Assembly: GCA_020809425.1 (NCBI GenBank)
Contig: JAGGDC010000003.1
Span: 1 to 64,000 of the forward strand
DNA: 64,000 nt
Reading direction: 5' to 3'
Source of the DNA: Candidatus Synoicihabitans palmerolidicus
GTDB lineage: Bacteria > Verrucomicrobiota > Verrucomicrobiia > Opitutales > Opitutaceae
This document shows positions 1-64,000 of this stretch, one piece after another. The notes under the pieces were generated by a model. It was given only the letters and a program-made list of their open reading frames with translations. It had not been told where the DNA came from and searched no databases. Made by a program: the position numbers and the translations under genes. The stretch's first letter is position 1. The number at the start of each line of letters is the position of its first letter.

Positions 1-1805
1 TGCGCGAGCATTCGTCGGCGCGAGGTGACGACGGCTTGGTGCCGATCTATTTCGTTGCTCCCCGCGAGATGCGCCCGGCCGAAGGCCAGCGCATCGCGGC
101 TTGGCTCGATGCCATGCACGTGAAGTTTCCGTGGTTCAATCCTCGTGCCACCGATATCGTGGTCGAAGACGAGCAACGTTACCGGGACTTCGCGGCCGAC
201 ATCCACCGCCGTAACCGCACGGAGATCCTGGAACTCCAACCTTGGGCCGAAGAAGGGCCCAAGGTGCTCAAGCAAATCGATGCGGCCGCGCGTAGTGCTG
301 CACTCAAGGTCCAGTCGCGCGACTGGACCGAAGACGAGCGTCCTCTTTCGGAGCGTCTCGACTCCATCGACCGCTACATTTCCCACTGCCTCGCACCCGC
401 TGATCTCGCTCCGGGCAACCTCAATCGTAGCCAAAGCACCTTCGTCGGTCGCCACGCTCAGTTAGGCCAACTGCACACCATCATTCGAAAAGGTGGAGCG
501 CAGGTTGGAGGCCGCGGAAGTGGCGGGCGAGGGATGATCGCCGCTTCCCACGGTTTGGGTGGTCTGGGCAAGTCAGCCTTGGCTCGGCAATATGCGCATG
601 CATATGCGGAGTATTTTGCGGCGGGCGGCACTTGGGAGCTACGATGTGCCGGCGAGACCAAGATCGGGCAGGTGCTACTCCAGTTGCTGGATAACCCAGA
701 TGGCGTTAAGACTGTTGAAAGGGAAGTGGACCTATCCCTCGAGCTGCACGAGGCTCAGAGAGCCAACAGTAGTTTAGCGGCCAAGGCGGTCGTGGCGCAT
801 CTTCGCGAACTTACGATGCGTCGCTGCGATATCGTGAGAGAACGTCTCGCCCGGCACTCTGAGCGCCACAGTGGCGATAGTAATTTTGCGACCCTCGATC
901 AGCCGCGCCTGTTACTTATCCTAGACAACGTGGATCAGCCTGAGCTGCTGTCCAAATCACAGGTCAAATTATTGTCTGCTGAGGACTGGCTGGAAATCAT
1001 CGTGACCAGCCGCCTCCATCCCGGAAAGTTTGGTGAGGATGCTCGCACTTTCCACAGCGTCGAAGTTGATGGGCTGCCCGAGAGCGACGCGTTGCAGCTG
1101 CTTCGCGAGTTGCAACCCGAGCAACGTTTCCCGGAAGGTGAAGAAAACGAGCAGGCCGCCCTTGAGATTGTGCGCTTGCTGGGCGGCTACACGTTGGCGA
1201 TCGAATTGGTAGGCGCCTACATGAAAACCAAACCGCGAACCTTTCCTCCGACTCGAATGCTGGAGCAATTGCGCACCGACGGAGTAGCGCTGAAGGTGGA
1301 CGCCTATGCCGCCGATCCGGACGTGAAGAATAAGATCGAAGACGAAGACTACCGGGGCCGCACGATCGGGTCTCTGGTCGCGTCGAGCATGGCCTAGGTA
1401 AGCCAACCGGCTCGGACTGCGCTTCATTTTGCTAGTTTTCTCATGCCGGACTCGATCCCGGTGGAATGGATACGCACCCTCACGGCGCAGGCGCATCCGG
1501 ATGCCGGCTTGACGGAGGACGAAGGAGCATGGGCGGAGTTATGGAACGAATTGCACGATCTTCGGTTATGGCATCCAGTGGAAAACCCAGAGTGCGATAA
1601 GCAAGGTCTCGCCGTGTGGCCCCAGCTCGTTCGCATTCACCGCATTGTTGGCGAACACGTAAGATCTGCTGCCGGACCTGAGCGATGGTCGGAAATTGAG
1701 GTATTTCTTGATCAGCTTACGACCGAGTTTGAACAGCGGGAAGGAAACGAAAACGCCGACCATCTGAGGAGGCAGCATCCTTGGCTGCTGGAACAGTTCG
1801 AATAG
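1..1805 (+). pseudogene. STAND/NB-ARC ATPase, 5' end outside window, amber-interrupted
   Basis: The frame is open to the left edge, so the gene begins outside the window. The visible part holds an N-terminal region of unknown fold (about 130 residues), then an NB-ARC type nucleotide-binding domain with Walker A GLGGLGKSALA, Walker B RLLLILDNVD and a sensor-like IIVTSRLH. It continues in the same frame past a TAG at 1395-1397 into a winged-helix/arm-like stretch (MPDSIPVEWIRTL) ending at 1805, with no long TPR array. Family knowledge: such STAND proteins are switches, and many bacterial ones act in phage defence or signalling. Which effector is fused N-terminally cannot be seen. The protein would stop before the C-terminal sensor, so it is probably inactive. 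IS copy A starts about 110 bp downstream. Confidence 0.75.
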
Positions 1806-1971
1806 CTTTTAGCTCCTCAATCCCTTAAGGGGATAGTTATTTCGCCAGTGCTCCTACGATCGGTGAATGTTTCGGTGGAGTATGAAGGGGACCACGGTTC
1901 ACCAAACCGAGCTAAAGCCTGTCCAGCGGGCGCAAGTCGTTGGTGATAAGCTGTAAGCGTGATAAAAAAGA

Positions 1972-2004
1972 GGCCTAAATCGGGAGTAAATCCTGGTTTA
2001 GGCC
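1972..2004 (+). promoter_or_regulatory. Subterminal hairpin of IS copy A
   Basis: GGCCTAAATC and GGTTTAGGCC form a 10-bp stem with one G-T pair and a 13-nt loop, preceded by an A-rich tract and ending about 20 bp before the transposase start. Copy B has the same hairpin with changes on both arms that keep pairing. A role in blocking read-through transcription or translation into the transposase is inferred. Confidence 0.6.
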
Positions 2005-2022
2005 CAAAAACGGCGTCTATGA

Positions 2023-3471
2023 TTGGGTGTGAAACTAATACACAAAGCCGTCGGAGATGAAATTGCCCTGCAGAGCTGGCTGCGTCCAGCGCTTACGACT
2101 GTCGGGCCGAACAAAGATTACGGGCAGTTTCGCGAGCCGCTCGATGCGGTGGACCGAGTGCTGCGAGCCAGTCACCTTGAATCGATGGCGATGGACTTCG
2201 CGCGGGTGGGCTTCGAGTCGGTCGACGCCGGGCAGCTGCGCCGTCGCCTGGAGTTCGCGCGCAAGGCGCTGCGGGTGCATGTGTTGCGTATGCTGTTGGG
2301 AAACATGCCTTTTCGGCAACTCTCGCGCACGATTGAGGGCATCAAGGGCGTTTCCAAGAGCGTGTTGGAGCGAGCTTCGCAGTGCTTTACCGCCGAACCG
2401 GTGCGGTGGATGGGTCAGGTGTTTATCGAGATGGTCGCCGAGGCGGACCGGGCGGCCGAACTCGGTCTGGCCGAGCCGCAGTCGATGGAGACGTGCCTGG
2501 TGGACTCGACGTGCTGGCCCACCAACATCCACTTTCCGGTGGATTGGGTGCTGCTGCGCGATGTGAGCCGAACCCTGCTCAAGGCGGTGATCCTGATCCG
2601 CCGGGCCGGCATGCGTGCACGCATGCCGGCGGAGCCGGAGGTCTTCGCCCGACAGATGAACCGGCTGTGCATTGAGATGACGCACACCCGACGGCGTGCG
2701 AATGCCAAACGAGCGCGCAAGCAGGTGCTACGCAAGATGAAGCGACTGTTGCGCACCATCGGTGAACACGCCCAGCGACACCGCAACCGCCTGGACCAAG
2801 CGTATGCGTCGACCCACACCTCCGCGCGACAGGCCGCTCGCATCGTCAAACGCATCGTCGAACGCATCGACGAACGCATCGACGCGATGTTGGCTCAGAT
2901 GCCCGCAACGATCAACCAGGCCCACGAACGCATCATCGGCGCGCGACCAGTGCCCAACGCCGAGAAGATCCTCCGCGTCTACGAACCCGACGTGCAGACC
3001 GTGGTCCGGGGCAAGGCGTCCGGCGCGGTCGAGTTTGGCAACACCCTCATGATCAGTGAGAACGTGACGGGGTTGATCACCGATTGGCAGTTGTATCAGG
3101 GAATGACTCCGGCCGAATGGCGTCAGTTCGACCTGAGCACCCCGATCAAAGCGGCGAGCACCGACCGAGGCTTCTCGACCCAACGGCTGTGCGAACGCTT
3201 GGCCGAAGCCGACATTTATGACGCCACTTGCCCCCGCGATCCGCAGCAACTGCAACGGCGCATGCAGGAGCCGCAGTTCGTGGCGCTCCAACATCGCCGG
3301 GCTTCGACGGAAGCCCGCATCGCCATCATCAAGCAACGCCAAAGCAAGCGATTGAGTGCCAGAGGCTTCACGAATCGCTACCTGGAGGTAGCCTGGAGCA
3401 TCCTCGGTCACAACCTGTGGCTCATCGCCCGACTGCTGGCCGACCAACCACCGCAAGCCCAAGCCGCCTAA
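2023..3471 (+). CDS. IS transposase, copy A (internally deleted)
   Basis: 482-residue DDE-type transposase. Visible motifs are VDSTCWPTNIHFPVDW with a catalytic-type Asp, TDRGFST with the second Asp, and the terminal TEARIAI with the Glu. The middle is a basic, coiled-coil-like region with tandem RIVERID-type repeats. Against copy B (507 residues when read through its stop) it lacks 15 residues (ASSDWLADFCGVRTI region) and 10 residues (LSESFDRQNQ region), both in frame. The first loss lies between 10-bp direct repeats GCGCACGATT. The frame is open throughout, but loss of conserved segments makes activity uncertain. Confidence 0.8.
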   Translation: MGVKLIHKAVGDEIALQSWLRPALTTVGPNKDYGQFREPLDAVDRVLRASHLESMAMDFARVGFESVDAGQLRRRLEFARKALRVHVLRMLLGNMPFRQLSRTIEGIKGVSKSVLERASQCFTAEPVRWMGQVFIEMVAEADRAAELGLAEPQSMETCLVDSTCWPTNIHFPVDWVLLRDVSRTLLKAVILIRRAGMRARMPAEPEVFARQMNRLCIEMTHTRRRANAKRARKQVLRKMKRLLRTIGEHAQRHRNRLDQAYASTHTSARQAARIVKRIVERIDERIDAMLAQMPATINQAHERIIGARPVPNAEKILRVYEPDVQTVVRGKASGAVEFGNTLMISENVTGLITDWQLYQGMTPAEWRQFDLSTPIKAASTDRGFSTQRLCERLAEADIYDATCPRDPQQLQRRMQEPQFVALQHRRASTEARIAIIKQRQSKRLSARGFTNRYLEVAWSILGHNLWLIARLLADQPPQAQAA

Positions 3472-3687
3472 AACCACCAAGCCTACTCCAACGATGAACA
3501 ATAAACCGGCTGCCGGAGGTTCCCTCATGGAAACGATCCAGGCACTGACTGCTGCGACACTGCAATTTAGCCATTAAATTGCCTCTGCGCACGCCTACAT
3601 CCGCCATTGGTAGCCGGAAATCCGCTCAAAAATCGGCTTTCCTGCCCCCCTTCCAAAATCAGGGTAAATGGGACACGCTCCAAATAG

Positions 3688-3856
3688 ACTTTCGCGAAGT
3701 GCCCAAAGGTTGGACTACAGGATACATTCCGTTGCGTAAGACCTATCCCTACCAAGCGCCGGTGGATCGCAGCGAAGGGGCAAGCCTATCGCCTCGTCCC
3801 CTGGCTCGTGGAGTGGGCATATCAGCTCACCAAGGACACGGAGCTGCAGGACACCA
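3688..3856. other. Unassigned stretch between IS copy A and IS66 remnant
   Basis: One plus-strand frame reads like protein (QAYRLVPWLVEWAYQLTKDT) but has no start, no family I recognise, and runs into the antisense IS66 remnant. It may be the relic of a gene cut by both elements. Confidence 0.3.
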
Positions 3857-4058
3857 CAGCCATGCCACAAACGTCGCGTATTTGAGGCCCTCGCGCTTCG
3901 CGAACGCCTTCTGCGTCAGGCCGCTCTCGCGATAGATCGCCGCCAACTGCGCCCACTCCTCTGCGCTACGCAGCTGGCGTCCGCGCCCATCGCGCTTGTT
4001 GTTCTGCACTTCCACTTCAATCACGTCCCGCATAGGAGGTCGCCTCTCGGACGCTTAC
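3857..4058 (-). mobile_element. IS66 remnant (tnpA 5' end plus terminal inverted repeat)
   Basis: Nearly identical to one end of the complete IS66 at 37611-40011. It encodes the first about 55 residues of the same TnpA (IEVEVQNNKRDGRGRQLRSA...) and ends in the same 24-bp repeat GGAGGTCGCCTCTCGGACGC(TTAC) at 4035-4058. The rest of the element is gone, which points to a former insertion removed by deletion. Confidence 0.8.
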
Positions 4059-4122
4059 GACCTTGCCCTCCTCAAGACTTTCTATCGCAAAACCCGAACT
4101 CGTTCCTCTGCTTCGTCGGACA

Positions 4123-4157
4123 CGAAAAAGCCGCTCCACCAAAGGAGCGACTTTTTT
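4123..4157. terminator. Bidirectional intrinsic terminator downstream of clpC
   Basis: AAAAAGCCGCTCC and GGAGCGACTTTTT are paired arms around a 6-nt loop. The A tract on one side and the T tract on the other let it work in both directions. It lies 25 bp beyond the clpC stop codon, as expected for the end of the mcsA-mcsB-clpC operon. Confidence 0.85.
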
Positions 4158-4181
4158 GCATTAAGGGGGAAGTCGATGTGG

Positions 4182-6683
4182 TTACGTATTAACCTCGGTC
4201 TCGGCGTCGGCGAAAGCAAGGTTCTCTCCGTCACGGACCACTCGGACAAGGTTGCCGTCTTTCACTGTGCCTCTAATAATGGCTTCCGCCAGCGGGTCTT
4301 CCAAGTAGTGCTCCACGGCACGACGCAAGGGGCGCGCGCCGTATTTCTCGTCATAGCCCTTATCGATCAGCAACGACTTTGCTTCGTCGGTAAATTCCAA
4401 CGTGATCTTTCGGTCTGTCAGGCGATCGGCGAATTTTTTGACCTCGATTTCGACAATCTTCGTGAGATCCGATTTTCCGAGGGGGCGGAAGAAAACAATG
4501 TCCGAGATCCGATTAAGGAACTCCGGTTTGAAGACTTTCTTTGACTCCTCGAGTACCTTATCGCGCATCAACTCCATGTCGCTGAAGCTGCCCGTCGCTG
4601 CCGCGAATCCCATGGAGGTCTGTCGCTGCAATAACGTAACTCCCACATTGGACGTCATAATAATGATCGTGTTTCGGAAGTCGACTTGGCGGCCAAGTGA
4701 ATCCGTAAGGCGGCCGTCTTCCAAGATTTGCAACAGAAGCTGCAATACGTCGGGGTGGGCCTTCTCGATTTCATCAAAGAGAATAACGGAATACGGCTTG
4801 CGCCGCACCGATTCGGTGAGCTGGCCGCCCTCCTCGTAGCCAACATAGCCAGGAGGCGAACCGACCAAACGCGATACCGCAAATTTCTCCATATACTCGC
4901 TCATGTCGATCTGCACGAGTGCGTCCTGGTTGCCAAACATCTGCGCTGCGAGTTGCTTGGCTGTTTCGGTTTTACCCACCCCGCTGGGGCCCACGAACAA
5001 GAAGGAACCAATCGGACGACGAGGGTCCTTGAGATCGGCTCGAGACCGACGAAGCGCGCGGGCAATCGCGGTTGCCGCGACCTCCTGACCAACCACCTTT
5101 TTCTGGATTTCGTTCTCCAGATTAAGCAGGCGTTCGGTCTCTTTCTTCTCCATTCGATTCAATGGGATGCCGGTCCAATCTGCGACCACATGCATCATCA
5201 TCTCTTCATCAATGGTGATTTTGTTTTCTTCGCGTTCCTTCTTCCAGCTCTCGGTAACTTCTTCTTGTTTGGTCCGAAGTTGTTTTTCGTTATCCCGGCA
5301 GCGTGCGGCCTCTTCGAAGTGTTGGCCTGCAATGGCTTCCTCTTTCTTGGCGCAAACTTCTTCGATTTGTTTGGCCAATTCTTCTATCTCCGGAGGCCGA
5401 TTAAGTGACGCAATCCGGGCGCGCGAACCCGCTTCATCCATCACATCAATCGCTTTGTCGGGCAGGAAACGTCCGGTAATGTAACGATCCGAAAGCTTCG
5501 CGGCCGTCTCTAAGGAAAGGTCAGTGAATATTGCTTTGTGGTGATCCTCATACTTGCCACGGATGCCCTGCAAAATGGTGACCGTGTCCTCAACTGACGG
5601 TGGCTCGACCTTCACCGACTGGAAGCGGCGATCCAAGGCACTGTCCTTTTCAATGTACTTGCGATACTCGTTGAGAGTGGTCGCACCGATGCACTGCAAC
5701 TCGCCGCGAGATAGCGAAGGCTTGAAGATATTGGATGCGTCCATGGCACCTTCGGCCGCTCCAGCGCCCACGATTGTGTGCAGTTCATCGATGAACACAA
5801 TGATGTTCTTGGACCGTTTGATCTCGTCCATGACGGCTTTGATCCGTTCCTCAAATTGCCCGCGGTATTTGGTCCCCGCCACCATGAGGGCGAGATCAAG
5901 GGTGATGACCTTCTTGTCGATTAACAACTCAGGGACAATGCCACCGTAAATTTCTTGGGCGAGGCCTTCCACGATCGCGGTCTTGCCCACCCCTGCTTCG
6001 CCGATGAGCACAGGATTGTTCTTCGTACGTCGACAGAGGATTTGCACCACTCGCCGAATTTCGTGTTTCCGCCCGACCACGGGATCCAATTCACCCTTGC
6101 GGGCCAGTTCCGTGAGGTCGCGTCCGAACGCTTTGAGCGCAGGAGTCTTGACGTCCTTCTTGTCATCACCACCTCCACCACGAGAAGATGGAGCCGCTGC
6201 TTCCTCCGCGCCGGGGTCATTCTCGCCTCCCGAAAACTGGGGATCCAGTTCGCGCAAGATTTCGTTGCGAGTGCGCTCGATATCTATGTCGAGAGACTTC
6301 AAAACGCGGGCGGCGACGCCCTCTCCTTCGCGCAACAAGCCGAGTAGAATATGCTCGGTACCCACATAGGAGTGATTCAAGGCTTTGGCTTCCTTGCCGG
6401 CCAGCGCCAGGACCTTTTTAACCCGAGGGGTGTAAGGAATACTGCCTTGAATTTTCGATTCGGTGCCGGTGCCGACTTGTTTTTCAACCGCGCCACGCAC
6501 GGTCTCCAAATCAAGACCCATTTTCTGGAGCACGCTGACCGCCACGCCTTGGCCAAGTTTGATCAGGCCAAGCAGGATGTGCTCCGTTCCAACATAGTTG
6601 TGATTAAATCTATCGGCCTCTTTCCTCGCCAAAGCGATGACCTGTTGGGCTCGGGGAGTGAAATTATTCATGGGCTCGGACAT
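4182..6683 (-). CDS. clpC: ATP-dependent Clp protease ATP-binding subunit ClpC
   Basis: 833-residue Hsp100 unfoldase that feeds proteins to ClpP. It has two N-terminal Clp_N repeats ([11 protein letters not shown] occurs twice within the first about 120 residues). The first AAA+ module has Walker [16 protein letters not shown] and [10 protein letters not shown]. The short middle domain carries a UVR-type motif ([16 protein letters not shown]), typical of ClpC rather than ClpB. The second AAA+ module has Walker [10 protein letters not shown]. Length and motifs are complete. It is the last gene of the mcsA-mcsB-clpC operon, 18 bp after mcsB. The family pattern is that McsB-phosphorylated proteins are ClpCP substrates. 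It is one of the few long genes here with no lesion. Confidence 0.97.
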
Positions 6684-6701
6684 GCAGTGGGTTTATGAAA
6701 T

Positions 6702-7796
6702 TCAGTTATTCCCGGTCTTCGCATAGCCGGGCGCGGTGAAATTAGCAAATTCGGAACGCAATCGTTCCGCTCTGAGACGGTCTCGTTCTTCGGACTCCAG
6801 TTTGATCAATCCTGAGTTGTGCAGCACATGCCCTGGTTGGGCTTCGATGAACAGGCGATCGACTGCCACCCGGTGAGTGTCGGGAAAATAACCGAGATCC
6901 ACGCCCAGTCTCACGAGGGACAGTAAATTCATTGCCTCGGATGAGCTGATTACATGCCCATGAGTTAAAATTCCGAAGGCGCGGCCAATTTTGTCCGGCA
7001 GTTTGCGGGGATCTGTTTCCTGCAATTTGTCCCGGGCATTGAGTTCATGCTCCACGATTGACTGCAGGACATTCTGTAGCCGTTTCACAATATCAGTCTC
7101 AGATTCGCCCAAAGTCGTCTGATTCGAGATTTGGAACATGCTCCCACTGGCATCGGATCCTTCGCCAAGCAATCCGCGGACGACCATACCGAGCTGATTA
7201 ACCGCTCGCACGACCTTTCCCATTTGGCTCGCGATTACAAGGGCCGGCAAATGCATCATGGCCGAGGCTCGCATTCCCGTGCCCAAGTTGGTTGGACAAG
7301 CTGTGACATAGCCCAATCGCGGTGAGTAGGCGTAGTCCAAGGAGGATTCCAAGGCACTGTCCAAGCTGTTGATCGCATTCCAAGTGCGCTTGAGCTGAAA
7401 CCCGCTTCTCAAGACCTGAATCCTCAGATGGTCCTCCTCATTCACCATCACCGAAATACTCTGGTCCTTGTTAAGGATAACGCCGGCCCCGGACTTGGCG
7501 CCGCTTAATTCTCGGCTTATGAGGTGCCGCTCGACTAAAACCTGTCGCTGGAGCGGCTCCAATGCATCCACCGAAACACAGAGTCCGCGTTTCATTGGAC
7601 CGGTGTTCGAGACCGCCTCGCAGCACTGCTTGAATATTGCACGTCGTTCGCCGTCTTCGGCGCGTCCGGGAAACCGATGTGACGTTAAATTACGCGCCAG
7701 TCGGATGCGCGTCATCAAGACCACGGGGCATTTCGCGTTGCCGTTGTCGGGCCATTCGGCCGGTGCCGCTAAGAGTTTTTCGATGTTGAAGGCCAT
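6702..7796 (-). CDS. mcsB: Protein-arginine kinase McsB
   Basis: 364 residues of the phosphagen kinase superfamily. Seen: the RIRLARNL motif of the catalytic core, the NEEDHLRIQ acidic loop, and CPTNLGTGMRASAMMHLP with the conserved Cys and glycine-rich strand. The family phosphorylates arginine on proteins, marking them for ClpCP. The start ATG overlaps the mcsA stop as TAATG, implying translational coupling, and clpC follows after 18 bp. No ctsR repressor gene lies in this operon, unlike the classical Bacillus arrangement. The frame is intact. Confidence 0.95.
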   Translation of the reverse strand: MAFNIEKLLAAPAEWPDNGNAKCPVVLMTRIRLARNLTSHRFPGRAEDGERRAIFKQCCEAVSNTGPMKRGLCVSVDALEPLQRQVLVERHLISRELSGAKSGAGVILNKDQSISVMVNEEDHLRIQVLRSGFQLKRTWNAINSLDSALESSLDYAYSPRLGYVTACPTNLGTGMRASAMMHLPALVIASQMGKVVRAVNQLGMVVRGLLGEGSDASGSMFQISNQTTLGESETDIVKRLQNVLQSIVEHELNARDKLQETDPRKLPDKIGRAFGILTHGHVISSSEAMNLLSLVRLGVDLGYFPDTHRVAVDRLFIEAQPGHVLHNSGLIKLESEERDRLRAERLRSEFANFTAPGYAKTGNN

Positions 7797-8305
7797 TAGG
7801 TGGTAGCACTCATTCCCGCGGCTTCCCGCACCTGCACAATGTCGTCTCTAAACTTTGCCGCATCTTCGTAACGCTCGGCTTTGATAGCACTTTGCAACTC
7901 AGTTTCGAGTTCGCTCAAGCGATCGTATAGCTGTTTGCGTTTCAAAGCCCGTTCTGGAACCTTGCCGACATGGGCCGTGCCCTTGTGCATGTTATCGAGC
8001 ATTGGCTCCAACAACTCGGTGAACGTATCATAACACTGCGGGCATCCAAAACGTCCCGTTTTCTCGAATTGGTCGAGCGTAAACCCACATTGCTCGCAAC
8101 GAAGACCAGTCGGCGCTTCGGGTTCGGGATTCAGCGATGCCTTGAGCAGCAAATCCGCTAACGAAAAACTGCTGGGATCGGTCACCCCCTTGGCTTGGGC
8201 ACAGAATTCACACAAATCGACCTTGTGCACCTTGTGGTTCACGATCTGCGTGAGATGCACGGTCGCTTGATTATCGCAGAGGTCGCATTTGAGCGGACTG
8301 GCCAT
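7796..8305 (-). CDS. mcsA: McsA-like zinc-finger/UVR protein, activator of McsB
   Basis: About 169 residues from MASPLKCDLC. It has CxxC pairs (CDLC, CEFC, then CEQC, CPQC) for zinc binding and a C-terminal UVR motif (ERYEDAAKFRDDI). McsA proteins bind and stimulate McsB and interact with ClpC. The ORF track starts further upstream (8464), but the family begins right at the first CxxC, so the ATG at 8305 is chosen; no convincing Shine-Dalgarno is seen before it. The stop overlaps mcsB by one base. Confidence 0.9.
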   Translation of the reverse strand: MASPLKCDLCDNQATVHLTQIVNHKVHKVDLCEFCAQAKGVTDPSSFSLADLLLKASLNPEPEAPTGLRCEQCGFTLDQFEKTGRFGCPQCYDTFTELLEPMLDNMHKGTAHVGKVPERALKRKQLYDRLSELETELQSAIKAERYEDAAKFRDDIVQVREAAGMSATT

Positions 8306-8544
8306 GGAGGGAGGTGGATTGATCGACTTAAAAAAACAGGAGAGCGTCACATGCGTAACGGACACTCGATGGACTGCATTCATCATGCCACGACACGCCA
8401 CCGTTGCAAGGCCCTGAAAACACTTATCAACGACTGCGCAATTTGCGACATTTCGACCTAGCAAATTGCGCCCACTGTGACGCTTTGGCGCAACCTCACA
8501 AAGGCCGTACGGATCGCGGGCTTCTCGGTATTGGACGCGAGGGC
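8306..8544. other. Intergenic region between ilvE and mcsA
   Basis: No gene seen. It presumably contains the promoter of the mcsA-mcsB-clpC operon on the minus strand; no clear -35/-10 pair could be fixed. Confidence 0.4.
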
Positions 8545-9411
8545 TCAGAACTTTGTTCCGTCCTTGCGCACGACCTCACGAAACACTTCCAGCACTTGCT
8601 GAAAAATAGGCCCCGGCGTGCCCGATCCGACCTGTCTACCGTCAAGTTTGACCACCGGAATGACCTCAGCTCCCGTGCCCGTGAGGAAACACTCGTCTGC
8701 ATTCCAGATGTCATACCGCGTGAGATCATGCTCCTCTATCGGCACGTTTAGCGTTTTCGCTATGTCAAAAATAGCGTCCCGAATGATCCCCTTAAGCGCA
8801 CCCTGCTGAGATGAGGGGGTATATAGTTTGCCTTTGTGGACAATAAACACGTTATCTCCGGTGCATTCCGCCACCATTCCTTGGTCATTGAGCATGATCG
8901 CTTCAAGCGCTCCACACTGCTGCGCCTCGATCTTCGCCATGATGTTATTCAAGTAGTTGAGAGATTTGATCGCCGGGCTCAACGCTGCCGGATTCATGCG
9001 GCGGGTTGGCACCGTAACGATGGCCAGGCCCTTCACATAGTGTTCGGGCGGGTAAAGCGCTATCTTGTCGGCAATTATGAAAATAGAAGGTGCCGGGCAC
9101 AACGCCGGCGAGAGTCCGAGGTCGCCTTTGCCTCGGGTAACCACGAGCCGGATATAACCATCATTCAGCCCGTTGGCGCGACAAGTGTCGCAGATGGCCT
9201 GACTGATCTCGGCTCGAGACCATGGCATTTTCAACAACAGTGCCTTGGCCGAATACTCAAAGCGCTCCAAATGCTCCTCGAGTCGAAAAACGTTTCCGTC
9301 GTAGATTCGGATGCCCTCAAAAATTCCGTCTCCGTACAACAATCCGTGATCAAACACGGAAATCTTGGCGTCCGCCGCTTCCACCAATTGGCCATCGAGG
9401 TAAACTTTCAT
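8545..9411 (-). CDS. ilvE: Branched-chain amino acid aminotransferase (class IV PLP)
   Basis: About 288 residues from MKVYLDGQLV. Fold-type IV aminotransferase features: FDHGLLYGDGIFEGIR near the N-terminus, RLVVTRG, the PLP lysine in PAIKSLNYLNNI at about residue 155, and ECTGDNVFIV. It transfers amino groups between branched-chain 2-oxo acids and glutamate; D-amino acid aminotransferase or ADC lyase are less likely paralogues. The start at 9411 fits family N-termini better than the track's 9444. It ends in TGA, which shows TGA works as a stop in this genome. The frame is intact. Confidence 0.88.
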   Translation of the reverse strand: MKVYLDGQLVEAADAKISVFDHGLLYGDGIFEGIRIYDGNVFRLEEHLERFEYSAKALLLKMPWSRAEISQAICDTCRANGLNDGYIRLVVTRGKGDLGLSPALCPAPSIFIIADKIALYPPEHYVKGLAIVTVPTRRMNPAALSPAIKSLNYLNNIMAKIEAQQCGALEAIMLNDQGMVAECTGDNVFIVHKGKLYTPSSQQGALKGIIRDAIFDIAKTLNVPIEEHDLTRYDIWNADECFLTGTGAEVIPVVKLDGRQVGSGTPGPIFQQVLEVFREVVRKDGTKF

Positions 9412-9521
9412 AAGTTCGGCGACGCTAGGAACACCGTGACTCAATTGTCCAGCTTCGCTCGAAGTTTCTTCTTGTGTTACTGCCCTTGTGACGAGGCACT
9501 GTTCTAGCTCTATTTGCTTCG

Positions 9522-10321
9522 ATGAAGATACGCTTTCGATCCACCGCCGGTTTTATCCTCATTGAACTCCTGACCGTAATCGCCATTCTCGGCATACTGG
9601 CGGCGGTCGTAATTCCCACCGTCGGCAAGGCCCGCGAAATCGCTCAACGGGCGGTAGACGCCAATAATCTTCGCGAGCTCAGCAAGGCCGCGATGATCTA
9701 CGCAGCCGATAATCGCGATGTCCTGCCGAATCCGCAACAAACCAGCCGACCCGTTGCGGGCACCAACCAACGCTATTGGCAATGGTTCGGGCAAGTCACT
9801 CGTTATGGTGGGCTCAATGATCCCGCCTCGCTTGTTTCCAACTTGGATAACGCAGTCGATCAGACCGCCCTGCCTCTTACGGTTTTGGATCCAACCGTTT
9901 TGACCCCGCCCACCTTGGATTCGAACTTCACTGCGTTGGGCACGACATCACTGCGTTGGGCACGACATCATTCAACGTCGTTGCCGGTTTGCGACTGAGT
10001 GATGCTCCGACTACGCCTCTCGCGTTCACCCGAGGACTGACAACTGACGGTAGCTGGTCGGGAGAAAGCGCTTCTGACGATGATCCCAATCGCGGAGTCT
10101 ATGCCGAAACCGGCGGTCACATCGTATTCTTGGGCGGCAACGTCGAATTTTTATCCTCCCTTGAAGATGGTCTCATCAGCAATACGGGCCGACCTACCTC
10201 CAATCTTCGCCAAGCTGTGCCCAACCGCACCAACGGCACGGGCGCGGTCCTCATACTCGGACAAGATTCCGCCAACGGAATCGCCAGTCCCAACGGAACC
10301 AGCTCCCAAACTGGGCCTTAG
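9522..10321 (+). pseudogene. Type II secretion/pseudopilin-like protein, broken by 20-bp duplication
   Basis: The N-terminus GFILIELLTVIAILGILAAV is a type III signal with the Glu at position 5 of the mature pilin and one membrane helix, as in verrucomicrobial prepilin-type proteins. The body has an NNLRELSKAAMIYAADNRDVLP stretch common to that group. The second half (FNVVAGLRLSDAPTTPL ... GGHIVFLGGNVEFL) is in another frame. Removing one copy of the 20-bp direct repeat at 9931-9970 restores one continuous frame to 10321. The full product would be about 259 residues. Confidence 0.85.
9931..9970 (+). repeat. 20-bp tandem duplication causing frameshift
   Basis: CTGCGTTGGGCACGACATCA occurs twice in direct contact (9931-9950, 9951-9970). 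The 20-bp gain shifts the pseudopilin frame. Confidence 0.95.
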
Positions 10322-10353
10322 TCCGAAACGCCCATTCGTCCCCCCATTTTGCC

Positions 10354-10374
10354 ACCCGGTCTGTCAGACCGGGT
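10354..10374 (+). terminator. Perfect 10-bp inverted repeat after pseudopilin
   Basis: ACCCGGTCTG-T-CAGACCGGGT followed by TATTTG lies 33 bp after the pseudopilin stop. GC-rich stem with a weak T tract, probably an intrinsic terminator. Confidence 0.6.
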
Positions 10375-10476
10375 TATTTGTTGAGTGCGCGCTCCGCCGG
10401 CTCCCACTCGAGCTTCTCCTAAATTTACATTTACTCCCCCGTCCAGCCGCTCACGCTTCACCGCTAAACATCGTCC

Positions 10477-12357
10477 ATGATCGCAGCTTCCACCGCGCCA
10501 CACACCTACATTATTGGCCATCGTAACCCCGATGCCGACGCCATTTGCTCCGCCATTGCTTACGCCGCTCTCAAAAACGCACTGGGCCAAACCGGTTTCG
10601 TGGCCGCTCGTTGTGGCAACACGAATGCGCGGATTGATACGATTCTAACACGGTTCAAGCAGCCCGCCCCCGTCTATCTCACCGATGTGACTCCACAGGT
10701 GCGCGATGTTATGATCGAGGATGTGGTCTCGATTTCGGCTGACGCCACTTGCGCCGAAGCCTTGGAGCTGGTCGACAAATACGATGTGAGAGTCCTGCCG
10801 GTCGTCAGCCCCGAACGCTACGTGAAAGGCCAACTGTCCATTTTTGATTTGGGTGGATTCTTCGTGCCCAAAGTGAGCGCTCCACGCGAGATGCGTAAAG
10901 TCGTCACGAGTCTCGATCAGATCGCCCGCGCACTCAAAGCCACGATCCTCAACCCGGTTCGCAGTGGAGAGGTGGAGGAATTATTCGTGCGTATCGGCGC
11001 CATGGATGTCCGATCATTTTGGAAGGTTTCCAAGGATGAGCATATTCCCTCCGAACGTTCCCTCGTTGTGGTGGGAGATCGCTGGGACATTCAGCAACGC
11101 TCCATTCAAAACGGCGTTCGGGCGCTCATTATCACCGGCAACCTGCCGGTCGAGGAAGAGGTCGTGTCGCAGGCCACCGCCGCTGGCATTGCGATTTTGG
11201 TCAGCCCTCACGATACAGCCACGACGGCGTGGTCCATCCGCACTGCGTCCAGTATCAAGCCCCTGATTCAAGCGAAATTTTATTCCCTCAGTCCCGAGAC
11301 TCGCCTCTCTGACCTTCGCAAGAAATTGGCCGTCTCTTCCGCTGCCGCCTTCATGGTGCTCAACGATGACGGTAGATTGGCGGGAATTCTCACGAAAACG
11401 GACGTCCTCCGTCCGGTGAAGCGCCGTCTCGTGCTCGTTGATCACAACGAAATGACGCAGGCCGTGGCGGGTACGGACCAAGTCGAGAGCGCTGAAATCA
11501 TCGATCATCATCGTTTGGGCTCCCTCAACCCGGTCCACCCTATCTTGTTCATCAATGAGCCGGTGGGCTCAACGTGCACAATCGTTGCCGATCTCTACCG
11601 CCGTCACTCGATCAAGCCCACTCCTGCAATGGCGGGCATCATGATGCGTGGAATTATCTCGGACACCCCCCACCTGCGCAGTCCCACGTCCACCGAGAAG
11701 GACTCGGATATATTGCAATGGCTGTCTCAAATCGCAGGCGTGGATTCACAGGAGCTCGACGACGAAATCTTCGCCTCGGGTTCCGTGATTCTCACCAGTT
11801 CGCCCGAAAACGTCATCCGGTCCGACCACAAAGTATATGAGAAAGATGGCATCCGTTTCGCCGTCTCTCAGGTCGAGGAATTGGGCTTTGGGCATTTCTG
11901 GCAACATGCCCGCCCCCTCGCGGACGCGCTCGACTGCTTGTGTCGGGACGAGAAGTTAGTTTTCGCCTGCCTATTGATCACCGACATCAATACGCAAAAC
12001 TCCCTGCTTCTCGCCAAAGGCGACCCTGAGGTCATTGCTAGAATCACCTACCCTCACGTCGAGAAAGACGAGATATTCAACATGCCGGGGATCGTGAGTC
12101 GCAAAAAGCAACTTATTCCGTTTTTGGGCAGCATCCTCAAAGAAATGCAGGCGGAGGGCACCCTGCCTACAGCCCGCGGCAATACTACCGCTCCCTACAC
12201 CCACCTTCGGCCTGATCCTCCGGAACGTCCTTTCCCGGCCGTTCTGCCCACCCCTATTCTCCGATGTCCGACTTACCGGCTCCCTCCCTCCCCTCTGACT
12301 TCGTTCGCGATATCGTCGCCAGTGATATTTCCAACGGCCGCACGCCCCAAATCGTAA
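10477..12357 (+). CDS. ppaC: Manganese-dependent inorganic pyrophosphatase with CBS/DRTGG insert
   Basis: 626-residue frame. Family II pyrophosphatase of the DHH superfamily: GHRNPDADAICSAIAYA near the start, the DHHRLGSL metal motif, and a C-terminal DHHA2 domain (AVSQVEELGFG ... GIVSRKKQLIPFLG). Between the two halves of the first domain it carries a CBS pair (DVMIEDVVSISADAT; VLNDDGRLAGILTKTDVL) with a DRTGG-like region, the nucleotide-regulated form. It hydrolyses PPi to phosphate. The usual C-terminus is near SILKEMQAEG; here about 65 extra proline-rich residues run on and overlap glnS by 94 nt, so an original stop may have been lost. Confidence 0.9.
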   Translation: MIAASTAPHTYIIGHRNPDADAICSAIAYAALKNALGQTGFVAARCGNTNARIDTILTRFKQPAPVYLTDVTPQVRDVMIEDVVSISADATCAEALELVDKYDVRVLPVVSPERYVKGQLSIFDLGGFFVPKVSAPREMRKVVTSLDQIARALKATILNPVRSGEVEELFVRIGAMDVRSFWKVSKDEHIPSERSLVVVGDRWDIQQRSIQNGVRALIITGNLPVEEEVVSQATAAGIAILVSPHDTATTAWSIRTASSIKPLIQAKFYSLSPETRLSDLRKKLAVSSAAAFMVLNDDGRLAGILTKTDVLRPVKRRLVLVDHNEMTQAVAGTDQVESAEIIDHHRLGSLNPVHPILFINEPVGSTCTIVADLYRRHSIKPTPAMAGIMMRGIISDTPHLRSPTSTEKDSDILQWLSQIAGVDSQELDDEIFASGSVILTSSPENVIRSDHKVYEKDGIRFAVSQVEELGFGHFWQHARPLADALDCLCRDEKLVFACLLITDINTQNSLLLAKGDPEVIARITYPHVEKDEIFNMPGIVSRKKQLIPFLGSILKEMQAEGTLPTARGNTTAPYTHLRPDPPERPFPAVLPTPILRCPTYRLPPSPLTSFAISSPVIFPTAARPKS

Positions 12358-14036
12358 CCCGTTTTCCTCCCGAACCCAACGGCTACCTTCATCTCGGACA
12401 TGCGAAGTCGATTTGCCTGAATTGTGGTATCGCTCTCGAAAATCAGGGACGCTGCAACCTGCGCTTCGACGACACCAATCCGGTCAAGGAGGATACGGAA
12501 TTCGTACAATCCATCACGGCCGACATCCGTTGGCTCATCGGTGATTGGGCGGATGGAATTCTTGGCGAAAAACCAGTGGGCGCGCTTCCCTCCGCGCAGA
12601 CCGTCAATCGTATCGATGACTTCATTGCCCAGCCAGCTGCTCCGGGCACTTCGCCCGTGGAGCCCTTTTTCGCCAGTGACTATTTCGAACAACTCTACGT
12701 TTACGGCGAGAAGTTGATCGAAAAAGGCCGAGCATTCGTTTGCGATCTCACGGCAGCAGAAACCGATACGTATCGTGGGTCCCCCACCGAACCAGGTCGC
12801 GAAAGCCCACACCGCAACCGCTCCATTGCTGAAAATCGGGATCTATTCCGTCGGATGCGAGCCGGCGAATTCCCGGACGGAGCACGTACGCTGCGCGCAA
12901 AAATCGACATGGCGTCGCCCAACGTTTGGCTGCGTGATCCCTTGCTCTATCGGATACGTCACGTGGCTCATCATCACACTGGCGCGAGTTGGTGCATCTA
13001 CCCACTCTACGATTTTGCTCACTGCATCAGCGATTATCTAGAAGGAGTCACCCACTCGATTTGTACGCTTGAATTTGTGGTGCATCGGCCGCTTTACGAT
13101 TGGATGCTCGAATCGCTGGAGCTTCCGCGGGCTCGACCGCACCAATACGAATTCGCGAAGCTTAATCTTGCTTATACCCTTTTCAGTAAACGCCGCCTGA
13201 TGCGTTTGGTGCAGGAAAACCATGTGCAAGGTTGGGACGACCCTCGATTGCCGACCTTGGCGGGCTTGCGCCGTCGAGGCGTACCGGCTGTGGCAGTGCG
13301 CGAATTTGCTTACCGCATCGGGATCACCAAGTTTGATAGCCTCACGGAAGCCGCTGTATTCGAGGGCGTCATTCGCGACGACCTCAACACCCGTGCTGAG
13401 CGACGTTTGGGAGTGCTGAATCCCCTTAAGATCGTGCTCACCAACTTGGCCGCGGACGAGATCTATGATTGTGAAGCGACCAACCATCCCAAAGACGAAG
13501 GCTTGGGTAATCGTCCCGTGCGACTGACTCGCGAAGTCTACATTGAAGCTGACGATTTCGCCGAAATCCCATCTCCCAAATTTCGCCGCCTCAAACCCGG
13601 AGGCAGCGTGCGTCTGAAGTATGGCTGTATTGTCACCTACGAGAATGTGGTCAAAGATGAGGCGGAGAATTTGGTCGAAGTGCATTGCACTGCCGATCTG
13701 ACCACGCGCCGCGGACAGCCCAACTCAAACCAAAAGGTCAAAGGCACTATTCACTGGGTCAGCGCGGTCGATGCGGTGGAAGCCGAAATTCGTCTCTACG
13801 ACCGTTTGTTCACGGTGCCTGAGCCTGACAGCGAAGACGATTTCACCACCGTACTTAACCCGGATTCCTTGTTGACGGTGCAGGCGAAGGTGGAACCAGT
13901 GCTCGCTGAGGCTCCCCCCGGTACTTGTTACCAATTTGAACGCCTCGGTTACTTCACCCTCGACGCCAAAGAAAGTTCCCCGGCCCGTCCCGTCTTCAAT
14001 CGCACCATCACATTGCGCGATACTTGGGCGAAGTAG
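12264..14036 (+). CDS. glnS: Glutaminyl-tRNA synthetase
   Basis: 590 residues, class I synthetase. FPPEPNGYLHLGHAKSICLN is the GlnRS/GluRS HIGH region; RFDDTNP follows, and FSKRRLMRLVQE is the KMSKR-type loop. The C-terminal anticodon-binding beta-barrels are present (GTIHWVSAVDAVEAEIRLYDRLFT). It charges tRNA-Gln directly. It starts inside the 3' extension of ppaC. No lesion. Confidence 0.95.
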   Translation: MSDLPAPSLPSDFVRDIVASDISNGRTPQIVTRFPPEPNGYLHLGHAKSICLNCGIALENQGRCNLRFDDTNPVKEDTEFVQSITADIRWLIGDWADGILGEKPVGALPSAQTVNRIDDFIAQPAAPGTSPVEPFFASDYFEQLYVYGEKLIEKGRAFVCDLTAAETDTYRGSPTEPGRESPHRNRSIAENRDLFRRMRAGEFPDGARTLRAKIDMASPNVWLRDPLLYRIRHVAHHHTGASWCIYPLYDFAHCISDYLEGVTHSICTLEFVVHRPLYDWMLESLELPRARPHQYEFAKLNLAYTLFSKRRLMRLVQENHVQGWDDPRLPTLAGLRRRGVPAVAVREFAYRIGITKFDSLTEAAVFEGVIRDDLNTRAERRLGVLNPLKIVLTNLAADEIYDCEATNHPKDEGLGNRPVRLTREVYIEADDFAEIPSPKFRRLKPGGSVRLKYGCIVTYENVVKDEAENLVEVHCTADLTTRRGQPNSNQKVKGTIHWVSAVDAVEAEIRLYDRLFTVPEPDSEDDFTTVLNPDSLLTVQAKVEPVLAEAPPGTCYQFERLGYFTLDAKESSPARPVFNRTITLRDTWAK

Positions 14037-14062
14037 TACCCCGTTTCCGGAGTATCATTTTC

Positions 14063-14432
14063 ATGACCTGCATACTGATCGCTGACGACAACCCTGATCT
14101 TCTTCAGGTCAATTCGATCTATCTTCGAGAGCAGGGTTTCCGAGTCCTCACCGCGGCGAACGGCGTTGAAGCGATTACCACGCTGCAGGAGGAGGCCCGT
14201 CGACGTATTCGTGCCCGATGTCCTGATGCCCGACAAGGAAGGCGTCGAGACCATCCTCGAAGTTCGTCGATCCCTGCCTGATCTCCCCATCATTGCGATT
14301 TCAGGAGGAGGCCATATTGGCCCGGTTGATTATTGGTCCATGGCCCGCACCGCAGGGGCCGACGCGACCCTTACCAAGCCAATTGCACCATCGGGACTGC
14401 TGTCCTTGATCCGCGAAATTCTTGCTCAGTAA
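14063..14432 (+). pseudogene. Response-regulator receiver domain protein, frameshifted
   Basis: A single CheY-like domain. MTCILIADDNPDLLQVN carries the acidic pocket. After a frame change near 14190 the rest reads VDVFVPDVLMPDKEGVE (phospho-acceptor Asp), IIAISGGG and the conserved Lys in ATLTKPIAP. The break lies in the GAGGAGGAGG run and is a +1 gain. It has no output domain and no histidine kinase neighbour. It follows glnS by 26 bp. Confidence 0.85.
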
Positions 14433-14440
14433 CTTGGGTC

Positions 14441-16032
14441 CTACGTTGGAGCGGTCGATGCTGGGTTTTTGAAGGCATACCCAGCGGCCAATTTGGTATA
14501 CTCCCTCACCTGATCCGCGATCCAATCTGCCCCGAGGTCGCGTTCTCTGGCCATCACTGCGGCCACTTGGGGGGCGGCGTCGATCGATCCTATCGCATCA
14601 AGCAGCAGCCAACGAGTCCGCCGAGCCAACACATCCTCCACCGTGCGCGCCATTTCATGCCGGCAATGCCAGACTACTTCAGCCACTGTCAGCGTCAGAC
14701 GCTCGTTGAGCAATTTATGCGCGTCCGTCCCCGTCTTCGCCAACTCTGCGCTCGCCGCAGCATCCGTGCCGTAGTTATCGCTCTTGCCGTGATCATGCAC
14801 CGTGCCTGCTCCTCCTGCTCCATGAATCCGTAGATCAATAGTCTGGCAGGAACGGGCGACTAGTTCCGCCACAATTTCAACCTGCTCCACCACGTCCTCG
14901 GCCATCTTCCGAGAAGTCGTCCACTTTCCCCCCGTGACGCTGATCAGGCCACTTTCACTTAGCATAATCGTGTGGTCTCGAGATAGGGCCGCGGTAGAGT
15001 TTACACCATTTTTGCGCACCAACGGGCGAAGTCCCGCATAGACACTCAAGACATCTGCATCCTTGGGTCCAACGTCAGATAGCGTTGCGCATGTTCCATC
15101 ACGAAATCCCGCTCTTCGGCTAGCGCTCTGGGTTCCAACACCGCCGTTTTACGTGGAGTATCCGTCGTGCCAACGATGACCCGATTTTGCCACGGGACCG
15201 CAAGCAACACGCGGCCGTCACTGGTTTTAGGGATCATGATTGCCGTATTCCCAGGCAGAAACTTTTGCGGCAAAACGATATGGATTCCCTGGCTCACCGC
15301 CACCACCGGGTTCGCATCCTCATCGCCGATTTGTCGTAGCTCATCCACGAATACACCAGTGGCATTGACCACCGACTTGGTTCGGAGCTCGAACTCCTCT
15401 CCCGCTTCCGCATCCCGTAGTCTGGCGCCTGTGACCCGTCCTTCCCGCTTTATCAGCGCGATGCACCGACAATAGTTTGTGACCACCGCACCTTGTTCCG
15501 CGGCCGTCATGGCGAGGTGAATGGCTAGCCGGGCGTCATCAAATTGACCATCGTGATAAATCACTCCATCGACGAGCCCCTCGGGCTCCACGGAGGGAAT
15601 CCGCTTCATCGTCTCCTCCCGGGACAGCCATCCGGATGGATCGAGTTCCAAATACCCGGCGAGTTGATCATAGACTTTCATGCCTATTCCGTAAAACGGA
15701 CCCTCCCACCAGTTGTACGTGGGAATCACAAATGCCATGTCTCGCACCAAATGGGGCGCATTTTTCGCCAACCTTCCGCGTTCTCTCAAGGCTTCCAGCA
15801 CAAGGGTGATGTTGCCTTGACGTAAGTAGCGCACGCCGCCGTGCACCAACTTGGGCGAACGGCTGGAAGTACCCTTGGCAAAATCCTCCGCCGCCACCAA
15901 TGCCACTCGATAGCCCCGCGAGGCGGCATCCACTGCCATGCCGAGTCCGCTGGCCCCGCCGCCCACGACCCAAAGGTCGAAAATCTCTCCTGATTGCAGT
16001 GCCGCTCAATTGGCCGATCGCTCGAAAATCAT
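14441..16032 (-). pseudogene. glpD: Aerobic glycerol-3-phosphate dehydrogenase, two lesions
   Basis: FAD enzyme that oxidises glycerol-3-phosphate to DHAP at the membrane. Read from the ATG at 16032 (overlapping the glpK stop as ATGA), the frame is MIFERSAN-stop-AALQSGEIFDLWVVGGGASGLG. The TGA at 16006-16008 stands where TGG would fit. The dinucleotide motif GGGASG, VIYHDGQFDDARL and GTTDTPRK are recognisable. A 1-base loss near 15050 (LTLDP|KDADVLSVYAG) breaks the frame again before the C-terminal domain. It would otherwise be about 530 residues. Confidence 0.9.
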
Positions 16033-17534
16033 GCTGGAGTCTCCTCGTCGATCCATGCTTTCGCTCGTTGCACCGCCCGGGCCCAATCATGGCGCAATCC
16101 CTCCATATCGCTTACCTCCCGTTTGAATCGCCGCGACTCCTTCCATTGCGCCGCAATTTCCGATCGGTTCTGCCACCATCCAATTCCCAGTCCGGCCAAA
16201 TAAGCCGCCCCCCAGGCGGTGGTCTCGACCTCAATCGGACGCACCACATCACACCCCAGCAAATCGGCCTGAATTTGCATCAGTTCATTACTCCGTGATG
16301 CGCCCCCATCCACGCGTAGTTCTTTCAATGCCAAGCCACTGTCCTTCTCCATCGCCGAGATCAGATCACCACTTTGCAGCGCGATACTTTCCAAAATAGC
16401 GCGACAAATATGGGCCCGATTCGTACCGCGCGTGAGTCCGACCAAGGTACCCCAGGCAAAGGGATCCCAATGCGGTGCGCCCAATCCCGTAAACGCCGGC
16501 ACCAGCACCGCTCCCCCCGCGTCCGGTACTGTCCCCGCCTCTTCACTAAGTTGTTCGGCACTTTCCACCAACCGTAATTCATCCCGCGCCCACTGCACTG
16601 CCGCGCCCGCCATAAAGACGGAACCTTCCAACGCGTACTCCATTCGTCCATTCAGGCGCCACGCCACCGTCGACAGTAAATTGTTACGCGATCGCACGAG
16701 GGTGGTTCCGGTCTGCATCAGCAGAAAACACCCGGTTCCGTAGGTGTTCTTGGCCATGCCCATTTCATAACAACCTTGACCAAACAACGCCGCTTGCTGA
16801 TCGCCGGCCACTCCGGTGATAGGAACCTCCGCGGTTGATAGTCCCGCCGCCACTCGCCCAAAATTCCCCGCCGAATCCCTCACCTCCGGCAACATGGCCC
16901 GGGGTACTCCGAAAAACGTCAACATCTCATCATCCCACTCGCCCGTTTCGATGTTCAATAAAAGAGTTCGGGACGCGTTACTCGCATCCGTAGCATGCAC
17001 AACACCGCCCGTGAGGTTCCAAATCAACCAAGTATCGATCGTGCCAGCCAGTAGTTCACCACGCTCGCCTCGTTCCCGCAATCCAGGGTGTTGGCGAAGC
17101 AGCCAAGCCAACTTGGAACCGATAAAATACGGATCTAACCTCAAACCAGTGATTTACGCTATCCGCGACTCATGGCCTTCCCGTCGCCATTGCGCGCAAT
17201 CATCCGCCGTACGTCGATCTTGCCACACGATGTCCGGGGCGACGGCTTTGCCTGTAGCCCGCTCCCATACGACCAAGGTTTCGCGTTGGTGGGTCACGCC
17301 GATAGCCGCGATGTCTCCAGCCACCACCCCGGCCTGTTTGAGCGCCGCATCCATGGTGTCGCGCTGAGTCTGCCAGATCTCGTTGGGGTCGTGCTCCACC
17401 CATCCCGGATGCGGATAATGCTGCTTAATCAACCGCTGGGCCACGGCCACATTATGTCCTAGATTATTGAATACAACAGCGCGGGACCTGGTGGTGCCTT
17501 GATCCAGCGCGAGAAGATAACGGAGTTCACTCAT
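16029..17534 (-). pseudogene. glpK: Glycerol kinase with one in-frame TAA
   Basis: FGGY kinase that phosphorylates glycerol. The N-terminus MSELRYLLALDQGTTRSRAVVF holds the phosphate-1 loop; WQDRRTADDC and, after the break, TGLRLDPYF-like, [29 protein letters not shown] and [18 protein letters not shown] follow. The single lesion is TAA at 17154-17156 within SRIA-stop-ITGL, where Lys (AAA) would be usual. Total length about 501 residues matches the family. It is first in a glpK-glpD operon. Its natural TGA end argues that TGA is a stop here. Confidence 0.92.
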
Positions 17535-17563
17535 GGCGGGGATATTCAGCTGATATTACCGGT

Positions 17564-18587
17564 TCATGCGTCCCGGTACACTCCCATTGGCGACGTCAAG
17601 CGGCTAGTGCACAGTTTTTTGTATAATAGCATGAAAGACTTCAGCGGGAGACTGTCCGTCGAGCCCGATGCGAGGGCGATTTGGCCTTTGGTGACGGTGT
17701 TAAAGTCGATGCCTTTAGGGAAGTATTCCCGGATCAGACCGTTGATATTCGCGACCGCACCGCGCTGCCAAGGGCTGTGTGGATTGCAGAAGTAGACCGC
17801 CACTTTTGTGGCAAGGGAGAAGGCGGCATGTTGGGCCATTTCGCGGCCGTTGTCGTAGGTGAGGGTCTTGCGCAGGTGGGCGGGCAGGCGTTTGAAGGCC
17901 CGGATGAGAGCGTGGGCGACGCTGATTGCGTCTTTGGCGCCGCCCAACGGGACGATCATCACGTAGCGGGAGACCCGTTCGGTGATGACCAAAATGGCGG
18001 TGTGATTGCCCGCACCCATGACCAAGTCGGCCTCCCAGTGTTCGGGCACCTCCCGGCGCTCTACCTCAGCGGGTCGCTCGCCGATATTGATCGCGCCCGG
18101 CAACTGGCCCGAGAGCTTGCCCTTGGCGCGGGGGGCGGGACTGCGCCGGGGCTTCTTGCGCCGCAAATAAGCGATCAACTCCTTCTTAACCGAGCCTTTG
18201 GCGTGGACGTAGATGAAGTCGTAGATGGTTTCGTGGCTCACGCGTCGGGTCAAATCAAGGCCATGACGTCGTCTCAAGGCGACTTCGATTTGCTTGGACG
18301 TAGCGCCGGTGGCAAACAGGGCCAGCACCTCGTCGCGCAAGGCGGGCGTGTCGGCGACTTTGTTGCGCACGGCGCACTTGGGCCGACGGCAAGCGCGAGT
18401 CTGCGCATCCATGCCGCTGTAGCTGGAGCGCCCGCCGTTGCGGGTGATCTCGCGATTGACCACCGAGGCGTCGCGGCCGAGGGCGGCGGCAAGCTGAGCG
18501 CCGCTTTTGCCCTGGGCCCTGGGCCAAACCGGCATGAATCGCCTCGCGTTCCTTGGCGGTGATGCGCCGTTGTATTTTTGCCACCAC
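17564..18587 (-). pseudogene. IS30-family transposase, broken by 7-bp duplication
   Basis: N-terminal HTH (MVAKIQRRITAKEREAIHAGLAQG ... SGAQLAAALGRDASVVNREITRNGG) followed by an integrase-like core: HWEADLVMGAGNHTAILVITERVSRYVMI, TYDNGREMAQH, and FCNPHSPWQRGAVANINGLIREYFPKG with the catalytic Glu position (the usual E is inside GAVANINGLIREY). The first 24 residues are one frame off from the rest. GCCCAGGGCCCAGGGCAAAAGC contains CCAGGGC twice, and removing one copy restores the frame. The ends of the element could not be fixed with confidence. Confidence 0.85.
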
Positions 18588-18634
18588 TCCGACATCCTCT
18601 ATTCTGCGCCCACGACGCTAGCGCGGAGTTTTTC

Positions 18635-18686
18635 CCAGAGAGAAGACGACCGGCCCGGCAAGCCGGGCCGGTCGTCTTCTCTCTGG
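18635..18686. repeat. 25-bp perfect inverted repeat with 2-nt centre
   Basis: CCAGAGAGAAGACGACCGGC (first 20 of 25 bases) and its exact complement flank the dinucleotide AA. No T tract follows on either strand, so it is not a standard terminator. It lies between the IS30 gene and IS copy B. Confidence 0.95.
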
Positions 18687-18757
18687 CTTGTGTATAGCTA
18701 GAGCCTATCCCGCTGGTACAAGTCGTTGGTGATAAGCTGTAAGCGTGATAAAAAAGA

Positions 18758-18790
18758 GGCCTAACCCGGGAGTAAATCCTGGGTTAGGCC
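18758..18790 (+). promoter_or_regulatory. Subterminal hairpin of IS copy B
   Basis: GGCCTAACCC and GGGTTAGGCC pair perfectly over 10 bp around a 13-nt loop. It is the counterpart of the copy A hairpin at 1972-2004, with paired substitutions. Confidence 0.65.
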
Positions 18791-18808
18791 CAAAAACGGC
18801 GTCTATGC

Positions 18809-20332
18809 TTGGGTGTGAAACTAATACACAAAGCCGTCGGAGATGAAATTGCCCTGCAGAGCTGGCTGCGTCCAGCGCTTACGACTGTCGGGCCGAACAA
18901 AGATTACGGGCAGTTTCGCGAGCAGCTCGATGCGGTGGACCGAGTGCTGCGAGCCAGCCACCTTGAATCGATGGCGATGGACTTCGCGCGGGTGGGCTTC
19001 GAGTCGGTCGACGCCGGGCAGCTGCGCCGTCGCCTGGAGTTCGCGCGCAAGGCGCTGCGGGTGAATATGTTGCGTATGCTGTTGGGAAACATGCCTTTTC
19101 GGCAACTCTCGCGCACGATTGCATCGAGCGACTGGCTGGCCGACTTCTGCGGGGTGCGCACGATTGAGGGCATCAAGGGCGTTTCCAAGAGCGTGTTGGA
19201 GCGAGCTTCGCAGTGCTTTACCGCCGAACTGGTGCGGTGGATGGGTCAGGTGTTTATCGAGATGGTCGCCGAGGCGGACCGGGCGGCCGAACTCGGTCTG
19301 GCCGAGCCGCAGGCGATGGAGACGTGCCTGGTGGACTCGACCTGCTGGCCCACCAACATCCACTTTCCGGTGGATTGGGTGCTGCTGCGCGATGTGAGCC
19401 GAACCCTGCTCAAGGCGGTGATCCTGATCCGCCGGGCCGGCATGCGTGCACGCATGCCGGCGGAGCCGGAGGTCTTCGCCCGACAGATGAACCGGCTGTG
19501 CATTGAGATGACGCACCCCCGACGGCGTGCGAATGCCAAACGAGCGCGCAAGCAGGTGCTACGCAAGATGAAGCGACTGTTGCGCACCATCGGTGAACAC
19601 GCCCAGCGACACCGCGACCGCCTGGACCAAGAGTATGCGTCGACCCACACCTCCGCGCGACAGGCCGCTCGCATCGTCGAATGCATCGTCGAATGCATCG
19701 ACGAATGCATCGACGCGATGTTGGCTCAGATGCCCGCAACGATCAACCAGGCCCACGAACGCATCATCGGCGCGCGACCAGTGCCCAACGCCGAGAAGAT
19801 CCTCCGCGTCTACGAACCCGACGTGCAGACCGTGGTCCGGGGCAAGGCGTCCGGCGAGGTCGAGTTTGGCAACACCCTCATGATCAGTGAGAACGTGACG
19901 GGATTGATCACCGATTGGCAGTTGTATCAGGGAATGACTCCGGCCGAATGGCGCCAGTTGAGCGAAAGCTTTGATCGTCAGAATCAGTTCGACGTGAGCA
20001 CGCCGATCACCGCCGCGGGCACCGACCGGGGCTTCTCGACCAAGCGGATGCGTCAGATCCTGGCCGCTGCGGGCATCTACGACGCGACCTGCCCGCGCGA
20101 TCCTCAAGAACTGAAGCAACGTATGACGGAACCAAAGTTCATCCAATTACAACGCCGCCGGGCCTAGACTGAGGCCCGCATTGCCATCCTCAAGCAGCGT
20201 CAAGGCAAGCGTTTGCGAGCCAAGGGCTTTATGCACCGCTACCTCACGATAGCATGGAGCGTCCTCGGCCACAACCTCTGGCTGATCGCCAGACTGCTGG
20301 CCGACCAGCCGCCACTGGCCCAAGCGGCCTGA
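18809..20332 (+). pseudogene. IS transposase, copy B, near-complete with amber stop
   Basis: Full 507-residue frame except for TAG at 20165-20167, where copy A has TCG (RRA-stop-TEARIAIL versus RRASTEARIAII). The stop removes the segment with the last catalytic acidic residue, so transposition from this copy is probably lost. It retains the 15-residue segment missing in copy A (ASSDWLADFCGVRTI) and the LSESFDRQNQ segment. Confidence 0.85.
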
Positions 20333-20545
20333 GGTTATCACCAAAATCACTCCGTCACGATGCCCAATCGGATCACCGGAGGGCTTCGCGTGGCTGCGCT
20401 CCGGAGCACATCCACATTGAGGATTCCTTCACGCAACGTATTTGCGTTTCAAGAGGTGGAATCCGCTCTTTCCGCTTCATAATCCTGTGAACGAAAATCT
20501 CCTCACGATCCTACGCACGAAAATCGGGGTAAATGGGACAGGCTC

Positions 20546-20824
20546 TACCTGGCGGTAGCCTGGAGCATCCTCGGTCACAACCTGTGGCTCATCGCCCGAC
20601 TGCTGGCCGACCAACCACCAAGCCTACTCCAACGATAAACAATAAACCGGCTGCCGGAGGTTCCCTCATGGAAACGATCCAGGCACTGACTGCTGCGACA
20701 CTGCAATTTAGCCATTAAATTGCATCTGCGCGCGCCTACATCCGCCATTGGTAGCCGGAAATCCGCTCAAAAAATCGGCTTTCCTGCCCCCCTTCCAACA
20801 TCAGGGTAAATGGGACACGCTCCA
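20546..20824 (+). mobile_element. Tail fragment of a third, copy-A-type IS
   Basis: From TACCTGGCGGTAGCC onward the sequence matches the last codons and 3' non-coding part of copy A (3379-3687) with a small internal deletion after ACCAACCAC, and ends in the same GGGTAAATGGGACACGCTCC. Copy B therefore sits inside, or was joined to, an older relative. Confidence 0.8.
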
Positions 20825-21560
20825 GCTATCAACTCGATGGAGGAGGGGAGCCATGGCTCCCCTATGTCACCGCCACCTGCGCCGTCTTTGGCATCCTCAA
20901 CGCCCGGGGGCTTCCCCGTCGATTCGCCACTCATCTCCCAGACCCCACTTCATCCAAGACTCCTCCGTCCCGCGGCGCCCCCACTCTTGAAGCCGCCCGC
21001 GTCCTCTGCCGCCCCCCCTCCTACTCTTCTGTCTGGGGGTCGACTTCGTCATCGCATCCAACATGGCGTTCTACGGGTTCTACCCCCTCTACCTCACCAA
21101 CCAGGTCGGCATCGACGAACGCTGGATCGGACTCATTTCTTCCACCGGAGTCGCCCTCGAGATTCTCTACGTGCTCGGGCTCGAACGCCTCCGCCGGCGG
21201 TTTGGTTTCGGAGGGATCATCATATTAGGCGGCGCCGCCAGCGTCTTCCGCCTCGCCTGTCTCGCCTTCCTCCCCACGCCCTTCTTCGCCACCTGCTTTC
21301 AAGCCGTTCACGGTCTCACCATCGTCGCGTTCATGATCGTCCCCGTCATGTATCTCAACGCCCACGCCGAAGAAGGCTTCCGCAACTCCATCCAAGGCCT
21401 GTACGTCATGCTCGTCGCCGGCCTCTTCTCCATCATCGGCAACATCGTCTCCGGCCAACTCGCCGAAATCGGCCTGCTCACCCTCTACCGCGGCGCCCTT
21501 CTCAGCTGCCTCCTCGGCCTCGCCCTCATAGCCCTCTCCTTCCGCCTCACCCCCAAACAC
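20825..21560 (+). pseudogene. MFS sugar transporter, 5' end lost at IS junction, frameshifted
   Basis: The start is cut by the IS tail. The first readable part (LDGGGEPWLPYVTATCAVFG) looks like an early membrane segment. After frame disturbance in a C-rich run near 21020, a long hydrophobic frame follows: MAFYGFYPLYLTNQVGIDERWIGL, RRRFGFGGIIILGG, and MYLNAHAEEGFRNSIQGLYVM, resembling nucleoside/sugar MFS carriers of the NHS type. About six membrane spans remain. The C-terminus merges into low-complexity sequence near 21560. Confidence 0.65.
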
Positions 21561-21614
21561 CCCACCTCCACCCCTAACCTCACCTCTCCCACCTGCTCCG
21601 CCCCGCCCACCTTG

Positions 21615-21637
21615 ATTTTAACCATATTGGTTAAAAT
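21615..21637. promoter_or_regulatory. Palindromic operator-like site 1 (TTAACCA-TAT-TGGTTAA)
   Basis: ATTTTAACCA-TAT-TGGTTAAAAT is a perfect 10-bp-arm palindrome upstream of the glyoxalase-like pseudogene. It matches sites at 27.4-28.1 kb around the HTH gene. Confidence 0.7.
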
Positions 21638-21733
21638 CCCCCCATTCCAACCGCCCCCATGCTCGACTGGGCGCACACCCGGAGGAAATGCGCCGACCAG
21701 TGGACGCCGCCACCGACCTGAGCATCGTAGCCT

Positions 21734-22713
21734 ATGCAATTGACAGGGATTCACCACTTGACGACCGTCACCGCTCGCGTCACCGAAAACCAAGCGTTCT
21801 ACACTCAGGTACTCGGTCTCCGTTTGGTCAAAATAACGGTCAATCAAGACGACGTCTCCGCCTACCACTTGTTCTACGCCGACGGGGCCGCCTCCCCCGG
21901 CACCGATCTCACATTCTTCGACTAGGCCTGTCGGCCCTGAGCGCCGCGGCGCCAACAGTATCAGCCGCACTGGTCTGCGCGTAGGTTCCACCGCTTCACT
22001 CCAGTGGTGGAAATCCCACCTTGATTCCCATGCCTTCCGCTCCGGCGCGATCCACCAACGCGACGACCGAACCACCCTCGATTTCGAGGATCCGGAAGGC
22101 CCGCGGAAGGCCAGCGCTTCGCCCTCATCGTCGACGAACTCGGCCCCCCAATCACCCGTGGGGTCCCAGCCCCGTCCCGGCCGCTCACCAGATCCGCGGC
22201 CTCGGTCCCATAACCCTGTGCGTACTCCAAATCGACCGCACTGCTCGCGTGCTCACCGATCTCATGGGGATGCGCGCAGAACGCACCTACCAGCTCCCCG
22301 GCACCCCTGATGACGAAGGCACCATCCTGGAACTAACCGTGCACGTCTTCGCCATGGGTCCGGACGGTCCCGCCGCCGAAGTCCACGTGACCGTCGATCC
22401 CTCGACTCCCATCGCCCGTCAAGGCGCCGGCGGCGTTCACCACGTCGCGTTCCGCACTCCCAACTTCGGCGATTACGCCCGCTGGCACAAAAAATTGGTC
22501 GACTCCGGCTACCCCAATAGCGGCCCCATCAACCGCTTCTACTTCCGCAATCTCTACTTCCGTGAACCCAACGGCATCCTCTTCGAAATCGCTACCGACG
22601 GCCCCGGCTTCGATGCCGACGAACCCATGAAATCTCTCGGCACAACCCTCGCCCTGCCCCCGTTCCCCGAAAGTCGACGCGCCGAAATCGAAGCCGGCCT
22701 CAAGCCGCTCTGA
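21734..22713 (+). pseudogene. VOC-family ring-cleaving dioxygenase-like protein
   Basis: Two vicinal-oxygen-chelate modules. The first starts [26 protein letters not shown], with the metal-site His and VKITVNQDD. At 21923 GACTAGGCCTGTCGG breaks FFDWP; an extra A within TGG would explain both the stop and the shift. A second module is readable from LGPITLCVLQIDRTARVLTDLMG to GGVHHVAFRTPNF, FYFRNLYFREPNGILFEI with metal His/Glu, and a conserved tail. Further shifts lie around 22000-22190. Related proteins (MhqO type) act on hydroquinones. Confidence 0.8.
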
Positions 22714-22803
22714 AGCCTCGGAAACCCGGCACTCCTTCTTTCTCTCGACGCTCGCCATAATTATTGTTTATCAATAGTTACGTCAGCCCTCCCATCCCCT
22801 TCT

Positions 22804-23407
22804 CTGCAGCGTCTGGTTCGTATCGGTGAGCGCCTCCTGACGTTTTTTGCTCATCCTCTCCGCTATCGCCTTCACCGTCGGCACCTCCTATTTGGCATTC
22901 CTCACATTCGCCCCCGAACGGTCTCTCCCCGAGCATAAAGTCTACATCCATTCCGGTCCAATTTCGGACAAATTCATCGACGCCCGCGGAAACTCAATCC
23001 CCGTAAAATTCGATAAGATACAAGGCGAATTTATCCTGCCCCCCGGACACCGCATACACCGCATCTACGACACGGGCATGAGACTGATCGCTCTGATCCT
23101 CGTGACCGCAATACTCTCCCAGCTACGCCAACTCCTCAAGTCCGTTCGCAACGCCCACCCCTTCATTGCGGTGAACGCGAGACGCCTAAACCGCATAGCC
23201 TGGTTCGCCCTACTGGGCACAGTCGGCCAGCTGATTTACCATATATTCCTCGCGCTGCTCGTTTCACACAGCTTGCCCGCCCTGGACTTTTCCCTCCGCT
23301 TGGAATTCAAAGTGACGCCCTTCCTCACCGTTCTAGCCATATTCATCATCGCCGAAGTATTTAACCTCGAAGTGAAAATGCAAGAGGAACAAGACCTCAC
23401 CGTCTGA
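22804..23407 (+). pseudogene. DUF2975 membrane protein, N-terminal frameshift
   Basis: From 22847 the frame encodes about 186 residues with four hydrophobic segments (LILSAIAFTVGTSYLAFL, LIALILVTAILSQL, IAWFALLGTVGQLIYHIFLALLV, FLTVLAIFIIAEVFNL), the DUF2975 pattern. The family N-terminus (LQRLVRIGERLLT) is visible one frame off, just before a run of six T at 22842-22847, so a slip there is likely. DUF2975 genes are normally followed by a small HTH gene, as here 10 bp downstream. Confidence 0.7.
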
Positions 23408-23417
23408 TCTCCGCGTC

Positions 23418-23630
23418 ATGCCCATCTGAATACGCCTGGACCGCCTGCTGGCCGCCCGCGGTTTGACTCAAAAAGACCTCGCCGAACACGTCGGTATCAC
23501 CCCCGCGAATCTCAATATCTTCACCTCCGGCAAAGCTCGTGCGGTGCGCTTCACCACCTTGGAAGCCATCTGCCGCGAACTCCACTGCCAACCCGGCGAC
23601 TTGCTTCGGTTCGAAGACGAATCCTCCTGA
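23418..23630 (+). pseudogene. Small XRE-family HTH regulator (DUF2975 partner), stop at codon 4
   Basis: MPI-stop-IRLDRLLAARGLTQKDLAEHV then GITPANLNIFTSGKARAVRF and TLEAICRELHCQPGDLLRFE: the YozG-like 70-residue Cro/CI group. The TGA at 23427-23429 could derive from CGA. Too short for the ORF track. A downstream non-ATG start could in principle rescue it, but none with a good ribosome site is seen. Confidence 0.75.
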
Positions 23631-23750
23631 GGTTCACCCGATCCATCCACGAAAACGCGCCGGGCTCATTCTGGAGCACCGGCGCGGTTACATGAGTTTG
23701 AAAGTCAGCCATCCCAAGAGACGGCCACCATCGCCCTCCGGTTACACGGC

Positions 23751-24156
23751 TCAAGCCACTGTTATCTTACGCGGCTTGACCACGTCAGCCTTGGGTAAAC
23801 TCACCCTCAGCACGCCGTCGCTCACTTCGGCTCGCACCTTGTCCAGATCGATCGAACTATCATGATCGAGTTCCAACAAATAAGTCGCATCCGTGGTCTC
23901 ACGATACCGCGCAGTCCAGTTCGTCGGTCGCGTCTCGGCCCGCTTGCCAACGATGCGCAACGTGTCGCCCTCCGCGGTGATTGCGACACCGTCTTTCGCT
24001 GTGCCAGGTAAATACACCGTCACACCAAACCCATCCTCGGTTTCTTTGATTTCATAATGCGGCCTGGTCGTCGCCCCCCAGCGTCTCGTCTTGATGTCCG
24101 TGGCGGACGGCAGGGCTTCGATTTAATGAGGGAATAAGTGAATTTAGTAGCTTCAT
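23751..24156 (-). pseudogene. Small heat-shock protein Hsp20 (copy 1), N-terminal frameshift
   Basis: The alpha-crystallin domain is intact (GFGVTVYLPGTAKDGVAITA ... GVLRVSLPKADVVKPRKITVA). The N-terminus starts at the ATG at 24156, with AGGAG seven bases upstream, and reads MKLLNSLIPSLN; then one extra base near 24118 puts EALPSATDIKTRRWGATTRPHYEIKE into the main frame. Holdase chaperone of the cytoplasm. A second hsp20 follows on the upstream side. Confidence 0.75.
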
Positions 24157-24234
24157 GATAAGGGTCTCCTAGGTTTTAATTGAGATATTAGTAGTTGATT
24201 TTGTTTGAGTCCTAGAGGGCGGTTCGCCTCAGGC

Positions 24235-24688
24235 TTATTTTACTGCCACCGTGATTTTCCGTGGCTTGGCTTCTTCCTTTTTGGGCAGTGTGACCGTGAG
24301 CACTCCGTTTTCGTAAGCGGCGGTCACTCCCTCGGCCTTCACGTCTTCGGGCAGAGCCCCCGAACGATTAAATTTCGCCGTCGAGATCTGCTCGCCGTCT
24401 TTGGTTTCACGGCTCGCTTCCACGGTCAAATAACCGTCGACGACCTGCACGTTGATCGCGTCTCGCTTAATCCCAGGCAACTCGGCCCGAACGTAGGCCT
24501 GGTTCGCATCTTCATACGAGATCGACCGGGATGCGCTCACTCACCTTCGGTGCCGCCAAGTCACTCTGTGTAGAGTTGAACAGCCGATCAATTTCAGACT
24601 CCAATCCACTCCATGGACTGCGGCCGAAAACAGACGCGGGAGAAGAACAGCGGGCGGGGGTTGGGTAGGTGTATCGAACGAATCTCAT
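24235..24688 (-). pseudogene. Small heat-shock protein Hsp20 (copy 2), frameshifted
   Basis: Start ATG at 24688 with AAGGAA upstream: MRFVRYTYPTPARCSSPASV ... GLESEIDRLFNSTQSDLAAPK, VSERIPVDL. A shift at about 24527 separates this from the alpha-crystallin domain YEDANQAYVRAELPGIKRDA ... GVLTVTLPKKEEAKPRKI. Both hsp20 genes in tandem are broken once near the N-terminus. Confidence 0.8.
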
Positions 24689-24763
24689 GGTAAATAGTTT
24701 CCTTTATTTGGTTTCAGTTTTGTGAACAGCTCCCTCTTTGCATGCGCCGTTCCGAACGCGTCC

Positions 24764-24790
24764 ATTATATATCTCTTTTATAATCAACGC
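24764..24790 (-). promoter_or_regulatory. Possible promoter of hsp20 copy 2
   Basis: Read on the minus strand, an AT-rich block contains TATAAT about 75 bp before the hsp20 start. The -35 element is not clear and the block overlaps no gene. Confidence 0.3.
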
Positions 24791-24961
24791 CTAAAATTTG
24801 CACCCGTTCAGCAACTGGGAAATTCTGTCCACCACTGTGCCGTCCCACCCGGGAAATACCGTCGCACCTCTTCTCCTCACGCTCTGAAACACTTGCCCAC
24901 CTCCGGTCACTCCCGTCTGCTTCGCGACATTAGCGCCGTCCATCGCCTCCCTCATTCTTCT

Positions 24962-26125
24962 ATGTCCTTCGACTTTTCCACTCCTCCTCAGCGCCTCGAT
25001 ACCGACTCGCAGAAATGGCAAAAATACGCCGGCCGCGACATCCTCTCGCTCTGGGTGGCCGACATGGATTTTATCTCCCCACCTGCCGTACTGGATGCAC
25101 TGCACCATCGCGTCGATCATGGCGTCTTCGGCTACGCCAGACCCCTCCCTCCTACCCTGGACGCCATCGTCCAACACCACCACCATCACTACGGTTGGGA
25201 CATCGACCCGTCTTGGATCGTATGGCTTCCCGGTATGGTCTGCGGCCTAAACCTCTGCGCCCTCGCATTCTCCGACCCCGGAGACAACTACCTCACCCTC
25301 ACCCCGGTCTATCCTCCGTTCCTCACCGCCGGTCGCAACTTCGAACGCCGCGCCATCCGCACCTTATGGGTGCTCACCGACGGGCAATGGACCATAGACT
25401 GGGACGCCCTCACCGCCGCCGTCACTCCGCAGACCAAACTCTTCTACCTCTGCAACCCTCACAACCCCCTCGCCCGCGTCTGGCGTCGCGAGGAACTCGA
25501 GCGACTTGGCGCTTTCTGCCTGAAGAACGACCTCATCCTCATCTCCGACGAGATTCACTGCGATCTTATCCTCGACGACTCCCTGCCTCACATTCCCAGC
25601 GCCCACATCAGCCCCGAACTTGCCGAGCGCACCATCACCCTGATGGCGCCGAGCAAGACCTACAACATTGCCGGCCTGGGCTGCACCCTCGCCATTATCT
25701 CTAACGAGTCCCTGCGTCGCCGCTTCCAACGCATCTGCCTCGGCCTGCTCCCCGAAGTCACTAATCTCAGCTACGCCGCGTGCGAGGCCTCCTACGGACA
25801 GTCTGAAGACTGGCGCCAAAGCCTGCTCGAAACCCTGCGGACTAATTCCGCTCTCATCACCCGCAGCCTCTCCAACCTCCCTGGCGTCCAACTCGAAGCC
25901 CCCCAGGAAGCGACTTACCTTTCCTGGATCAATGTCTCCGAGCTCAACCTCCCCGACCCCATCGCTCACTTCGAGTCCCACGGCATCGGCCTCAGCGACG
26001 GCAACTTCTTTGGCGCTCCCACCAACCAGTACGTCCGTCTCAATTTCGGATGCCCCACTATGACCCTCCAAGAGGGCCTCCGCCGCTTCATCACCGCCGT
26101 GCAAACCCCACCCCCCCAAACCTGA
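24962..26125 (+). CDS. PatB/MalY-type cystathionine beta-lyase / aminotransferase
   Basis: 387 residues from MSFDFSTPPQRLDTDSQKW. Fold-type I PLP enzyme of the C-S lyase group: LSLWVADMDFISPPAVLDAL at the start, CNPHNPLARVWRREEL, SDEIHCDLIL, and the PLP lysine in APSKTYNIAGLGC. This family cleaves cystathionine or cysteine-type substrates to pyruvate, ammonia and a thiol. The ORF track begins at 24722, but the conserved N-terminus sets the ATG at 24962. It is one of the few clean genes in the right two thirds of the window. Confidence 0.9.
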   Translation: MSFDFSTPPQRLDTDSQKWQKYAGRDILSLWVADMDFISPPAVLDALHHRVDHGVFGYARPLPPTLDAIVQHHHHHYGWDIDPSWIVWLPGMVCGLNLCALAFSDPGDNYLTLTPVYPPFLTAGRNFERRAIRTLWVLTDGQWTIDWDALTAAVTPQTKLFYLCNPHNPLARVWRREELERLGAFCLKNDLILISDEIHCDLILDDSLPHIPSAHISPELAERTITLMAPSKTYNIAGLGCTLAIISNESLRRRFQRICLGLLPEVTNLSYAACEASYGQSEDWRQSLLETLRTNSALITRSLSNLPGVQLEAPQEATYLSWINVSELNLPDPIAHFESHGIGLSDGNFFGAPTNQYVRLNFGCPTMTLQEGLRRFITAVQTPPPQT

Positions 26126-26291
26126 AAGCGCACGCAGCGCAGCGCCCGCTTCGTGTGTTCACAACAATCCGCTTCACGTCTCGTTTTATCCTGTCAATAA
26201 ACCCATTTGACCTGTCCCTGTTCGCCCCCGGTACCCGAAGCCATCCGTGTCCATCCGCGGCTACACTAAACCAACCCGCCCTCCCTGATCC

Positions 26292-26918
26292 GTGGTTCCC
26301 CTTCGCCCCGAGTCCCCCTTTCGCGTCCGTTCCGTCTCCCTCGAAAACGCCCACGTGCGCCTCGAGCCCCTCCTCCGACCCGCCCACGCTCCCCACCTCT
26401 TCGCCATTGGACGCGACGAGGCCACCTGGCGCTACATGCCAACCCCCGTCTTTGGCAACGAAGTCGACGCCGCTCGCTGGGTCACCACCATGCTCGATCA
26501 CGAACTCGCCGGCACCCGCGTCCTCTTCGCCATCCGCCGCCTCACCGACCAACGCATTGTCGGCTCCACCAGTCTCTTCGACTTTCGCGCCCCCGAACGC
26601 GCCCTCGAAATCGGTTTTACCTGGCTGGCCCCCGAAGCTTGCCGCACTTCCGTCAACACCGCCGTCAAGCTCCTCCTCCTGACCCACTGCTTCGAGCACC
26701 CCGACCTCGCCTACCGCCGCGTCCCACTCAAAACCGACGCCCGCAACCTCACTTCCCAACGCGCCATCGAACGCCTCGGCGCCACCCGCGAAGGCACCCT
26801 GCGCCGTCACCTCCGTCTTCACGACGGCTTCCAGCGCGACAGCGTCTTCTACAGCATTCTCCCGTCCGAGTGGCCCCCCATCAAAGCCCGCCTCCCCGCC
26901 CGCCTCGAACAAGCCTAG
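26292..26918 (+). CDS. RimJ/RimL-type GNAT N-acetyltransferase
   Basis: 208 residues from a GTG start. LENAHVRLEPLLRPAHAPHLFAI opens the GNAT_3 fold; IGFTWLAPEACRTSVNTAVKLLL is the acetyl-CoA-binding region and NLTSQRAIERLGATREGTLRRH the last strands. The substrate is unknown; relatives acetylate protein N-termini or small amines. The frame is intact. Its TAG stop overlaps the stop of the opposing DCC pseudogene. Confidence 0.85.
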   Translation: MVPLRPESPFRVRSVSLENAHVRLEPLLRPAHAPHLFAIGRDEATWRYMPTPVFGNEVDAARWVTTMLDHELAGTRVLFAIRRLTDQRIVGSTSLFDFRAPERALEIGFTWLAPEACRTSVNTAVKLLLLTHCFEHPDLAYRRVPLKTDARNLTSQRAIERLGATREGTLRRHLRLHDGFQRDSVFYSILPSEWPPIKARLPARLEQA

Positions 26919-27324
26919 TCCCAAAACCGCTCCGCCCACCGCGGATCTTCCCAAGGTCCCGGCCGATGCGACCCAAACACCGCATGGCGCACTCGTGCCA
27001 CCGCAGTGTAGCCGCCATCCCGCCACGCCCGCGGCAGGCCACCGCAGCATCCGCCCGACTTTCGCCCAAAAGCCCGGCAATGTCTGCAACACCGCGCTCA
27101 CCCCATCTGAGCGCAACCAAAACTCCGTCCCATCCGCGACGGGCAAAAATACCATGCTGTCGAAGTCAGCCATCGGCAGCCGCAACCGTCGCAACGTCGC
27201 CTGCCTCATCCCCCTTTGCAAACACGCAAATCGCAACCGCCGTATCCCTGCGCAATAAAAACCTCACCACCGCCTTACAAAGCCCGCACTCCCCATCAAA
27301 CAACAGCAACGCCCCCCCCCGTTA
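26915..27324 (-). pseudogene. DCC-family (DUF393) thiol-disulfide oxidoreductase-like, frameshifted
   Basis: Pieces in three frames: LLLFDGECGLCKAVVRFLLR with the CxxC motif near 27300, TLRRLRLPMADFDSMVFLPV ... LQTLPGFWAKVGRML, and the tail GLPRAWRDGGYTAVARVRHA ... WEDPRWAERFWD. Order and motifs match the DCC family (about 135 residues). Breaks lie near 27230 and 27040. A nine-C run at 27312-27320 sits at the N-terminus. Confidence 0.75.
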
Positions 27325-27428
27325 CCTTCGGCTCCTCCGTGTCCCCATCTCCAAGTTCCACAGCATCACCACTCAAATTCACCCCACCACCCAACTCCCG
27401 CCCCAACGCAACCGCCACTCACCCAAAC

Positions 27429-27443
27429 TAACCAATACGGTTA
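27429..27443. promoter_or_regulatory. Operator-like site 2 (TAACC-AATAC-GGTTA)
   Basis: Same core as sites 1 and 3: inverted TAACC/GGTTA with 5-nt spacing, about 185 bp upstream of the HTH gene. Confidence 0.6.
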
Positions 27444-27548
27444 CTTTTTCCGCAAAAAATTTCCTCCCGCCAACGCCAAACCGCATCCGCCCCTCCCACC
27501 CCGCGCCCCCCGATCCACGTCCCACACGCCCCCTCCTATCTTCAACTT

Positions 27549-27567
27549 TTTAACCAATACGGTTAAA
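27549..27567. promoter_or_regulatory. Operator-like site 3 (TTTAACC-AATAC-GGTTAAA)
   Basis: Seven-bp perfect arms around AATAC, 60 bp upstream of the HTH start, where a promoter would be expected. Confidence 0.7.
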
Positions 27568-27597
27568 CTCCCTGCAAGAATCCTCCGCCTCACCGCG

Positions 27598-27619
27598 TTT
27601 AAATCCAAAACGGTTAAAA
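27598..27619. promoter_or_regulatory. Operator-like site 4 (degenerate left half)
   Basis: TTTAAATCC-AAAAC-GGTTAAAAC keeps the right half site exactly and a weak left half. It ends seven bases before the HTH start codon, overlapping the ribosome-binding region. Confidence 0.55.
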
Positions 27620-27626
27620 CGAACTC

Positions 27627-28001
27627 ATGGACACCTTGCCTCCCCCACCCCTTCATCCGCGGCTCAAGACGCTTATTCGCACCGGAGAGTCTATCATCAC
27701 CGCTGCCCAACTCGCCGAGGAACTCATTCGCAAGGCGCGCCGAAAACGACGCCCTTACCACACTGTTCCCAAACGTCACCCCGGCTCCGACACCCCGATG
27801 TGGAATGCCGTCGTCGCCTCCCTCCGCATCGAACTCACCGCACACAGGAACAAAACCCGCCTCGCTCGCTACTTGGGCCTGCCGCCGCAACGCATTTTCG
27901 ACTACGTTCGCGGACGCCGCCGTCTGCCCGATACTGAGACCCTGCTGCTAATCCTCCATTGGATCAGTGAACGCCACGCCGGCCGCGACCCCTCCCTCTA
28001 A
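27627..28001 (+). CDS. Small HTH DNA-binding protein, candidate autoregulator
   Basis: 124 residues. The C-terminal half NKTRLARYLGLPPQRIFDYV-RGRRRLPDTETLLLILHWI reads as a Cro/CI-like helix-turn-helix. The N-terminal half is basic (IRKARRKRRPYHTVPKRHP) with a conserved-looking PMWNAVVASLRIELTAHRNK link. I do not know a named family. It sits among four of the five TTAACC-N5-GGTTAA palindromes, two directly upstream and one just downstream before dus. Binding of these sites by its own product is inferred. The frame is intact although both neighbours are broken. Confidence 0.7.
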   Translation: MDTLPPPPLHPRLKTLIRTGESIITAAQLAEELIRKARRKRRPYHTVPKRHPGSDTPMWNAVVASLRIELTAHRNKTRLARYLGLPPQRIFDYVRGRRRLPDTETLLLILHWISERHAGRDPSL

Positions 28002-28047
28002 ACCCAGCGCCGCTCGCCGTCCTTCCGAAGAGCTATGCCTGGCTCGA

Positions 28048-28070
28048 TTTTATAACCATATTGGTTAAAA
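28048..28070. promoter_or_regulatory. Operator-like site 5 upstream of dus
   Basis: TTTATAACCA-TAT-TGGTTAAAAA shares the core of site 1 exactly (TAACCATATTGGTTA) and lies about 55 bp upstream of the dus start. Confidence 0.65.
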
Positions 28071-28123
28071 ACCCTCGATCCTTGCCTCCTGGGTCGCGGG
28101 CGCCATCGTTTCCGAACTCTCTT

Positions 28124-29231
28124 ATGCGGATCGGTCCGATCGAACTCTCATCGGCTCTCTTTGTGTCGCCATTGGCCGGATACACCAATTTGCCCATGCG
28201 CCGTATCGTGCGTGAGCTTGGCGGACTCGGTTGGGCCACCACCAACCTCGTCAATGCTCGCTCGCTTATCGAGCAAAACCGCACCGCCCTCAAACTCGTC
28301 GCCTCTTCGCCCGCCGACCGCCCCCTAGCCATTCAACTCTTTGGCGCCGTCCCCGAGGAAATGCGCGACGCCGCCATCATCTGTCAGGAACTCGGCGCCT
28401 AATCCGTTGACATCAACATGGGTTGCCCCGTGCGCAAGGTCGTCAACGTCGGCGGCGGCTCCGCCATGATGACCGAGCTCTCCAAAACCGCTGCCCTCGT
28501 CCGCGGCATGATCGACGCCGTGACCATCCCAATCACCGAAAAAATGCGCCTCGGTTGGGATGAACAGAATCTCACCGCCCCCGACCTCGCCTGCACCCTC
28601 GAAGATGCCGGTATCGCCGCCGTCTTTGTCCATGGCCGCACCCGCGCCCAAGGTTTCGCCGGCCGTGTCAACCTCGCCGGCATCCGCTCGGTCGTCGAAG
28701 CCGTCAAAACAATCCCCGTCATCGGCAACGGTGACGTCACCCCCCCCGACGCCGCCCGCCACATGCTCGCCGAGACCGGCTGCACCGGCGTCAGCATCGG
28801 CCGCGGAGCCTTCTACGATCCCTGGATCTTCAAACGCACCGCGCACTACCTTGCCACCAACGAACTCCTCCCCGAACCCGACTTTGCCTAACGCATCCGC
28901 GTTCTCCGTCGCCATTTCACCGCTACGTCGAGTTCTACGGCGAAGCCCACGGCGCCAAGTTCTTCCGCAAAGTCGCCCCTTGGTATGCCCACCGTTTCGG
29001 TCCCTCCAAACCGTTCAAACGCGAGATCATCCGCATCAACTCCCGCGCTGATTTCGAAAAAACCCTCGGCGACTATATCGCCTGGCGCACCCAATTCTGC
29101 GACGACGACGGCCCCTGCTCCCCAAGTACGCTCCCGACTCCATGATCGCCTCCTTCCAACGCGAAGCCGACGATCCCGTTTTCCAACGCGAGTCCATCCC
29201 GGGCCCCAAGGGTCGGGTCGATACTTGGTAG
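28124..29231 (+). pseudogene. tRNA-dihydrouridine synthase, at least four lesions
   Basis: FMN enzyme reducing uridines in tRNA. LFVSPLAGYTNLPMRRIVRE, then TAA at 28400-28402 in GA-stop-SVDINMGCPVRKVVN, then GNGDVTPPDAARHMLAETGC and GVSIGRGAFYDPWIF. TAA at 28889-28891, a shift near 28920 (RRHF|HRYVEFYGEAHGAKFF) and another near 29105, after which LPKYAPDSMIASFQREADDP ends at 29231. DusB-like by its NMGCP motif. The catalytic Cys region is not obvious. Confidence 0.85.
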
Positions 29232-29289
29232 GCACCAAGGACTGGCTAAGAACGTGAACCCACTTTCGCCAGCGTTCACGTCCCTCGCC

Positions 29290-31565
<2,276 letters not shown>

Positions 31566-31909
31566 ATGCTCGGGCCACCGATTGGACCGGCGTCATGTCT
31601 CTCGAAACCGACAACCCCGAGTTCGCCGCTGATCCCGACGAATTCGTCGCCCGCGGGAAAACCTTCTTCGAGCAGTTCTCCTCAGCGACCCCGTAATCTC
31701 TCTCCTTCCATTCAATTTTCAATCGGGCGAAGCTTGCTGCGCCCGATCTGTCATCAGGTTCAGCATGGAACTAAAGTCAACGAATTTTTTACCGAAGTCC
31801 GGGATACGGACAGCAACAATTCCCGTGAAATCTACGCGCTAAACTATGTTAGCCCTTCGCTGATCCCACAAAACGCGCTATTCCTCAGACCTTCTTTTCC
31901 AAATCCGAC
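31566..31909. other. Region between clpB relic and TylF-like gene
   Basis: The clpB homology stops abruptly near 31565. The plus strand then has a coding-like tail, MSLETDNPEFAADPDEFVAR ... FFEQFSSATP, ending at 31696, which I cannot assign; it may be the C-terminus of a lost gene. ATCGGGCG ... CGCCCGAT (31722-31747) is a possible stem. No complete gene. Confidence 0.4.
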
Positions 31910-32741
31910 ATGAAACACGATGACCTGGCTCTTTTTAAGAAAGTCCTAATAGGCAGTCTCTACGACGAAAGCGCGTGGACCTTCGTCTCGAACGAGTTAC
32001 CGGATCCGAAAGTCTCCTGGCTTATCCAACTTAAACAAAGGGCGCTCGCGAAATTTTGGCAAATTCTCGCCCGACGCGGCTTGTACCTCCTTCGCCCCCT
32101 GCCCTACGACGAAGACCTCCGCGTAAACGGCACTGACTGGCCCCTGATCGGATACAGCATGATCGGCGCTAAACGACTCGATCAACTGCAGATTGCCGTG
32201 GAAACCGTGCTCGATGAAAATGTACCGGGAGACTTCATCGAAACCGGCGTCTGGCGCGGGGGATCCTGTATGTTGATCAAACAATTGCTCAATCTCGCCA
32301 ACGTCTCCGACCGTTCCGTCTGGCTGGCCGATTCATTTTCCGGACTCCCTCCTCCCAAAGACCAGTTCGACGGCAAGGACATCAGCGACATCGCCTTCCT
32401 CGCGGTAAGCGAAGCCCAAGTGCGCCAGAATTTCGCCCGCTTCGACCTTCTGGATGACCAAGTGAAATTTCTGAAAGGCTGGTTTTTCGATACCCTTCCG
32501 GATGCCCCCATCGATCAAATTGCCGTCCTGCGCCTGGGATGGGGATCTTTATCATTCCACCATGGATGCCCTCAACGGCCTGTATCATCGCGTGGCACCG
32601 AACGGCTTTGTGATCGTTGATGACTTTGGCTCGTGGCCGGAGTGTCGCCGTGCCGTGGAGGATTTCTTCGCTCCGGAGCCCCCCCTCCCTACGAATGGAT
32701 TGATGAATCTTCCATTTTTTGGCGTAAATCACTCTCCCAGT
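31910..32741 (+). pseudogene. TylF/macrocin O-methyltransferase-like protein, two frameshifts
   Basis: SAM-dependent methyltransferase family that modifies sugars. ENVPGDFIETGVWRGGSCML is the SAM motif, WLADSFSGLPPPK follows, then AVLRL|DGDLYHSTMDALNGLYH after a +1 G at about 32535, GFVIVDDFGSWPECRRAVEDF, and the tail YEWIDESSIFWRKSLSQ after a slip in a seven-C run near 32680. Full length would be about 277 residues. First gene of a glycan-synthesis cluster on the plus strand. Confidence 0.85.
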
Positions 32742-32885
32742 GACCACACAAACCATCGTTCCTGCGCCCCATCCATTATGTTCCATCCGAGTCGCCCATC
32801 ACAACCCCATCATTGCATCGCACTGCGAAGGCCCAAGCTTTCCGACTAACGATCAGTTAAAAAGTTCGGTCGCCCCCGACTTCCG

Positions 32886-33978
32886 ATGAGTAAATCCTGC
32901 GCCTCCGCCCGTAGTGCTCCTTCCCTGCTTTCAAGACCGCCCATCTCGCGGTCATGCTCGAATCCTTCGCCGCTCAAACCGACAAGCGTTTCCGTCGCTA
33001 CGTCGCCGACGATGGGAGCCCCGAATCACTCGAACCCATCGTGGCTCCATTTAAGAGCCGCCTGGATCTGGTATATCGCAGATTCCCCGAAAATCTTGGT
33101 CAGTCGTCACTCATAAAACACTGGCATCGCGCCATCGCCCTGACCCACGAACCTTGGATCTGGTTATTCTCCGACGACGACCTGGCTTCACCCGACTGCA
33201 TTGAAGCATTCTGGAATGACCCAGATCGGCACTCCCATCCCCTGCATTTGCTGAGACTTAACGCCCAGTTCATCGACAACGAGGGCGAACGTGTTCCCTA
33301 TTCCATCCGCTCCTCCTACCCCCGTGCCCAATCCTGGCACGAACACATCTTCGCCCTCACCCGCCTCACAACCAACAGTTGGTGATGATTCAAAACATCA
33401 TCTTCTCCCGCACTCTTTACCAACAACAAGGCGGCTTCCGTGACTTTCCACTCGGCATTTGGACGGACATCGTGGTTTGGACCGATTGGGCTCGTGCCGG
33501 TGGCATTCACACCCTCGCCACGGGCTCCATTTCGTTTCGCATTCACGACGGCGGCTACTGCGGCCACACGCTCTGGGGCGGTGGAGACCGCATCGGCCTC
33601 ATCCGTCTCTCCATTCCCGCGCTTACCACTCTCTTAAAACTATTTGAAGGCACCCCCATCCGCGCACCACAACTCGGTCTGTTGAATTGGTTCGCTCGAA
33701 TCTTTCGTTATGGATCCAACCCGCTCAATTCCGCCGAATCCGCGGAAATGACTAAAACACTGCGTGCCGTCTGGCCCCGTTGGCCCATCGTCCGCCAAAT
33801 CGTATTCTGGTGGCATACATCCCGACCGTGGTTGCGCCATCATCCTCTCACCCAAGCGCTAAACCAGCGCTCTTTCCGACGACACGGTCGCGAAGACCGA
33901 AACCCATGTCTGAATCAGCGCCTCTCGCTTCCTCCCGCGCCTTTTGCATCTATGAAAACCGACTCGCCTGTGAGGTAG
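32886..33978 (+). pseudogene. Glycosyltransferase family 2-like, frameshifted
   Basis: SVVLPCFQD, AHLAVMLESFAAQTDKRFRR and YVADDGSPESLEPIV form the nucleotide-sugar fold; LFSDDDLASPDCIEAF holds the DxD metal site. Breaks at about 32935 and 33375 (TTNSW|LVMIQNIIFSRTLYQQ) split the frame. The C-terminal part (GGFRDFPLGIWTDIVVW) is readable to about 33900. Donor and acceptor unknown. Confidence 0.8.
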
Positions 33979-34950
33979 GGGTCCGCCTCGCTATCGCCGC
34001 CATCGTTCGGCACCACCCTCAATATCCCATCCATTTTTTTTGGCCCTCCCGCTTCGCCTGCCTTGGAGGCCTGGCTCAAAACGCAATCCAGCGTCGTTCG
34101 AGAAGTCAGCCCACCCAACCATTCATTGGATGGATTGGACAACAAACCGAGTTGTCTACTCAAACTGCTCGGTCGAGGAGTGCCCGAAATGATCTGGATC
34201 GATAGCGACCTCATCATCATCAATGAGTTTGTGCCTTGGTTGGAGACGCTTCCGCCGGACTCTATCGTCGTCGCGGAGGATCCGAAACATCTCCCTCACC
34301 GAGGCGTCCAAAATCGCACCGTCGCATGGGGTCTTTCCTTGGGCCGAGATTATCGCTTTACCGTCAACTCCTGCTTCTTGCGGGTCACCACCGCACCCCG
34401 CACGCTTCTGTCGCACTGGCGCGAATTGCTCCGTGCCCCTGCCTGCCAACAGGCCAAGAACCAAGAAATGATTCTCCGACCGTTCCACTTGAGTAGCGAT
34501 CAAGACGTCCTCGGTGCCTTGCTCGGAAGCGCCGCATTCGCCTCCTTGTGCGTAGTCAACCTGCGAACCGACCGCCACATCGTGCACAGCGGAGGCTTGC
34601 TCATGGATCGCCTCGGCGATCGCTTCCGTCGCCTGTGGGGCCCGCCACCGCTTTTGGTCCACGCCATCTCACTGAAACCTTGGCACGCGCTCGATCACGA
34701 TTCCCCATCTCGAGGTTTTAACTGGTGGCTACTGCGCTTGGCCCAGGAAGTATCCGAGTACGTCGCCCATGCCCGATCGTTACAGCCCTGCATCAACATG
34801 CCATGTCCATGGCTGAACTACCGCACAATCATCGGCCGCTTCCTCCGCCTCATCGGCCTGGGGAACGACTTTCTTCGCGGTCTTCCTCTGGCTGTCACCG
34901 TCTCCATCGCTCACGCCCTCAAATTTCGCCGCCGTCAGAACCATGAATAA
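33906..34950 (+). pseudogene. Glycosyltransferase (GT8-like DxD), frameshifted
   Basis: MSESAPLASSRAFCIYENRL begins at the ATG at 33906, and a shift near 34040, next to a run of eight T, leads into LEAWLKTQSSVVREV. MIWIDSDLIIINEFVPWLE carries the DxD motif; HLSSDQDVLGALLGSAAF and HSGGLLMDRLGDRFRRLW follow. The order resembles retaining transferases of the GT8 type, but the assignment is loose. It overlaps the next gene by 8 bp. Confidence 0.65.
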
Positions 34951-35986
34951 ACACTTCCCAGCGCTCTCAGTTGTAGTGCCTTTCTACAACGCTGGTTCCT
35001 ATTGTGAGGCCGCGCTTGAGTCCATCAGCCGCCAATCGTTTGCGGACTTTGAAGCGATCCTCGTCAATGGCGGTTCAACCGATGGTTCACCTGAGGTGGC
35101 GCAGTCGTGGACGCGCCGCAATGCTCGATTTCGAGTCATCCATCACGAAAACAACCAAAATGTCGCCTGCGCTCGCAACACCGGTCTTGAGGCTGCTCTC
35201 AGTCCCTTCGTAGCTCAAGCCGACGCCGATGACATAAACCATCTCGACCGCTTCCACCTGCAAATGGAGGCCGCAGCCAAATTCCCCGAAGTGGGTATCA
35301 TGGGCGCAGATCTCGCCCTCGACGGAGGTCGGGTCCTTCGCTTCCCCGCCCAGTCTCCGGCCATCAGAATTCGCGCATTGTCCGGCACCGCCATTCCCCT
35401 GCCCGCTGCGTTTTTCAATCGCACTGTCCTTGGTGAAGCCCGCTACAACCCCGCCCTCGCCTACTGCGAAGATCTGGACTTCTGGCTACGCCATTGCTTC
35501 CGAGTACCGACCATGAATCTGCCTCGAGCCTTGGTCCACTACCGCCAGCCTCCTCAAAGTCTTTCCAATTCCCTCTCCCCCCACCGTCTCGAGGCCGAAC
35601 GCTTCGTCATGCAACAACGCAAAGAGACCCTCGGAGTCCCTTTGGACATCGAAGCCGGTATCGCCACCCACCTGGGTCACCGCACATTCCAAGTTGGCTC
35701 TTCGCGTATCGCCGCTCACATCCTCCAACTTTATCAACAGTCCGATCGCCTAAAACTCGCCCCGCCTGCGACCTTGCGACGCGAAGCGCTTTATCTCACT
35801 AAACGCATGTGGCGTTACTACGGTCGGCAAAACCTTGCGTCCGCTGCGCTCAAATTGCTGCAGACCACCGGCGGCCTGCTTATCAATATCTCCCGCCCCC
35901 ACCACTTAACGCGGGTTACAAGCCTCCTCATCTTCCTATGCAGATGCTTAAAAACGGCTTGGCCGTTCTCATCCTCACGAGCGTAA
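34943..35986 (+). CDS. Glycosyltransferase family 2
   Basis: 347 residues, uninterrupted. ALSVVVPFYNAGSYCEAALE, QSFADFEAILVNGGSTDGSP, NVACARNTGLEAALSPFVAQ, then ADADDINHLDRFHLQME with the DxD site, and YCEDLDFWLRHC. GT-A fold enzymes of this kind add sugars to lipid- or protein-linked glycans. The usual N/D-DGSTD reads NGGSTD: the Asp that normally contacts uridine is Gly here, which may impair activity even though the frame is open. It overlaps both neighbours slightly, an operon arrangement. Confidence 0.85.
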   Translation: MNKHFPALSVVVPFYNAGSYCEAALESISRQSFADFEAILVNGGSTDGSPEVAQSWTRRNARFRVIHHENNQNVACARNTGLEAALSPFVAQADADDINHLDRFHLQMEAAAKFPEVGIMGADLALDGGRVLRFPAQSPAIRIRALSGTAIPLPAAFFNRTVLGEARYNPALAYCEDLDFWLRHCFRVPTMNLPRALVHYRQPPQSLSNSLSPHRLEAERFVMQQRKETLGVPLDIEAGIATHLGHRTFQVGSSRIAAHILQLYQQSDRLKLAPPATLRREALYLTKRMWRYYGRQNLASAALKLLQTTGGLLINISRPHHLTRVTSLLIFLCRCLKTAWPFSSSRA

Positions 35987-36833
35987 AACTCTATGTTCGA
36001 TTCTCTCCCATGGATCGCGGGAAAAATCGCCTACGCGGCTTCGCGGCCTTCGCGGTTACAGGTCTGGCCACTTTCGGAGAACGCCTCATGCCGGTCACCA
36101 TCTCCGGCCAAACCATCAATCTATGGCTGACTAAATCGTCCGGCGTCGGCGTGCTGGTTGACCTTTTTGGCGGCTACGAGATAATCGAGCTCGACCATTG
36201 TCTGCAAATCCTGCGAGCCTGCTCCAATCCCGTCCTGTTGGACATCAGAGCGAACTGCGGTCTCTACAGCATTTTTAACGCCGCAAACTGCCCTCACCTG
36301 CGCGTAATTTCGGTCGAACCCGCTCCCGAGGTCATTGGCCTTTCCCGCCGAAACGTCGCTGAAAACGCTCCCGCCATTTCTGCCCAAGGTTCCTCCCTTC
36401 AATTGATGGAAGGCGCGATGAGCGACGAGACTGGCATTGCCCATTTTAAACGCTCATGGGATAATAGATGGGGATCTCTTAGTTCGGCCCCCGCCGGCAC
36501 CGCGATACCATCAAAGTCGAAACCCAGCGCGCTGGTGACTTGCTCCGCAAACTCGAAATCGAAGTCGTGGATTTTTGTAAGATCGACGTGGAGGGCGGCG
36601 AACTGCTCGTCTTGCAGGGACTTGTTGAGACCTTGCGTTGCCGCCGGATCAAATTCCTCCAATTGGAGCTGAACCGCCCCATCAGCCAACGGGCCGGCCA
36701 TGTCGTCTCCGCTCCTCTTCAATTCCTGAAAACCCACGGCTACGCGCTCACCCCGGAATCACAACCCCGATTCGACCAGTCGGAGTGGAGCTGCGAAAAT
36801 TTCGTATTCGAACCCATTGCCCCCCACCCATAA
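35938..36833 (+). pseudogene. FkbM-family methyltransferase, frameshifted
   Basis: SAM methyltransferase of the FkbM group, common in glycan clusters. PVLLDIRANCGLYSIFNAAN corresponds to the D-x-G-A-N-x-G SAM motif, with Arg in place of the first Gly. SVEPAPEVIGLSRRNV follows; a 1-base loss near 36510 moves TIKVETQRAGDLLRKLEIEV and VDFCKIDVEGGELLVLQGL (the conserved KIDVEGGE) to another frame. It starts inside the end of the GT2 gene. Confidence 0.85.
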
Positions 36834-37610
36834 CCCCTCCTCTCCTTTTACCGTATCCTTGAGGCGTCCTACGGGTCCGGACTTCCTCGCCCAACGACCT
36901 CAACTGCAACACCGGCTACCATGAACCTGGAAAACACATGTTACAAAATTACGTTACCCAGTCGGTTGGAGAGTTTCAGCCGTGTACACGCCACCTTACC
37001 TGGCTGGTGAACGAATCGATGCCTTCGACGGACCGTAATTCGTTCCCACTTCTCGGCCTTCGTTCCCTGAGTAACATCCAACTTCGAAATTTAGGATGAA
37101 ATCAGTGGCGACTTTGTAAATTCGGGAGAAATCGTCGTAGAAATTCCTTTCCGAAGTTACCGTAAACTGCGCGTTTTCCGTCCGGGATAAATCCGATGCC
37201 GTTCCGTCACTGATGACTAATTGACATCATCCGGCGGCACTCCACAAGATGCAGGGTTACATGTCCATGAATCACCGCCTCAAAAGCTATTGCTGTCCGA
37301 ACTACGGTGAGGTCAAGGACGCCGTAACCGCCTTGCGAGGACCAAACAAAACCCTCCCGGCATCCCTTATCAAATTGGTCGACATACCCTATTTTCGCGC
37401 TATCGACCCCTCCCGGAGAAAATTGATTTCTGCCTGATTTTGGGTAGTCGCTACTGTGACTACCGCGTTCGCGCTGCCCTGACCCATTGCGCTGAACGGG
37501 CCCCTCACTTCGTTGTCAGCGGCGGCGGCATGATGAAAATCTCCCGAACTGAAGCCGAATACATACGGACGATGTTGGCCTCATCCGGCGTGCCATCACA
37601 TCGAATAAGC
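36834..37610. other. Non-coding stretch upstream of IS66
   Basis: No gene recognised. Short ORFs (37249-37437, 37440-37691) show no family features, and the latter runs into IS66. The end of the glycan operon and probably degraded sequence. Confidence 0.4.
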
Positions 37611-37697
37611 GTAAGCGTCCGAGAGGCGACCTCCTTGCCTGATAACGCAGGTAACGATAACGGCACCGCGATGGTAACGACTTCGATGTAGCAATCG

Positions 37698-39218
37698 TTA
37701 CGATTGCGATGGTGCGGGCAGTTCGACGTCGACGGAGGGTTTCCAGTTAACCGGAAGCAGATCGCTGATGTCGGCACCTGGGAGTCGTTGCGGCAGCCTG
37801 GTGAGCACGTCGCGCAGATAGTCCAACGGGTCGTGCCCGTGACGTTGGCAGCTGATCACGATCGAGTAGATGATCGCCGAGCGTTGGCCGGCATCGGGAT
37901 GCCCTACGAACAGCCAGTTCTTTTTGCCCAACGCTGAGGGGCGGATGGCGTTTTCCACCAGATTGTTGTCCAGCCGGGTTTCACCGTGCTGCAGGTGCGC
38001 GACCAATGGTTTCCACTGACCGAGCAGGTAGGTAGGTGCAGGCCTTGCCCAGGCCGGACTTGGGGCGCACGTGCGCGCGCAGCCTCCACACCACCACGCG
38101 CAACCAATACAGCTTACGGGTAAAGTCGCGCTCGCGTCTTTGCTGCCGCTGCCGCGCATCGATACCGGCCTCATCCCACTGCTTTTCCTGATGATACATC
38201 CATGCGATCAGCCGCAGGATCCATTGGGCTACTCGCGAGTTCTCCGCTTGGGCTTCAAAAAACTTACGCCGCGCGTGTGCCCAGCAGCCCACCCAACGCA
38301 CCTCGGGATGCGTCGCCACATACGCGGGATAGGCACCATAGCCATCGGATGGCATTATCCCGGCAAAACCTTCGACCAGCGACGTCAGTTCGCCGTGCTG
38401 GCGCGATGATCGCCAGTCGAGAGCACGTCATCACCCGGGCCGCTCATCACCCACATCCATCCATTCTTGATTTTGCCCCGTTTTTGATCCGGGTCGTGAC
38501 ATTGCACCGGCGTTTCATCGACTGGCACGTAGCTGGATTCGAGCAACCTGCGGCGCATGCCCTGGTAAATCGGTTCCAGCCAGTCTGAGGCGATGCGCAC
38601 CCACTCGACCATACTCTGACGCGGCAGGCGCGCTCCCCAGCGCGACGACATCTTCTCGAGCCGATACAGCGGGGCGTGATCGACATACTTGCTGATCAAC
38701 ACCCAGGCCAAGAGTCCCGCCGAGGCGTAGCCGCCCGCCACCGGGCGCACCCGTGCGGGTGCCACCACCGGCGCACGATCGGGCTGGGCCTTGGCCCGAT
38801 ACTTCGGGCGCACGAACTCGCGCTTGAACAACTTCGTCGGCACCACATCGACCTCGAAGCTGCGCTCCTCGCCGATCTTTTCAAACTGCTCCGGGGCCGC
38901 CAGCACCTCCTCGGGCTCGAGCACCACAGTCTCTTTCACCGGCAGGTGCGCGAAGGCCTCGGCTCGCAAGGGCAGCTTTTCGCGAGAGGCCCGCCGCCGC
39001 TCGTAGTGAACCGTCTCGGGCGTGGCCGTCTGCTCGATTAGCTTTTGCTGATCGGCGAGCTTCAGTTTCAACTGCGCCGCATCGAGCTTCTCACTCTTAC
39101 CCCCGCCAAACACCTGTTTGCGCAGCCACTCCAACTGCGAGCGCAGCGCCACGTTTTCACTCTCCAAGCGAGATAGGCAGCAGGCAGTTGTTCCAGGGGC
39201 GGCACGCTTAGTATCCAT
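37698..39218 (-). pseudogene. IS66 transposase TnpC, frameshifted
   Basis: LESENVALRSQLEWLRKQVF is the leucine-zipper-like N-terminus; YASAGLLAWVLISKYVDHAP LYRLEKMSSRWGARLPRQ (two adjoining blocks) is the central domain; YVPVDETPVQCHDPDQKRGK carries a catalytic Asp; MPSDGYGAYPAYVATHPEVR and WVGCWAHARRKFFEAQAE follow; NNLVENAIRPSALGKKNWLF holds the catalytic Glu. Shifts near 38400 and 38030 separate three frames. About 510 residues if repaired. Confidence 0.9.
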
Positions 39219-39592
39219 ATATAGGATACTATTAACAGCAACCTTTTTTCGCGTTCATACCACGCTTTTTTCGCACCATCCTTCAGGTCGATTCCGCCCA
39301 GTAACATCGTCAGCGCTTCGGCACTGAGCGTCACCTTCGCGCCGTCGCCACCGCGCGGCCACGTGAAGCAACCCTTCTCCAGCCGCTTGGCCAGCACCCA
39401 CACGCCGGTGCCATCCCAATACAGCAACTTCACCCGGTTGCGCCGCTTGTTGGTGAACACGAACAACGCACCGCCAAAGGGATCTTCACGCAGCACCTGG
39501 GCTGCCACAGTCCACAACCCGTCAAACTGCTTTCGCATATCCACCGGTTCCATTGCTAGGTGGATCGTCAGCGCCGAAGGCAAACCGATCAT
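39068..39592 (-). CDS. IS66 accessory protein TnpB
   Basis: MEPVDMRKQFDGLWTVAAQV, GGALFVFTNKRRNRVKLLYW and DGTGVWVLAKRLEKGCFTWP are the IS66 Orf2 signature. The family length is about 115 residues. Here the frame runs on to 174, overlapping the tnpC start in another frame, so the original stop may be lost or the extension is a peculiarity of this element. Confidence 0.85.
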   Translation of the reverse strand: MIGLPSALTIHLAMEPVDMRKQFDGLWTVAAQVLREDPFGGALFVFTNKRRNRVKLLYWDGTGVWVLAKRLEKGCFTWPRGGDGAKVTLSAEALTMLLGGIDLKDGAKKAWYEREKRLLLIVSYIWILSVPPLEQLPAAYLAWRVKTWRCARSWSGCANRCLAGVRVRSSMRRS

Positions 39593-39597
39593 CGCCG

Positions 39598-39952
39598 TCA
39601 GTTGGGCAGGGCTTTGACCAACGCGGCCATGGCGATCGGATCGTCACCACGCAACCGCGTGCCGTCCGGCAGCCCCACCTCCAACGATGCCGCCGGAGGC
39701 GACATCGCGCCCAAGCGCAGCGTTGCGAACGAAGGGCGCGCCGGGCTCGCCGCCGCACCCTTGCGCCGCCGGCCGTCCCAGCCATGCCACAAACGTCGCG
39801 TATTTGAGGCCCTCGCGCTTCGCGAACGCCTTCTGCGCCAGGCCGCTCTCGCGGTAGATCGCCGCCAACTGCGCCCACTCCTCTGCGCTACGCAGCTGGC
39901 GTCCGCGCCCATCGCGCTTGTTGTTCTGCACCTCCACTTCAATTGCTTCCAT
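39598..39952 (-). pseudogene. IS66 TnpA (HTH) with C-terminal frameshift
   Basis: VQNNKRDGRGRQLRSAEEWA, then YRESGLAQKAFAKREGLKYA with the HTH. The conserved tail (LEVGLPDGTRLRGDDPIAMA ALVKALPN region) lies one frame off; the break is near 39760 in a G/C-rich stretch. The 5' part is duplicated in the remnant at 3857-4058. Confidence 0.8.
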
Positions 39953-40019
39953 CCTGCCAATTTACCCGCAAAATCACTTCCCGCGTAGGAGGTCGCCTCT
40001 CGGACGCTTACGCTGAAGC

Positions 40020-40325
40020 ATGGACTCGCAATCGACCAACACTCACGAAAATATTCGCTACTCCATCCCCATCCTCGAACGGCTCTGCTCAGGACCTAAA
40101 ATGTTCAACCTTATGATCGTAACAGCAGGGTTTCACTCGGTTCGGGCTCTGGCTCTACTTATTCGTCATTTAACTTATCATCATCGTTTTATAGTTTTCC
40201 CGTGCCCGGCATACGGTCCCCATACGCACCCCGAAAACTGGCATCAATCTCAACTGGGCCGCACTATCATTGGCGACGTGTTGGAGAAGCTCCATCGCTT
40301 CGGCCTACTCAACGACACTTCTTGA
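40020..40325 (+). other. Short ORF at the IS66 edge, function unknown
   Basis: 101 codons, MDSQSTNTHENIRYSIPILE ... TIIGDVLEKLHRFGLLNDTS. No family recognised. It begins nine bases after the IS66 end and stops just before the ATP-grasp gene, so it may be part of a gene cut by the insertion. Confidence 0.35.
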
Positions 40326-40332
40326 TCGTCCT

Positions 40333-41340
40333 ATGATACGCTACCTTCGCCCCTTCGTCGATAAGGGTAAAAATTTCCGCTTCCACCGTGTCTCCACATT
40401 TTTACGCGAACTATCCGTAGAAACAGGCGGATCACCGTGGGTCCAATTACCCAAACTCTTGTGGTGCATGTACCGTGGATTCAACTACCACGATTTTCTA
40501 TACTTTCATCTCCATCGACTGAGTTACCGCGTAATCCAAACGTATCACTCCACCTTCGATAACGTCCGGTTTGTCGAACGCCTCAATTCGAGCGAAGCCT
40601 TGCCGCTTTTGCGGGACAAGGGTCTGTTTTTGAAACGATTCACACGATACCTGGGGCGTGATCACTTGGATTTACGTGATTCGAATTTGTCTGAGTTTCT
40701 GAAATTTATTGATGCCCATTCTTGTTTGGTCGCCAAGGCCTACAACTTGGCTCGAGGCACCGGAGTCGAAGTCATCGACACCTTGCCCCCCCCCTCTCCG
40801 ATCGTCCAGCCTTGCATCGACGTTTTATCTCCGAAGAGAAGTTTGTCCTGGAGGAGTTTATCACTCAGCACTCTGCGTTGAGCAATGTGTGTCCCAGCTG
40901 CATAAACTCCATACGTATCAATACACTCCTTACCGACGGAGTCCCCCACCATTCCTTTGCCAGCTATCATTCGATTTGGTAGCCACGGCGGGAGAATTGA
41001 TTTTGCAGGGGCGCTTGAGTCCCTCGTCGATCTTCAGGGGTATCTCTCCTCCGACGCTGTCGACGCCACGGGCGTGGCGCACACTCACCATCCTGATTCA
41101 GGAATTCTCTTCAAATCTATTCAGGTTCCATTTCTTCAGCAGGCGATCGAATTGGTAAAATCTGCTGCCCGTTCGATTCCCGCAATCCGCTGGATCGGCT
41201 GGGATCTCGCCATCACTCCACAAGGGGCAGTCTTGATTGAAGGTAACGGCGCTCCCGGATTCGCGGCCTTACAAGTCCTCACGGCCGCCCTACACCCACG
41301 TGGAGCCGGGTGCCGCCAACAACTGGCGGCGCTTGGGTGA
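40333..41340 (+). pseudogene. Sugar-transfer-associated ATP-grasp protein, frameshifted
   Basis: FHLHRLSYRVIQTYHSTFDN, FLKRFTRYLGRDHLDLRDSN, then after a nine-C run at 40786-40794 the frame changes: RFISEEKFVLEEFITQHSAL, and later IPAIRWIGWDLAITPQGAVL IEGNGAPGF. The last block is the ATP-grasp metal/ATP site of the family found next to capsule and exopolysaccharide glycosyltransferases. Another shift lies near 40975. It fits the glycan cluster on the other side of IS66. Confidence 0.75.
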
Positions 41341-41904
41341 TACCAACCGCACCGCGATCACCATAAGTGCATACGACGCCCAACGTGAGCGCCATCGGAG
41401 TATCTCGAGTCCCCCCCCCCCCGTCGTTTCCACCCCACTCCCTCGATACTCCTAAGATAACGCGGAGAAGGCTCACTCGTCATGCTAGAAACCACCGCCC
41501 GGCGTTGCTCCCGGGACAAACTCAACCAGCATCCTCTTGGAAGGGGAGTTCTCACCGGCCTCCAACTCGTCCATCCCTCCGCTGCCCATAGGAAAACGGG
41601 GTAATTTCATGGGATAAGCGGATGATCGTCACCCCATCCCACCCTTCGAACGGTGACCACCGACTTCATATCGCCATGTTCTCCGTCCATCCAACACTTC
41701 GACCCGCTTGATCTCAAGCCAACCACGTTGCGGCTACTGCTTTTCACCAAAGCACACCAGCTCGCAAAGTCCTCCCACTGAGGAAGAAGAAAGATCTTCC
41801 GCCGAGAATTGAAATCCGCGAAACCATCAATTAGCCCACTACGTTGAATCGCCCGCCCCCATTCCTCGCCACATCCCATATCCCCTTTTTTACCTAACAA
41901 CCCC
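41341..41904. other. Non-coding or decayed stretch with 12-C tract
   Basis: No gene recognised. It contains a run of 12 C at 41411-41422 and short coding-like fragments (FDPLDLKPTTLRLLLFTKAH) without a family match. Confidence 0.4.
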
Positions 41905-43615
41905 ATGGCAAACATCACCGGCAAAGTAACCTCAGACCACACCTATGACGCCATCGTCGTCGGCTCCGGCATCAGCGGCGGCTGGGCCGCCAAAGAGCTC
42001 ACCGAAAAAGGCCTCAAAATGCTCCTCCTCGAACGCGGTCGCGACGTTCCCCACGGCGCCTACCCCACTGCCTTCGCCGAACCCTGGGAGCTCGACGCCC
42101 GTGATAACATCACCCCGGAGACCCGCGCCCGCCAACCCAAACAAAGCCGTACCAATTACACCACCAAACCGTCTTCGAAACACGGGTTCGTGGACGACAT
42201 CGACAACCCTTCCTCCGAAACCAAAAGCTTCGACTGGATGCGGGGCTATCACGTGGGAGGTCGCTCCCTCAACTGGGGTCGCCAATCCTATCGCTGGAGC
42301 GATCTCGACTTCGAGGCCAACGCCAAGGACGGCCACGGCGTCGATTGGCCCATCCGCTACGCCGACCTCGCCCCGTGGTATGACTACGTCGAAAAATTCG
42401 CTGGTATCTCCGGCTCCCGCGAAGGCCTGCCTCAACTCCCCGACGGCACATTCCTCCCGCCCCTGGAATTGCGCTGCGTCGAAAAACATGCCGCCGCTAA
42501 AGTCGCCGCTTCGTTCTCCGATCGTCGTAGCATTATTGGCCGCGTCGCCAACCTCACCGTCCCTCACAATGGTCGCGCCAACTGCCAATCTCGCGATCGC
42601 TGCATCCGTGGCTGTCCTTACGGGGCGTACTTTTCCTCCAACAGCACCACCCTCCCGGCTGCCTATGCCACGGGCAACCTTATCCTGCGGCCCCACTCCA
42701 TCGTCACTAATCTCATCCACGACGCCGATTCCGCCCGCGCAACCGGTGTGAGCATCATCGATGCCGAGGCTGGCGAGCAAATTGATTACCACGCCAAGGT
42801 CATCTTCCTGTGCGCCTCTGCCATTGGTTCTACCTATATTCTGCTCAACTCCTCTTCCGACCGCTTCCCGACCGGCTTCGGTAATGACTCCGGTGAGCTC
42901 GGCCATAATCTCATGGATCACCACTTCAAGGTGGGTGCGTCAGGCCGCTTCGACGGTTTCCACGACCGTTTACTACAAGGGACGCCGCCCCAACGGCATC
43001 TACATTCCCCGCTTTCGCAACCTCGGCGACACCGCCACTCGCCGCAAAAACTACGTGCGTGGTTTCGGCTACCAAGGCGGCGCCTCCCGCTCCAATTGAG
43101 CCCGCGGTATCGCCGAACTCAATCGCGTCGGCGCCACCTTCAAGGCCTACCTCATCGCCCCCGGTCCCTGGCGCATGGGCGCATGGGGCGAACACCTGCC
43201 GTACCACGAAAACACCGTCTCTTTGAACACCACTCTACGCGACAAATGGGGCCTCCCCACCGTCACGTTCGATTGCGAATTCAAAGAGAACGAAAAAGCC
43301 ATGAGCAAGGACATGCAGGCCGATGCCATCGAGATCCTCGAAACCGCCGGCTTCACCGACATCTCCGGTTGGGACGACCCAAAAAATGATCCGGGCCTAT
43401 GTATCCACTAAATGGGCACCGCACGCATGGGCCGCGACGCCAAAACCTCCGTCCTCAAGGCCCACAACCAGGTCCACGCCGCGCCCAACGTATTCGTCAC
43501 CGACGGCGCCGCCATGACCTCTTCCGCCTGCGTCAACCCCTCCCTCACCTACATGGCCCTGACCGCCAGGGCCGCCGCCTACGCCGTCGACGAACTCCAT
43601 CGCCAGAATCTCTGA
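41905..43615 (+). pseudogene. GMC oxidoreductase (gluconate/sugar dehydrogenase large subunit)
   Basis: FAD flavoprotein. YDAIVVGSGISGGWAAKELT is the dinucleotide fold; GYHVGGRSLNWGRQSYRW and NCQSRDRCIRGCPYGAYFSS are typical of the membrane-linked GMC group. Breaks: a shift near 42965, TGA at 43097-43099 (RSN-stop-ARGIAEL, TGG expected), then HLPYHENTVSLNTTLRDKWG, and a further change near 43410 before MGTARMGRDAKTSVLKAHNQ and FVTDGAAMTSSACVNPSLTY with the active-site His/Asn region. About 570 residues if intact. Confidence 0.9.
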
Positions 43616-43694
43616 TCCTTCCCCGCTCCCTCAGATCGCACCCGCCCGCGCTTCCCTTCTTAACGCTTACTTCAAACTTCTCACCTAACTCGCC

Positions 43695-44230
43695 ATGACC
43701 CGCCGCGAAGCCCTCCTACACACCGCCTCCCTCCTCGGCATCGCCCTTTCTCCGGCCGCCATCCACAGCGCCCTCGCGCAAATCTCTCGCGACCCCACCG
43801 GCCGCTCCCCGCCATCTTACTCCGTCCCGTTTCGCCACCGCCACCGCCACCGCTATGGCTGAAGCCCTGCTTCCACGCACCGACACACCCGGTGTCATCG
43901 ACATTGGGGTTCCCCCATTTATCGACGAGCTTTACGGCCTCTATCTGCCTTCCGTCGAAAAAATCCAACTAGAGTCCTTCCTCGACCACACCATCACCAG
44001 CGCCTTCACCGACGCTCCGTTCGCCGAACAACAACAACGCCTCCGCGACTTCGGCGCACCAAATTCTCCGCAAAATCCTGCCGTCCGCCAATTCCGCCGA
44101 GCCGTTCTCCTCGGCTACTTCACTTCAGAAAAAATCAGCAAAGACGTCCTTGTCTACGACCCCATCCCCGCCCCCCCTCGAAGCAGACATCCCCCTCACC
44201 GAAACCAACGGTCGAGCCTGGTCCCTTTGA
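43695..44230 (+). pseudogene. Gluconate 2-dehydrogenase subunit 3 family protein, frameshifted
   Basis: MTRREALLHTASLLGIALSP is a Tat-type signal. After a shift near 43850 come GVIDIGVPPFIDELYGLYLP and FRRAVLLGYFTSEKISKDVL; a seven-C run at 44171-44177 shifts to LEADIPLTETNGRAWSL, ending at 44230. The small periplasmic partner of the GMC dehydrogenase 80 bp upstream, so the pair forms one complex, both members broken. Confidence 0.8.
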
Positions 44231-44548
44231 CGCTCTACTCCCTTTCCTCTGTTCCCTCCTGTAAATTCACTTTCAGCACAACCCCGATCCGACTCATTCC
44301 ATCGATCACAATCACTTCATTCTCTTCCGTCCCTTCTGTAAAAGCAACACGCTGACGGCCTCCATTCCGTGTCCTGCCGTGATTTCGAGAGACAGCCCAA
44401 CCTCTCCGCCTCGCCTCGCCCAAAAACGTAGCGACCCCATCGCCCCCCCCATCCTAACCGCAACGCAACGTAACCCAAAAGAACTCACGCAGCGCTTCCC
44501 CCTCCGGCACCACATTGCCTGTTTCACTTCAGGTCACGTCACATCACG
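44231..44548. other. Intergenic region between converging genes
   Basis: No gene seen. Contains an eight-C run near 44443 and two copies of a TTCTCTTCCGTCCCTTCTGTAAA-like segment around 44250-44345. No clear terminator. Confidence 0.4.
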
Positions 44549-46526
44549 TCATTTCACCGACACCGTGAACAGCGCCACGCCAAACGCCGGCACCTCCAAC
44601 GACTGCGACGCATCCACCCCCGACGTCTCGACGATATCGACGACTCGCGGCTTACCCGGCGAGTTGTGCGCATCTCGGACTGTCCGCCGCGATCACGTAA
44701 CGCGTCGCTTCACCGGTCGCCATTCCCGAGACCAGCTCCACCGGCACCGCCACCGCAGCATCCGTCGGATTTACGATCCCGATCGTCAGCGTGCTGCCAT
44801 CTTCCGTCAATGCGGCCACGACATCGAGCGGCTCGGGAATTCCATCCGCATCCAACGTGATCGGCCGCGTGCCGAAATAGTGACGATACAGCTGCAGTAC
44901 CAGCCCCGTTGTCTCCATCTCCGCCGCCGTTTTACTGGTCTTGATCGCTCCGATAACGTTCACCGTCTGGGCATAAAACGCCAGGTGGATGATGTCCGTC
45001 TGCCGGTAATATTCATGCAACCCTGCCACCGTGCCCAATCCATCGTCCATCCGATAAATGCAACCCAGCTCCCCATAGTCGTAATCGCGATGCCAATAAT
45101 TCCACTTGTCCATCGAAATTGGCATCACTCGACCGTCCATTTCCGGCACCTTCGCCTGCAACTCTCGATGACCGTCCGCCTTGCGTTTGATGGCGGTCTT
45201 CAGCAACCCGACATGGGTCACCAGATCGACCGGCCCCTCCTCCGTCCACGGTAATTGCCCGGCATAAAAATGCTCCGAGATCGCATCTATGTAGTCTCCA
45301 CTGGACTCCAACATGCGATGTGACCACCCCTTGCCCACCCGCACTTGTTCGGGGTCGTTCGCGGTATTGATTCCACCCAACTCACCCACGCCCACCAGCT
45401 TCAACGTGGGGTCCTGGGCCCACATCGCCGCCGCCACTTCATTGTGCTTCAGCACGTAGTGCGAGATCTGCATGAAACCGAGCTGCCAGTTGCCAAACAT
45501 CTCGTTCCCCACGCACCAATATTTCACGTGGTAGGGCTCCGCCGTCGCGTTCTGCGCGCGCCAAGCTCCCGCCGTCGTCGACGAAGATCCGTTACAATAC
45601 TCCACCCACTGCGCGGCCGAGTAAGCGTCGCCAAATCCCGTGTTGGCTGCAATCGAGGGCTCCGCTCCGATCTCCCGACAAAACGCGATAAACTCATCCG
45701 TGCCGAAATCGTTGTGCTCCACGCCCATCCACGCCGGGTTCTTGCGCGATGGCCGACGATCACGGTCTCCAATGCCATCACGCCAATTGTAACCCGACGC
45801 GAAGTTGCCGCCCGGCCAGCGATAGATCGTGCCGTTCAGCTCCTTAAGCAACGCCACCGTATCCGCCCGCATGCCATTCAAATTGTCACCAGGCATCAAC
45901 GAAGCCGTGCCGATCAACACGTCACCTTCGTCCGCCTGGATCGTTAGCATCGCAACATCCGAAGCGACCGGTGCCTCAAAACGAAAAGTGCGTTTCATAT
46001 AACCGCCGCCCGCCGGCACCACAAACGGCTCACTCGCCGTTCCTACGCCCCACGAGAGACTCCCCGTGATCTTCGCCGCGACATCTCCGATCGGTTTCAC
46101 CCACACGTAACCCGAATAATCCATCCCGGCCCGCAGCGCCAAATCCAGTTGGCGAATCCCGTGGCCGGCCGCAATTCGGGGCGTCTGATCTCCCACGAAG
46201 GAATCCTCCTTCACCATGGTCACCCCCGCCGCATCGCCGATGATCTACCAAGGTGACGCCCCGACCACCGGGAAGTCGGTCTCCGTCAGGCTTTTGTAGG
46301 GCGCATAGTCCGCCGTCACCGGAAAGTAGAACTTATGATCCTCCAACATTTCCGCCCAAATCCCTCCGTAGATACAGCGTCCAAGATGCTCGATAAACTG
46401 CCCGTAAATATAGGGGTTGATCGGATCGGCCGCCTTGGCTCGCAGATCAATTTTCACCGCAGTGGCGGCAGCAAGTGATGAAGTCACGGCACACAGGACC
46501 GCGACCAGGGATACCATACGCTTCAT
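44549..46526 (-). pseudogene. GH51 alpha-L-arabinofuranosidase, stop and frameshift
   Basis: The secretion signal MKRMVSLVAVLCAVTSSLAA leads to INPYIYGQFIEHLGRCIYGG. TAG at 46245-46247 (ASPW-stop-IIGDA, Glu codon likely) interrupts it. Then GTIYRWPGGNFASGYNWRDG, WCVGNEMFGNWQLGFM with the acid/base Glu, and YIDAISEHFYAGQLPW. A shift near 44690 precedes the natural C-terminus (VVDIVETSGVDASQSLEVPA). It releases arabinose from arabinan or pectin side chains. Divergent to an araC-type gene. Confidence 0.9.
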
Positions 46527-46570
46527 GGTGAAGAGGGGGCTTTCAGGGCATAAACAATTCGGCTTTCGCG

Positions 46571-47497
46571 TTGCCGTTCAGCAGGCGCCTACCTTATCCT
46601 AAACTCTCGCTTGGCACCAGGCTTCCATCCCTGCTACCCTTACGCGAAACTCACATTATCGGTCCCAGTTGTGTGGAATGGGTGCTCGTGCCCGAACGTT
46701 TCCTTCAACTTTCGCAAGGCCACTTCGTGTGGGGGGGTCACGGTGAACTTCGCCTTCCCTATCGTATCGTGCGCCTGACGTCTAAATTCGCCCACATCGT
46801 CGCGTGCACCGGGGGCGAAGGGCGAGTCGTGATCGACGGTCAAGAGGTCTCTTGGCACCCCGGGCAGATGTTGCTCGCCCCCAGTGGGCAAGATCACGGC
46901 TTCGAAATCGCCGGTTCCGAACCGTGGCACCTGGCGTGAATATTCTGGGACGATCGCAACGGTCCGCCTCTTATCAACTCACCGCGGCCCCGCCTGATCG
47001 AAGCCGACGTCACCGATTTCGCCGAAACCGTGCGACTCGCGGCCCGGGAAGCCCTCGGCGAAGCGGAACCCGCCACCATGCAAGCGTGGGTGACTTTACT
47101 CCAAACCCACACCCATCGACTGGTCGGCGGCCCTCGTCGCGACCCTCGTCTGAACCGTCTCTGGCACGCCGTCGAATCGGATCTTTCCCACCCTTGGAAA
47201 ATGACCCAAATGGCCGCCCTTGCCACGGTCAGTGAAGAACACCTGCGGCGGCTCTGTCACCGGTTCCACCAACACAGTCCCGCCAGCTACCTCACGCGTC
47301 TGCGCATGCATCGCGCGGGCGTCCTCCTCCGCGCCACTAATGCCACCGTTGAAGTGGTTTCCCAACAAGTGGGCTTCGACTCCGTGCACGCCTTCTCCAT
47401 CGCTTTCAAACGCTGGAGCAGCGTCCCTCCCTCCGTCTACCGCCAACTCGGCGACCGCTCGCCCGTTATGGACGCCTCCCCGACTATTCCCTCCTAG
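46571..47497 (+). pseudogene. AraC-family regulator with single TGA
   Basis: A cupin-like sensor domain (VRLTSKFAHIVACTGGEGRV, HPGQMLLAPSGQDHGFEI) and a C-terminal double HTH (MTQMAALATVSEEHLRRLCH RFHQHSPASYLTRLRMHRAG region; EVVSQQVGFDSVHAFSIAFK). The only lesion is TGA at 46937-46939 in WHLA-stop-IFWDDRNG, where TGG would fit. The start is not certain (TTG at 46571). By position it controls the divergent GH51 gene. Confidence 0.85.
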
Positions 47498-47550
47498 CTC
47501 CGGCGTCGCCTCCCACCTCCCCCACAACCGCACCTTGTTACTTCACCCTG

Positions 47551-48861
47551 CTATCGTTTTACTCCCTCCTCCTAAACCTCTTCGTCGTAGCGGCGCTCGT
47601 CACCGCCAACGGATTCTTCGTCGCTGCCGAATTCGCCTTGGTCAAAGTCCGCCAAGGCGAACTCAAGGCGCTGGCCAAGACCGGCCACCGCAAGGCCCGG
47701 CGCGCCCTCTCCATTCAGCAGAATTTGGACACCTACTTGTCCGCCTGCCAATGGGGCATCACTCTTGCCTGTCTTGGACTGGGCTGGGTCGGCGAACCCA
47801 TGGTCGCCACTGCCCTTGCTCCCATTCTCGCCGCGCTAAACATCCCCGCGGAGTGGAACCACTACATCGCCTTCCCCGTGGCGTTTACCGTCATCACTTT
47901 CCTCCACATCACCCTGGGGGAACAGGTGCCCAAGATCTACGCCATCGCCAAATCCCATCGTGTGACCCTGCTCATCGCGCACCCTCTGCATTGGTTCGCC
48001 GTCTGTTTCAAACCGTTCATTTGGGCGCTCAATGCCCAGAGCAACAGCATGCTGCGTATCATTGGTTTTGATACCAGCGAACCCCACGGCAGCGCCTTGA
48101 CCGCCACCGAACTGCGCCTCCTCCTTCGCGAATCCCAGGACGGCGGCCACGTCTCGGTGAAGGAGCACAAGATGATCGTCAATGTGCTCGATCTGGAGGA
48201 CAAATTCGCCCGCCGCTACGCCGTACCACGACACGCGGTCGTCACCCTCGATATCAACAAATCCCTCGAGGAAAACCTCCAGCTCGCCGCCCGCTCCCAA
48301 CATACCCGTCTGACCCCTCTGCGATGGCAGTCTGGAAAAATGCCTCGGGGTCATTCATGTCAAAGACCTCTACCAAAACCTCGCCGAGCACCGCGCCGTG
48401 ACCGACCTCAAGTCCCTCGCCCGCCCCCTCAGCATCCTGCCCGAAACCATCAAACTGGAGTCCCTGCTCGCCCACTTCCAAAAGAAGAAAGAACACCTCG
48501 TCCTGCTCGTCAACGAGTTCGGCAGCCTCTCCGGCATGATCACGATGGAAAACGTGCTCGAAGAGGTGGTCGGCACCATCGAGGATGAATTCGACCACGA
48601 AGTGAGCTGCATCACTTTGCTCAACCCGACCGAAGCCGACGCCAAGGGCTCCTGCCCCATCAACCACCTCTGTCGTGCGTTCAACCCGCCCCCCGCGACA
48701 CCGATGCCGATACCGTCGGCGGCTACATCACTGAACTCGCCCAGCGCATCCCCCTCAAGGGAGATTCCGTCAGCGACACCGACTTCACCTTCACCGAAGC
48801 CACTCCGTCCTCCATCTCCAAAGTCAAAATTACCACCAATTCCACCACCCCCTCAGTATAG
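47551..48861 (+). pseudogene. CNNM/CorC-type hemolysin-family transporter, frameshifted
   Basis: DUF21 membrane domain: LVTANGFFVAAEFALVKVRQ, LACLGLGWVGEPMVATALAP, and FLHITLGEQVPKIYAIAKSH. CBS pair with SVKEHKMIVNVLDLEDKFAR and, after a shift near 48330, CLGVIHVKDLYQNLAEHRAV. FGSLSGMITMENVLEEVVGT IEDEFDHE precedes the CorC_HlyC domain, which has another shift near 48690 and ends at 48861. Magnesium/cobalt efflux or related ion transport in the family. Confidence 0.85.
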
Positions 48862-49094
48862 ATTCGCTCCGACTGATGCGGAGGCGGAAACTGCCGCGAG
48901 AGGTATCCTCTCCTAGCCAAAAGACCAACCGTGCCTCTCAACCCCCAAAGTCCTGCGGTGCGTAGGCACGCCCTCCCGGGGTTAGTAATTGAAAAAGCCA
49001 CCGGCTTTCCAACCGCCCTCATGGTCCTCATTGTCCTCCTTTAAACCCAATCCCACGCCACTCCACACTCGCCGCCTTATCCGGATTTCTGCTC

Positions 49095-50425
49095 ATGCGC
49101 TTCCCCTCCGTTCGCTCAGCCCTCCTCCTTGCCACGCTGCCCTTTGCTCCGCTCCCAGCTCAGGAAATCAGCCCCTTGCTCTTCGGCCAAAATCATTGAC
49201 TGGCCGACGGCGACGAAGACCGCTCCGGTTACTTGCATCTGCTGTGGGATCAGGTCCAGGCCAGTGGCGTGCAAGCCATCCGCATTGGAGGCAACGGCTA
49301 CCAACAGGCCTTCCCTGATCGCACCAAACTCGACGAAATGGTTGCCGCCATTCACGCCATCGGGACCGAACCCATCCTTCAGATTCCCAGCACCTTCACC
49401 GCCCGCCAAGCCGCCGAACTGGTCGAGCATTTCTCCCAGGGTGATGAACGCGACGTCCACCTCTGGTCCATCGGCAACGAACCTTTCCTGCACCAGGAAT
49501 TCACCCTCGAAGAGGTCCACGCCTATATCCTGCGGATCGCCACCGCGATGAAGGAGGTCTCCCCCGGCATCACGCTCTTCGTCTACGACGCCGCTTGGCT
49601 GCAAAAACCGCACTTCGAAGCCCTCTGCGGCGGCCTCCTCGATGCACCGGCCTGCGCGTCAATGACTCGTGGCTCATCGACGGCTTCACTTTCCACAGCT
49701 ACCCTAACGGCGAGACGTTTACCCGCGCCGATGTTGTGACCACCGGTCCCGCCAAAATCGAAGCCGACTTCATCGCCCTCAAAACTCTCTTCGCTCACGC
49801 CGGCGCCCTCCACGGCCGCACCGGCCCCCACGCCCTCCGCTGGGGTTTGACCGAGATGAACGTCACCTACGCCAACCCCGACCGCGAAATATCCGGCATT
49901 GGTAACGTTTTTTTCTTGGGTGGCCAATTCGTCGCAGAAATCTTTGGCCTCGGCATGAAACACGGAGCCACCTTGCTAAACCAATGGTGCATCAACGAAA
50001 CCGACTCCGTGCGCACCGATTTTGGCTACCTCGGCTTGCCCGGTGAATTCTATCCCCGCTCCAGCTACTACCATATGCAACTCATGAGCGCGCACCTGGG
50101 TGGCATGTATTTATCGAGTAGTGACAATCAGGATACCGTAAAAACCGTCGCCAGCGCCGACCCCGATCACATCGCCGTACTGGTGCTCAACCAGGATCCC
50201 ACCGAGACGTTCGCTTTCGAGGTCAACTTCGGCCCAGTCCCGTCCCACTCCGCTCCGCTTCAAATCCAAGTCGATACCGCGTTCGCCGCCACCCACTCGG
50301 GCTCTATTCCCCCGCAAACATCCCAACTTCTCCTCTTCAACCTCGATGGTTCCTGGCAGGAAGGCTGGATCTACGGTATCGCCCAAAACCTGAAATACTC
50401 CGGGCCCGAGCCGATGTCCCGGTAA
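49095..50425 (+). pseudogene. Secreted GH-A-clan glycoside hydrolase
   Basis: Signal peptide MRFPSVRSALLLATLPFAPL. TGA at 49197-49199 (FGQNH-stop-LADGDEDR, Trp plausible). The TIM-barrel core has VHLWSIGNEPFLHQEFTLEE with the acid/base Glu after Asn, and, after a shift near 49650, WGLTEMNVTYANPDREISGI with a candidate nucleophile Glu. The C-terminal beta domain is readable to 50425. The exact GH family is unclear; it resembles GH39/GH44-type arabinan or xylan enzymes. Confidence 0.7.
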
Positions 50426-50490
50426 ACCCTTCACCGCTGAAGCCCTCCATCGCCAAAGTTCGCCAAGCCTGAGCCTCTCCACTGCGCCTC

Positions 50491-51367
50491 TCACTCCGCC
50501 CGTGCCAAGCCACTCAACAACCGCCCCACCGCATCTCGGATCGCCTCCGGGCGCTCCCACGGCACCAAGTGCCCCTGATCCTTCAATAAAACCGTCTCCC
50601 GCACCGCCGCCTACGCGTGCTGCGCCCAAAATGTATGATGCGCCGGGGGCACCAGCCCATCCTTGTCCCCGTGTATAACGATGAGAGGTGTGCGCACCGT
50701 CGCCCAGCGAGGCACCATCGCCGCCAACTCCACCGGGAGAGGCTCCAACTCGTCATTCGCCGCATCCAACTGCGCCGGCACCGCCCACTTGATCATCTTC
50801 CACCGCGCCACCGTCTGATACCACGTGGACCTCTCGATCGCCGGATCCACCGACGCCGAAACCACCACCGCTCCGTCCACCAACTCCGGATAATCCGAAT
50901 ACCGCCCGCGCCACAATCGTGCCACCCAATGAGTGCCCCACTACGATCGCCGGTCGGTTCTCCGGAAACCGCCGCAGGACCACCGCCACCGCGGCCGCCT
51001 GATCCCCCAAATCCGTCTGCAAATTCATGTATCCCGACTCCCCCCACCCGGGTCGATCCATGGCCACCACGCGCGCCTTATTCGCCAACGCCGGATCAGC
51101 CAGAAAGCTCGAAAAATTCCCCCAACTCCCCAGTGTGCCATGCACAAATAGAACCAACGGTCCGTCCACCCGCCCCGTCACCATCACCCGAACCTCTCGA
51201 TCGCCATGTGTCACCGTCCATGATTCCGGCCGCGCCATCCCCGCATAACGTTCTTCCCACGTCCGCGCAGAGGTCGCGCAACTCGCCACCACCACAACCA
51301 CGCCGACCACCAGCAAGATTGAAATAGGATGGAGTAAAAATCGAACCATAAGCGGGTGCGTACACAT
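50491..51367 (-). pseudogene. Alpha/beta hydrolase lipoprotein, frameshift and TAG
   Basis: N-terminal hydrophobic segment with a lipobox-like VVASC. GPLVLFVHGTLGSWGNFSSF (oxyanion HG), VVGHSLGGTIVAR with the nucleophile Ser, then a shift near 50925, VIHGDKDGLVPPAHHTFWAQ with the acid Asp, TAG at 50611-50613 (QHA-stop-AAVRETVLL, Trp plausible), and DQGHLVPWERPE with the catalytic His. The substrate is unknown. Confidence 0.85.
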
Positions 51368-51534
51368 ACGGGCAGGTCAATAGACGCCCTAAGAGTCAAA
51401 CCTCTCATTCAAAATTCCCCTCAACTCCGCCCCTCCCGCACACGTAGGGGCGTCGCTCGCCGACGCCCGCCAAACCTGTCCGCCCGGTTGGTTGATTTCC
51501 CGACCGCCCGCTCGATTTCAGCACTATCGCCGGT

Positions 51535-52077
51535 CTAGGCCGGTCTTTCGCGTCGCAGCAACGCGTTGAGGATATGATCGACGTAATGATCATACAACCA
51601 TTCCGCCTCCCGCCCCCCCCTCCTTTCGAAACCCGAGACGCTGGGGTATCGCTTGACTCCTCTCATTCCCCGAGGCCACAGCGATTACCAGTCGGTTCAA
51701 TTGATATTCGTCAAAAGCATGCGCTACCCACGCGCGACAGCAGGCCGTCCTGATCCCCTTGCCCTCATGGGACTTTGAAAGCCAATACCCCAAACTCGCC
51801 GTCTGGTTGCCTCGGTTGAGCTGGTTATATCCGATAACATCACACAGCGTTTCATCGTGCCAAATACCGCAGGTGAACGCGCCGGTCTCCGCATAGGTGC
51901 GCAACATGGAGGCGATGAAAGCCGCCGTGTCCTTTTCCTCCGTTGTGCCATCGAGCCACGGCAACCACTGCCGAAGATGAGCTCGATTGGCATCCGTCAA
52001 CTGGAACAACTGAGCGGCGTGCTGCCCCCTCCAACAATTGCAGTTGGGTTCGGGCGGTAATCTGCTTCGTAAACATA
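51535..52077 (-). pseudogene. RimJ/RimL-type GNAT acetyltransferase, frameshifted
   Basis: MFTKQITARTQLQLLEGAA opens the protein in one frame. LFQLTDANRAHLRQWLPWLD, YNQLNRGNQTASLGYWLSKS, HAFDEYQLNRLVIAVASGNE and RSQAIPQRLGFRKEGG are in a second. The natural tail (EWLYDHYVDHILNALLRRER) follows another shift at an eight-C run near 51613. It resembles ribosomal-protein-serine acetyltransferases of the YdaF type. Confidence 0.8.
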
Positions 52078-52172
52078 GTGGGTTTCACGATTCACTATAC
52101 GACCAATTGGCCCGCCACGGCATCCGTTTTAGCGACTGGCTGGGTCAGCTGCGTCATTTTTAAAGGTCAAAA

Positions 52173-52635
52173 TTATTCGTTCACAACGCGCCACGCATCC
52201 ACGATGGACTGCATATCCGGCGGATTTTCTTCATACTGGAGGACGTCTTTGGGTAAACTCATCCATCGCTGCGTATCTCGCGTCCAGATATGCGCGACCG
52301 GCGGTAATGTCGATGAATCGTCGAGCGTCCCCGCATGGATCGTGATATACTCTTTCGAGTCCGGACGTTCGCTCCAGAGCGCAGAGAGGCAATGCGGGCA
52401 GCGATGAATAATTCGCGTTCGGTCATCAGCTTCCGTTCGCTCATAGGGTTTCGCCCCCCCCCTGCACCACGGTCACCCCGCCATAGGGTACTCGCAAAGC
52501 GAGGACGAATCCGGAACCCGTGACGGTCTGGCAATCTGAGCAATGACAGGCAAAAAGCGTGACCGGTTCAGCCACCATCTTGTAGCGGACGGATCCGCAT
52601 ATACAGCCGCCTCGTGAATGCTTCAATGTGCCCAT
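52173..52635 (-). pseudogene. GFA/CENP-V family zinc protein, frameshifted at 9-C tract
   Basis: HSRGGCICGSVRYKMVAEPV and CHCSDCQTVTGSGF carry zinc ligands. After the nine-C run at 52454-52462 the frame changes to KPYERTEADDRTRIIHRCPHC and LPKDVLQYEENPPDMQSIVD, ending at 52173. Members bind glutathione or act as formaldehyde-related enzymes; the precise role is unknown. Confidence 0.85.
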
Positions 52636-52960
52636 TTCCTCCTTTCGTTAAAATATGAGAACTTCCATGGCCATCCCTAACACGGTGCCGTGATGATTCA
52701 CGTTTCCGGGGAATAGATTAGGTATCGAGCAAACCGACGAAAATTCCCTCAAGGACAACGTGAACCGGGCCCACCACCCAGCTCACGGGTAAGGCCACCG
52801 CATGAAAGGGCGAAGCGCGCCGGCGGCCGAATCCGACTATCCCGCAAAACTTTGCCGATATTCACCCAGAATATATCTCGCCCTACCGGCGTATACTTCC
52901 TGCCGTGATCTTCTGCCCGTCTACGGCCCACCCCGATCCTTCCTTCACCCCTTTCGCTCC
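52636..52960. other. Intergenic region upstream of GH28
   Basis: No gene seen. It should hold the promoters of the divergent GFA and GH28 genes; no convincing consensus found. Confidence 0.35.
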
Positions 52961-54205
52961 ATGCTTCCCATGCGTCTCTCTGCCTTCTTCCTCCTTTTGA
53001 TCACTCCTCTCTTCGCCACGGACTTTGTCATTACCGATCACGGCGCGATCGCTGATGGCACCACCCTCAACACCGCCGCCATCCAAACCACCTCGACGCG
53101 GCCTGCAACGCCGGTGGGGGCCGGGTCGTGATCCCGGAGGGCACCGTTCGTAGCGGCTCGATCTTTCTCAAACAGGGCGTCGAACTCCACGTCGCCACCG
53201 GTGGCACCTTACTCGGCTCCGACGACATCGAGGGATTACCCGAAACGCCGCACTCGCGTCGAGGGGCACTTCCCCCAATGGCACGTTGCCCTCGTCAACG
53301 CCTCCGAAATCGACGGTCTGAAACTCTCCGGTTCAGGGGAAATTAATGGTAACGGTCGTGTCTTTTGAGAGGCCTTCTGGGCCCGCCGTAACGAAAACCC
53401 CAAGTGCACCAATCTCGAGGTGGAGCGCCCTCGCCTTCTTTTCATCGACCGCTGCACCAACGTCGATATCCGCGATCTCCAGCTGAAACATTCCGGCTTC
53501 TGGAACCTTCACCTCTACCGGTGCCGCGATGTGTTGATCGAAAATCTCGCCATCCGCGCTCCGGGACCGGGAGCGCCGGTGCGCGCGCCGAGCAGCGACG
53601 GCATCGATATTGATAGCAGTCAAAACGTCACCGTTCGGGGCTGCCTGCTCTCCGTCGACGACAACTGTATCGCCCTGAAAGGCCCCAAGGGTCCGCTCGC
53701 GGACCAAGACGAGTCCAGCCCCCCCGTCGAAAACATCCTCGTCGAGAATTGCGTCTTCCAAGACGGCCACGGCGTGCTCACTTGCGGCAGCGAAGCGACC
53801 CTCGTGCGCCATGTGGTCATCCGTAACTCCAAAGTCATCGGCGATATCAATCTGGTGCGCCTCAAACTTCGCCCCGACATCCCCCAGCACTACAGCAACA
53901 TTCTCTTCGAAAACATCGCATTGGACGGCGGCGGCCGCCTCTTTGACATCAAGCCTTGGCTCCAGTTTGTCGATCTCACGGGTCACCCGAAACCGTCCCG
54001 CAAAGTCGACGGCATTGTCCTGCGTAACCTGTCCGGCCACTACGGCACCCCCGGTCGTATCGTGACCAACAAGGGCGATGTCCTCGATCCCATCGTGATC
54101 GACAATGTCCATCTAACCTTCGATCGACCCGCGTTCAAACGAGGTGACAACGTCACCTTCGACGTCCGTAACTCGACGTTCAACGGCGAGCCGGTCACGC
54201 CCTGA
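52961..54205 (+). pseudogene. GH28 polygalacturonase-like enzyme, secreted
   Basis: Signal peptide MLPMRLSAFFLLLITPLFAT, then FVITDHGAIADGTTLNTAAI. A shift near 53090 and another near 53250 bracket GGGRVVIPEGTVRSGSIFLK. TGA at 53366-53368 (GNGRVF-stop-EAFWARR, TGG expected). The parallel beta-helix core is then open: SSDGIDIDSSQNVTVRGCLL, DDNCIALKGPKG, and DGHGVLTCGSEATLVRHVVI with the catalytic Asp pair and GHG/GSE motifs. It cleaves galacturonan or rhamnogalacturonan. Confidence 0.9.
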
Positions 54206-54295
54206 TGCCTCTTCACTCGCAAAGCGAGTGTCACGTCTCCGATACCCGCGCCGGCCAACCCGCCCTCTTCTCGGATGCCCGACCGATCGCCGGGT

Positions 54296-55401
54296 CTAAT
54301 ACCCGACGGTATCTTCGATCTCGATGCCGTGGCCATCCAGACCGACGATCTTCCGCTGACTGTTGGTGAGCAATCGGATGCGCTGCAGTCCGAGGTGCCG
54401 CAATATCTGCGCTCCCACCCCGTAATCGCGTAGGTCCATGGTCGACACTTCACTGGCCCCGGTGGCGGACAGCCGCCGCACCATGGCGCTCGAGCCGTCC
54501 GTCGGCTCCATGTACAGCAAGACGCCCGCCCCCTGGGCCACGATGGCCTTCATGGCTCGCTCCACTCCCGCATTTTCGCTGGCTCGGGCATCCCGGAAGA
54601 CGTCCGTGAAAATATTTTGGCTATGCACCCGCACCAGCGTTGAGCTCGCCCCCACTTCGCCGTGCACCAGCGCGAGATGATGGCGGTTGTCCAAGCGGTT
54701 CTTGAAGACGTGAGCCACAAAAGTGCCGTAGTCTGATTCAAACGGAGCTACACTGACTTCATCCACCAACCGATCGAAACGCAGGCGATGTTCAATGAGT
54801 TGCTCGATCGAAATCATGCGCAAACCAAAGCGCTCCTTAAACTTAACCAGGTCGGGCACTCGCTGCACCGTGCCATCATCATTGACCAATTCGCACAAAA
54901 TCCCGCTCGCGGGCAAACCAGCCAGCACCGCCAGATCAATCGCCGCTTCGGTATGCCCCGCCCCGCTCCAACACTCCGCCGAGGCGTGCTCGTAGGGGGA
55001 ATACGTGCCCGGGCTGCACCAAGACTTCCGGCTTCCGACTCCGCCGCCGCCAACAACGTGATGGTGCGAGCACGATCCGTCGCACTGATCCCCGTGGAAA
55101 TACCTTCCCGGGCGTCGACGCTCACCGTGAAATCCGTGCGATGCACCTCCCGATTGCGCGCCACCATGGGCTCCAGGCCCAGCTTCTTGAGCTGCGGTTC
55201 CAACATGGGTACACACACGATGCCACTCCCGTAGCGAATCATCATGTTGACCGTCTCCGGCGTCGCCTTCGACGCGGCCATGATCAAATCGCCTTCGTTC
55301 TCTCGATCCGCGTCATCCGTCACAATGACCAGCTTGCCGTCAGCAATATCTTGAATCGCGGCTTCAACAGAATCGAAAACTGGGTCGGTGGAAGAATCCA
55401 T
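54296..55401 (-). pseudogene. ribB: RibB-type DHBP synthase fused to degenerate GTP cyclohydrolase II domain
   Basis: DHBP synthase makes the four-carbon unit of riboflavin. [40 protein letters not shown] and [20 protein letters not shown] are intact. Two single-base gains (about 55040 and 54965, both in G runs) break [20 protein letters not shown] and [15 protein letters not shown]. The C-terminal half aligns with RibA but lacks the zinc cysteines of the SLRCDCG motif (VFRDARASENAG instead), so that domain is probably not a cyclohydrolase. A riboflavin gene with two such breaks is unexpected unless there is another copy or sequencing error. Confidence 0.85.
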
Positions 55402-55521
55402 AGTTGTACCATGAAGCGGACAACATCCACGCGCTGTCAAAGCCGCGCTGACGATTCCACCGCCTCTATTCGCCCCGTTTCTAGCCCGCATTCACACCGC
55501 CTTCGACCTCCGGCCAAAGCT

Positions 55522-56817
55522 TCAGGACGTCGACTTATGCCTGATTTCCTCCTCTCCAACGGGCCGGCGGCGCCAGAAATTCGCCAATACTGAACCGGAA
55601 ATATTCATCCAAGGGCTAAACACCGCCGACGCCAAGCCCTCCGTCGCCAGTTTCCCCATCGCCCCCGCCAAACCCGAGGCCATGCCGCCATTCTGTAAAC
55701 CCACCTCGAGCGCCACGGTGCGCGCCGATTGCACGTCCAGACGGCACAACCGCGCCAGCCCATAACCGAAGCCGTACCCCAACCCATTGTGCAGTATCGC
55801 CACCACGATCAGCACGCCCCCCACCGCCAACAGGGAATCTCTCCCCGCCGCCGTCGTGACCGTCGTAAAATACACGATACCCGCCATCGACAACAGTGGC
55901 ATCGCCTCGCTCGATTCGCGGCCACAAGCAGGTCGCCGCGTGGTAGCTCGCCCCAAAAGCAATCGCACCAAAGACAAAACCAGCCAATTCAACCACCAGC
56001 CCGGCGCCTTCACTCAGGCCCACGCGCCACGCCCAGTCCCGGATCAGGAACAAAAACACCGCCACGCTACCGCCAATCACCTGAGCCCAGGCCACCTTGT
56101 GCTCCGTACACTCCGGAGCGTGTTTCAGACAATCGTGCAACAACGCCGCCCCAATCGGCACCACCACGATTTTGATGATCGTCGTCATCATGCCGAGAAA
56201 ACTCACCTCCACCAACTCCCCGGCCAACAACTTCATCCATAAGGGTGTCATCAGCGGTGCCAACATCGTCGCCACCGCCGTGGCGGTGACCGAGAGCGCC
56301 AGATTGGCCTTCACGATATAACACATGACATTGGACGCCAAGCCACTCGAACACGCCCCCTCAAAATTACCCCCGCCGCAATCTCCGGAGGGAGCGCAAA
56401 GACCCGCGTCAACACCCAACCCATCAGCGGCATGATCAGAAACTGACATCCCACCGCCACGACCACCGCCCAAGGCATCTTCAGCACTCCGGCAAAGTCC
56501 TTCAGCCTTATCTGCGTGCCCATGCCAAACATCACCGCCTGCACCACTCCCAACACCAGCCACTTGTGCCGCAAATCGAAGTTCCCCCAAGGTGAAAAAG
56601 CCGCCGGATACAACATCGCCGCCGCTACGGCCGCGAGAATCCACGCCGTGTAACGGTAACTGGACAGGGCAGGTACCGCCGCCAATCCCACCGCCAGACC
56701 CACCACCGCCACGACCGCTGCCGGCATCCATAGCGCGGGCCAACCCATGGCGAGTCCAATCGGCACGGCCAGCAATCCTGCCAGGCCGATCCAGAGAAAG
56801 AGTTTAGGGGTAGTCAT
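55522..56817 (-). pseudogene. Bile acid:sodium symporter (SBF/BASS) family transporter
   Basis: About ten hydrophobic segments in three frames: MTTPKLFLWIGLAGLLAVPI, KWLVLGVVQAVMFGMGTQIR, then after a shift near 56370 SNVMCYIVKANLALSVTATA, and after one near 55930 ILHNGLGYGFGYGLARLCRL and ALEVGLQNGGMASGLAGAMG, the last being the SBF family motif. Probable uptake of an organic acid. Last transporter of the sugar-acid operon. Confidence 0.85.
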
Positions 56818-56856
56818 CAATGGGGGAGACACGCGATTCGCGCCTGAGGCTCTGCC

Positions 56857-57311
56857 TCACAGCACCGTGGCCAAATGGGTAATCGCCAGGAGTGGGCTCG
56901 CCAAAATGGGTACCCCACGATCCTTCGGGTCAGCGTATCCACCACTCGACCCACGGAAGCCTGCGCCAGTAAAATCACATCCACGTCGCCCGATAACTCC
57001 CGCCGCGCTGAGACCTCGAGGACATCATGCTGGGTCGCATCTCCGGCCATGAGCGCCTCAAACGCCGGGCCGAGCAACGAACAGGTCACCAACACATGAT
57101 CGGCCCCTCCGGTCTCGGCCGCGGCAATATACCCGCCCACGCGTCGCGCGATTGCCGCCGTGAAACTGCCTTCTTGGCGGATGGCGCCCACAAGGCTGTC
57201 GTCAACACTGTTGTCGGTATCAACCTCCGGCCAATGCACTCGGCACAGGTGTTGACAAATCGGCACCAGGGTCGCGGAGGTGTGAATGAGAGCGAGAGTC
57301 TGGCGGGCCAT
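56857..57311 (-). pseudogene. Asp/Glu/hydantoin racemase family protein, frameshifted
   Basis: MARQTLALIHTSATLVPICQ, then GADHVLVTCSLLGPAFEAL with one catalytic Cys. Near 56930 a shift separates DTLTRRIV from the tail GVPILASPLLAITHLATVL, which ends at 56857. About 165 residues if repaired, shorter than typical family members. It lies 14 bp from the kinase gene, within one operon. Confidence 0.75.
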
Positions 57312-57325
57312 GGGAACAGATAACG

Positions 57326-58614
57326 ATTAGAGTCTGCCTCGACGCACGGAATCGAGAAAATCGGGCGAACCGACTTGTCCCCCCTTTGAACACAATTTCG
57401 AGATCTTCAATGGGCATGTCCGTCCCGCACGCCCGGCACAACGGGGCACCTCGCGCCAGTGGTCCCATCATGGTGAGGCTCTCGATCCCCAAAGTCCGCC
57501 CGGCGTAGCACGATGTGTCTCCTCCCACCACCACCACCCGACGCACCACTCCCGCCGCCACCGCCTCTCGGGCCAAACTTCCCAACGCCAGACCGACCTC
57601 CCGCGCCGACGCCACTGCGCCCACTTCGCCGCGACTGGTACACACCACCACGGATCGCCCGGTACGCAAAGCGGTCACGACTCGAACCGACACCGCCGAC
57701 ACCGCCGCGTGCTCCGGCGAGACGTCGATCACCAAAAATCCGTGCTCCTCCGCCCACGCGATCTCGCCCGCCGTCACAGGCGAACAACTACCCGACACCA
57801 TCAGCACCGCGTCCCGTTCGCCCAGTTCCGTCCCCATCGAGGCGGCTTCGGTCGCCGTCGCCAACGCCGTACTGACCGCCGAAGAGCCGACCGAAAACCA
57901 CGGCGCCGTCCCTCGTTCGTCGATGAGTCTTCCCACCACTTGGAGGTGTTCCGCCGTCAGTCCATCAAACAACACCACGCCCACGCTTTCGTCTTCCAGC
58001 ACCCGGTCGAGCGCTGCTGACGCATCTCCTTCCAGCGCGATCATGTCGACCAATGCACGGCCCAACTTGGTCTGCGCCGCAAGGTGTCTCAACAAGTCTG
58101 CTTCCTGCATCGGGGTCACGGGATGACTCACCATCGCGGGATGCCGATCAAGCCGGTGGATCGCTCCCTCACTGCCAATACCAAATCGCGCGAACAGTTG
58201 CCCAAATGCCACATAGCGTCCGAGATCCGGCGCCCCGACCAGCAACGGGACTCACCGCTGTCTGAACAGGTCTCGCCCCACTTCGATCGCCCGGCCAATA
58301 CTGCCGGTCTGCGGTGACGAATCAAACGTCGAGCACACCTTGTAGTGGATATGCTGCGGACCAAGCTCACGCAACGCCTCCAACGCCGGCCGCAACACCT
58401 GCGCCAACTCATCCGAACTCAACGCGCGAGTGAGTCCCGCCACGCCCACCGCATCGAGGCGCTCCGACAACGCCGCCAATTGAGCGCGAGTCGGCGGTCG
58501 CAGAAACAACGCCGTGCGCATGTCAACTCGCGTCAACGATTCGAGCGCATCCGTCGATCCCGTGAAGTCGTCGGCAAAAAACGCCAACCGGAGTGGCGTG
58601 GGCTCAACCGTCAT
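57326..58614 (-). pseudogene. Four-carbon acid sugar kinase family (DUF1537), stop and 3' shift
   Basis: MTVEPTPLRLAFFADDFTGS TDALES carries the DDxTG substrate motif. TGA at 58252-58254 (LFRQR-stop-VPLLVGAPDLGRY) interrupts it. HPVTPMQEADLLRHLAAQTK, VVGGDTSCYAGRTLGIESL and IEDLEIVFKGG are the nucleotide-binding half; the end KGGQVGSPDFLDSVRRGRL needs a shift in a G run near 57380. The family phosphorylates threonate, erythronate or similar acids in sugar-acid catabolism. Confidence 0.85.
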
Positions 58615-58762
58615 AACGCTTCCAGCTTTTGCCTTGTTCCCGCCTGCTCGGAATACCGGGGGCAACGCCCCTCCGATGTCGGCCTGGCGGTCTCCCTGGA
58701 GGAAGACGCCTCACTGCCATCACTCTGGGTTATCCGTTGCATGTGCAAAGTGCCGGCAGGGA

Positions 58763-59350
58763 TCAAAAGCTCTCGGCCGCCCCGCCATCAATCGGCAGGA
58801 CCACTCCGTTCACGTAGCTGGCGGCTGGCGAAGAGAGATAGACCGCCGCCCAACCGATGTCATGCGGTTCCCCAAAACCACCGGTCGGTATGCGCCCGAG
58901 AATTTTAGCCCGCCGAGCGGGATCATCCTGCAGGGCCTGCTCCCGCATCGGCGATCCAATCCAGCCGGGCGCGATCGCATTCACGCACACGCCGTCGGCT
59001 CCCCATTCCGTGGCCAAAGTGCGCACCACGCCTATATACGCACTCTTGGCCGCAGAATAAGCGACCACGCGTGGCATACCCATGAGAGAGACCATCGAGG
59101 CCATGAAGATTACCGAACCCCTACGCCGCTCCACCATTCTGCGACCCACTTCACGGGTAAGTGCAAAGGCACCGCAGAGATGGGTCTGCAGCACCGCGAC
59201 AAATTCATCGTCAGTCGTATCAAGGGCCGGCTTTTCAAGGTGCACCCCGGCGTTGTTAATCAGGATCGAAATCGGCCCCGCCAGACGCTCGGCCGTGCTC
59301 ACCAGTTCAGGCAAGCTGGCCAACTTGGTCACATCTCCGGGCCGCGCCAC
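58763..59350 (-). pseudogene. Short-chain dehydrogenase/reductase lacking its N-terminus
   Basis: GDVTKLASLPELVSTAERLA, ILINNAGVHLEKPALDTTDD with the NNAG motif, SVIFMASMVSLMG, YSAAKSAYIGVVRTLATEWG with the YxxxK catalytic pair, and VNAIAPGWIGSPM. The Rossmann TGxxxGxG segment (about 45 residues) is missing, and the frame is joined directly to the start of an MFS gene, so a deletion fused the two. Confidence 0.85.
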
Positions 59351-59676
59351 CGCCGCGGGTCCGATCGAAGCCAAACTCCAGCCCAACACACACAGATCAT
59401 GAGGCCCACTCTCACCCCCAACCGATCCATCATCCATCCTCCCAGCGCATAACCGATCGCAGAGGCGGCAGGGAACGCGGCAATGATGTTGCTGTAGTCA
59501 ATTTCACTCCAGGACAACTCGCCCATCAGTGCTGGCTTGAGCACACCGAGGACCTGCCGATCCATGTAATTGATCGTAGTGGCCAGAAACAAGAGGGTAC
59601 AAATGACCCAACGGAAACGGCCGCGTGGTGATCCAACTCCGAGAGGGGTAAAGTTGGATGGGGGCGGGGTATTCAT
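59345..59676 (-). pseudogene. MFS transporter (hexuronate type), N-terminal fragment
   Basis: FRWVICTLLFLATTINYMDR QVLGVLKPALM and ASAIGYALGGWMMDRLGVRV are the first two helices of anion:cation symporter (ExuT-like) MFS carriers. A shift near 59400 precedes CVLGWSLASIG, after which SDR sequence begins. About three quarters of the transporter is deleted. The start is 1 bp from the GH78 stop. Confidence 0.85.
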
Positions 59677-59677
59677 A

Positions 59678-62405
59678 TTAAGGGGAATGGGAAACCAACT
59701 CGCGCCACGTGCGGGTGAAAGTATACCGGCCGGCGACCGCTTGACCGACGGCGAATCGTCCGTCGCGCTCTGTCAGTTCAAGTCCGTCGGAGGAGACCTC
59801 CGTGCCGGGTTCACTGGGCACATAAACCCGGGCCCGCGTATTCGGCGGCACCGTAATTTCCCAGTGCACCTGATCGCCGTCGCGCCGCCAGTGACTGCGG
59901 ATGGTGCCATGAGCCGTCTTATAATCGGCTCCCGCCCATTCCAGACCCGCACCGAGGTAAGGCTTCAATACGAAGCGCTCGTAACCGGGAACATCGGGAT
60001 CGAGCTCGATGCCCGCCACATGCCGGAACAACCACTCGCCCACCGATCCCAACGAGTAATGGTTAAACGAATTCATCCCGTCTTTGTTGAACCCATCCGC
60101 TAGGGTCCAACTGTCCCAACGCTCCCAGATGGTGGTCGCGCTTTGCTTCACCGGGAAAAGCCAGGACGGATAACTTTCCTGCAACAGGAGCTGATAGGCC
60201 ACTTCGGTGTGCCCGGTGAGCGTAAGGATGGGGTTGAGGTGGCTGATACCGACAAATCCGGTGCTGAGATGGCAGTTGCGCGACCGAATGTCATCGACCA
60301 GTCGCTCCGCCGCCCGGGCCCGCGCGTTCTCCGGCAGCAGATCAAACGCGAGCGCGAGCAGGTAGGCGGTCTGCATGGAAACCGCGAGTTCACCATCCGC
60401 CCGCAGCCACTCCCGCTGAAAAGCCGTCCGCACTTTTCCAAACATGGCCTAAAAACGAGTCGCCTCTTCCTCCCGGCCAAGCTCTCGGGCCAGGCGGGCC
60501 ATTTTCGCCGCATCGTCCGCCCAGTAGGCGGTGGCGAACAGGTTCTTCATCGGCGAATGAGTGCCAAAACTCGTGTCGGCGGGCATGCACAACCAATCGC
60601 CGTAGTTGTTGGCGAGCAGGTTGAGTCGGAGGCCGTCGGGATTGTGGAGCTCGATCCAGTCGAGCCACTTCACCATCGCGTCCCAGTGACGCTCTACCAT
60701 CCGCCGGTCGCCGTACACGCGCCAGAACGTATTATGAATTATGATACCGGCATCCGCCCAGCCGGCGCCGCCGGCCAGATTGCCCAGTCCGACAAAGTTG
60801 CTGTCTTCGCGTAGCCGTGGGGCGACATCCGGAAAGACTCCTTCCGGAGTCTGCGCATCTTCCACGTCGATCATCCATTTGGTGAAGAACGCCGCGACAT
60901 CCATGTTGCAGGTGGAGGTCCGAAAAAACACCTGCGCATCGCCCATCCACCCCAACCGTTCATCCCGCTGCGGACAATCGGTGGGCACGGAGAGAAAGTT
61001 ATCCTTCTGCGACCAAAGCCCGTTCAGCCAGAGGCGATTCACGCCTTCATGCAAACACTCGAAACGGCCGACGGGCGGGGTCGCCGAAGGAATCACACAG
61101 GCGGTCACCGCATCGGGCCAGGGCGTCCACGGCAACCCGGTGAGCTCGACGTACTGGAAACCGTGGAAGGTAAAATGCGGTTCAAACGTCTCCTCTCCTT
61201 CTCTCCGGCAAATATAGACATCAGTCGCCTTGGCCCGGCGGAAATTCTCGGTATAGAGCGTGCCGTCCGCACTGAGACGCTCACCATGACGGAGCTGGAT
61301 CCGGGTCCCCGCAGGCGCCGCGACCTTGAGTCTTACCCAGCCGGTTACGTTCTGGCCGATATCGTAGATGTGCACTCCCGGTGCGATTTCGGTGTGCAAC
61401 GCGGGAGTCAGCGTCTCGATGACGCGTACGGGCTCGGCACGCTGAGCGACCAGTTTCACCGACGGCGCAGACTCTTCGCGAGCCGACAACCATTCCCGGG
61501 CCTCAAAGGCCGGAGCATCCCATCCCGGCGACTCACGACGGGCGTCATAGGTTTCCCCCATCTGAAAATCACTCTGGATTATCGGACCGGTATCACAGCT
61601 CCAACCGCCATTGGTGCCAATGGTCATGCGCTGGCCCCCCGCCAACTCAATCTCGAGCTGCAGCATGAGACTGTTCTCTAAACTGCCATGGCGGCCGCGC
61701 ACTTCCTGCCAACCGACATAACCCGTCCACCAGCCATCACCGAGCGTCGCCCCCAGACAATTACGACCGCTTTGTAGCAGCTCGGTCACATCATAGGTGC
61801 GATTATGAATGCGTTGGTCATAGTCCGGTCCACTCGGGCGCAAAAAGATCCTCGGTGACCGCACGACCGTTGGCCCGAAGCTCGACGACACCTCGTGCGC
61901 TCGCATAAAGCGTGGCGCGGACCACCGAAGCAGGCACCTCAAACTCCCGCCGAAATCGGCTCGGTGTTCCGGGATTGAGCAATGAGGGAGCAATCGCCGC
62001 GGGATCACGGACCACGATCTCCTGATCCGCCGCAATCCATTGCGCCTCCCAATCACAGTCGCCCAGCAACCCCATCGACCACTTCGCAATCGCGGAACGC
62101 GAAACCTCACCGGTTTCGTCCCTCACCTCGACGTCCCAAACACAATGTTCACGCGACCGGAGTTCGACTCCGGCGTAAACCACCTGGGTCGTCTGCGCCG
62201 AGTCCACCCGACCACTGTCCCAGCGGTCACACCGCTCCTGCGTCAGGCGATCAATTGTACTGGCCACCCGCACGCGGTAGGCTACTTGCCGTACGCCGCG
62301 TCGGCCCGACTCCAATCGCCAACTCAGTCGTGGCAACGTTTCATCGATCCCGAGCGGATCGACGAGGTATTCACATCGCAGAGAGACGATTTGGACATCG
62401 GACAT
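59678..62405 (-). pseudogene. GH78 alpha-L-rhamnosidase, frameshift and TAG
   Basis: About 907 residues if repaired. SLRCEYLVDPLGIDETLPRL SWRLES is the N-terminal Fn3-like domain. FAPEWT|DYDQRIHNRTYDV after a shift near 61830 enters the Bac_rhamnosid_N domain. SVPTDCPQRDERLGWMGDAQ is the catalytic (alpha/alpha)6 signature with acidic residues. TAG at 60449-60451 (ATRF-stop-AMFGKVRTAF) splits off the last third, which continues with ELDPDVPGYERFVLKPYLGA. It removes rhamnose from rhamnogalacturonan or glycosides. No signal peptide, so a cytoplasmic enzyme. Confidence 0.92.
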
Positions 62406-62417
62406 GGCAGTAACAAA

Positions 62418-63703
62418 TCAGGCGCGTTCCGCTTCGATCTGCTCCAGAGATTTACTGGAGGTGTCGAGCATGAAGACGTAACCTACCACTCCACTGATGG
62501 TCAGGAACAACGTCAGCAAACCAGCCACCTCTCCGATACCTGCACTCGCCAACACCGGCACAAAGAAACTCCAGATGCCGAGAATGGTCCGCGCGATACC
62601 GAAGGTGAACCCTTGCGCCGTGCCGCGCAGTAAAGTCGGAAAAAGCTCCTGGCTGAATACCTCTTGTAGAACCCCTCACCCGCCAACGCCCCGCCCGCGG
62701 AGAAGAGCAGAATATTCATGATGATGGTGGGAATCGTGAACGGTAGGAAAAGAAAGAGCGAGTAAGCCACAATTTGCATCACTGCACCGATGCCCCAGAG
62801 CGTCTTCCGCGCGCGAAAACTGCGATCGGAGAAACGCATGAACACGGTTACCGTCACCACCATCGCGATGATGAATCCCGCACTCGCGAGACCGACGCTG
62901 GCGGCCTGACTGCCGGCGTTGAGTTTCTTGATGAAATACGGATTAAAGATACCGGCTGTGCCCGCCGCCAGATTCCAGAACAAGTAGATGGTCGCGGTCC
63001 AGATCATGGCGCGCAAGTTCGCCCCCGAGAACAACAACATGATTTTATTGCCCGCCGAGCCAGCCGCTTGGGACGCGGCCTTCCACCGAACCGACTCGGT
63101 GAGCCCACGGCGCATCGCCCAGGTCACCACCGCCACCACAAACAGATGCAAAAAGATGATACGGATACCGAGCCAACCGAGTGGCGCCAGCACCACCGCC
63201 AACCACAGCACAATCACCGGCCTCAAACACCAGGCCACCTGCGTAAATCCCAACAACTTGCCTCGCGCTTTGGCCGGCGCCAATTCTCCCACCAAGGCAA
63301 GCGACGTCGGCGCATCGATTCCCACCGCGATGCCAACAATCAAGGTTCCCACAAAAAGCATCGACGTATTCACCGCCAAGGCGATGAACAGGATGCCCAC
63401 CGCATAGACCATAAGATCGTATTGGTAGATGAACTTGCGACCCAGTTTGTCACCCAACCACCCACCGAAAATTGCGCCGACCGCACATCCGAGGGCATTC
63501 GGACCGATGGCTGCGAGGGTTCCCACCGCGCCATTGCTCACATTGAGATACTCTTGGCAAAGCGCCAGGCCGGCGCCCAGCGCGACGATGGATCCAGCGT
63601 CAAGATAAGACGCCATGCCCGCCAACGCGGACCATTTCCATTGTTGCCGGGTGACGCTCGTGTCATCGACCACAGTAGGTGCTTGTTCAGGGGTGGAACT
63701 CAT
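62418..63703 (-). pseudogene. MFS sugar-porter transporter, 3' frameshift
   Basis: MSSTPEQAPTVVDDTSVTRQ, then twelve-helix sugar-porter features: FGGWLGDKLGRKFIYQYDLM, VGIAVGIDAPTSLALVGELA PAKARGKLLGFTQ. A shift near 62665 separates the last two helices (LFPTLLRGTAQGFTFGIART, GLLTLFLTISGVVGYVFMLD). It ends 12 bp before the GH78 start and probably imports rhamnose-containing sugars. Confidence 0.88.
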
Positions 63704-63855
63704 GAGGATAATTTCTGACGAAGGGAAGACCGGTATCTTTGGCAGATCTAATTGACTGACCTACCGTCGGGAGTAGCGGTTGATTGAATACGTTGAGGGG
63801 GGATGCGACTGGTGAAAGGACAATGAATCAAAGGAAAATGGGATCACACGGCAGC

Positions 63856-64000
63856 TCATCGAATGGGCAACCAGACATTCATCTCCGTGTCGCCACGATT
63901 ACCCCAAGCATAATAGGGCACAAGCTTTAGGGCGATCGGTTCAGTGCGGGCGGGTCCCACCTCGCGGTATAGTTGCCCGGATGTCCAGGCGTCGTTTTGT
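63856..64000 (-). CDS. GH127 (DUF1680) beta-L-arabinofuranosidase-like, C-terminal end only
   Basis: 47 codons running off the right edge, missed by the ORF track because it is short: WTSGQLYREVGPARTEPIAL KLVPYYAWGNRGDTEMNVWL PIR then TGA. The PYYAWxNRG...M.VW ending is typical of GH127. First visible gene of the pectin/sugar-acid operon on the minus strand, about 150 bp upstream of the MFS gene. Confidence 0.75.
   Translation of the reverse strand, partial: QNDAWTSGQLYREVGPARTEPIALKLVPYYAWGNRGDTEMNVWLPIR

Follow-up and report, generated by a model that had tools for sequence, protein, structure and literature searches.

A perfect hairpin in the leader of an IS30-family element of Candidatus Synoicihabitans palmerolidicus: concerted change of its arms and a possible role at the element boundary

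Candidatus Synoicihabitans palmerolidicus belongs to the Opitutaceae and lives in symbiosis with an Antarctic ascidian (PMC8636102). We analysed the first 64,000 nucleotides of contig JAGGDC010000003.1, referred to here as the window; the assembly is a metagenome bin of ten contigs and 4.40 Mb with an estimated completeness of 70%, in which the polyketide synthase contigs are repeated about five times. The G+C content of the window is 56–61%. An inverted-repeat search returned a palindrome with two arms of 25 nt that are 100% complementary and a 2-nt AA spacer (Table 1), exactly as the first-pass annotation had described it, while the runner-up short-loop inverted repeats within 3 kb had arms of only 13–14 nt. 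The predicted RNA fold of the palindrome region was far more stable than that of shuffled sequences (−74 kcal/mol against a mean of −47, z = −6.7). No T tract flanks the palindrome on either strand, so that it lacks the U tract that follows the GC-rich stem in an intrinsic terminator, and we agree with the earlier remark that this is not a normal terminator. A search of the palindrome against Rfam gave no match at the gathering score. On the minus strand of the window, a glycerol kinase gene (16029–17534), apparently split into frames of 126 aa and 371 aa, adjoins the right end of the IS30 element. A putative glycerol-3-phosphate dehydrogenase gene (14441–15966, minus) is present as two overlapping frames (306 and 202 aa), which reflect either real decay or assembly indels.

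Table 1. Coordinates of the hairpin and of the features around it in the window.
Feature	Position	Strand	Basis and remarks
Terminal repeat at the right end of the IS30 copy (+ strand: GCGACGTCAAGCGGCTAGTGCACAG)	17590–17614		Element consensus; just upstream of the glycerol kinase start
IS30-family transposase gene, broken	17564–18595	−	rve and HTH_38 domains; NF033563 on sister copy; frame shift
Leader hairpin, 52-bp palindrome	18635–18686	− (transposase sense)	Arms 18635–18659 and 18662–18686; inverted-repeat search, genome copies and IS30 relatives
IS30 leader remnant outside the hairpin; element cut off here	18687–18699	−	Comparison with intact leaders
Neighbouring IS, probably ISNCY/IS5-like, which replaced the IS30 left end	18700–20345, outer limits approximate	+	Sub-threshold NCBI ISNCY match, E 2.5e-40

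Judged from the aligned sequences, the palindrome is almost certainly a constant component of an insertion sequence of the IS30 family. Copies extracted from the genome with their flanks had sequence in common on both sides of the palindrome, and the consensus of 39 copies gave an element of ~1.28 kb with the ends GCCGCAGTCCAACACTGAGTGCACAG and, inverted, GGCGGCGTCAAGCGGCTAGTGCACAG. The terminal inverted repeats, in the range of ~20–30 bp, are imperfect, and the two ends of this consensus have AGTGCACAG and scattered further matches in common. The hairpin lies ~160 bp inside the left end and ~45–50 nt upstream of the GTG start of the transposase gene. It had been placed between two IS elements, which is not quite right, since it lies inside one of them, between the left end and the transposase gene. 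In an intact sister copy the transposase reached 256 bits with NF033563, the NCBI IS30 model (cut-off 80), which identifies it as an IS30-type transposase. When an intact IS30 leader was scanned for promoters and terminators, no sigma-70-type promoter was matched, and the hairpin did not score as a U-tract terminator.

In the window copy the conserved transposase start is a GTG at 18585–18587 or 18588–18590, and a duplication of CCCAGGG near codon 23 shifts the frame. The same tandem duplication is present in many of the IS30 copies of this genome and is scattered over the copy tree; it is therefore old, recurrent or exchanged between copies. The window copy has also lost its left end: position 18699 is the last of its leader, and the ISNCY-like neighbour follows directly. 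The transposase of that neighbour occupies 18809–20167 and beyond, and an inverted repeat is found at 18726–18738 and 20332–20344. The IS30 leaders of two other copies and of the window copy, the latter near 18700, are cut by sequences ending in GAGCGTGTCCCA or GAGCCTATCCC, which seem to be termini of other IS.

The first-pass annotation saw no other copy of the palindrome. This is true within the window but misleading for the genome, where a search allowing up to 3 mismatches located 80 half-sites, 39 of them forward and 41 reverse; the same pattern reversed, used as a control, gave 0 and 1. A protein search gave 164 transposase matches, many of which are pieces of single copies; 61 of the loci read hold more than half of the gene. 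Among the leaders read, 43 carried the hairpin, 4 were half-deleted and 7 fully deleted. One arm had been lost between AAGCC direct repeats in the four, and in the seven the whole hairpin had been lost between the GAGGA of an arm and the GAGGA before the start. The deletion copies have differing flanks and are scattered over a star-like copy tree, and they may represent recurrent deletions or derivatives that moved. The hairpin itself was found in forms of 39, 47, 52, 54 and 55 bp, with a GCTTGG or an inverted CCAAGC loop and a TT or AA centre; the exact AA-centred palindrome of the window is one of these several states. A coding role was considered, as the frame is open through the hairpin in several relatives, but it was rejected, since the 39-, 47-, 52- and 54-bp forms of this genome break the frame.

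We aligned both arms of the 43 copies to a 19-nt consensus arm. Mirrored substitutions, in which both arms carry the same change, accounted for 10 cells in 9 of the 43 copies, the window copy included. One-sided cells numbered 11, several of them alignment effects of the length of an AG repeat. When the 3′ arms were shuffled among the copies, the mean was 0.34 mirrored cells and the maximum 5, and none of 10,000 shuffles reached 10. Divergence was 1.4% per site in the 3′ flank and likewise in the gene body. At this rate (43 × 38 × 0.0137) about 22 independent arm changes are expected, nearly all of them one-sided. The private substitutions in the transposase genes fell on codon positions 1, 2 and 3 in the ratio 76/70/76, and synonymous, nonsynonymous and stop changes (78/140/4) were close to those expected under the same mutation spectrum (68/148/6). 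The transposase copies drift neutrally, which makes it hard to attribute the mirrored changes to selection acting on individual copies. The assembly is probably a polished long-read bin, in which consensus errors may inflate some of the differences and account for some of the small indels; this concerns the large deletions and the pattern of substitutions to a lesser degree.

The exact palindrome pattern was absent from 56 relatives because the stem differs between elements, and only position, loop and a covariance model led to the related hairpins. The closest transposases in the named genome collection were only 29–44% identical. A hairpin at the equivalent site was found in four IS30 elements from the same bacterial family (transposases 39–41% identical), in one further element (L130/L095), and in a second IS30 element of this genome (L085). 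Stems of the relatives are 24–25 bp long and perfect or nearly so, that of L085 11 bp; their sequences are unrelated to ours apart from the apex CCG-GCTYGG-CGG, and the L085 loop is inverted. When the seven hairpins were aligned, 92% of the cells were paired, 18 of 25 pairs had been altered on both sides, and only 2 cells were G-U; shifting the partner by one column reduced pairing to 45–48%. In the tree the hairpin-carrying elements group together as a single clade, moderately supported (87/83). The hairpin is missing from some 30 further IS30 elements that were compared, IS1086 and ISRme10 among them. Elements such as these two resemble ours in transposase domains, match to the NCBI model, size (~1.28 kb) and end repeats, but the IS30 members compared from outside this bacterial family have only short hairpins of 5–10 bp near the start and no 25-bp stem with a GCTYGG loop. 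In a Streptomyces plasmid IS30 (L154) an imperfect 18-bp hairpin stands directly before the transposase match; its distance and loop are different and we did not count it as equivalent.

A covariance model built from the seven hairpins was run on 252 genomes of the bacterial family, with up to 22 candidates scored in each, and had matches in at least 36 of them. Of the non-IS30 loci inspected, at least 12 had a hairpin that adjoined or overlapped the end of a transposase gene. The end belonged to an IS3-type OrfB at seven loci (L166, L168, L171, L172, L178, L182, L186), to an IS256-type transposase at four (L169, L177, L179, L184) and to an IS481-like one at L176, with L172, L179, L184 and L186 assigned by resemblance, without a domain search of their own. 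In 12 of 12 cases the hairpin was at the 3′ end of the transposase gene with the GCTYGG strand antisense to it, whereas the IS30 hairpin stands upstream of the gene with GCTYGG on the sense strand. In both arrangements the strand carrying GCTYGG is the one that runs from outside into the element, and the position between boundary and gene and the constant orientation hold for the IS30 leaders as well as for all 12 other transposase ends. Loop orientation is not strictly kept, however, as the apex is inverted in many copies of this genome and in L085. A general terminator of the host lineage was rejected as an explanation, there being only 0 to 10 copies of the apex pattern per genome outside ours. 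At four IS256-type loci (L169, L177, L184 and L194) the hairpin lies 9–10 nt past the transposase stop and has a constant 3×3 internal loop six pairs from the apex, the outer stem covarying freely. An intergenic repeat of ~110 nt (TCTGAGGCGTTGGTTGATGTGG...CAATCTCAGGCGGAGGGACGGACCGGCTTGGCGGTCC...), found at seven loci and others in further genomes of the family, has this apex too, in an imperfect hairpin that closes the repeat; many of these copies are at the ends of contigs.

Hairpins are known to be created and maintained by template switching (PMC8794818). If synthesis switches between the arms, substitutions should be mirrored, loops inverted and stems lengthened, and in our copies we observed mirrored substitutions beyond chance, inverted spacers with symmetric stem changes, and changes that selection on the copy does not easily explain. 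We infer that the perfection of the arms is quite probably maintained by template switching during DNA replication. With the hairpin extruded, DNA synthesis would jump from one arm to the other as its template; this would carry a fresh mutation over into the opposite arm, invert the loop and lengthen the stem. Long-term selection would then retain the hairpin in active elements as a boundary barrier, where the stem, highly stable and perhaps cut by RNase III, would dampen transcription or translation entering from outside. Such a barrier is suggested by the position, the constant orientation to the boundary and the extreme stability; the hairpin has no U tract and is therefore no classical terminator, which counts against it, and we regard the barrier role as tentative, with the chances somewhat below even. 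The seven hairpin-less copies stand at different sites, and if they moved after the loss, the hairpin is dispensable for mobility in trans. As a whole, an IS30 leader hairpin kept up by template switching and acting as a boundary barrier is the best explanation we can offer, and one we hold with moderate confidence.

The paired changes could instead be compensatory mutations under selection on a regulatory structure of the transposase mRNA, with no part for DNA-level correction. A structured RNA had been among the early suggestions, and much of it fits: the hairpin is in the transposase leader, its position, loop and stem length are conserved in distant relatives, and the stem covaries. Nearly all pairs are strictly Watson-Crick, however, with almost no G-U intermediates (the 2 cells above), and this indicates upkeep at the DNA level. 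The mirrored changes are moreover private to copies whose transposase genes drift neutrally, and selection on the RNA leaves the loop inversions and symmetric length changes unexplained. We consider RNA-level selection alone unlikely.

About as unlikely is a further proposal, in which a portable hairpin module, with a free stem of ~25 bp, a fixed GCTYGG apex and always facing inward, would be common to IS30, IS3, IS256 and IS481-like elements. Its place of action would be the element boundary, where it would serve in replicative copy-out or be recognised by a factor of the host or of the element, its stem being free to vary since template switching keeps it perfect. Slightly less likely still is that the hairpin has a DNA-level role in transposition, such as marking one strand during copy-out replication. 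IS3, IS30 and IS256 use the figure-of-eight and minicircle route (PMC3299598), and the same apex in families with a common route, its constant orientation to the boundary and the strict Watson-Crick pairing would all suit such a role. Set against this, hairpin-less copies stand at several sites, the three families are also simply common, and most IS30 elements, including IS1086 and ISRme10, are without such a hairpin.

It is improbable that the palindrome has no function at all, in which case a template switch in an ancestral element would have created it and nothing but later switches would have kept it perfect. The upkeep mechanism requires no selection and deletion forms are frequent, but despite this frequent deletion the same place and loop persist at 40% transposase identity, and the hairpin recurs in other IS families. 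The first-pass suggestions of abutted terminal repeats from an excised element or a MITE can be dismissed almost entirely: the 2-bp centre recalls an IS30 end junction, but the centres of other copies differ in length in the 39-, 47-, 54- and 55-bp forms, and in the genome half-site check the half-repeat was at no element end, as one part of the refuting condition set by the first-pass annotation required, and always inside the IS30 leader in the copies read, ~160 bp from the left end, so that it is neither terminal nor dispersed independently as a MITE would be.

Several known systems bear on the template-switching and barrier account. Quasipalindrome correction by template switching (PMC8794818; PMC7202029) likewise produces mirrored changes, stem lengthening and loop inversion; here it would be seen in dozens of neutrally drifting natural copies and not in RNA genes or a laboratory reporter. 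Strong secondary structure ahead of a transposase transcript, or within its 5′ portion, is also described for ISPpu9 (PMC8450116) and IS200 tnpA (PMC12594629). Those are other IS families, while ours has one very long perfect stem with a common loop and free stem sequence, and regulation by it is only a candidate function. Literature searches found no description of this hairpin, and the paper on Candidatus Synoicihabitans palmerolidicus (PMC8636102) makes no mention of IS30, hairpins or palindromes.

IS elements such as IS10 and IS50 are protected against impinging transcription. There too a hairpin lies between the element end and the transposase start and faces incoming transcripts; in our element the hairpin is not made by the element end, and hiding of the ribosome-binding site is only putative.

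Selection and template switching are hard to separate as sources of paired stem changes. In this genome dozens of parallel copies of one palindrome drift neutrally, with their flanks as an internal clock and most arm changes mirrored, so that the mutational explanation becomes measurable in nature. The case is also a warning that covariation alone is no proof of a functional RNA. Finally, the common apex and constant inward orientation in unrelated IS families suggest that the mobile elements of one bacterial family have a boundary module that has not been described before.

Follow-up and report, generated by a model that had tools for sequence, protein, structure and literature searches.

A Cro/C1-type HTH protein of Opitutaceae paired with near-invariant palindromes around its gene and across the chromosome

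The window analyzed here is a 64,000-nucleotide stretch of the genome of Candidatus Synoicihabitans palmerolidicus (G000; 4.40 Mb, with marker counts indicating about 70% completeness). An intact open reading frame at 27627–28001 on the forward strand encodes a 124-amino-acid Cro/C1-type HTH protein (P0001). The preliminary description had pictured this frame as surviving amid decayed neighbors, and two neighboring genes are indeed broken: the dus-like gene (28124–28891) is split by an in-frame stop and a frameshift, and the clpB-like gene (29304–31339) is in several pieces. Over 28124–31339 the breakage stems either from genuine decay or from an assembly rich in errors. Opitutaceae are known to include a decaying symbiont, whose genome of 2.2–2.7 Mb sets it apart from the one studied here (PMC5698493).

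The protein comprises an N-terminal helix (residues 11–40), an Arg-rich linker, and a Cro/C1-type HTH domain (residues 57–117), of which residues 75–110 matched Pfam HTH_3 (E 3.3e-5; 24.3 bits, against a cut-off of 23). Among 30 family members scanned with Pfam, HTH_3 was found in 16 and YdaS, at E ≤ 0.1, in 24. An AlphaFold2 model (pLDDT 79.7, pTM 0.55) showed a long N-terminal helix joined by a loose linker to a helical HTH domain; its helices span residues 11–40, 57–69, 75–83, 87–95, and 103–117. The recognition helix (27885–27911, forward strand) corresponds to residues 87–95, PQRIFDYVR; residue 87 is its first residue, and residues 87, 91, and 92 covary with palindrome bases. Searching the PDB with this model using Foldseek returned generic Cro/C1-type matches alone, none at E ≤ 0.001, with SinR, C.Esp1396I and other controller proteins, DdrO, and HigA2 among the weak matches. 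Pfam-type domain scans found no catalytic domain in the protein or its family, and a search for RNA elements around the gene gave no Rfam match. Within Pfam, NCBIfam, PHROGs, and PADLOC it held true that the protein has no named family: the matches there were to generic Cro/C1/YdaS-type HTH proteins, and the literature searched likewise yielded no family name.

Palindromes of the form TAACC-N5-GGTTA lie on both sides of the gene. Two exact copies of TAACCAATACGGTTA stand upstream, at 27429–27443 and at 27551–27565 (the latter with AT-rich flanks, TTTT/AAA), and an exact copy of TAACCATATTGGTTA stands downstream, at 28053–28067, 51 nt past the stop codon. A degenerate proximal palindrome, AATCC-AAAAC-GGTTA, with two mismatches in its left arm, occupies 27602–27616; its center is 18 nt before the HTH ATG, a position at which close homologues carry a proximal site. 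A dispersed copy, with arms GATTTTAACCA and TGGTTAAAATC, lies at 21619–21633, with an MFS gene on one side and a glyoxalase-like gene on the other. Of the five sites with 5-nt spacing that had been described from the window, four are thus exact and the copy placed near 27598 is degenerate, and the coordinates given for them were off by a few bases at most. With one mismatch allowed, the window contained five matches to TAACC-N5-GGTTA against 0.52 expected, and none of 100 dinucleotide shuffles reached five. The genome-wide scan that the preliminary description had called for placed the motif far above background, with 33 sites in this genome compared to 3 for a reversed control pattern. Outside the 15-bp core, these sites have about four AT-rich bases, beyond which their flanks are unrelated.

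Homologues of the HTH protein were present in 21 of 57 relatives and in none of the genomes examined outside Opitutaceae. A second scan covered GTDB with a single genome for each species (made with a profile of a tighter homologue set, the profile of all 30 homologues being too divergent); 56 of its 57 matches were labeled Verrucomicrobia, mostly Opitutaceae/Opitutia, one of them a MAG labeled Akkermansia muciniphila, and the remaining one was a weak match in Pseudobacter. The family is also present in a cultured, free-living member of Opitutaceae, IMCC26134 (CP011265, locus L293). Together with the 30 homologues found first, 56 from this second scan made 76 in total, 10 being common to both sets. 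In the second set, palindromes stood beside the gene in 50 of 56 cases (upstream in 48, downstream in 42, and on both sides in 40), in keeping with conservation of the motif around orthologues; the usual spots were 10–100 nt before the start and 4–60 nt after the stop. One homologue without palindromes, L294, had its matched frame interrupted by a stop codon. The palindromes followed a common pattern, T-N-A-N-N around an odd center, with gene-specific spellings that included TTTAACCATATTGGTTAAA, TGTCACCATTATGGTGACA, AAAGTAACCTAATAGGTTACTTT, TGTCACGTAATACGTGACA, and TTTCACGTAATACGTGAAA, among others. The orthologue keeps a constant place in the genus (aminotransferase, GNAT, HTH, dus, clpB), and the other paralogues had no neighbor in common.

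Changes in the protein and in the palindrome went together. When residues were scored against half-site bases without supervision, the strongest signal was that of residue 87 and base −8 (z 11.9). Counted over the 76 homologues, R or K at residue 87 went with G at −8 in 62 of 62, and P or A with a non-G base in 6 of 6 (L025 was scored as A at −8, its genome's sites not being uniform there). K87 was accompanied by a purine at −9 in 15 of 15 homologues and R87 by T in 42 of 47, whereas at −6 H91 went with C (16 of 19) and Q91 with A (13 of 13); D92 was found mostly with CC, and E92 mostly with CG. On supported branches, residue 87 changed independently in two or three pairs, all as predicted and too few for significance, and over the traits there were two to four tree-independent pairs each, nearly all as predicted. 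The formal significance of the code is therefore limited by phylogeny, because tree-independent pairs are few. The spelling of the palindrome shifts together with the recognition helix; we therefore regard protein and palindrome as a cognate pair, and from this covariation it is nearly certain that the HTH family reads these palindromes. The earlier proposal of a regulator/operator-like pair is upheld in this sense, with palindromes that exceed background, surround orthologues, and vary along with the recognition helix; they can be explained without any LacI-type gene.

The dispersed copies are numerous and almost identical to one another. The complete genome G001 (5.93 Mb) contained 41 exact GTAACCATAATGGTTAC sites, with only two one-mismatch sites besides center flips, as well as 25 exact sites of a second type that matched its second paralogue. 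The second pattern was matched exactly at 18 places in G003, and exact sites numbered 44 in the relative G006 and 30 in G005; overall, genomes carried about 25–50 copies, with 18–44 exact sites per specificity in relatives. A third type, TGTCACGTAATACGTGACA, was present at 8–34 copies in seven genomes, at six or fewer elsewhere, and at none in 20 genomes of other families; no cognate gene for it was identified in G003, G028, or G000. Most sites were extragenic, with 7 of 45 fetched G001 sites inside genes called by a simple caller run on short stretches. In local duplications, the core differed at 3 of 264 compared positions and the flanks at 102 of 718 (a figure inflated by indels), a difference between invariant core and diverged flanks that fits selection on the core. 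Local tandem arrays were found at L089 (G001, 2648303), L094 (G001, 3433492), and L105 (G003, 2022719), with units of 90, 124, and 270 bp, each unit having one palindrome whose center base sometimes flips between copies.

Sites also occupied the same places in different species under different spellings. G005 uses TTTAACCATATTGGTTAAA and G006 uses TGTCACCATTATGGTGACA, and flanking orthologues were common to both at 12 of 24 distinct G005 clusters, the HTH locus included (hypergeometric P below 1e-16, for the fetched G006 sites); further loci were common to G001 and G000. The flanks at shared loci were mostly unalignable, and the sites therefore outlast their surroundings. One such conserved place is the window's site at 21619, which had been linked to the glyoxalase-like gene. 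This site is probably more than an operator of that gene, since G006 has the differently spelled TGTCACCATTATGGTGACA 3′ of the MFS gene orthologous to the one beside it. Named by eye from sequence, with no profile search behind the names, the conserved flanks read as AsnRS, CysRS, HemB, FabF, RecQ, RpsA, Ndk, EF-P, IPP isomerase, and a TonB receptor; on this reading, the genes flanking the sites appear functionally unrelated.

Cognate pairing, gene flanking, dispersal, near-invariance, lack of promoter bias, and positional conservation with changed spelling are all computed properties of this system. As to mechanism, the Cro/C1-type protein most likely binds, presumably as a dimer, the 17–23 bp palindrome flanking its gene, and from the position of the proximal upstream site (−18 from the ATG) it is likely that the protein represses its own expression. 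It would also bind the roughly 25–50 near-identical intergenic copies over the whole chromosome, which would act as selected landmarks (nucleoprotein sites that organize, bridge, or insulate) and not as operators serving a metabolic regulon, with paralogues, each with its own recognition helix, serving separate, non-overlapping site populations. Our best overall reading, to which we would give about even chances, is a self-regulated, site-specific, chromosome-wide DNA-binding system (organizer or insulator) that is neither a promoter regulon nor part of REP/RAYT. The exactness of the sites, their extragenic position in all gap types, the apparently unrelated neighbors, and the conserved, re-spelled places argue for a chromosome-level role over a metabolic regulon. 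Against this reading, the family is patchy (the 21 of 57 relatives) and multiplies into paralogues, which would be odd for a housekeeping organizer, and the even chromosomal spread is unlike what an origin- or terminus-type organizer would predict. In G001 the spread was compatible with uniform for both site types (KS p 0.86 and 0.30), with no concentration anywhere, and we accordingly rejected a terminus or origin organizer.

The system resembles MatP-matS of E. coli in joining a small site-specific DNA-binding protein to tens of short palindromic chromosomal sites. However, matS sites occur only within the 800-kb Ter domain (PMC3330122), whereas the sites here are chromosome-wide, the protein has an HTH fold, and a genome has several paralogue/site pairs. 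The exact dispersed palindromes, one of them near the cognate gene, also recall ParB-parS and Noc-NBS, but no ParB/CTPase domain or par operon is present and the sites are not clustered in one region; a Pfam scan of the HTH family found no ParB family match, and the gene stands alone, with dus and GNAT as neighbors. With Cro/C1 (XRE) repressors (lambda/434, SinR, restriction-modification controllers, HigA), the protein has in common the HTH fold (Pfam HTH_3), a palindrome of similar length, and an autoregulatory upstream position. It differs from them in having a C-terminal HTH, an Arg-rich linker, and a long N-terminal helix, in sites that flank the gene on both sides and recur as tens of extragenic copies, and in the lack of a toxin, phage, or restriction partner gene.

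A classical autoregulated global transcription factor, for which the dispersed sites would be operators of a broad mixed regulon and their conserved positions conserved regulation, is a rather doubtful alternative, although nearly all homologues have sites before their own gene and the Cro/C1 fold is mostly regulatory. Three species have conserved sites upstream of hemB and in the gap that separates asnS from an alcohol dehydrogenase gene, and regulation of some genes is possible because some conserved sites lie 50–160 nt before starts (hemB, asnS). Yet the gaps with a site (35 codirectional, 18 convergent, 15 divergent) showed no bias toward promoter-bearing types over those without one (24, 12, and 18, respectively): divergent gaps were not enriched and convergent gaps not depleted, and three of the loci shared by G005 and G006 were convergent (Ndk/WYL, L138/L264, and MFS/YhhQ). 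Moreover, the sites are exact without a degenerate tail, unlike those of graded regulons, and the functions of the flanking genes appear unrelated. The regulon that had been suggested is not supported in its simple form, given no promoter-gap bias, apparently unrelated flanking genes, and sites that also lie downstream of the HTH gene.

We consider it unlikely that the palindromes are REPIN-like selfish repeats, that is, mobile hairpins that the HTH protein keeps or helps to spread, with mobility supplied in trans (e.g., by a RAYT). Like RAYT genes, which are flanked by REPs (PMC3116915), the HTH gene is a small gene flanked by its own palindromes, dispersed extragenic copies exist, and each of several palindrome families per genome is tied to one paralogue. 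At ten fetched places in G033, the palindromes formed inverted doublets 47–48 bp apart whose spacer, CCCCTCTGAAAGTCCCCGGG, is conserved, and G013 carried 46/55/46 arrays; both forms suggest spread as mobile repeats. The outer arms of a site paired beyond the core more than shuffled arms or the arms of other copies did in G006, G005, and partly G001, for which either hairpin selection or template-switch correction would do. Opitutus terrae is rich in GTAG REPs (PMC3733652), and Y1 transposases are common in the genomes studied here. However, palindromes were found at none of 20 Y1 (PF01797) loci, compared to 22 of 30 HTH loci with the same filter; the GTAG tag accompanied 3 of 197 sites and CGTC was at control level; and the HTH protein has no HUH/Y1 or other catalytic domain. 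We therefore rejected REP/RAYT membership, retaining the idea as a competing account of how the copies became dispersed. In addition, G000, G001, G005, and G006 have their palindromes as single copies or local arrays, and the singles of G001, G005, and G006 have unique flanks, near-invariant cores, and kept positions, whereas REP singlets decay (PMC3116915). The patchiness, the multiplication of paralogues, and the G033 doublets nevertheless leave room for a partly selfish element.

Equally improbable in our estimation is a transcription roadblock or insulator, in which the bound protein would halt polymerase at the borders of genes, on the 5′ and 3′ sides of its own and within convergent gaps. 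Sites do occur in every gap type, convergent ones included, and right after the HTH stop codon, but with only 25–50 sites per genome most gene borders lack one.

We also rejected an origin from a phage, prophage, or plasmid (IMG/VR, a phage collection, and PLSDB contained no relatives), a toxin-antitoxin (YdaS/HigA-like) or defense partner (no conserved toxin gene, no common neighbor of the paralogues, and no PADLOC match), and intrinsic terminators (the palindromes are not GC-rich stems with a U-run, and the one terminator-like hairpin, directly before the downstream site, is at chance level).

With somewhat less than an even chance, the Opitutaceae Cro-type members may form an undescribed chromosome-organizing or insulating system, each owning a near-invariant, genome-wide palindrome set that is re-spelled in place with the recognition helix, and in some lineages spreading as transposase-less, REPIN-like doublets. 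One syntenic gene offers a natural series of specificity changes, with dozens of sites per genome re-spelled in step at conserved places. The system thereby makes the co-change of a protein with its many sites, and the role of such sites in a bacterial chromosome, directly testable; it makes the protein-DNA code of a Cro-type HTH readable and provides a possible organizer in a phylum with none of that kind described, as far as the literature searched goes.

Repeated doublets and arrays with a CAGAGGG-like spacer in G033 and G013 (L165–L184) are a candidate new miniature repeat family of Opitutaceae; AGAGGG was nearby at 18 of 22 sites in G033 and 9 of 33 in G013. Y1/IS200-like transposase genes are abundant (18 matches in G001 and 49 in G056) and unconnected with the palindromes where checked. 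In G000, a second paralogue (C1:1986066–1986427; locus L225, ~4067–4428) has decayed through a frameshift or stop, with TTGTAACGTANTACGTTACAA still on both sides. A further palindrome class, TTTGTCACGTATTACGTGACAAA, occurs at 13 places in G000 (e.g., C1:391517, C1:519912, and C5:362016), and no cognate HTH for it was found in that genome. Finally, two pairs of G000 sites, C1:519912/532443 and C1:753127/765659, lie about 12.5 kb apart with identical flanks, suggesting that a segment of 12.5 kb or more was recently duplicated.
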